The translations under genes were made by a program, and so were the position numbers. DNA of 26,173 nucleotides, taken from IMG/VR virus record IMGVR_UViG_3300046010_002748, positions 1 to 26,173 of that record. One strand, 5' to 3'. The DNA is from a virus. Below the pieces are notes generated by a model that saw nothing but the letters and a program-made list of their open reading frames with translations, was not told the DNA's origin and made no database searches. Below are positions 1-26,173 of the stretch, one piece after another (within the stretch, counting starts at the first letter, position 1; the number at the start of each line of letters is the position of its first letter).

Positions 1-1
1 G

Positions 2-3000
2 GGATTGCCAGGTGATGTTATTCAATATCGTGCAGTTGCTGAAGGTAACGTATTTAAACTGATATTAAGTATTGCCATTGTGGTGGCTGCTTCTTATCTT
101 ACGGCTGGATTAGTCACTGCTGGTTATGTATCTGCTGGCGTAGCAGCTACTGCTGTGCAAGCAGGTTTAACTGTAGTTGGTAGCTTATTAGTCAATGCCA
201 TATTCCCAGTTAGGATGCCAACTCAGCCAGAATCTCCTGGCACAGCCCTTGCTCAGGACTTATTACAAGGCGGTAGCAACCAAGCATCACAGTACGGTGC
301 CATCCCTGTAGTATTAGGTCAAATGCGCTTTACAGGACTGCTAGGCGCACAGATATACGCTGAATCAAATACAGATACATCTTACTTAAGAATGTTATTG
401 GTTTGGGGTTATGGCCCATTGCAAATATCTGACATGCGTATTGGGTCAACTGACATTAATACGCTTGAAGAATTAGACCAAGCTACTATTAGTGGCTTTC
501 AAGATTTAAGTGAAAATTACTCATACTTTAATTCAATCTATCCAAATGATGTTGAGCAGCTACCTATTAATGTTGAGCTTGCTGCGACAGAAACTACAAG
601 AACAATCACATCTATTGTACGAGCTACAAATGTAGTGACAGTTACTACATCAGCTACACATACATTTATTGCTGGTAACAAAGTAACTATATCAGGCATA
701 ACAGCTTTTAATGGCACATTTACCATTGCCTCTACCCCAACTACCACTACTTTTACCTATGCTCAGACTGCTGCAAACGCTTCAGGATCGACTGGAACAG
801 CGTTCTCTATAGTATCCCCTTGGTATGAAAAAGTAATCAATGAGCTATGCACTTCTGTAAGCGTTAATCTGCATTTCCCAAGAGGATTGAGAAGATTACA
901 AATGGATGGCGATGGCGCAGGTAACATTAAGGAAGAATTGTTTACTGCTGATGTGCAAGTACGTCAATTGGACAATGATACTTTGGCCCCATTGGAACCT
1001 TTTGGTTCTCTTGAAAATATATTTAGACAGGCTACTGTTACTCTTGATGGTGCATTTTTTGGCAGCACACCTGTAGGATTTCAAACAACTCCAGACCCAT
1101 GCTACAGATGGGCATTTATAACTGTTGATAAATTTAATAAGTTAATTGTTCGATATGGTAGTTATTCAAATACATCAACTGCCAATCCTAGCGGTACTTT
1201 TTTAGATAGATTAAAAAGAACTACAAGAAATTTAAATACTGTATATGAAATATATCCTACTATTCCTTCTACTGAAATACTGTTATATGAAATCTGTATG
1301 TATGGATCTAAAATATTTAGTACAGTAGATAGACGCAGTTTAATGCCAGCTACATACAGTGGATTAAACTTAACAACTCAAACAGCATCAGATAATAATA
1401 ATTTTGGTATGGCTTATTATGCAAACCCAGTGGTTAAGCAAACTACAGCAACTATTGGTGCTGGATCTATAAGCAGAACAGGCAGGGAAACAAGTATCCG
1501 AATTGGCGTTAATGGCACTGAATTTGTTAAACGTAAAGATGCGTTTAGTTACAATGTGTCATTTATAGTTCCAGAAGGTAAGTATGAAGTCCGTATTCGC
1601 AGGAATACAACCACTACTGAAGAATACACTGCTAATAATATTAAGTATCAGCGCATGAGTTCTTCTATTTTAACTTCAGTAACGGCTTATGGTGCATCAA
1701 GGCCAGTTAATCCTCCTAAACCAATGGCGATGACTGCGTTAAAAATAAAAGCCACTGACCAAATTAATCAAACGCTAGAAGGTATTTCAGCGACAGTAAC
1801 ATCTATTTGTTTAGATTGGAACCCTACAACTACAACATGGGTTCTTAGACCTACTCGTAATCCTGCTTCATTATTTAGATATGTTTTGCAACATCCTGCA
1901 AATGCACAAGCTGTAACAGATTCTCAATTGGATTTAACTTCAATTGCAACTTGGCATGAGTATTGTGCTACAAATGAATTTATATTTGATTCTATCGTAG
2001 CAGACCAACAAAGTCTTTTAGATGTGCTTCGTGATATATGTGCAGCAGGTCGTTCATCTCCAACATTAATAGATGGTAAATGGACAGTTGTTACAGATAA
2101 ACCACGCACTGTAACTGCTCAATATTTTACACCGCATAACTCATGGGGTTTTGAATCAACTAAAGCACTACCTAAATTGCCTCACGCATTTAGGATTCCA
2201 TTTAAAAATGCAGAGCAAGGTTATCAGCCTGATGAATACATTGTGTATAACGATGGCTACGATGAAACAAATGCGACATTATTTGAGCAAATACAATTCC
2301 CTGGCGTGACATCACGTGATGCAATTCATAAACATGCTCGTTTCCATTTTGCCCAAATCAAACTTCGACCAGAAACCTATACGCTTAACGCGGATATTGA
2401 GAACTTAATCTGTACTCGTGGTGACTTGGTTAAAGTAAGCCATGACGTACCTATGTGGGGTTTAGGAACTGGTCGCATTGCACAGTTTATCTCTACAACA
2501 TCTATTCGCCTTGATGAAACGATGCCAATGGATGCTGGTGTAACTTACACTATCAGAATTCGCTTAGAGGATGGCTCTAGCATTACACGCACAGTGGCTT
2601 CTAAGCCTTCTGACGGGTATTACGACACCATCACATTGACTAGCTCAATTACATCGACTGAAGGCGCTGTAAACAATCTATTCATGTTTGGTGAGATGAG
2701 TAGCGAATCAGTCGATTTGGTTGTACAAAGTATTGAGCCGTCTAATAACATGTCAGCACTTTTGACATTGGTAGATTACTCACCTGCTATATACGATAGT
2801 GATTTAGAGCCAATACCTGCATTTGACAGTCAATTAACGCTTCCACCATTATTGATGAAAGATAAGATTACAGTTGCGCCAGTAATTACTGCAATAATTA
2901 GTGATGAAACGGTTATGCTTCGCCCAGCTCCAAATCAATTCCTTTACAGAATTAAATTGTCTTTTAGCAATCCTGCGACATTACCTTCTATTGCTAAATA

Positions 3001-5995
3001 CATTGAAGGTCAAATTGATTTCTCAGGCGATACGTCATTGATATGGGAAACATCTAAATCAGCAGATATTCGTGATACATGTATCTACTTCTCCGATGTA
3101 GAAGAAGGTTCAGAATACAGAATTAGAGTTAGATACGTTACAGATGATGGTAGAGCTGGCCCTTGGACTTATGCTGAGAATCATACTGTTGCAGGTAAAA
3201 CAAACCCTCCTGGCAGTGTAACTGGTTTAACTGCCACAGTTAGCGGTGATAAAATTAAATTAGATTGGAATGATAACGCTGAGTTAGATTTATGGGGTTA
3301 TGAAGTTCGTGATACTAACGCTGGTTGGGGAACTGCTGGGTATTTATACCGTGGCGCATCTTCTGAATGTTTAATCAATCCAGGTACAATAGGCGTTACT
3401 GAAGATTATTTTGTTAAAGCTCTTGATGTTATTGACTTATATAGCGTCAATGCAACATTAGTAACATTTACTCCATCTATTATTCCTGCTGTATCTACAA
3501 TTAATTATAACTTTTTAAGTACATCATTAACTACCACATCATTGATATTAGATTGGACTGATGTAGCTCCTCAGTTTGGATTAAGTCATTATATTATTGG
3601 ATATAACTCTACAACTGTGACAGCAAGAACATCAACATTGACTGTTCCTGTTGATTGGGTTGGTGCAAGAACATTTACTGTAACTACTGTTGATAAGCAA
3701 AATAATCAATCTACAGCCACTTCTGTTATTGTTACCAAATCGGCTCCTGTTGCACCTACATCAAGTGCTACTGCAATAGTTAATGGTGCATTGCAGTTAT
3801 CATGGGCAGCATCAGTAAGAACTACATTACCAATAGCAGGTTATGAATTAAGAACATCTGATACTGGTTGGGGTTCAACAGGATTTATATTTAAAGGCGA
3901 TGCGTTAAACTTCTCAGTTATACCAGCATTAGGCGCTAATACTTGGTATGTGCGTTCTTTTGATACTGATAATAGATATTCGGCTGCATCATTGGCAATA
4001 AGTTATACAAGAGTTATACCAGCCGCTCCAACTGCACCAACTCCATCCTTCTTATTTGCTGACACTAGCTTAACTAATGCCACAGTTACATTGGATTGGA
4101 ATGATGTATCTCCGTTATTTGGCTTAGACCAATATAAAATTACTTATAACTCAGAAGTAATTTATACAAAATCTAGTACCATCACATTACCTGCTGATTG
4201 GCTTGGTGACAGAATATTTAATGTTTATACAATAGACTTGCTTGATGGTGAATCATTGCCACTAGCAATTACAGTAAATAAACTTGCTCCAAATCCAGTG
4301 CCATCATCTAGCGTTCGTACATCTGTTATTGATAATAATGTACTGCTCTATTGGACACTACCTGCAAAAACAACATTACCTATTCAAGACGTATTGATTA
4401 AAAAAGGCCCTGTATATGCAACGGCTGAGGTTATTGGTTATAAAAACGGTACATTTACATCAATACAAGAATTAAGTGCTGGTAACTATACTTATTGGAT
4501 TGCAGTTCGAGATACAGATAATAATTTCTCAACTCCAGTAAGCATTACATCTCAAGTGGCTCAACCACCAGACTTTGTATTTAATGCACAATACTTTAGT
4601 ACGTTTAATGGCACTAAGACGTCTGCAATTAATGAGCAAGGTGGAGTGTTATTGCCTGTAAGTACCACTGAAACATGGACAGAGCATTTTAATAGGAATC
4701 TTTTAACTTATTCTCAAGATTTTACTAATGCAGTTTGGGTTAAATCTGGCACGACAGTTACAGCAAATTCAACAACTGCACCAAATGGCACGACTACTGC
4801 ATCTACTATTTTGCAAACTACAAGTGGATATTTGAACTATTCAACAGGCACTCCATTTGTATCATCATTAATGACATTTTCATTCTATGCCAAAGCCTCA
4901 ACATCTACTTGGGCATTAGCTACATTAAAAGCATTTGCTGGCGGCACTGAAACAGCATGGTTTAATCTTTCTACTGGGGTAGTTGGAACTGTTGGCGCAA
5001 ACTTAACTGCAAGCATGGTTAGTGTTGGTAATGGATGGTATCGCTGCATAATATCTAAAATAGCCGCAACAACAACTGAATTTGTTATTTTTGCCCCAGC
5101 TACATCTAATGGCAATACTACTAATACATCTGCTCAAATATTTGCTTGGGGCGCACAATTAGAGCAAACATCAGCAGTTAGAACATATATTGCAACCACT
5201 ACTACTGCCGCATTATGGGCAGACCCAGCCGCACAAATTGCAGCAGGTTATCCAATATTTATTCAGCCAAATAACGGAAGTGGCTCTTATGTTGAAGTAT
5301 TTGATTACGGTACTGTATTAGGTAGTAGTCAAATTACATTAAGCTATCAAGGCTCTGTTGTAGCATCATCAGCTACCATATCGTTTGATATTGGCATATC
5401 ACAAGATGGCATTACTTACACTACTACAGTTGGCGCACAATCTATATTTGCTACAAACTTTAGGTATGTAAAAATAACGGCTAATGTAACTACAACCAAT
5501 GCAACTGGATTGTACTTATTGCAATCAATGAATGTATTACTAAATGCTAAATTAATTAGTGATGCAGGAAATGTAAATGCTGTATCAACTGATGCTAGTG
5601 GAACACTTGTAAACTTTGCAAAAGAGTTTGTTGATATTATGTCAATTACTGTTTCACCAAATGGCTCTACTTTACTGACACCTGTTTACGATTTCATGGA
5701 TACTGTTTTAACTGGTACATATTCTGTCACATCAAATGTGATGACAGTCAATGTAACAGGCCATAGTTTGATTGCAGGTCAAAAAGTTAGATTAACATTT
5801 ACAAGTGGAACTGCACCAAATGGCGTTTACACAATTGCATCAGTAGTTAATGCAAATCAATACCTTGTGAATTTAACAACGGCTAACACAAGTGGTAATA
5901 TATCAACATATCCTGAAAGTTTTAGGATATACTTATTTAATAGTGCTGGTGTCCGTACAAGTGGCTCAGTATCTTGGAATGTTAGAGGATATTAA
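2..5995 (+). CDS. Tail tip attachment protein, lambda J / TipJ-like (5' end probably cut by window edge)
   Basis: This very long protein (about 1,997 residues) is the distal tail hub/host-specificity protein that sits at the tail tip and contacts the receptor. The N-terminus has a hydrophobic stretch at roughly 18-66, then the segment around 'YGAIPVVLGQMR' and 'VWGYGPL' that is typical of J-like hub proteins. At about 199-269 and again at 1900-1968 there is a small threonine-rich beta module (pattern GT-[FY]-TI/SV). Residues about 1070-1520 hold fibronectin-III-like modules, two of them as a duplicated pair. About 1563-1738 resembles a lectin-like carbohydrate-binding fold (starts 'LLTYSQDF'). 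A TTG at 5 could be read as a start, but no ribosome site fits before it and the frame is open to base 2, so I treat it as truncated. The next gene follows after 2 bases. Confidence 0.88.
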   Translation, partial: GLPGDVIQYRAVAEGNVFKLILSIAIVVAASYLTAGLVTAGYVSAGVAATAVQAGLTVVGSLLVNAIFPVRMPTQPESPGTALAQDLLQGGSNQASQYGAIPVVLGQMRFTGLLGAQIYAESNTDTSYLRMLLVWGYGPLQISDMRIGSTDINTLEELDQATISGFQDLSENYSYFNSIYPNDVEQLPINVELAATETTRTITSIVRATNVVTVTTSATHTFIAGNKVTISGITAFNGTFTIASTPTTTTFTYAQTAANASGSTGTAFSIVSPWYEKVINELCTSVSVNLHFPRGLRRLQMDGDGAGNIKEELFTADVQVRQLDNDTLAPLEPFGSLENIFRQATVTLDGAFFGSTPVGFQTTPDPCYRWAFITVDKFNKLIVRYGSYSNTSTANPSGTFLDRLKRTTRNLNTVYEIYPTIPSTEILLYEICMYGSKIFSTVDRRSLMPATYSGLNLTTQTASDNNNFGMAYYANPVVKQTTATIGAGSISRTGRETSIRIGVNGTEFVKRKDAFSYNVSFIVPEGKYEVRIRRNTTTTEEYTANNIKYQRMSSSILTSVTAYGASRPVNPPKPMAMTALKIKATDQINQTLEGISATVTSICLDWNPTTTTWVLRPTRNPASLFRYVLQHPANAQAVTDSQLDLTSIATWHEYCATNEFIFDSIVADQQSLLDVLRDICAAGRSSPTLIDGKWTVVTDKPRTVTAQYFTPHNSWGFESTKALPKLPHAFRIPFKNAEQGYQPDEYIVYNDGYDETNATLFEQIQFPGVTSRDAIHKHARFHFAQIKLRPETYTLNADIENLICTRGDLVKVSHDVPMWGLGTGRIAQFISTTSIRLDETMPMDAGVTYTIRIRLEDGSSITRTVASKPSDGYYDTITLTSSITSTEGAVNNLFMFGEMSSESVDLVVQSIEPSNNMSALLTLVDYSPAIYDSDLEPIPAFDSQLTLPPLLMKDKITVAPVITAIISDETVMLRPAPNQFLYRIKLSFSNPATLPSIAKYIEGQIDFSGDTSLIWETSKSADIRDTCIYFSDVEEGSEYRIRVRYVTDDGRAGPWTYAENHTVAGKTNPPGSVTGLTATVSGDKIKLDWNDNAELDLWGYEVRDTNAGWGTAGYLYRGASSECLINPGTIGVTEDYFVKALDVIDLYSVNATLVTFTPSIIPAVSTINYNFLSTSLTTTSLILDWTDVAPQFGLSHYIIGYNSTTVTARTSTLTVPVDWVGARTFTVTTVDKQNNQSTATSVIVTKSAPVAPTSSATAIVNGALQLSWAASVRTTLPIAGYELRTSDTGWGSTGFIFKGDALNFSVIPALGANTWYVRSFDTDNRYSAASLAISYTRVIPAAPTAPTPSFLFADTSLTNATVTLDWNDVSPLFGLDQYKITYNSEVIYTKSSTITLPADWLGDRIFNVYTIDLLDGESLPLAITVNKLAPNPVPSSSVRTSVIDNNVLLYWTLPAKTTLPIQDVLIKKGPVYATAEVIGYKNGTFTSIQELSAGNYTYWIAVRDTDNNFSTPVSITSQVAQPPDFVFNAQYFSTFNGTKTSAINEQGGVLLPVSTTETWTEHFNRNLLTYSQDFTNAVWVKSGTTVTANSTTAPNGTTTASTILQTTSGYLNYSTGTPFVSSLMTFSFYAKASTSTWALATLKAFAGGTETAWFNLSTGVVGTVGANLTASMVSVGNGWYRCIISKIAATTTEFVIFAPATSNGNTTNTSAQIFAWGAQLEQTSAVRTYIATTTTAALWADPAAQIAAGYPIFIQPNNGSGSYVEVFDYGTVLGSSQITLSYQGSVVASSATISFDIGISQDGITYTTTVGAQSIFATNFRYVKITANVTTTNATGLYLLQSMNVLLNAKLISDAGNVNAVSTDASGTLVNFAKEFVDIMSITVSPNGSTLLTPVYDFMDTVLTGTYSVTSNVMTVNVTGHSLIAGQKVRLTFTSGTAPNGVYTIASVVNANQYLVNLTTANTSGNISTYPESFRIYLFNSAGVRTSGSVSWNVRGY

Positions 5996-5997
5996 AG

Positions 5998-7503
5998 ATG
6001 GCAGACCATAGTAAACCACTCAATACCAGTACCTATGTCAATTATACGACTGAAATTGACGCTAGATTTGATGATTTAACACTAGGCTTAGATTCAGCCT
6101 TAACTACGCCTACCAACTTGCCAACTAACGCAATCCGTTGGAATAGCACAACATTTAAACATCAACGGTGGAATGGTACTGTTTGGAATGATTTTACTCG
6201 ATACGACATCAACATCAATGGTACTGTCGGTGCTACAACTCCAAACACAGGCGCATTTACAACATTAAGTTCAACTGGCAATACAACGCTTGGTGATGCG
6301 TCTGCCGACACTTTAACAGTCAATGCTACTCCTACATTCAACGTAGCCATTCCAGCAGCGTCTGGCGGTACTGGCATCGCTTCTTACGCTATTGGCGATA
6401 TTATTTATGCTTCAGGTGCTACTGCATTTTCTAAACTTGCTGACGTTGCAACAGGTAACGCATTAATCTCTGGTGGTGTTGGCGTTGCTCCTGCCTATGG
6501 CAAGATTGGTCTTACTACGCATATCTCTGGAACTTTAGGTACTGCCAATGGTGGTACTAACTTAACTGCATTTACATCAGGCGGTGCTGTCTATGCAACA
6601 TCTACATCTGCATTAACTACTGGTACATTACCTGCCACTGCTGGTGGTACTGGGTTTGCATCTTATGCTATCGGTGATTTAGTTTTTGCATCTACAACTA
6701 CTGCATTATCAAAATTAGCTGACGTTGCTACTGGTAATGCGCTTATATCTGGTGGCGTTGGTACAGCTCCAGCTTACGGTAAGATTGGATTAACTACCCA
6801 TGTATCTGGTACATTGCCAGCTACAAGTGGAGGTACTGGTCAGACAACTTATGCAATTGGTGATTTATTAACTGGTGGAGCTACAAATACATTAACAAAA
6901 ATAGCAGATGTAGCGACTGGAAATGCTTTATTATCAGGTGGTGTAGGTGTTGCTCCTACTTATGGTAAAGTAGGATTAACAACTCATGTGTCAGGTGTTC
7001 TTCCTGTAGCAAACGGTGGTACAAACGTATCTACTGCTAGTATAGCAGCATTTAATAACATAACTGGCTATACTGCCACTGGTGCTACTGGTACAACAAG
7101 TACAAATATTGTATTCTCTACCTCACCAGTTTTAACCACACCAAACATAGGTAATGCTACAGCAACTACAGTAGCATCATCAGGATTTGTCGGAACATCT
7201 GCTACAGGTGCAATTGTTACTCCAGTTGGTACAACAGCAGAACGACCTACTGCTGTTCAAGGGATGGTAAGGTACAATACAACAAATGTATCTTTTGAAG
7301 GATATAATGGTACCATTTGGGGGTCAATAGGTGGCGGTGCTAAAGGCGGAAGCACGGATGACATTTTCTATGAAAATAGTAAAATAGTTACAACAAGTTA
7401 TACTATTACATCTAATAAAAATGCTATGACAACTGGGCCAGTTACATTAAATTCTGGTGTTATAGTTACAGTACCTACTGGCTCACGCTGGGTAGTTTTA
7501 TAA
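5998..7503 (+). CDS. Repetitive tail fibre protein
   Basis: A 501-residue structural protein, probably a fibre or side-fibre subunit attached to the tail tip. The N-terminal 120 residues contain a phage fibre-type segment ('RWNSTTFKHQRWNGTVW' pattern). Residues about 122-337 consist of three copies of a block of roughly 58 residues, each with GGTG, Y-AIGD, K-[LI]-ADVATGNAL, SGGVG, AP-YGK-[IV]-GLTTH and SG. The C-terminal part repeats a 'RYNTTN..FEGYNGTIWGSIGGG' segment, then ends in a short beta domain with 'NSGVIVTVPTGS'. Such glycine/threonine-rich repeats are common in fibres of aquatic phages and build extended beta structures. The ATG sits 2 bases after the upstream stop, with a purine-rich site inside the end of that gene, so translation is probably coupled. 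No chaperone or peptidase domain is visible. Function is by family resemblance; the receptor is unknown. Confidence 0.82.
   Translation: MADHSKPLNTSTYVNYTTEIDARFDDLTLGLDSALTTPTNLPTNAIRWNSTTFKHQRWNGTVWNDFTRYDININGTVGATTPNTGAFTTLSSTGNTTLGDASADTLTVNATPTFNVAIPAASGGTGIASYAIGDIIYASGATAFSKLADVATGNALISGGVGVAPAYGKIGLTTHISGTLGTANGGTNLTAFTSGGAVYATSTSALTTGTLPATAGGTGFASYAIGDLVFASTTTALSKLADVATGNALISGGVGTAPAYGKIGLTTHVSGTLPATSGGTGQTTYAIGDLLTGGATNTLTKIADVATGNALLSGGVGVAPTYGKVGLTTHVSGVLPVANGGTNVSTASIAAFNNITGYTATGATGTTSTNIVFSTSPVLTTPNIGNATATTVASSGFVGTSATGAIVTPVGTTAERPTAVQGMVRYNTTNVSFEGYNGTIWGSIGGGAKGGSTDDIFYENSKIVTTSYTITSNKNAMTTGPVTLNSGVIVTVPTGSRWVVL
6363..7010 (+). repeat. Three tandem protein-level repeats in the tail fibre gene
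   Basis: Blocks begin at about 6363, 6642 and 6828 (GGTG codons). Blocks 1 and 2 are separated by a partial block ('TANGGTN' at about 6541). Amino acids are nearly identical between blocks but third codon positions differ widely, so at DNA level the copies are well diverged. Confidence 0.75.
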
Positions 7504-7512
7504 GGATTAATC

Positions 7513-7944
7513 ATGGCAGGAACGGTAATAGCAGATAGATTAGAGGCGGCTTCAACAAGCCAATTAAACATTAAGAATGGTGTGGCATTGACTCCACCTA
7601 CTATTTCAGATGTAAACAATGTAGCGATTGGGACATTCTGCCGTGCTTGGGTAAACTTTAACGGCACAGGTACAGTAGCAATAAGGGCTTCATTTAATGT
7701 TAGTTCAATAACAGACAATGGTGTTGGTGATTATACATTAAACTTTACTAATGCTATGCCTGATGTAAATTACGCTTTTGTCGGTGCGCTTATTGGTACA
7801 ACAGCTTCAACCTTATATTGTCCAAGGGTGCTTGAAACTAGTGGAAATCCTACCTTGCAATCAACAACACAACTTAGAATTTATAATGCTGTTTCAAGTT
7901 CAGTTTTTGATGTGGCATGGATGTATAGTGCAATTTTCAGATAA
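7513..7944 (+). CDS. Small tail fibre / receptor-binding cassette protein
   Basis: A 143-residue protein that matches a module often found as the C-terminal part of phage fibres: 'RAWVNFNGTGTVAIRASFN' followed by 'SSITDNGVGDYTLNF'. The first 30 residues (MAGTVIADRLEAASTSQ) look like a short attachment segment, the rest like an all-beta domain. It has no signal peptide or membrane segment. The start is fixed by a purine-rich AAGGA site that overlaps the stop codon of the fibre gene, 9 bases upstream. The same junction layout recurs before the next three genes, so these genes look like interchangeable cassettes translated from one late message. Likely role: minor fibre or receptor-binding protein; the exact position in the virion cannot be read from sequence. 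Confidence 0.72.
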   Translation: MAGTVIADRLEAASTSQLNIKNGVALTPPTISDVNNVAIGTFCRAWVNFNGTGTVAIRASFNVSSITDNGVGDYTLNFTNAMPDVNYAFVGALIGTTASTLYCPRVLETSGNPTLQSTTQLRIYNAVSSSVFDVAWMYSAIFR

Positions 7945-7953
7945 GGATAAATT

Positions 7954-8544
7954 ATGGCTTCAATAGTTATTAGTGGTGATACAAGCGGTTCGGTTACATT
8001 ATCCGCACCAACCGTTGCAGGTTCAACAACACAGACATTAGTTGCGGAAACAGGCGCATTAGCACCATTAGTAAATGGTACAGTAAGAAGTGCAACCACT
8101 GCTTTCCCATTAAATTTTACAAACATACCTAGCTGGGTTAAAAGAATAACTGTAATGTTTGCTAGTGCCTCACCTAGTCTTGGCAATTGGTTTACTATTC
8201 AATTAGGTACTTCTGGCGGTATTGTAACATCTGGGTATTTAGGGTCTGCTTTTATAACGACAACAGGCGGTATAACGGCAATGCAAAACTCATCAGCTAT
8301 TAATATTTATAACAACTCTGGCTCAGCGGCAGATACAATGCACGGCTCTGTTGTATTAAATTTATTAGACCCTGCTACTAATACTTGGACTGCTATGGGA
8401 TTAGTAAGTAAATCAAATGCTTTAGTTATGTCTTATGTTACAGGTAGCATATCATTAGCCAGTGCATTAACTCAAATTAGAGTTACTTCAGATGGTGGTA
8501 CTGGCTCATTAGATGCTGGCTCAATCAACATAATGTACGAATAG
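7954..8544 (+). CDS. Putative tail fibre / receptor-binding protein
   Basis: A 196-residue protein. The first 30 residues ('SIVISGDTSGSVTLSAPTVA' type) are the beta-strand repeat that opens many phage and prophage fibre proteins and probably anchors it in the fibre complex. The remainder ('RSATTAFPLNFTNIPSWVKR..VMF') resembles a jelly-roll-like surface domain seen in phage minor tail proteins. Serine, threonine and glycine are abundant and cysteine is absent, as usual for extracellular fibres. The start lies 9 bases after the previous stop, with TAAGGATAA supplying both stop and ribosome site. The neighbours on both sides have the same architecture. I infer a role in host recognition; I cannot name the receptor or a precise family. 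Confidence 0.68.
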   Translation: MASIVISGDTSGSVTLSAPTVAGSTTQTLVAETGALAPLVNGTVRSATTAFPLNFTNIPSWVKRITVMFASASPSLGNWFTIQLGTSGGIVTSGYLGSAFITTTGGITAMQNSSAINIYNNSGSAADTMHGSVVLNLLDPATNTWTAMGLVSKSNALVMSYVTGSISLASALTQIRVTSDGGTGSLDAGSINIMYE

Positions 8545-8552
8545 GATAAATC

Positions 8553-8921
8553 ATGGCAGTTACAATAGACGGAAGTGCAAATACTATTAGTGCAAGAGCA
8601 ACATTAGGTGCTACCAGTATATCTTGGACTAACCTTATAACTCGATCTGTAAATACTTGGTATAGTCCAACAGTAGATTCTTATGTTACTGTAAGAGGGC
8701 TAGGCTCGTTTAGAAATGGATTAGATGTTTTAGCTGGTTCAAGCACTACGGTAAATACCATGATTGCAACATTAGGTGATGATATAAATAATAATACAAA
8801 AGGATTTTCTTTTGGGTTTCCTGTAAAAGCTGGCGCATTTTATTTTATTCGCTCACCATCTACTTTTGTAGGAACTGATGCTTTTGAAACTGTAAATATT
8901 TATGAAGCGCCTATGTCATAA
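8553..8921 (+). CDS. Small tail-associated protein, likely fibre cassette
   Basis: A 122-residue protein of predicted beta structure. The opening 'MAVTIDGSANTISA' is a recurring phage fibre start. The middle ('NTWYSPTVDSYVTVRGLGS') and C-terminal segments ('GAFYFIRSPSTF') suggest a compact globular domain. No catalytic motif, signal peptide or membrane helix is seen. It is the third of three short cassettes between the large fibre and the chaperone-like genes, and it starts 8 bases after a TAG stop that is part of a TAGGATAA ribosome-site motif. By context it is a virion or virion-assembly protein in the receptor-binding region. I do not recognise a named family and give no finer function. 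Confidence 0.62.
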   Translation: MAVTIDGSANTISARATLGATSISWTNLITRSVNTWYSPTVDSYVTVRGLGSFRNGLDVLAGSSTTVNTMIATLGDDINNNTKGFSFGFPVKAGAFYFIRSPSTFVGTDAFETVNIYEAPMS

Positions 8922-8930
8922 GGATAAGTC

Positions 8931-9185
8931 ATGCAAAGAATCATATATAAAACAACAGATGGTGGGGTGGCAATATTAATCCCTACTGCCGAGTGGTTAC
9001 AATCACATACCATTGAGGAATTAGCAGAGAAAGATGTACCTGCTGGCGCAGAATTTAAGATTGTAAATGTAAAAGATATTCCGTCAGATAGAACATTTAG
9101 AGATGCGTGGGAGTTTGAATCGGATACTCCAGTAGAGGTAATTCCAGAGATAACTCCAGAGGTAATTCCAGAGGTAACAGAATGA
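8931..9185 (+). CDS. Small conserved phage protein downstream of tail fibres
   Basis: An 84-residue soluble protein of a type commonly found directly after phage tail fibre genes ('RIIYKTTDGGVAILIP', 'DVPAGAEFKIVNVKDIPSDRTFRDAWEFE'). The family has no firm function; by position it may be a fibre-assembly helper. Its last 18 residues are a short degenerate repeat rich in P, E, V, I and T, encoded by near-identical 'CCAGAG GTAATTCCAGAG' units, so its length may vary among relatives. The start has the AAGGATAA junction shared by the three upstream genes. The stop overlaps the next start in ATGA at 9182-9185, so the two small proteins are probably translated together and may act as a pair. Confidence 0.7.
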   Translation: MQRIIYKTTDGGVAILIPTAEWLQSHTIEELAEKDVPAGAEFKIVNVKDIPSDRTFRDAWEFESDTPVEVIPEITPEVIPEVTE

Positions 9186-9403
9186 TAGTTATTAATTTTG
9201 ACAAAGCTAAAGAGATTACTAAAGAACGATTGCGCCAAGAGAGAGTGGCATTATTGCAAGCGCAAGATGTGGCATTTCAGCGTGCTTTAGAGTCTGGTGC
9301 TGATGCTGATGATATCATTGCCGAAAAACAGCGTTTGCGTGATATTACTAAAGCTGTCGATTCATTAAAAACTCTTGATGAGTTAAAAGCTATTTCCTGC
9401 TAA
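9182..9403 (+). CDS. Small charged helical phage protein, partner of the upstream gene
   Basis: A 73-residue protein, highly charged and predicted almost wholly helical ('KAKEITKERLRQERVALLQAQDVAFQRALESG', then 'RLRDITKAV', ending 'LDELKAIS'). This pattern occurs widely at the end of phage tail-fibre operons, usually paired with a relative of the upstream 84-residue protein. Tail-fibre assembly or chaperone activity is plausible because such fibre operons often end with helper genes, but no activity is established here. The start codon overlaps the previous stop (ATGA). A 21-base gap separates it from the lysis cassette. Confidence 0.66.
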   Translation: MIVINFDKAKEITKERLRQERVALLQAQDVAFQRALESGADADDIIAEKQRLRDITKAVDSLKTLDELKAISC

Positions 9404-9424
9404 CAATTTTTTAGGTACTTAATC

Positions 9425-9658
9425 ATGGATAACCAGTCAATCTTAAACATATTACTATCATCATCATCACTTGTTTTAGGCTGGTTTTTGCGTGAGATGT
9501 GGTCGGCAGTTAAAGAATTAAAAAGCGATTTAGCTAAACTTCGTGAGGAATTGCCAAAAGACTATGTTGCTCGTGATGATTACCGCCAAGATATTCGTGA
9601 GTTTAAAGAGATGTTAAATAAGTTGTTTGACAGGTTAGATACTAAGGTAGATAAATGA
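9425..9658 (+). CDS. Small membrane-anchored coiled-coil protein at head of lysis cassette
   Basis: A 77-residue protein with one hydrophobic segment near the N-terminus (about 6-23, rich in L, S, V) and a long charged helix after it ('KELKSDLAKLREEL', 'YRQDIREFKEMLNKLFDRLDTKV'). This layout fits holin-accessory proteins and inner-membrane spanins, and related proteins are common beside phage endolysins. The ribosome site is less obvious than for its neighbours (TTTAGGTACTTAATC before the ATG). The stop overlaps the endolysin start in ATGA. I infer an inner-membrane role in lysis; a choice between i-spanin and holin helper cannot be made from sequence alone, and the predicted coiled coil is short for a spanin that must cross the periplasm. 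Confidence 0.66.
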   Translation: MDNQSILNILLSSSSLVLGWFLREMWSAVKELKSDLAKLREELPKDYVARDDYRQDIREFKEMLNKLFDRLDTKVDK

Positions 9659-10071
9659 TTAACAGTCGTTCGCTTGATGAATTACATCCAAAAGTTAAAG
9701 CACTAGCAGAGCAGTTTAAAAAAGAATGTTTGGCCGCAGGGTTTGACATTCTTATTTATTCTACCTATCGAGATAATGAAGCTCAAGACGTTATCTATGC
9801 ACAAGGCAGAACCGCCAAAGGTAGGATAGTAACCAATGCAAAAGGCGGTCAATCATTCCATAATTACAGAGTTGCCTTCGATTGGGTGCCAATGCTTCAC
9901 GGTAAACCATTGTGGGATAATGATGTTATTTACGCAAAGTGTGGTAGGATAGGTGAATCAATAGGTCTTGAATGGGCTGGAAGATGGTCTGGTAAGATAA
10001 AAGAAACAGCTCACATGCAATATACTGGCGGATTATCGTTAGCTGATTTTCAAAAAGGAAAGACACTATGA
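9655..10071 (+). CDS. Endolysin, peptidase M15 (L-alanyl-D-glutamate peptidase type)
   Basis: A 138-residue single-domain peptidoglycan peptidase that cuts peptide stems of the cell wall during lysis. The M15/VanY-like metal site is visible: H69 and D76 in 'SFHNYRVAFD', and 'ETAH' with E117 as the likely catalytic base and H120 as the third zinc ligand. An arginine occupies the place where most relatives have glycine in the SxHxxG motif. There is no cell-wall-binding domain and no signal peptide, so export should depend on the holin encoded next. Length is normal for compact endolysins of Gram-negative phages. Start and stop both overlap neighbours (ATGA at 9655 and 10068), which ties it tightly to the upstream membrane protein and the downstream holin. 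Confidence 0.93.
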   Translation: MINSRSLDELHPKVKALAEQFKKECLAAGFDILIYSTYRDNEAQDVIYAQGRTAKGRIVTNAKGGQSFHNYRVAFDWVPMLHGKPLWDNDVIYAKCGRIGESIGLEWAGRWSGKIKETAHMQYTGGLSLADFQKGKTL

Positions 10072-10382
10072 ATAAATTAATAGCTTTATTTTCTGTATTT
10101 CGCAAAGGTAAAGAAGTTGCTAATCCTGAAGCATGGAAGAAAGGCCAAATCACTGGCTCAGTCATTGCAGGTCTATTGGCTGCTATTGTGGCTTTGGCTA
10201 AAGCATTTGGTTATGACTTGCCATTGTCTGATGCGGACATTCTTTCCATTGGCACTTCTATTGTTGTTATTGTCGGCTTGTTCATCAATCCAGCTATCAC
10301 TATCGCATCCAGCAAAAAAATTGGTGTGTCAACCACACATCCAACTGGAAGTGAATCCGCAAAAAGAATTATCGGTGGCTGA
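10068..10382 (+). CDS. Putative holin, two transmembrane helices
   Basis: A 104-residue protein with a basic N-terminus, a conserved-looking 'NPEAWKKGQITGSVIAG' stretch and two predicted membrane helices (about 29-47 and 59-79) linked by a short polar loop with 'YDLPLSDADI'. The tail is polar and ends 'SAKRIIGG'. Size, topology and the overlap with the endolysin stop (ATGA) support a class II-like holin that would permeabilise the inner membrane at a set time. I do not see a dual-start motif. A second, +1 reading frame overlaps its second half from 10231 and encodes a lipoprotein-like peptide (separate entry). After its stop there are 53 bases before the next conventional gene, which is unusual in this tightly packed region. 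Confidence 0.75.
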   Translation: MNKLIALFSVFRKGKEVANPEAWKKGQITGSVIAGLLAAIVALAKAFGYDLPLSDADILSIGTSIVVIVGLFINPAITIASSKKIGVSTTHPTGSESAKRIIGG

Positions 10383-10434
10383 TTGGTATTTGATAGAACT
10401 CATTTATTTTACATTAGAATGTAAGGAGCAATAA
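10231..10434 (+). CDS. Possible embedded lipoprotein (o-spanin-like), +1 frame of the holin gene
   Basis: A 67-codon frame starts with ATG inside the holin gene in the +1 frame. Its N-terminus 'MRTFFPLALLLLLLSACSS' is a textbook lipoprotein signal: a short basic start, a leucine core and the lipobox L-S-A-C with the acylated cysteine at position 17. Rz1-type outer-membrane spanins are often small lipoproteins encoded in an alternate frame of another lysis gene. The frame runs past the holin stop and ends 1 base before the next gene, filling an otherwise empty 53-base gap. Against it: no clear ribosome site precedes the ATG, the mature part is not proline-rich, and a membrane helix rich in Val/Ile codons automatically gives Leu codons in this frame. 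Held as tentative. Confidence 0.35.
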   Translation: MRTFFPLALLLLLLSACSSIQLSLSHPAKKLVCQPHIQLEVNPQKELSVADWYLIELIYFTLECKEQ

Positions 10435-10435
10435 C

Positions 10436-10684
10436 ATGTCTGGTTTCCTATTAAATTTGTTGTCTTTCGTAGTCAAGCGTTTAATTGATGCTCAACTATT
10501 TGAAATAATTAAATCATTAGTAGCATCTCAAATGGATAGTAATATCCCTGGCGCTGCAAAAAAAGTTGCAGTTAAGTCTGCATTAACTGAGTTGGAAGGT
10601 AACATAAAAGAGCAATTAATTAAGACTGCTCCTAATCTTTTAAACTTGGCTATTGAAGCGGCAGTGGTATTAATTAGAAAATGA
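10436..10684 (+). CDS. Small helical protein, unknown function (lysis/late region)
   Basis: An 82-residue protein predicted to be mainly amphipathic helix, with hydrophobic ends ('LLNLLSFVVKRLIDAQLF' and 'NLLNLAIEAAVVLIRK') and a polar centre ('SNIPGAAKKVAVKSALTEL'). No catalytic motif is visible, and I do not recognise a named family. The start has a strong AAGGAG site 7 bases upstream. The stop overlaps the next start (ATGA at 10681). It lies between the holin and a metallophosphoesterase, so it could belong to lysis or be a separate late protein; membrane association is suggested by its hydrophobic faces but not proven. Confidence 0.62.
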   Translation: MSGFLLNLLSFVVKRLIDAQLFEIIKSLVASQMDSNIPGAAKKVAVKSALTELEGNIKEQLIKTAPNLLNLAIEAAVVLIRK

Positions 10685-11832
10685 TAGAAGAATTAAAGCA
10701 GTTCGCAACACCAAAGCAGTGGGAATATTACGCTAAGTCTTGTGAACTGGGTTCTAATCGAGCAGCAGCCAAGTTCTTTGGTGTTACTGCTACCGTAGTG
10801 GATGTGGCTGTTAGAGCATTAAAGGCTAAGGCTGCATTGCAAGGTTATTCACCTGAGCATGATATGACTAGACCAGTTCCTCCAGGCTATCTAGTAAAGG
10901 GCGTCAGCACCTATTATAACAAGGATGGCAAGCCATCAGGACAGTGGGTTAAATCATCGCTAGATAACGCTCAGTTAGAGCAGGTAGTTAAAGATTTTGT
11001 TACCAATCTAGCAGAAGATATTAAAGGTCTTGCTCCGCTATCCCCACCTCCGAAATTAAAGCCAACCGATACGTTGACAGTCATTCCTATGGGTGATCCT
11101 CACTTTGGGTTATACGCATGGGCGCATGACGCTGGAGCTGATTTTGATTTGGCTATAGCAGAACAGCTCACGTGCGGTGCAATAGACAGACTGATAGCAA
11201 GCTCACCCAACACACACACGGCATTACTTCTTAACCTTGGCGATATGTTTCATGCAGACAATCAGAAGAATATAACGAACTCTGGTCACCAGCTTGATGT
11301 AGATGGTCGCTGGGCTAAGGTGCAGCAGATAGGTTTGCGAGCCATGATATATTGCTTGCAAAGGTTGCTTGAGAAGCATCAGAAAGTAGTATTTAGAATC
11401 AACAAAGGCAATCACGATGGCCATTCATCTTACGCATTGGCGTTAATGATAAGTTGCTATTTTCATAAAGAGAAACGAATGGAAGTGGACTTATCACCAG
11501 CTATATCTTGGTACTATCCGTTTGGTAAAGTATTGATAGGCTCTACGCATGGCGATACCATAAAAGGCAGGGATATGATGTCTATCATGGCATCAGATAT
11601 ACCTGAAGAATGGGGTCGTTCTAAGTATCGATATTGGTATGTCGGTCACGTACATCATCGTGATTTGAAAGAGTATGCTGGCGGTCAGGTTGAGTATTTC
11701 AGGACACTAGCAGCTCGTGATGCTTGGCACCAAGGTCAGGGATACAGAGCTGGTCGTGATATGTGTTCAATCATATTGCACAAAGAATACGGTGAAATAG
11801 AGCGCCATACTTGTGACATTGGAATGATATGA
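10681..11832 (+). CDS. Metallophosphoesterase with N-terminal helical (HTH-like) domain
   Basis: A 383-residue calcineurin-like phosphoesterase. Metal-binding motifs appear in the canonical order: D139-x-H141 ('GDPHFG'), D188 ('NLGDMFH'), N244-H245 ('NKGNHDG'), H290 ('STHGD') and H323-x-H325 ('VGHVHH'). The first 50 residues ('NRAAAKFFGVTATVVDVAVRAL') look like a helix-turn-helix similar to that of small terminases or repressors. The family includes phosphatases and nucleases acting on nucleic acid ends; phage members are frequent, but their substrate is rarely known. It is coupled to both neighbours by ATGA overlaps and lies at the end of the late operon instead of the replication operon, which argues for a late role such as DNA end processing or host nucleic acid turnover. 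The substrate is inference only. Confidence 0.88.
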   Translation: MIEELKQFATPKQWEYYAKSCELGSNRAAAKFFGVTATVVDVAVRALKAKAALQGYSPEHDMTRPVPPGYLVKGVSTYYNKDGKPSGQWVKSSLDNAQLEQVVKDFVTNLAEDIKGLAPLSPPPKLKPTDTLTVIPMGDPHFGLYAWAHDAGADFDLAIAEQLTCGAIDRLIASSPNTHTALLLNLGDMFHADNQKNITNSGHQLDVDGRWAKVQQIGLRAMIYCLQRLLEKHQKVVFRINKGNHDGHSSYALALMISCYFHKEKRMEVDLSPAISWYYPFGKVLIGSTHGDTIKGRDMMSIMASDIPEEWGRSKYRYWYVGHVHHRDLKEYAGGQVEYFRTLAARDAWHQGQGYRAGRDMCSIILHKEYGEIERHTCDIGMI

Positions 11833-12008
11833 AAGAAGTTGAAGCTAAAGAAATGGCTCAAACATTGATAGGTCAAACCATTGTTGGAATAGTTATAAAT
11901 TACGAACGAGAAACGGTTACTTTAGAACTATCCAACAATGATTTAGAATTTGGCGGTGACGGCCTGAGTATGAAATGCTTTGACCTAACTAGGCCATTAA
12001 TGAACTAA
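11829..12008 (+). CDS. Small protein of unknown function, last gene of the late operon
   Basis: A 59-residue protein beginning 'MKEVEAKEMAQTLIGQTIVG' and ending 'FDLTRPLMN'. It has the look of a compact beta-rich phage protein ('GIVINYERETVTLEL'), with no membrane segment or recognised motif. The start overlaps the metallophosphoesterase stop (ATGA), which supports translation by coupling. Its TAA stop shares bases with the TAG stop of the oppositely oriented gene: the sequence CTAA at 12005-12008 terminates both. No family is recognised, but codon use and junction style agree with the genes before it. Confidence 0.66.
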   Translation: MKEVEAKEMAQTLIGQTIVGIVINYERETVTLELSNNDLEFGGDGLSMKCFDLTRPLMN

Positions 12009-12232
12009 TCCCCATAACCTATCGGGCCGTTCTGCCCTATGATGTCCATACGAGCCTCGTTCCAATTAAGTGGGCATGCCGTATAAGCACATTCCTTACT
12101 TGCATCTAAAACCTTTCCACAAATATCGCACAGTGGTTCTTTCTTACGGAAGATAGCATCAAAACTAGATTCAAATTTATCTCTATCAACACTTAATGGT
12201 CTTGGCTTAGACCCTTTGCCACCGTCACTCAT
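12005..12232 (-). CDS. Small putative zinc-binding protein, end of leftward operon
   Basis: A 75-residue protein beginning 'MSDGGKGSKPRPLSVDRDKF', a start shared by many short phage proteins of unknown function. The C-terminal half carries 'CDICGKVL' and, later, 'CAYTACPLNW', so two CxxC or Cx4C pairs could bind one zinc ion. Two consecutive ATG codons (12235 and 12232) are possible; I chose the second because the GGG-containing site is 6 bases away, while the first would be only 3 bases from it. It overlaps the upstream gene by 8 bases and meets the late operon tail to tail in the CTAA quartet. Role unknown; zinc binding is inferred from cysteines alone. Confidence 0.66.
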   Translation of the reverse strand: MSDGGKGSKPRPLSVDRDKFESSFDAIFRKKEPLCDICGKVLDASKECAYTACPLNWNEARMDIIGQNGPIGYGD

Positions 12233-12455
12233 CATTTGCCCTTTCAATAAAATCAATTAAGTAGTCTATATACCAACGCGCTTTCTTTAAATCCTCAAGC
12301 GTATCATTCTTTAAGCCAGCTCGTGATAGATACTTTAAAGCAGTCAATCTAAGATGTCCACGGAACTCCTCTGGTGTTGCTTTGGCCTCCATGTAATCAA
12401 TTGTTTCAATACCACCGCTAGTGTAATGATGTGGATGATTAACATTATCTGACAT
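12225..12455 (-). CDS. DUF3310 family protein
   Basis: A 76-residue protein with the DUF3310 (SaV-like) signature: 'VNHPHHYTSGGIETIDYMEAK' near the N-terminus and 'ALKYLSRAGLKNDTLEDLKKARWYIDYLI' in the second half. This family is widespread in phages and sometimes fused to nucleotide-metabolism enzymes; its biochemical activity is not settled. The chosen start has a GGAGAG ribosome site 6-7 bases upstream; a longer frame begins at 12485 but would overlap the previous gene more and lacks that site. It overlaps the genes on both sides by several bases, so it is part of a tightly coupled block of small early proteins. Confidence 0.85.
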   Translation of the reverse strand: MSDNVNHPHHYTSGGIETIDYMEAKATPEEFRGHLRLTALKYLSRAGLKNDTLEDLKKARWYIDYLIDFIERANDE

Positions 12456-12669
12456 TCTTAACTCTCCTATCATGGTCATCAGCACAATCTTTATCGCAGA
12501 ATCTTTTTTGTTTTGCTAATTTTTCACCGCAATTTAAACAAAAGCCAGTTGGCTCAAATTCTTTTTGATTTGCTTTGTTTCTAGCCAACTTAATACTCAA
12601 ATCTATCGATGCCGCTTCAATTGCAGATGCTCTATCTGATTCATCTGCAAATTTCTCTACTTCTTCCAT
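12445..12669 (-). CDS. Small zinc-finger protein, DksA/TraR-like
   Basis: A 74-residue protein whose C-terminal half carries the C4 zinc-finger pattern of DksA/TraR-like proteins: 'FCLNCGEKLAKQKRFCDKDC', with two CxxC/Cx3C pairs spaced as in the family. The N-terminal helix ('DRASAIEAASIDLSIKLARNKA') would correspond to the short coiled-coil arm. Such phage proteins can bind RNA polymerase near its secondary channel and modulate transcription like DksA; this role is known for TraR and inferred here. An AAAGGG site stands 5 bases before the ATG. It overlaps the DUF3310 gene by 11 bases. The arm is too short for full DksA function, so a different zinc-finger role is possible. Confidence 0.75.
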   Translation of the reverse strand: MEEVEKFADESDRASAIEAASIDLSIKLARNKANQKEFEPTGFCLNCGEKLAKQKRFCDKDCADDHDRRVKNVR

Positions 12670-12786
12670 ATTAACCCTTTTTCTTTATTTCTATAAACTT
12701 ATTGTAATAAAATCGGCTTCGTACAAGGCTCTTAGAGCGAATAAAAAGAGTGAAGTAATACCATGACCTCACCCTGCTAATTATTT

Positions 12787-12921
12787 TCATCCCAATTTAT
12801 TCCCTTCATGTATCCAATTTGTTGATATTCCGTCTTTATTGTAATTGCGAATATCACGGCTAATTTTAGCGCGACTTGGTGAATGAAAGTAGCGTAATAA
12901 TTTAATTTTTAATTTTTTCAT
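12787..12921 (-). CDS. Small basic protein, unknown
   Basis: A 44-residue basic protein beginning 'MKKLKIKLLRYFHSPSRAK' and ending 'WIHEGNKLG'. The start has a GAGG ribosome site 5 bases upstream. There is no membrane segment and no recognised family; 12 lysine or arginine residues suggest nucleic acid or membrane-surface binding, which is only inference. The gene lies alone, with 57 bases before it and 117 after it, where the other genes of this operon overlap, so it may be an added cassette. Confidence 0.5.
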   Translation of the reverse strand: MKKLKIKLLRYFHSPSRAKISRDIRNYNKDGISTNWIHEGNKLG

Positions 12922-12978
12922 TTTTTCCTCATGTAATTTTTATATGTACACAAACAGTTAAAATTTAAACATATCCTG

Positions 12979-13113
12979 TCAACGTGTATAGTTTTTTTCA
13001 TTTTGTATATACATTGTATAAACATCCGCCAAAACATCCGCCACTCTATCGTTCTCTTTCATCTTGGCTAGTATGAGCAGATAGTACAACTCATCCATCT
13101 CGGCTTTGGTCAT
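12979..13113 (-). CDS. Small acidic helical protein, unknown
   Basis: A 44-residue protein ('MTKAEMDELYYLLILAKMKE', later 'DRVADVLADVYTMYI') that looks wholly helical. Its ATG overlaps the stop of the preceding Cys-rich membrane protein in ATGA, which is strong support for expression. Two near-identical 11-base units (AACATCCGCCA on the plus strand) encode the VADVLADV step. No family name is recognised. It could be a small protein-binding adaptor, as many early phage genes of this size are, but nothing in the sequence shows a partner. Confidence 0.62.
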   Translation of the reverse strand: MTKAEMDELYYLLILAKMKENDRVADVLADVYTMYIQNEKNYTR

Positions 13114-13328
13114 ACAGTCTTTCCTATGTATGTTGCCTTAACATTATTATTAAACTGCAAAGTCACAGCGCACTCTTGCCCTTTGTTTCCATTTAAAAGT
13201 TTGTAAATACCAAATCCCATAGAAACTACGGCAATAAGTAGTAACGTTGCTACAATTACTACGGCTCTATCTCCACTACGGTCGCACTGGCAATCACGCC
13301 CTTGGTTGCACTGTTGATTACACGGCAT
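13110..13328 (-). CDS. Small Cys-rich single-pass membrane protein
   Basis: A 72-residue protein. It opens with a cysteine-rich cytoplasmic-looking segment ('MPCNQQCNQGRDCQCDRSGDR', four cysteines), then one hydrophobic helix at about 22-42 ('AVVIVATLLLIAVVSMGFGIY'), then a short C-terminal tail with one cysteine. This Cys-rich-then-helix layout is found in several phage early proteins of unknown function. The start is chosen at 13328 because AGGAG lies 7 bases upstream; a longer frame to 13379 has no such site and would overlap the previous gene by more than 60 bases. The stop is coupled to the 44-residue gene (ATGA). Membrane insertion is a strong prediction, role unknown. Confidence 0.66.
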   Translation of the reverse strand: MPCNQQCNQGRDCQCDRSGDRAVVIVATLLLIAVVSMGFGIYKLLNGNKGQECAVTLQFNNNVKATYIGKTV

Positions 13329-13506
13329 CTTCGTTCTCCTCAACACTAAAATAAGCAAGCACTGTTTTAAGTGCAGCAACTAATTCAATTCCATCTTCCA
13401 TATTTCTATCTAGGTTTAATAATGTATTTTTCAGATGTGCCGCAACAACATTATCTAAAAGCACATAAGCCACATCTTCATCGTCAAAAGAGATATTAAC
13501 AAGCAT
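13318..13506 (-). CDS. Small acidic protein, unknown
   Basis: A 62-residue acidic protein ('ISFDDEDVAYVLLDNVVAAH', 'NMEDGIELVAALKTVLAYF', ending 'EENEDAV'). It is predicted to be mostly helical and soluble. The start shares one base with the previous stop (TAATG at 13504-13508), and the stop overlaps the next start by 11 bases, so it sits in a fully coupled chain. No family is recognised. Strongly acidic small early proteins can mimic DNA or bind host polymerases, but that is only a possibility here. Confidence 0.62.
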   Translation of the reverse strand: MLVNISFDDEDVAYVLLDNVVAAHLKNTLLNLDRNMEDGIELVAALKTVLAYFSVEENEDAV

Positions 13507-13856
13507 TATAAAATCTCCTTAATAACTCTGCCTTTAGCAGCAGGTATGTTTGTGTAGCCCATCAAGAACGCCAGGTTAAAGTTATTAGCGTATTGTTCAG
13601 GTATTTTTAATGGATTTAATTTCGTAGGCATCGTATCTTCATCGTACTTATTAACGCTAAAGTAAGTATTGATGCCTTTGCCATACTTATAAATTAGTCC
13701 TTCTTTCACTAGCATATTAAGACTATAACGAACATCAGACCTGGAGAATCCCTGCTCCATTAAACTTTTAGCAGTTCTATCGGATTCAAGTATCTCAGTG
13801 TATAGCTCAAACCTAGCCTTAGCTGCATTAGAACCAAATACTGCAACATCATCCAT
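13506..13856 (-). CDS. Putative winged-helix DNA-binding protein
   Basis: A 116-residue protein with a likely winged helix-turn-helix at about 15-70: 'LYTEILESDRTAKSLMEQGFSRSDVRYSLNMLVKEGLIYKYGKG' has the helix-turn-recognition-helix-wing order, and 'INTYFSVNKY' fits the wing strand. The C-terminus ('LAFLMGYTNIPAAKGRVIKEIL') may be a small protein-interaction segment. It overlaps the preceding HTH gene by 8 bases and is coupled to the next by TAATG. Two DNA-binding proteins in succession behind a strong promoter suggest a regulatory unit controlling early or middle transcription. Targets are unknown. Confidence 0.68.
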   Translation of the reverse strand: MDDVAVFGSNAAKARFELYTEILESDRTAKSLMEQGFSRSDVRYSLNMLVKEGLIYKYGKGINTYFSVNKYDEDTMPTKLNPLKIPEQYANNFNLAFLMGYTNIPAAKGRVIKEIL

Positions 13857-14037
13857 TTTTCTTAGCCTCCAATTTTAGTTTAAGTAATTCAAGTTTAGAA
13901 TCAGGCATTGACATACCAGTTTCGCAACGCCATACACGAACGGTGTTTGGTTTGCAATAAAGCAAGTCAGCCACATTAGTTGCACTCAGTCGATTGTGAT
14001 ACATCACATCCATTAGTTCTTTTTGATTACGTTTCAT
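13849..14037 (-). CDS. Small HTH transcriptional regulator
   Basis: A 62-residue protein with a compact helix-turn-helix ('LSATNVADLLYCKPNTVRVWR', then 'MSMPDSKLELLKLKLEAK'), the layout of short phage Cro-like or XRE-like regulators. There is no oligomerisation domain beyond a short C-terminal helix. It is the first gene after the promoter at 14066-14094, with a GGAG site 6 bases upstream of the ATG. Its position lets it autoregulate the small-gene operon that follows. It is not closely similar to the Cro-like protein at 20102, so this genome has at least two separate small regulators. Confidence 0.78.
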   Translation of the reverse strand: MKRNQKELMDVMYHNRLSATNVADLLYCKPNTVRVWRCETGMSMPDSKLELLKLKLEAKKNG

Positions 14038-14065
14038 ACTAACTCCGTTTTGTTTACGAGTTGAT

Positions 14066-14094
14066 AATATAATTCACTGCTTTATTTTTGTCAA
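14066..14094 (-). promoter_or_regulatory. Strong sigma70-type promoter for the small-regulator operon
   Basis: On the minus strand TTGACA (14094-14089) is a perfect -35 box and TATATT (14071-14066) a 5-of-6 -10 box, with 17 bases between. Transcription would start near 14059 and enter the HTH gene after about 22 bases. The palindrome ACATGT at 14096-14101 touches the upstream side of the -35 box and may be an operator. The promoter lies across the 3' end of the VRR-NUC gene. Confidence 0.7.
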
Positions 14095-14427
14095 CACATG
14101 TTTGATAAAATCAATAGCCTCATCTTTACCTTTGCATACTTTTGCATAATAACCAGCAGCATTTAGGTAAATTATCCAATCCAATTGTTCTGGCGATATA
14201 GTTCCACCTTTAGTCCGCTTCATCTCAATAAAGCAATTAAGACTAGGTATCATAAGGTCAGGTACTCCAGCCGTGACCCCTTCTGCCTTCATGTTCATGG
14301 CCACTACTTTGTTTCTTAATCCACCGTTACCAATAGCAAATACTCGATGCTGTGGGTGACTACGCCTCATCCATTGTATAAACTCAACCTGCTCCAAATG
14401 CTCTGACTTAACCTTTTCAGCTACCAT
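14074..14427 (-). CDS. VRR-NUC domain nuclease
   Basis: A 117-residue protein consisting of a stand-alone VRR-NUC domain, a PD-(D/E)XK-fold endonuclease family that acts on branched DNA and includes FAN1 in animals. Motifs: an early acidic residue (E12 or E15), 'AGVPDLMIP' with D57, 'FIEMKR' with E68 and K70, and 'SPEQ' with Q81. Metal-dependent cleavage of Holliday junction-like DNA has been reported for stand-alone phage members. The ATG shares a base with the helicase stop (TAATG), with AGGAG 5 bases before it. Pairing with the SF2 helicase suggests processing of replication or recombination intermediates before packaging. Confidence 0.88.
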   Translation of the reverse strand: MVAEKVKSEHLEQVEFIQWMRRSHPQHRVFAIGNGGLRNKVVAMNMKAEGVTAGVPDLMIPSLNCFIEMKRTKGGTISPEQLDWIIYLNAAGYYAKVCKGKDEAIDFIKHVLTKIKQ

Positions 14428-16013
14428 TAAAATCTCCTGTCAATTACTCTTGCGTATTTACCATCCATCTTAAAATCAATTGTTTCTGGACAATTAGAAT
14501 TATTCATTGCGTGACAAATTGATTCTAATGAACTATGTGGTAAAAGGTGCGCTCCAGACTTCTTAGCAAGCAAAATAACAAGCTGTATAGCCTTTTGACC
14601 TGCCCATCCATCATGTTTTACGCACAGATATTCTGTCACTGGCTTATCAGATAAACCACCATAATACGTCACCTTCAGCATCTCTATCCCGCTCGTCTTG
14701 CTCAAATGCTTTGACCATTCCCAAGAACTTACATCAAGCTCGGTACCTCCTACTCCCATAATGTCATCATTACGGAGTTTTAATGGCGCCTTTTCTTCTT
14801 TAGGGAACTCATAAGAACATGCAGGACACACTGGAACGCTTATGTGTAAAATCTCATGGCATTGGTCACACATCTTAACTGGCGCTTCTCCTGAGCCTTC
14901 ACCGCGCTTCTTAGATTTGTCCTCAATGTTTACGTTGGTAATTGGGCCATGTGTCTGAACCACGCCAGCAAAGTCTAATACTAAGCAATGGTCAGTATGG
15001 CTTTTAGGTCGTAAGCCACGCCCTGCCATTTGCACATAAAGACTGGCCGATAATGTAGGCCGAAGCATGGCAATCAAGTCAATGTCAGGGTAATCAAACC
15101 CAGTTGTTAGCACGTCACAGTTAGTTAGCGCCTGAATTTTTCCAGCCTTATACTCATCTAAAATGCGTTTGCGTTCTGTCTTACTTGTATTACCTGTAAT
15201 ACATTCTGCCACAATGTTTCTTTTGAGCAACACATCTCTGACGTGGTAAGCATGGTCAACACCAGCGCAAAAGAACAACCAGGCTTTTCTGTCATCAGCC
15301 AATCTAATAACTTCATCAACTACGCTGTAGTTATTGTCATCATTATCAACGGCAGCCTGTAACTCTGATTCAATATACTCACCACCACGTTTGTGTACTC
15401 CATCTGTGGATAACTTTTTATCGGTTACTTTTGAACGAAGCGGAGCAAGGTATTTTTTATATATTAACTCCTCAATAGACACAGGCTCAATTAACTCATC
15501 AAACAATGCTGGCTTGTCAGTAATTAACCCATGGCCCAATCGATACGGTGTAGCGGACAATCCAATCACGCGGAGCATAGGATTAATCTCAATCAACTCT
15601 TTAATCAATGTGCGGTAGCCACCTTCATCTTTATGTGACACAAGGTGACATTCATCAATAATAATCAAGTCAACGTGACCAATCTCATGTGATCGATTAC
15701 GCACTGATTGGATACCAGCAAATGTAATGGCCTCACTCAACTCACGCTTGCCAATACTGGCTGAGTATATGCCCATCGGTGCATTTGGCCAATGTAGGCG
15801 CATCTTCTCAGCGTTCTGCTCAATCAGCTCCTTAACGTGAGTGAGCATTAACACACGAGTTTCAGGCCAGTTCTGTACTGCATCCTTACACAGTGCAGCG
15901 ACAATGTGACTCTTGCCTGATCCTGTCGGCAACACTAAGCATGGGTGGCCTTTGTTATTGGATAGCCACGCATAGAGTTCATCTATTGAGCGTTGTTGGT
16001 ATTCACGAAGCAT
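14427..16013 (-). CDS. SF2 DEAD/DEAH-type DNA helicase with C-terminal zinc ribbon
   Basis: A 528-residue superfamily 2 helicase. Motif I 'PTGSGKS' (about 29-35), motif II 'DECH' (120-123), motif III 'SATP' (153-156) and motif VI 'QMAGRGLRP' (328-336) are intact, and 'TTGFDYPDIDL' fits the motif V region. After the helicase core a CxxC/CxxC pair at about 382-399 ('CDQCHEI...CPAC') forms a zinc ribbon, followed by a C-terminal domain of about 125 residues. Relatives in phages are RadD/RecQ-like or type III restriction-like helicases used in replication fork or recombination processing. I use the start at 16013 because GAGGTG lies 4-8 bases upstream; 4 more codons are possible from 16025. It overlaps the methyltransferase by 11 bases and the VRR-NUC by TAATG. 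Confidence 0.92.
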   Translation of the reverse strand: MLREYQQRSIDELYAWLSNNKGHPCLVLPTGSGKSHIVAALCKDAVQNWPETRVLMLTHVKELIEQNAEKMRLHWPNAPMGIYSASIGKRELSEAITFAGIQSVRNRSHEIGHVDLIIIDECHLVSHKDEGGYRTLIKELIEINPMLRVIGLSATPYRLGHGLITDKPALFDELIEPVSIEELIYKKYLAPLRSKVTDKKLSTDGVHKRGGEYIESELQAAVDNDDNNYSVVDEVIRLADDRKAWLFFCAGVDHAYHVRDVLLKRNIVAECITGNTSKTERKRILDEYKAGKIQALTNCDVLTTGFDYPDIDLIAMLRPTLSASLYVQMAGRGLRPKSHTDHCLVLDFAGVVQTHGPITNVNIEDKSKKRGEGSGEAPVKMCDQCHEILHISVPVCPACSYEFPKEEKAPLKLRNDDIMGVGGTELDVSSWEWSKHLSKTSGIEMLKVTYYGGLSDKPVTEYLCVKHDGWAGQKAIQLVILLAKKSGAHLLPHSSLESICHAMNNSNCPETIDFKMDGKYARVIDRRF

Positions 16014-17202
16014 TTTCCACCTCATTTATTCTTTGACCAATCCATCTCATAACAGGAACCGCCATTGAGTTACCTAATGCTTTGTATCTATTTCCATCAG
16101 GTGTTTTGTCAAATATATTGGTATAGTTATCAGGAAATCCTTGCAGACGCTCACATTCAAGCGGAGTTAATCTACGTACTCTCATTTCATTAAATAATTG
16201 TTGGTCTTGGGTTGTTGATAATGTAAACGCCTTTTCATCTTGACCAAGATAACCTTTGCCACCACCCTCACAGCCACCTCTTATTTTAAATGTATGTGCA
16301 ATAGGAACATTGCCACCACCAGTTTCCCAACGTCTAGTTACAGTTTGACATATATCTCCCATCTCTTTTACCCTGCTATCAGCAGGATGTGTTTCATAAA
16401 CTGTAACTCCACTTCTTTGATTGCAAGTTAAAGTCCCTGATAAATTATTTTCAAATCTCATTTCATCAGGTCTAGCATTAACATTAAATGACATTGTTGC
16501 AACAAACAATCCACACTCATTACCTGATGGGCCACCGCTACCCTTAGCCCATTTGCTAGTTACGGTATCTGAACACTCTGGGTCTGCGCCACCATACGCA
16601 ACGCCTCCTCCAATTGGGGCGGTAGCGATTTTCCTCGACTTTCTGCTCTGCGAATTATTCCCTGACATGCTTTCGCGCTCAAATAATACTGAGGCAGCAC
16701 TTCGCCAATCTCCAAGACATCCGACAACAAAGACACGTTTGCGTCTTTGTGGGACTCCGAAGTGTTGAGCGTCAAGCACTCTGTAGGCGAACCCATACCC
16801 GAGTTCAGCCAACGCCCCGAGGAAGGAACCAAAGTCCCTTCCACCATTTGAACTGAGGACACCTGGCACGTTTTCCCACACAATCCATTTTGGCTTAAAA
16901 TGGTCAGCAATTCCAAGATAGACGAGTGCCAAGTTTCCACGAGGATCTTGAAGTCCTTTTCTAAGTCCTGCGACTGAGAAAGATTGACAGGGTGTTCCTC
17001 CCACGAGAATGTTGACTGGTTCATTTATATTCCACTCCTTAAATTTTGTCATGTCACCGAAATTGGTAACATTTGGATAATGATTTGCTAACACTTGACT
17101 AGGAAACTTCTCAATTTCTGAAAATCCAACAGGATTCCACCCCATGTCATGCCAAGCAGTTGTTGCTGCTTCTATTCCACTACATACGCTTAAATAGTTC
17201 AT
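16003..17202 (-). CDS. DNA (cytosine-5) methyltransferase, orphan
   Basis: A 399-residue C5-cytosine methyltransferase. Conserved motifs: I 'CSGIEAATTAW' for S-adenosylmethionine (about 7-17), IV 'GGTPCQSFS' with catalytic C72, VI 'WENVPG' with E110, VIII 'QRRKRVFVV' (152-160) and X 'GNSMAVPV' (377-384). The target-recognition region between VIII and IX is glycine-rich with four repeats of the type [DGQF]-T-[VL]-T/S. No restriction endonuclease gene is adjacent, so this is an orphan enzyme, presumably used to protect phage DNA from host restriction or to mark it. Its target site cannot be read from sequence. A second frame in the same strand overlaps bases 16560-17024. Start and stop overlap both neighbours (ATGA at 17202, 11 bases at 16003). 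Confidence 0.94.
   Translation of the reverse strand: MNYLSVCSGIEAATTAWHDMGWNPVGFSEIEKFPSQVLANHYPNVTNFGDMTKFKEWNINEPVNILVGGTPCQSFSVAGLRKGLQDPRGNLALVYLGIADHFKPKWIVWENVPGVLSSNGGRDFGSFLGALAELGYGFAYRVLDAQHFGVPQRRKRVFVVGCLGDWRSAASVLFERESMSGNNSQSRKSRKIATAPIGGGVAYGGADPECSDTVTSKWAKGSGGPSGNECGLFVATMSFNVNARPDEMRFENNLSGTLTCNQRSGVTVYETHPADSRVKEMGDICQTVTRRWETGGGNVPIAHTFKIRGGCEGGGKGYLGQDEKAFTLSTTQDQQLFNEMRVRRLTPLECERLQGFPDNYTNIFDKTPDGNRYKALGNSMAVPVMRWIGQRINEVENAS
16560..17024 (-). CDS. Overprinted ORF (+1 frame) inside the methyltransferase gene; recurrent phage protein type
   Basis: A 154-codon frame lies wholly inside the methyltransferase gene, same strand, +1 frame. AAGGAG (17040-17035) stands 10 bases before its ATG. 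Its C-terminal part ('PSSGRWLNSGMGSPTECLTL', 'LLSDVLE', 'QYYLSAKACQGIIRRAESRG', 'LPPQLEEAL') resembles, from memory, a type of phage protein annotated near cytosine methyltransferases in other phages. The C-terminal pattern looks like a folded helical domain and not like random translation. Because the methyltransferase frame is itself conserved here (motifs IV to VIII), apparent conservation of the second frame could be a by-product. No function is known. I list it as a possible gene and not as settled. Confidence 0.45.
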   Translation of the reverse strand: MNQSTFSWEEHPVNLSQSQDLEKDFKILVETWHSSILELLTILSQNGLCGKTCQVSSVQMVEGTLVPSSGRWLNSGMGSPTECLTLNTSESHKDANVSLLSDVLEIGEVLPQYYLSAKACQGIIRRAESRGKSLPPQLEEALRMVAQTQSVQIP

Positions 17203-18194
17203 ATAATCTTAGCCCCCATAGTTTCTCTAAGTTCTTTAGTAAAGTCGCTAGGTTCAGCGCACTCGTTAGGATTGGCTAGTATCTCGCTAGACTTAAACCC
17301 ATCGGCACCATTAAGAACTTCTTTCTTGTTAATAATATAAATTGCATGCCACTCATCTTTACCTGGCTTAAACTTATACGGAACTAAGTCAGGATGAATA
17401 ACATGTGCATCGCATCCATTGTATTGAGCCTCTAGTGGGATAACGGCATCGTAGCGAGTACATGTCCAAGTGCTGTCCTCATTAGATGTAACGTGAGCGC
17501 AGGTACGACAGTTAGATTCTTTAATGGCCTTTGAGCCGTGACAAAAATCATGGGCATCGCACATCTTACATTCGTACCAACTTGGGTCAGTGCTTAACGG
17601 TGGTGGTAATGCCTCAACCATCGTAATGCGATGCGCTTTAGTTACCATCTTAGTGGCAAACTCTTTATCTAACTTAACGCGCTCGGTGTAAATCTCATCG
17701 TTATCTTTACAGACAGCATAGTAAAAGCCACGGTCTAGTTTCAATCCAAGCATGTAAACTTGCATCTGAGCGTAGTGCATCGGCTTAGATTTCTGCATGC
17801 CATTCTTAACTAAGTCATCAAATGATTTTTTTGAGTGAGTTTTGAACTCAGCCAGGTGAACTTTGTTTGGTGACTCAGGAAGGCCGCTATGGATAATCCC
17901 ATCTACAGAACCTCCAAAGTGCTTACCAAAATCAACCTTATTCTGAGTAGCTCGAACATCTACACCGATGCTACGCAAGTCACGCAGTATGTTAGCTTCT
18001 TCATTGTGGCCACGTCTAAACAATCGCAGGATACGACCTTCAAACTTTGGAATGACAGCCCAATGAAATGATAACCACAGCCATCGTTCGCAGTTATGGC
18101 CAATCACTGAGCATCCTAAATGTGGGCGAGGATTCTCTTTTTTATCCTCATGGAACTTATTAATTAAATTTACTGTCGTAGGAAGTAAGCTCAT
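17199..18194 (-). CDS. PD-(D/E)XK nuclease, RecB/Cas4-like, possible Fe-S cluster
   Basis: A 331-residue nuclease of the PD-(D/E)XK superfamily. Likely active-site elements: 'RGHNEE' (E65/E66), 'GGSVDGI' with D98, 'LAEFKTH' with E116 and K118, and 'AQMQVYM' with Q143/Q145 and Y147. A C-x2-C-x5-C set (C209, C212, C218) together with an N-terminal cysteine (C28 or C35) matches the spacing of the 4Fe-4S ligands in Cas4 and AddB nucleases. A further region of about 100 residues with more cysteines follows. Likely role: 5' or 3' exonuclease that creates single strands for the Sak4/DUF669 recombination pair encoded upstream. It is coupled to the methyltransferase (ATGA) and to the 53-residue gene before it (ATGA). 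Confidence 0.85.
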   Translation of the reverse strand: MSLLPTTVNLINKFHEDKKENPRPHLGCSVIGHNCERWLWLSFHWAVIPKFEGRILRLFRRGHNEEANILRDLRSIGVDVRATQNKVDFGKHFGGSVDGIIHSGLPESPNKVHLAEFKTHSKKSFDDLVKNGMQKSKPMHYAQMQVYMLGLKLDRGFYYAVCKDNDEIYTERVKLDKEFATKMVTKAHRITMVEALPPPLSTDPSWYECKMCDAHDFCHGSKAIKESNCRTCAHVTSNEDSTWTCTRYDAVIPLEAQYNGCDAHVIHPDLVPYKFKPGKDEWHAIYIINKKEVLNGADGFKSSEILANPNECAEPSDFTKELRETMGAKII

Positions 18195-18352
18195 TTTTTA
18201 TTTGCAACCTCTCTTAAATCGCGCATTTCTTCATATTTTAATATTTCGTAGTATTGCTCAAATAGCTTACCTATTTCAGTGCTAGTAAATTTGTTAAAGT
18301 TGACATATTCAATAATCTTTTTGCCAAGTTTTTCATAGTATTTGTCGTTCAT
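18191..18352 (-). CDS. Small charged helical protein, unknown
   Basis: A 53-residue protein ('MNDKYYEKLGKKIIEYVNFN', later 'EIGKLFEQYYEILKYEEMRD') that appears helical, with many lysine, glutamate and tyrosine residues. A GGAGG site stands 4 bases before the ATG, and the stop overlaps the nuclease start in ATGA, so it is very probably translated. No family is recognised. Its place between the DUF669 gene and the nuclease suggests an accessory to recombination, as far as gene order can tell. Confidence 0.66.
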   Translation of the reverse strand: MNDKYYEKLGKKIIEYVNFNKFTSTEIGKLFEQYYEILKYEEMRDLREVANKK

Positions 18353-18369
18353 ATAACCTCCGTAAAAGA

Positions 18370-18431
18370 TGGGGATGTCCTTAACCTAAGAGATACAATG
18401 GTCGTGGTCGTTACCGATACCACCATCCCCA
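18370..18431. repeat. Inverted repeat between DUF669 and the small gene
   Basis: TGGGGATG (18370-18377) and CATCCCCA (18424-18431) form an 8-base perfect inverted repeat around a 46-base loop. The loop contains further pairable GGT/ACC steps (GGTCGTGGTCG near 18400 against CCGATACCACC). It lies in the 87-base gap after the DUF669 stop and ends about 8 bases from the GGAGG site of the next gene, so an RNA hairpin could attenuate transcription or control translation of the downstream block. No T-run follows, so it is not a standard terminator. Confidence 0.45.
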
Positions 18432-18439
18432 AAACCTAA

Positions 18440-18919
18440 TTACTTCTTAGCCCAAGGTGGCGCTGCTTTGCCATCTTCTTGCGCTGGTGCAGGAGCAGCA
18501 GCTTTAGGCATTGCCGCACCTTCTAGTGCTTTGTAGCCACGAACATCATTGGTTGGGTCGTAACCTTCTTGAGTACGAATAGAAAGTTTGATCTGTAATG
18601 CACCACCTATTAGTTGGTCGGTATCATCAACACGAGATAAACCAATTGCTCGCATGATAGAGCCTAGAGCCTGACGCCCAATTTCCTCAGCAGCAGTTGA
18701 TTTGTTTTTGATGTTGATGTTGCCAAATACCACACGGCCTTGATGTGTCGGGCCTGTAACGTCATACCTTACAGCAACGTATTGACCAGTTTTATCCTTA
18801 GTGTCACGGATTTCAGCCTTGTTAATTACTGCTGAATACCAACCTTCAGGTAAAGGTGCAAAGTCGTTTTGTTGTTCAGGTAGTGAGTTAATATCAAATG
18901 ATTCGCCTAATAGTGCCAT
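18440..18919 (-). CDS. DUF669 family protein, putative ssDNA-binding recombination partner
   Basis: A 159-residue protein of the DUF669 family: 'PLPEGWYSAVINKAEIRDTKDKTGQYVAVRYDV' near the N-terminus, then 'GRVVFGNINIKNKS', 'EIGRQALGSIMRAIGL' and 'LQIKLSIRTQEGYDPTNDVRGYK'. The C-terminus is a proline/alanine-rich linker ending in 'PPWAKK'. DUF669 proteins are found beside phage single-strand annealing proteins and are thought to act as single-stranded DNA-binding partners with an OB-like fold. Here the gene sits four bases downstream of an unknown gene and second after the Sak4-like ATPase. The upstream start has the usual AAGGAG site within the preceding stop region. Assignment to the family is firm, biochemical role is inferred. 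Confidence 0.85.
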   Translation of the reverse strand: MALLGESFDINSLPEQQNDFAPLPEGWYSAVINKAEIRDTKDKTGQYVAVRYDVTGPTHQGRVVFGNINIKNKSTAAEEIGRQALGSIMRAIGLSRVDDTDQLIGGALQIKLSIRTQEGYDPTNDVRGYKALEGAAMPKAAAPAPAQEDGKAAPPWAKK

Positions 18920-18923
18920 GGTG

Positions 18924-19313
18924 TTACTCCTTAATTGTAATAGTGAATGATGGGCGGCCTGGTGTAGTTGTAATGGCTGCCATCAATGGTTTGGTAATTG
19001 CTTCGTTTGCTGCCTTCCACACGGCTGAGTTAATCTCAGCTTTCCAACGGAATAAATCATGTAGGTGTTCGGATAATCCGTGAGCAGCAGCGATGTCTTG
19101 CAGTTGCTCTGTATCAACCTTACGGTTCATGCGACCTACAACCTTAATAGAGTAGCCATCATCTAAACTGACGTTCTCTGTGCCTTCCATAGTTACAGGT
19201 ATGCCAATCAAACTCATTAGCTTATCCTCTACCTCACGTCTGCGTTCAGTTGCTACACGCTCGGCTTCTTTTAACTCAAGCCATAATTTAGATAGGTCAG
19301 ATAAAGTAGTCAT
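18924..19313 (-). CDS. Conserved phage protein between Sak4 and DUF669, unknown
   Basis: A 129-residue protein. The N-terminal third is a helix or coiled coil ('DLSKLWLELKEAERVATERR'), followed by a small beta segment ('GTENVSLDDGYSIKVVGRMNRKVDTEQL') and a C-terminal helix pair ('WKAEINSAVWKAANEAITKPL') ending 'TPGRPSFTITIKE'. Proteins of this architecture often lie in the same place in Sak4-containing phages, so a recombination helper role is likely. I cannot assign a named domain with confidence. It is coupled to the ATPase by TAATG (19311-19315) and followed by DUF669 after 4 bases. Confidence 0.72.
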   Translation of the reverse strand: MTTLSDLSKLWLELKEAERVATERRREVEDKLMSLIGIPVTMEGTENVSLDDGYSIKVVGRMNRKVDTEQLQDIAAAHGLSEHLHDLFRWKAEINSAVWKAANEAITKPLMAAITTTPGRPSFTITIKE

Positions 19314-19987
19314 TATTTACCTCCAATCTTTTTAATGATTAGTCCTAAGTCTGGTGCTTCCCATGCGTCTAACTTACCGCTACGGTCTTTAGCAGACCAA
19401 GCACCATCAGAATCACACATCAAAGCACGTTGCACCTTACCATCTCCGTCACGCTCAACTCGTAGTGCAAGAACTTCATCAAAGAAATACGGTAGTTGTT
19501 GTCCTGTCTTATTGCCTGGCATCGATGGCGCATATAACATCTTGCCCATCTCATCCTGCGACTTCTCTAACTTGGCACTCATATATACATGGCGGTTAGG
19601 AATGTCACGGAAAGCACGAATGATGTCAGCCATTTGTTCCTGCATGGCACCGTAAGCAGCGCGAGGGTCTTTAGTTAGTTTGCGTTCGTAGTTCAACACT
19701 ACCTCAGCAATCTCACTAATGGAATCCAAGGCAACTGATTCAAACTCTAAACCTTCTTTAGATTCAGTCAGCCATGCGTAGGCTTCTTTTAGTTCTTCCA
19801 TTGAGGAAATCTCAATGTATGGAACATCCGCGTCTTGGATGGATAACAAACCACCTTCAGCAGACAACACGATTGGTTTCGGTAAAGTAGGTATCAGGGA
19901 TGTTTTCCCAGCTCCTGCCTGACCGTACACTAATAACTTCACGCCATTTGTATGTAGCGAAGAAGTTGATTTAAGGCTAATAGCCAT
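19313..19987 (-). CDS. Sak4-like RecA-fold ATPase (phage recombinase)
   Basis: A 224-residue ATPase of the phage RecA-core type. Walker A is 'GQAGAGKT' (22-29), Walker B 'ESVALDS' (about 83-89), and 'HVYMSAKLEK' provides the later conserved strand. Similar small ATPases (Sak4 family) promote single-strand annealing with a single-stranded DNA-binding partner, here plausibly the DUF669 protein. It is the first gene of the leftward operon; AGGAG lies about 8 bases upstream of the ATG and a perfect -35 box is found about 80 bases upstream. Length is normal for the family. The match is by motifs and context; an alternative is another RecA-like AAA protein of the same superfamily. Confidence 0.87.
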   Translation of the reverse strand: MAISLKSTSSLHTNGVKLLVYGQAGAGKTSLIPTLPKPIVLSAEGGLLSIQDADVPYIEISSMEELKEAYAWLTESKEGLEFESVALDSISEIAEVVLNYERKLTKDPRAAYGAMQEQMADIIRAFRDIPNRHVYMSAKLEKSQDEMGKMLYAPSMPGNKTGQQLPYFFDEVLALRVERDGDGKVQRALMCDSDGAWSAKDRSGKLDAWEAPDLGLIIKKIGGK

Positions 19988-20038
19988 TTTAGTTCTCCTA
20001 TGTAAAGCCTCGGTTTGAAGTTCAGCTTGAGGCAGTGG

Positions 20039-20067
20039 TTGTATATTAATTTATTTCCTGTTAGTAT
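20039..20067 (+). promoter_or_regulatory. Possible weak rightward promoter for cro
   Basis: TTGTAT (20039-20044) and TAGTAT (20062-20067), 17 bases apart, are poor but correctly spaced matches to -35 and -10 boxes. If real, the leftward and rightward promoters overlap face to face, so only one could be active at a time. Confidence 0.3.
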
Positions 20068-20072
20068 GTCAA
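20043..20072 (-). promoter_or_regulatory. Promoter of the leftward DNA-metabolism operon
   Basis: On the minus strand TTGACA (20072-20067) is a perfect -35 box, and TAATAT (20048-20043) a 4-of-6 -10 box, 18 bases apart. The start of transcription would be near 20036, leaving a leader of about 50 bases before the Sak4-like gene. The palindrome AACATGTT (20071-20078) overlaps the -35 box and could be an operator for the Cro-like protein encoded next door. Confidence 0.6.
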
Positions 20073-20101
20073 CATGTTTTTTCAATTAAATAGGAAAATA
20101 T

Positions 20102-20269
20102 ATGAAAACTAAAGAAGCAATTGATTATTTTGGTAGTTTAAAAAAATTAGCAGATGAGCTTGGCGTATGGCCTCAAGTAATTTATGGGTGGGGAGAATAT
20201 CCACCTAAGTCTAGGCAATATGAATTAGAAGTTAAAACTAATGGAACTCTTAAAGCAGAGGATAGATAA
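20102..20269 (+). CDS. cro: Cro-like repressor (P22 Cro family)
   Basis: A 55-residue DNA-binding protein with the P22-Cro pattern: 'KEAIDYFGSLKKLADELGVW' (helix-turn-helix, residues about 4-33), 'QVIYGWGEYPPKSRQYELEV' and a 'TNGTLKA' tail. It is the immediate early repressor that, in lambdoid systems, shuts down early promoters by binding operators around them. AGGA lies 6 bases before the ATG. It is divergent from the leftward operon, the classical cro position. No CI-like repressor gene is on the other side, so the classical switch is incomplete within this window. The stop shares a base with the next start (TAATG at 20267-20271). Confidence 0.85.
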   Translation: MKTKEAIDYFGSLKKLADELGVWPQVIYGWGEYPPKSRQYELEVKTNGTLKAEDR

Positions 20270-20766
20270 TGGAAAACCATTATGTTTATATAATCGAAAT
20301 TGATGGATATTGCAAAGTAGGAATAGCAAATAATTTAAAATTTAGATTAAATAGTTATAACAGCTCAAGTCCACATAATGTTAAATTAATTAAAACATTT
20401 ATTACTACTTCAAAAATGGATTCTGCTTTAATTGAAAAAAATATTCATAATAAATTAAAGTCATTTAATTTACATCATAAATTAGAGTGGTTTATAAAAG
20501 GTAGTTTGCAACAGGCAATTTTAATAGCTGATGAAGAATATAAGCAATATTTATTAGATGATAATCTAATTATTAATAATGAAATATATAATTCAGAACT
20601 TAAAAAAGTAGTAAATTTACTTTCAGATATAACAACAAATAAAGTATCAGAAGAAACAGGATTAAATAAACGTACAATTAATAGAATTAAAAATGGCAAA
20701 ACATTTCCAAACAAATCTACATTTAAATTATTGACCGATTACTTTAAGGCTAAAAATCATGGGTAA
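20269..20766 (+). CDS. GIY-YIG-like nuclease fused to a C-terminal HTH
   Basis: A 165-residue protein. The N-terminus has the GIY-YIG-like (Mug113/T5orf172-type) layout: 'HYVYIIEIDGYCKVGIANN' with the tyrosines in the first strand, 'KFRLNSYN' and a later 'ALIEKNIHNKL' helix with a glutamate. The C-terminal 45 residues ('TNKVSEETGLNKRTINRIKNG', then 'STFKLLTDYFK') form a clear XRE-type helix-turn-helix. Such a nuclease plus DNA reader fusion could be a homing-like or replication/defence factor. Its codons are the most AT-rich of the neighbourhood (many AAT, AAA, TTA). It is coupled to cro (TAATG) and overlaps the primase-helicase by 8 bases. The DNA target is unknown. Confidence 0.7.
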   Translation: MENHYVYIIEIDGYCKVGIANNLKFRLNSYNSSSPHNVKLIKTFITTSKMDSALIEKNIHNKLKSFNLHHKLEWFIKGSLQQAILIADEEYKQYLLDDNLIINNEIYNSELKKVVNLLSDITTNKVSEETGLNKRTINRIKNGKTFPNKSTFKLLTDYFKAKNHG

Positions 20767-22768
20767 CATCAAAAATATTATTGGTAGCTTTACGCCACCA
20801 GTAGAAAAGATTATTAAACCAGCAGAACAACAATTAATTGATTCAATGGTTGAGCATGGATTAACGCCACCTAGACATATATTAATAGATGGTAAGGTTC
20901 ATCGGTTCTGCACTAGCGGTAAGAAAGGTGACAGTGGTTGGTACATTGTATTTAGCGATGGCGTACCAGCAGGTCGGTTTGGTGATTGGCGGACAGGCAT
21001 CGAGGTATCCTTCAGGGCCGACATTGGTAGGTCGCTTACCATGGTTGAGGAGATGGCGAATACACGTAGAATGGTAGAAGCTCGCGCACTGCGTGAAGAA
21101 GAAGAAAAGCGTAAGCACGAATTGGCTGCTAATACGGTTGAACATATATGGTCAGGTGGGATGCACGCTGAGGCTGAACATTCTTATTTAAAGAAAAAAG
21201 GTATATATAGTCACGGTGCCAGGGTAACAGGCGATGGCCGTTTGATGTTGCCGTTGTTTAACGAAGAAGGGAAACTTTCATCTATACAATATATAGGTGA
21301 AGATGGCGATAAAAAATACCATGCAGGTGGCGCAACCTCAGAGTGCTATTGGTCACTAGGTGAGCCTAGCAAGATTATTTACATCGCAGAAGGCTTTGCT
21401 ACGGCTGCCACGATATTCGAGAACACGAACGAGCATACTATCGTAGCGTATAGCGCATCTAACCTAGTTCCTGTCACTCGTATCATCCGTGAGAAGTTTG
21501 GCGCAATGCAAGAGATTGTGATTGTGGCGGACAATGATGTATCTGGCGTAGGTCAGAAATACGCAGACCAAGCTAGTGCTAAGTATGGCGCTAAGGTAAT
21601 TATTCCGCCTGAGATTGGTGATGCTAATGATTATCTATTGGGTGGCGGTAACTTATCGGCCCTACTCAATCCACCTCAAGAAGAATGGTTGATGGCTGCC
21701 GATGGCTTCTCACAAAAGCCTTCTCCTATCTCATGGCTAGTGAAGAATTGGCTGCAAGAAAACGCTTTGGTTATGGTTCATGGGCCTAGTGGTGGCGGTA
21801 AGACATTCGTTGTATTGGATTGGTGCATGTCCATGGCTAGTGGCTTGCCTGAGTGGTCAGGTAATAAGGTTAAGAAGGCTAATGTTGTTTATTTGGCTGG
21901 TGAAGGCCATGCAGGGCTTAGAGGTCGTATTGCAGCATGGAAGCAAAACCGCAAGGTTAGTAAGATGGACATGTGGGTATCTAAATCAGGATGCGACCTT
22001 AATACATCACAAGGTTATCAACAGGTATCCGAGCAGTTACGAAGCATGCAGATACAGCCTGATGTCATTGTGGTTGATACATTGCATCGGTTTCTGAAAG
22101 GCGATGAGAACAGCGCACAGGATACTAAGACCATGCTAGACGCTTGTGCAGCTCTTATGATGGAGTTTAACTGCACGGTTATCCTAGTGCATCACACTGG
22201 CGTATCAGACGAAGCACAGCATCGAGCAAGGGGTTCTAGTGCATGGCGCGGTGCCTTAGAGATTGAGATTAGCATTGTGCCAGGTAAAGGCGATGCTCCT
22301 ATGGAGATTATTCAACGTAAGTCTAAGGATTCTGAGTTGGCGGAACCTTTGTATTGCACACTAGAGAGCGTGGCGATAGAGGGGTGGATAGATGAGGATG
22401 GCGAACCTGTTAAATCTGCTGTTATAGAGTTTGCCGATGCTCCAGTTAAGGCTAAGAAGAACTCCCCAGTTGAAGATAGAATGAAATTGTTTGAAAAAGT
22501 ATGGTTTGAATCAGGGGCAGAGCAAGGGGTAGGGGGTATGCCTATCATCTCACGTTCGGCTTTCGCTCAGTATTTGGAAGTTCATGGTTTGTATAAAAAT
22601 CAGGACAGTATTAAACAGGCATTAACACCATCAAAACTAGATGGAATTATTGGCATGTTGCAAAATTCAGAAATTATTAAATGCAATTGGAATGGTAAAA
22701 ATGTAGGTTCTTATGAGGTAATTAATGCAGAATTTGGCAGTCAACTTAACTTAAGGAAACCTAAATAA
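20759..22768 (+). CDS. Primase-helicase: TOPRIM domain plus RecA-fold helicase
   Basis: A 669-residue bifunctional replication protein. A TOPRIM-like centre is at about 205-262: 'IYIAEGF' with E211 and 'VADND' with D258 and D260. The RecA-like helicase core has Walker A 'GPSGGGKT' (342-349), Walker B 'VIVVDTLHRF' with D440 and the 'VHHTG' element (477-481). Residues about 570-669 form a C-terminal winged-helix-like tail ('SRSAFAQYLEVHG'). It would unwind DNA and make primers at the phage origin. It has no N-terminal zinc finger of the CHC2 type, so primer synthesis is less certain than DNA unwinding. It ends six bases before an array of GGTAAC repeats, the usual place for a self-encoded origin. 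Confidence 0.9.
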   Translation: MGNIKNIIGSFTPPVEKIIKPAEQQLIDSMVEHGLTPPRHILIDGKVHRFCTSGKKGDSGWYIVFSDGVPAGRFGDWRTGIEVSFRADIGRSLTMVEEMANTRRMVEARALREEEEKRKHELAANTVEHIWSGGMHAEAEHSYLKKKGIYSHGARVTGDGRLMLPLFNEEGKLSSIQYIGEDGDKKYHAGGATSECYWSLGEPSKIIYIAEGFATAATIFENTNEHTIVAYSASNLVPVTRIIREKFGAMQEIVIVADNDVSGVGQKYADQASAKYGAKVIIPPEIGDANDYLLGGGNLSALLNPPQEEWLMAADGFSQKPSPISWLVKNWLQENALVMVHGPSGGGKTFVVLDWCMSMASGLPEWSGNKVKKANVVYLAGEGHAGLRGRIAAWKQNRKVSKMDMWVSKSGCDLNTSQGYQQVSEQLRSMQIQPDVIVVDTLHRFLKGDENSAQDTKTMLDACAALMMEFNCTVILVHHTGVSDEAQHRARGSSAWRGALEIEISIVPGKGDAPMEIIQRKSKDSELAEPLYCTLESVAIEGWIDEDGEPVKSAVIEFADAPVKAKKNSPVEDRMKLFEKVWFESGAEQGVGGMPIISRSAFAQYLEVHGLYKNQDSIKQALTPSKLDGIIGMLQNSEIIKCNWNGKNVGSYEVINAEFGSQLNLRKPK

Positions 22769-22771
22769 TCT

Positions 22772-22884
22772 GGTAACTGTGGTAACTGGTGGTAACTGAC
22801 AGTTACCGTTACCAAAATGGGCAAAAGTATTTATATTTGGTAACTATGGTAACTACTCCCCTATAGGGGAGTTACCACGTTACC
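22772..22884. repeat. GGTAAC repeat array, putative origin or regulator binding region
   Basis: Nine copies of GGTAAC lie within 113 bases: direct at 22772, 22781, 22791, 22839 and 22848, inverted at 22801, 22808, 22870 and 22879. The first group ends in GGTAACTG-A-CAGTTACC (22791-22807), a near-perfect palindrome. The second flanks ACTCCCCTATAGGGGAGT (22855-22872), an 18-base perfect palindrome. Direct repeats are spaced 9-10 bases, close to one helical turn. Together with the AT-rich stretch after it, this resembles an iteron-type origin recognised by the preceding replication protein; an RNA-level or recombination role is also possible. Confidence 0.6.
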
Positions 22885-22923
22885 ATAAATGCAGCGATGA
22901 ATATTGACCTGAAATTTGAAAAA

Positions 22924-23081
22924 GGGAAACTTTGTATTTTATGGATAAGAAAGAGATTTTAATTTTATTGTTGGCTGCGATTGCTGACATCGTTTTAATC
23001 GTCAACGTGATTCACCACTGGTGAAATAATTTTTTTTCGTTTGGAATTTTTTTTAGGGAAACTTTTGAAAAGGGAAACTTT
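22924..23081 (+). repeat. Three copies of GGGAAACTTT
   Basis: GGGAAACTTT occurs at 22924-22933, 23056-23065 and 23072-23081, each preceded by A or AAA. The last two are 16 bases apart. Each copy is also a short imperfect inverted repeat (AAAGGGAAACTTT). Function unknown; they lie in the suspected origin region. Confidence 0.55.
22941..23024 (+). CDS. Possible 27-residue membrane microprotein
   Basis: A 27-codon frame ('MDKKEILILLLAAIADIVLI', ending 'VIHHW') with a charged start and one clean hydrophobic helix. It lies in the repeat-rich gap between the primase-helicase and the next promoter. The nearest purine-rich site, AAAGGG, is about 14 bases upstream, farther than usual, so expression is uncertain. 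Its composition resembles the small membrane proteins encoded after 23404. It may equally be a chance frame. Confidence 0.35.
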   Translation: MDKKEILILLLAAIADIVLIVNVIHHW

Positions 23082-23131
23082 GTGTTTTTGTAGAAAGGGT
23101 CAAAAATCTACCCGATTTGGTGGATTTGCTG

Positions 23132-23246
23132 AAAAAATAGGCAATTGTTCAATTTTTGCGTAAAAAATAGGCAATTGTTTAATAAAAATCAATAAATTGC
23201 TTAAAAAATAGGCAAAAAATGAATGAATTGCTTAAAAAATAAGCAA
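23132..23246. repeat. Phased A-tract repeats (AAAAAATAGGCAATTG units)
   Basis: AAAAAATAGGCAATTGTT is identical at 23132-23149 and 23162-23179. Shorter copies follow at 23203-23215 (AAAAAATAGGCAA) and 23234-23246 (AAAAAATAAGCAA). The starts are 30, 41 and 31 bases apart, near whole helical turns, so the A-tracts face the same side of the helix and the DNA should be curved. The segment is very AT-rich and lies between the GGTAAC array and a terminator, as expected for an unwinding element. Confidence 0.6.
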
Positions 23247-23254
23247 ATTGTAAT

Positions 23255-23281
23255 AAAAGCGCCTAAAAAGCGCTTTTTTTT
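23255..23281 (+). terminator. Rho-independent terminator after the primase-helicase unit
   Basis: AAAAGCGC (23255-23262) pairs perfectly with GCGCTTTT (23270-23277) around the loop CTAAAAA, and the T-run continues to 23281. The A-run on the left also gives a usable terminator for leftward transcripts. Confidence 0.8.
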
Positions 23282-23323
23282 GGTCTATACCTTTAAATAT
23301 ATATATAAACCCAAAAATAATTG

Positions 23324-23351
23324 TTTACTTTTATAAATACATGTTTATAAT
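23324..23351 (+). promoter_or_regulatory. Promoter of the microprotein operon
   Basis: TATAAT (23346-23351) is a perfect -10 box. TTTACT (23324-23329) is a 4-of-6 -35 box at 16 bases. ACATGT (23339-23344) lies between the boxes and could be an operator. Transcription would begin near 23358, about 46 bases before the first ATG. Confidence 0.6.
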
Positions 23352-23403
23352 GTGAAGCGTAAACAGTTTTTTTAAATAATTTTTTTAAACGAGGTATAGA
23401 AAA

Positions 23404-23571
23404 ATGAATTCACTAAATTTTGAGGTTCTTCTTTATTCTTTAATGGCTATCGGCCACTTTTTGCTTGGCGCTTTAAATGTAGATAACGGCTTAATTTTAA
23501 TCACTCAAATTTTAGGCGCTTGTTTTTGGCTTTATATGGCCATGGATTTATTGCAAATTGAAAGGGCTTAA
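23404..23571 (+). CDS. Small two-helix membrane protein
   Basis: A 55-residue protein ('MNSLNFEVLLYSLMAIGHFL', then 'LILITQILGACFWLYMAMDL', ending 'QIERA') with two predicted membrane helices separated by 'NVDN'. GAGGT lies about 9 bases before the ATG, behind the promoter at 23324-23351. It is the first of several small membrane proteins in an operon whose role is unknown. The last codons AGG-GCT-TAA double as the ribosome site of the next gene. Inner-membrane location is likely; a superinfection-exclusion or host-takeover role is only a guess. Confidence 0.62.
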   Translation: MNSLNFEVLLYSLMAIGHFLLGALNVDNGLILITQILGACFWLYMAMDLLQIERA

Positions 23572-23573
23572 TT

Positions 23574-23639
23574 ATGGGCTTGTTTTTTGTTGTCTTATCT
23601 GTTTTAGCAATTCTTTATTTTTTATATATGGAGGCTTAA
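23574..23639 (+). CDS. 21-residue single-helix membrane microprotein
   Basis: A 21-codon frame ('MGLFFVVLSVLAILYFLYME', then A) that is essentially one membrane helix. AAAGGG lies about 8 bases upstream, inside the end of the preceding gene. The gene ends with GAG-GCT-TAA, which supplies the GGAGG ribosome site for the next gene. The consistent spacing with its neighbours is the main evidence for translation. No family is known. Confidence 0.48.
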   Translation: MGLFFVVLSVLAILYFLYMEA

Positions 23640-23641
23640 AA

Positions 23642-23755
23642 ATGATTATGTATGATTTTAAAAATAATAAACCAGCAAGCGAAAAAATAAGCGCATGGGA
23701 ATATATAGGCGCTGTAAGTTTTATTTTAATAATGATTTTTCTAGTTATTTTATAG
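23642..23755 (+). CDS. 37-residue single-pass membrane protein
   Basis: A 37-residue protein with a polar, lysine-containing N-terminus ('MIMYDFKNNKPASEKISAWE') and one C-terminal membrane helix ('YIGAVSFILIMIFLVIL'). GGAGG lies 8 bases before the chosen ATG; a longer frame from 23558 lacks a site and would overlap two other genes, so I do not use it. Tail-anchored topology (N-in or C-in) is likely. No family recognised. Confidence 0.56.
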   Translation: MIMYDFKNNKPASEKISAWEYIGAVSFILIMIFLVIL

Positions 23756-23764
23756 GGGCTAAAA

Positions 23765-24631
23765 ATGAAAAAAGTATTTTCTAGCAATTCAGAGCTAATC
23801 CACGTATGGGCTAACAATAACGAGCCTGAAATATATAAAAGCGCTAATTCTGTTTCATGCCAGCATGGCCGCTTATTCTCTTATAACACGTGTATTGCTG
23901 AATTGGTAAACGATAGCCATGTTATTTTAAATAGCCATAGCTATAGCAATACCACTAGCAAGCATCAATCGCTCGCTCGCTCGGCTATCCATGGCCGCGA
24001 GTGCATAAGCCTTGATATCAGCAATTATAATCTAAGCACTTTAATTTTTGGCCAAGGCGATTTTGAGCGAGTGATTGTAAAGCCTAACGAAGCAAAGGCG
24101 GCCGAGTGGCTAGTTAAGGCCTCGCGCTCGAAAAAATACGCGGGATTATATAACGGCTTCGCTCTTTCAATTTTTAGCAGTCTTAAGGCCTATGCTGATT
24201 TAATTGGCTTAACTTATGAAACAAGTATAAGTGCCATTGATATATTGAGAAGCGATGCACTCGAAGCCGAGAAAAAGCAGAAGGCGCTCGAAAAAATCAG
24301 AAAAGCCGAGAAAATAGCCGAGCAAGCCGAGGCGCTTATTAAATGGCGGGCGGGCGAAAATGTTTATCACAATTTTGAGGTAACGGCCTTAAGAGTGCAT
24401 GGCAATGAAATACAGACCAGCCGAGGCGCTCGCATACCATTAGCCGAAGCCGTAAGAGCTTGGCCATTATTGCAAAAAATAGCATCAAGTGGCGAAGCGC
24501 TAAGGCCTGAGAATATGCGCCTTGGCTATTATCAAGTTAGCAGCATTAGCAGCGAGGCCTTAATTGTGGGCTGCCACGTCATACCAATGGCCGAGGTTTT
24601 AAACGTGGCTAGTGTTTTAAATCTTAACTAG
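23765..24631 (+). CDS. Conserved phage-type protein of unknown function, 288 residues
   Basis: A 288-residue protein. The first 110 residues resemble a phage family recognised from memory by 'VWANNNEPE', 'RLFSYNTCIAELV', 'VILNSHSYSNTTSKHQSLAR' and 'REC'; I cannot name it with certainty. Residues about 165-200 are a charged coiled coil ('EAEKKQKALEKIRKAEKIAE'). A C-terminal domain follows ('RVHGNEIQTSRGARIPLAEA', 'ENMRLGYYQVSSIS'). No membrane segment or catalytic motif is visible. The gene is unusually rich in GGCC, GCC and AGC codons compared with the tail genes. GGGG lies 6 bases before the ATG. It is probably an early protein acting with the small membrane proteins around it. Confidence 0.7.
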   Translation: MKKVFSSNSELIHVWANNNEPEIYKSANSVSCQHGRLFSYNTCIAELVNDSHVILNSHSYSNTTSKHQSLARSAIHGRECISLDISNYNLSTLIFGQGDFERVIVKPNEAKAAEWLVKASRSKKYAGLYNGFALSIFSSLKAYADLIGLTYETSISAIDILRSDALEAEKKQKALEKIRKAEKIAEQAEALIKWRAGENVYHNFEVTALRVHGNEIQTSRGARIPLAEAVRAWPLLQKIASSGEALRPENMRLGYYQVSSISSEALIVGCHVIPMAEVLNVASVLNLN

Positions 24632-24644
24632 CGGAGGTTTTATT

Positions 24645-24824
24645 ATGAAAAAATTATTTTTAATAACTGGCTATGATTCTTTTAATCATAAGAATATAAG
24701 CAAGTTTTTTACTTTACCTGGCCAGGCTTCTATTTTTGCCTTAACTTTAACAGATAGCAAAATGCACGTTTTAAATGGCTCAGATTATGTAAGTATTTTT
24801 AACGATTATTTAAAAGAGGCTTAA
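24645..24824 (+). CDS. Small soluble protein, unknown
   Basis: A 59-residue protein ('MKKLFLITGYDSFNHKNISK', later 'SIFALTLTDSKMHVLNGSDY') that looks like a compact alpha/beta fold. GGAGG lies 8 bases upstream of the ATG, a strong site. The end GAG-GCT-TAA contains the ribosome site of the following gene, the same arrangement as at 23639. No family is recognised. Expression is well supported by the junctions, function is not. Confidence 0.62.
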   Translation: MKKLFLITGYDSFNHKNISKFFTLPGQASIFALTLTDSKMHVLNGSDYVSIFNDYLKEA

Positions 24825-24826
24825 TT

Positions 24827-25492
24827 ATGAATAACTTTGACGTTTCGAGCAGTGGCGAAAATATCGAGCTTAATATTTTTTATGATACTGACTTAGCTCA
24901 GCTTTATTATAGTGAATTTGAAAGCGAAAATACTCGGCTAAGTTTTGGCCGTGACAATTTGCTTTTTTTAATTGGTGATTCTTCAGGCCCATATTATTCT
25001 AAGCTCGATTTATTGGCATTAAGTAAACAAGCGCTTTTTAATTTATGCTTAGATTATGAATTGATAGGCTATGGCGCTGGCTTAAATGATTATTTAAAAA
25101 GCGAGTATATATCAGACTTATTAAACATTAGCATTGAGCGGCATTATAAATACCTATTGGCCAATTATACTTGGCACGGCTTAGGTGAAAAGATAGCCCA
25201 CGATTATTATATAAGCCGAGGCTATAGCCAAGGCGATGCTGTCTATATTGTAAGCATCGATAAGCCTATAAATAACGAAAATAGGCGGGCCATAGATAAC
25301 ATATTATGGGATTCACCTATAAGCATATATGCCGATATAAACGGCCTAGAATTTTATACTGATGATTTTTTAGGCGATGATTATTATGTTTATAATGTTG
25401 ACGCTATAGCCGAGAAAATACGCGCCTTTGATATAAGTGACTATGCTAAGGCTTGGCTGATTAAAGCATTGCCAGCTCAGCCGAGTTATTAG
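24827..25492 (+). CDS. Unknown acidic protein, 221 residues
   Basis: A 221-residue acidic protein rich in aspartate and tyrosine, no membrane segment. Noticeable stretches are 'NIFYDTDLAQLYYSEFESEN', 'DYYISRGYSQGDAVYIVSID' and 'DDYYVYNVDAIAEKIRAFDI'. The 'RGYSQGDAVYI' stretch recalls unnamed phage proteins seen elsewhere (memory, not checked). The charge pattern could mimic DNA, as in some antirestriction proteins, but the identity is unknown. The start is 2 bases after the previous stop with GAGGCT as ribosome site. Eleven of thirteen glycine codons I read are GGC, unlike the tail region. Confidence 0.66.
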   Translation: MNNFDVSSSGENIELNIFYDTDLAQLYYSEFESENTRLSFGRDNLLFLIGDSSGPYYSKLDLLALSKQALFNLCLDYELIGYGAGLNDYLKSEYISDLLNISIERHYKYLLANYTWHGLGEKIAHDYYISRGYSQGDAVYIVSIDKPINNENRRAIDNILWDSPISIYADINGLEFYTDDFLGDDYYVYNVDAIAEKIRAFDISDYAKAWLIKALPAQPSY

Positions 25493-25495
25493 CTT

Positions 25496-25594
25496 ATGAT
25501 TCTATACGCGCTTAGGTTTATCTTTTTAATTCTATTTAAATCAATTTGCTTAATTCTCTTAGTATTCATAGCCTTTCTTAATCTACCAGAATAA
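25496..25594 (+). CDS. 32-residue membrane microprotein
   Basis: A 32-codon frame ('MILYALRFIFLILFKSICLI', 'LLVFIAFLNLPE') that is one long hydrophobic helix with two basic residues. It starts 3 bases after the stop of the 221-residue gene, with only a weak GAG before it, and ends 8 bases before a terminator. Position at the end of the operon supports it; the weak ribosome site is the main doubt. Confidence 0.42.
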   Translation: MILYALRFIFLILFKSICLILLVFIAFLNLPE

Positions 25595-25602
25595 ACACTT
25601 AG

Positions 25603-25625
25603 CCCGCCTTGCGCGGGTTTTTTTT
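25603..25625 (+). terminator. Rho-independent terminator
   Basis: CCCGC (25603-25607), loop CTTGC, GCGGG (25613-25617), then eight T. It ends the microprotein operon. The stem is GC-rich, the strongest terminator hairpin in the window. Confidence 0.85.
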
Positions 25626-25635
25626 CGCCTATACA

Positions 25636-25956
25636 ATGGCGCCCATGTTTAAAGCAAGCGCCTACCATTATCTATACAGCTCGGCCCAATGGCTAAGGCT
25701 TCGCCATTATCAGTTACAATCTAGCCCACTTTGCGCCCTATGCGAAGCGCAAGGTATAACCAGCGCGGCAAGCATAGCAGACCATATAAAGCCACATAAA
25801 GGCGATAAAGAGCTTTTCTATAATGCCGCTAACCTACAATCATTATGCAAGCCTTGCCATGATAAGCACAAGCGCATAAAAGAATTGCGCGGCATAATGC
25901 GCGGCCATGATTTAAACGGCTGGCCGCTCGATAACGATAGTCACTTCATTAAATAG
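25636..25956 (+). CDS. HNH endonuclease, packaging-module type
   Basis: A 106-residue HNH nuclease. Zinc-binding and catalytic elements: 'CALC' (C33, C36), 'ADHIKPH' with D49/H50, 'NLQSLCKPCHDKHK' with N66, C71, C74, H75. Stand-alone HNH proteins of this size commonly lie directly before the small and large terminase genes and help terminase make packaging cuts. ATG at 25636 is used; 25645 is possible. The gene starts 10 bases after the terminator and shows no ribosome site, so it may need its own promoter, or read-through. The terminase genes, if present, lie beyond the right edge. Confidence 0.85.
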   Translation: MAPMFKASAYHYLYSSAQWLRLRHYQLQSSPLCALCEAQGITSAASIADHIKPHKGDKELFYNAANLQSLCKPCHDKHKRIKELRGIMRGHDLNGWPLDNDSHFIK

Positions 25957-26162
25957 CCGCGCTTTAATCATCGCATTACATTATCTAATCTTAAGCATAT
26001 ATCTATGACGCATTTTAAGCCGTTTTAAGCCGTTTTAATTCTAACCTATGCAATGGTATTGCCGCGATTTTTGCGCCTTGCTATGGCCTCAGCAGGTATG
26101 CCAAAATGCAGGGGCTGGCCATAAAGTAAAAGTTTTTTTTCACTTACTACCGCCTCCGACCC
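25957..26162. other. Right-edge gap without a confident gene
   Basis: About 200 bases with no convincing coding frame. TTTTAAGCCG is repeated at 26013-26022 and 26023-26032 with a partial third copy (TTTTAA). A frame from 26048 is open to the edge but enters the adapter bases. In related phages the terminase small subunit begins in this position, so the gap may hold a packaging site or its leader. Confidence 0.4.
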
Positions 26163-26173
26163 AGATCGGAAGA
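26163..26173 (+). other. Sequencing adapter remnant
   Basis: The last 11 bases, AGATCGGAAGA, equal the first bases of the common Illumina TruSeq adapter. They sit exactly at the sequence end and should be removed from any biological analysis. Confidence 0.85.

Follow-up and report, generated by a model that had tools for sequence, protein, structure and literature searches.

Small genes that are read early at the entering end of the genome are found in the class I early region of T7-like phages and in the first-step-transfer DNA of T5-like phages. By the lambda-type rule, packaging finishes with the end opposite the terminase genes, and this end is the first to enter. First-step transfer in T5 is mentioned in PMC3556154, and a time course of phiCbK infection has been published (PMC10688885). 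The early-entering leading-region genes of conjugative plasmids are enriched for anti-defence functions (PMC11541004). In phage HK97, the HNH protein promotes cos cleavage, and the 3' overhangs are given as 10 nt in a figure legend and as 12 nt in the discussion of the same paper (PMC9410871).

The window analysed here is the whole stretch of a 26,173-base virus record, which is a fragment of a genome. It contains a seven-gene operon followed by an HNH gene and the record end (Table 1). As for timing and function, which we infer, we hold with slightly better than even confidence that the locus is an accessory cassette expressed early and serving host takeover or counter-defence. The seven genes, sizes, coordinates, promoter and terminator listed in the initial annotation were all present, and its description of a compact, self-contained unit without assigned functions was borne out by the motif scans, the domain searches and the relatives. 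The intergenic gaps are, in order, 2, 2, 9, 13, 2 and 3 nt, so that translation is probably coupled. The operon appears to be insulated, with one predicted terminator 5' of the promoter and a second 3' of p32. The bare counts of the motif scans were not above those of shuffled sequences (15 promoters vs 13.1 expected; 6 terminators vs 4.3). Both the predicted promoter and the operon terminator recur at the equivalent place in relatives, and TATAAT or TACAAT lies near the promoter position in all six aligned loci. A hairpin with a T run, equivalently placed in the relatives, marks the upstream terminator; its sequence differs in L005. Five of the seven operon genes have relatives and some evidence of selection. 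Synonymous changes prevail in p32, p55, p288 and p221, which gives a purifying signal above chance. Comparison of the window DNA with phage records found no close DNA relatives; in 22700-26173 the Rfam search matched no RNA element, and the tRNA search likewise found none.

Table 1. Features of the window around the operon, with the VanY/M15 locus.
Feature	Position	Strand	Basis or remark
VanY/M15 peptidase (endolysin-like) and membrane protein	9655-10382		lysis-type genes, away from the operon
Primase-helicase gene, Toprim and AAA domains	20759-22768		domain search; upstream of the operon
Repeat GGGAAACTTTGTRTTTT, copy 1	22924..22940	+	exact copy
orf27, 27-residue membrane microprotein, 5' of the 19-bp repeats	22941..23024	+	in 4/4 syntenic loci
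Repeat GGGAAACTTTGTRTTTT, copy 2	23072..23088	+	exact copy
Four 19-bp repeats TTGCNTAAAAAATARGCAA, near-palindromic, resembling iterons or operators	23126..23246	+	shuffle test
Upstream terminator, putatively insulating the operon	23255..23277	+	scan; equivalent position in relatives
Predicted sigma-70-like promoter TTTACT-16-TATAAT, 10 of 12	23324..23351	+	motif scan; recurs in relatives
p55, hydrophobic membrane protein	23404..23571	+	ORF; dN/dS 0.21
p21, possible membrane microprotein, weakest frame	23574..23639	+	ORF; homologue in L007 only
p37, single-TM-like microprotein directly 5' of p288	23642..23755	+	homologues in L005-L008
p288, PHROG 7247 member (annotated unknown function)	23765..24631	+	profile match; model pLDDT 93.6
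p59, orphan	24645..24824	+	ORF; no homologue in loci searched
p221, PHROG 25822 member (annotated unknown function), possible SAP-like segment 57-107	24827..25492	+	profile match
p32, conserved single-TM-like microprotein, last operon gene	25496..25594	+	homologues, selection
Operon terminator	25601..25619	+	scan; kept in relatives
HNH endonuclease gene, constant downstream neighbour, outside the operon	25636..25956	+	PF01844, 28.5 bits (cut-off 21.4)
Genome end: ACTAC, 10-nt CGCCTCCGAC, CC; inferred cos overhang	26146..26162	.	end comparison
Probable sequencing-adapter remnant AGATCGGAAGA	26163..26173	.	absent from relatives' ends

Related loci were collected by a primase-based scan, which gave 25 loci. 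In three of them (L006, L007 and L008), the operon locus lies between the primase and HNH genes, and orf27, p32 and the HNH gene are all present; L030 ends inside the primase. No operon genes were found at E 0.01 in the other 21 loci (57-60% primase identity), several of which are short and may end before the operon site. The close group aligns on the left to about the promoter, and on the right through p32, the terminator, the HNH gene and the end; the middle does not align. The gene order is p55-p21-p37-p288-p59-p221-p32 in the window. It is p55-p21-p37-p288, seven other small genes and p32 in L007; p37-p288, a 70-residue gene, p221 and p32 in L008; and p37, eight other genes and p32 in L006. 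Shared operon genes were also found in another backbone, L005, which is without this primase and whose record is without this HNH gene. There p37-p288 is followed by reordered relatives of three inner genes of L007 (c4, c1 and c3), one relative of an L006 gene, and p221. Single inner genes recur more widely: a relative of L006c2 adjoins p221 in L121, a relative of L008c1 is present in L054, and relatives of L007c3 occur in L056, L057 and L099. The equivalent site in L123 (primase, p221, HNH, end) has a more distant primase, and L056 carries p288 and HNH at a contig end. Operon genes are gained, lost and reordered individually between fixed borders. The architecture demonstrated by these loci is that of a single, predicted insulated operon at the genome end, with fixed borders and an exchanged interior. 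The check suggested in the initial annotation, whether the block moves as a unit, gave a negative result; the borders are constant and the interior is swapped across L006-L008 and the window, and movement as one block was rejected.

The microproteins differ in their conservation, as judged by a codon comparison of the four syntenic loci and L005. The p32 protein is identical in L007, and has a dN/dS of 0.05 against L008; between the window and L006, about 17 of 25 changes are synonymous (binomial p 2e-6). For orf27, the dN/dS is 0.00-0.15 where computable, and all six changes between L008 and L006 are synonymous (p 6e-5). The p55 protein has a homologue in L007 only among the loci compared (dN/dS 0.21, p 0.002). 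Homologues of p37 are present in four other loci, and are conserved but drifting (dN/dS 0.14-0.67), with selection weak or non-significant in the three pairs tested (p 0.04-0.13). The conservation of small frames on which the initial annotation depended holds for p32, p55 and p37. The p59 frame is an orphan, seen in the window only and unmatched in every locus searched, and p21 has a single close homologue (L007) with three substitutions, too few to judge selection.

Two positions of the operon were compared with controls. Directly 5' of p288, the p37-like motif W[DE]xhGA was found in 8/88 loci, three of which belong to the window's own clade, vs 0/1386 control windows. A membrane microORF occupies this place in 9/66 loci vs 3/114 controls (p 0.006); a constant partnership with p288 was rejected, as it is true for part of the family, and L006 retains p37 without p288. 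The last ORF 5' of the terminator is hydrophobic, with 23-33 residues, in all seven hand-selected loci, and comparable hydrophobicity was found in 31 of 509 background ORFs of 20-50 codons. Four of these seven terminal microproteins are p32, the one in L056 resembles p32 by eye, and those of L123 and L005 may be analogues of it. Among other non-redundant HNH loci, drawn from 80 kept of 506 relatives, a terminal membrane microprotein was present in 4/72, vs 1/583 control positions. It is thus enriched beside HNH and is not general, and the idea that it regularly accompanies cos-type HNH genes was rejected. The first ORF is hydrophobic in all six named cases, which are hand-chosen loci. A rule that the operon always opens with a membrane protein was also rejected, since in L008 the first place probably belongs to a 48-residue ORF without the look of a membrane protein (L003 4717-4863).

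The p288 protein belongs to a large family. It matches PHROG 7247 (E 1.7e-30) in two stretches, the best at residues 106-286, with full-length relatives, and all 57 members tested match. At least 188 relatives were found in IMG/VR by one scan with eleven relatives as queries, and 80 were kept. Eight residues (H13, S39, Y40, T64, R210, T218, C270 and H271) are invariant across 57 aligned members, and the dN/dS is 0.13-0.19. The predicted model is confident (pLDDT 93.6, pTM 0.68) and has two alpha-beta ends linked by long helices. A profile comparison for an internal repeat between the two ends was negative. The fold had no match in the PDB at E <= 0.001 (best E 0.64). The best row of the VIA fold search (Z 6.0, rmsd 4.6, 68 residues) lies in the helical part and is not meaningful; the fold searches covered the N- and C-terminal parts only slightly. 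Among its viral structural neighbours in BFVD, some are labelled DUF8033. The Pfam model of that name matched 0/57 members at E 0.01, its presence in the Pfam copy used being uncertain; a literature search on DUF8033 returned nothing, which describes that search rather than print as a whole.

The relatives of p288 tend to lie near contig ends. Among the 41 on contigs of at least 20 kb (from the 80 kept of 188), 19 lie within 10% of a contig end vs 8.2 expected (p 1.3e-4), a count in which positions are non-independent, contig ends may be assembly ends and the ends of circular records are arbitrary. The close relatives described above contribute 2 of the 19 and 3 of the 41; the other 22 relatives lie away from contig ends. 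The family occurs in phiCbK-like, Autographiviridae, Achromobacter and Brevundimonas phages. Members lie inside the terminal repeats of phiCbK-group phages (Ccr5, Karma, CcrBL10, Magneto and others), 1.1 kb from the genome end in RHEph01, and between the terminase and the T7-type RNA polymerase gene in Limnohabitans phage YIMV22061. Other members are well inside the genomes of PMBT3, Poludnitsa, BabaJaga and Leszy. Neither p288 nor p221 was found in the plasmids searched. The spread of this family bears on the explanation to which we give the least credence, that of a neutral terminal hotspot, in which recombination at the end is tolerated and most genes confer nothing. The high turnover, the orphan p59 and the unassessable frame p21 would fit such a hotspot. 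It is opposed by the purifying selection on p32, orf27, p55, p288 and p221, and by the maintenance of the p288 family, with its invariant residues, over large divergence.

The p221 protein matches PHROG 25822 (E 2.6e-18, residues 9-197), and aligns with relatives in Vibrio phage R01 and Acinetobacter phage Acibel004 at 28-34% identity. Its dN/dS is 0.27-0.39. The predicted model is middling (pLDDT 77, eight sequences), and the best match of the fold search (E 0.31) is not meaningful. Residues 57-107 weakly resemble SAP domains: the top ten VIA rows (Z 4.9-5.4, 44-47 residues, rmsd 2.5-2.8) are all Rho, with further rows to 3'hExo and T4 endonuclease VII. These three proteins share a SAP fold.

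Two sets of repeats lie between the primase gene and the operon. The 17-bp repeat GGGAAACTTTGTRTTTT has two exact copies, a number reached in 0/100 shuffles, and similar copies are present in the L123 sequence. Four copies of TTGCNTAAAAAATARGCAA were found vs a mean of 0.23 and a maximum of 3 in shuffles (four in 0/100), and copies are also present in L006-L008. The 19-bp repeats at 23126-23246, orf27 and the genome end at 26150/26160 were absent from the initial annotation. The repeats raise a reading that we consider quite unlikely, in which they and the upstream primase would constitute an origin, and the operon products would aid replication. The repeats and orf27 are indeed conserved between primase and operon, and p221 has a possible SAP-like segment for nucleic-acid binding (Z 5.4, 46 residues, rmsd 2.7), for which sequence comparison gives no support. 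However, the gene content varies while the primase and repeats persist, and p288 is also present in L005, where the search did not find this primase, and in T7-like phages.

The right border of the locus was examined by comparison of record ends. In six of eight records, the distance from the HNH stop to the contig end is 198, 198, 174, 127, 174 and 177 bases; in the other two, HNH drew no match. One and the same base, homologous to window position 26150, ends the L007, L008 and L006 records on the right; the L007 and L008 records stop there at ACTAC and start on the left with CCTCT. The intervening CGCCTCCGAC is absent from all eight records, and the L056 record has a 24-base ACTACCGCCCCCGACCCCTTCTTT at both ends, with a core resembling CGCCTCCGAC. 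On the simplest reading, CGCCTCCGAC is missing from most assemblies in the way expected of a 3' overhang, and the window would end in a 10-nt cohesive end of an HK97-like cos. The AGATCGGAAGA beyond it is presumably a sequencing adapter. The left ends of all four fetched records have a short leader, then TerS/TerL/portal-like ORFs by eye, and a DNA search with the L007 left-end stretch matched the PAJU2 terminase gene. With HNH near the contig end and terminase-like genes opposite, the locus abuts the right-hand genome terminus. The genome, presumably that of a cos-type tailed phage, has a size of roughly 42-43 kb, as judged from two relatives whose records (42.0 and 43.4 kb) seemingly have both ends.

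The same position allows another reading, a late operon with a part in packaging or lysis, whose small membrane proteins might be of holin or antiholin type. The operon adjoins HNH and, across cos, the terminase-like genes; after circularisation, transcription would continue into TerS and TerL, and several small hydrophobic proteins are encoded. We nevertheless regard it as unlikely, because the retained terminator stands between the operon and HNH, the contents are swapped wholesale, unlike packaging genes, and lysis-type genes are already present elsewhere (Table 1). Moreover, some p288 relatives lie in T7-like early regions and terminal repeats.

An early role in takeover or counter-defence would proceed as follows. 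If the end away from the terminase enters first, a direction that is assumed here, the operon would lie about 3 kb or less from the first-entering DNA and would be read early. Host RNA polymerase would read it at once from the host-type promoter. The soluble products (p288, p221 and p59, or their replacements) might be directed at host targets or host defences; the small membrane proteins might work in the inner membrane, with p32 as the constant one. Gene turnover would be expected, as different hosts may need different effectors. The suggestion of takeover, exclusion or antidefence made in the initial annotation drew no significant match to known takeover or anti-defence proteins in Pfam, NCBIfam, PADLOC (whose models are of defence, not counter-defence) or the PDB by sequence or fold. 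It gained from the genome-end position, the turnover, and the p288 relatives in early or terminal regions of some named phages, which together make an early accessory role more likely. Against that role stand the failure to match any known protein of this kind, the 22 of 41 p288 relatives away from contig ends, the members deep within PMBT3, Poludnitsa, BabaJaga and Leszy, and the negative search for p288 and p221 in plasmids, whose leading regions carry anti-defence genes.

The predicted promoter and terminator of its own, the small membrane proteins and the replacement of contents between relatives would also suit morons, that is, lysogenic conversion genes that a prophage expresses to keep other phages out. 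Tyrosine integrase (PF00589) and serine resolvase (PF00239) each matched in 0/6 records, including the 42.0 and 43.4 kb records and the fragmentary window record. This speaks against lysogenic conversion, which we consider very unlikely. The early accessory role can also be drawn more sharply, as a dedicated entry-end module. In that case p32 would appear during the first minutes and work at the inner membrane, for example to block superinfection or to assist DNA entry. The p37-like proteins would partner p288, from a widespread and enzyme-like family in which His, Ser-Tyr, Thr, Arg and Cys-His are invariant; its task would be to disarm a host function common to many bacteria. This version is speculative and, like the late operon, unlikely. 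The operon is ordinary in kind, and p288 and p32 are worth testing. They are small, defined targets: a family of at least 188 relatives with no significant PDB fold match, and a microprotein under strong selection. Phages may keep host-specific early genes in terminal cassette loci, and such loci would thus be a good hunting ground for counter-defence or takeover proteins. With the promoter and terminator as fixed borders, the variable genes in any relative can be picked out at once.

In comparison with known systems, the locus resembles HK97 in its surroundings: an HNH gene beside the end, terminase-like genes opposite, and a 10-nt stretch missing between contig ends. It differs in that the overhang type is deduced here from assemblies, and to our knowledge a neighbouring operon of this kind is not a feature of HK97. 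The phages R01 and Acibel004 that share PHROG 25822 are larger (75.5 and 99.7 kb). As in plasmid leading regions, uncharacterised and exchangeable genes lie in DNA that is thought to enter first; unlike them, this is a phage with double-stranded entry, and no known anti-defence gene was found in the libraries searched. Unlike T7, the window has no T7-type polymerase that was noticed, and its end resembles a cos end more than a terminal repeat. The likeness to the T7 class I region lies in the p288 relatives, which occur near it in two Autographiviridae and also in phiCbK-like terminal repeats.

The MazG-like pyrophosphatase gene of Idiomarinaceae phage 1N2-2, which follows the primase-helicase gene (primase) at the record end, is a further accessory gene occupying the post-primase slot. 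In L006, a related contig with a syntenic locus, the exchangeable cassette of inner operon genes contains a phrog_11344 protein; the listed relatives of this family belong to phages of Gordonia and Mycobacterium, where they are close to the ends of the records. L005, a related locus in another backbone, carries a long tandem array 3' of the operon terminator, with some 45 copies of the unit as counted by eye.

Coordinates of the features
Record	Position	Strand	Feature
Window	16003-17202	-	Cytosine methyltransferase gene
Window	16560-17024	-	154-residue frame
Window	20269-20766		Helix-turn-helix regulator with fused GIY-YIG/T5orf172-like domain
Window	22924-23246		Iteron-like and GGGAAACTTTG repeats
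Window	26163-26173		AGATCGGAAGA, last bases
L006	10091-10780		phrog_11344 protein, 229 residues
L136 (1N2-2)	6273-6578		MazG-like pyrophosphatase gene
L005	5775-6160		Tandem array, 8-base unit AGCCTATC

The final 11 bases of the window are probably not phage DNA, because they resemble the first bases of a widely used sequencing adapter. Inside the methyltransferase gene, in a different frame, the 154-residue frame matched phrog_16143 (E 1.4e-10), and it is possibly an overlapping gene.

The primase and the operon are separated by the iteron-like and GGGAAACTTTG repeats, which could be a replication origin, or operators for the helix-turn-helix protein. The gene of this fusion protein runs into the primase start. 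Among its farther relatives, the match is confined to the helix-turn-helix part, and the named phages have a short regulator at the corresponding position.
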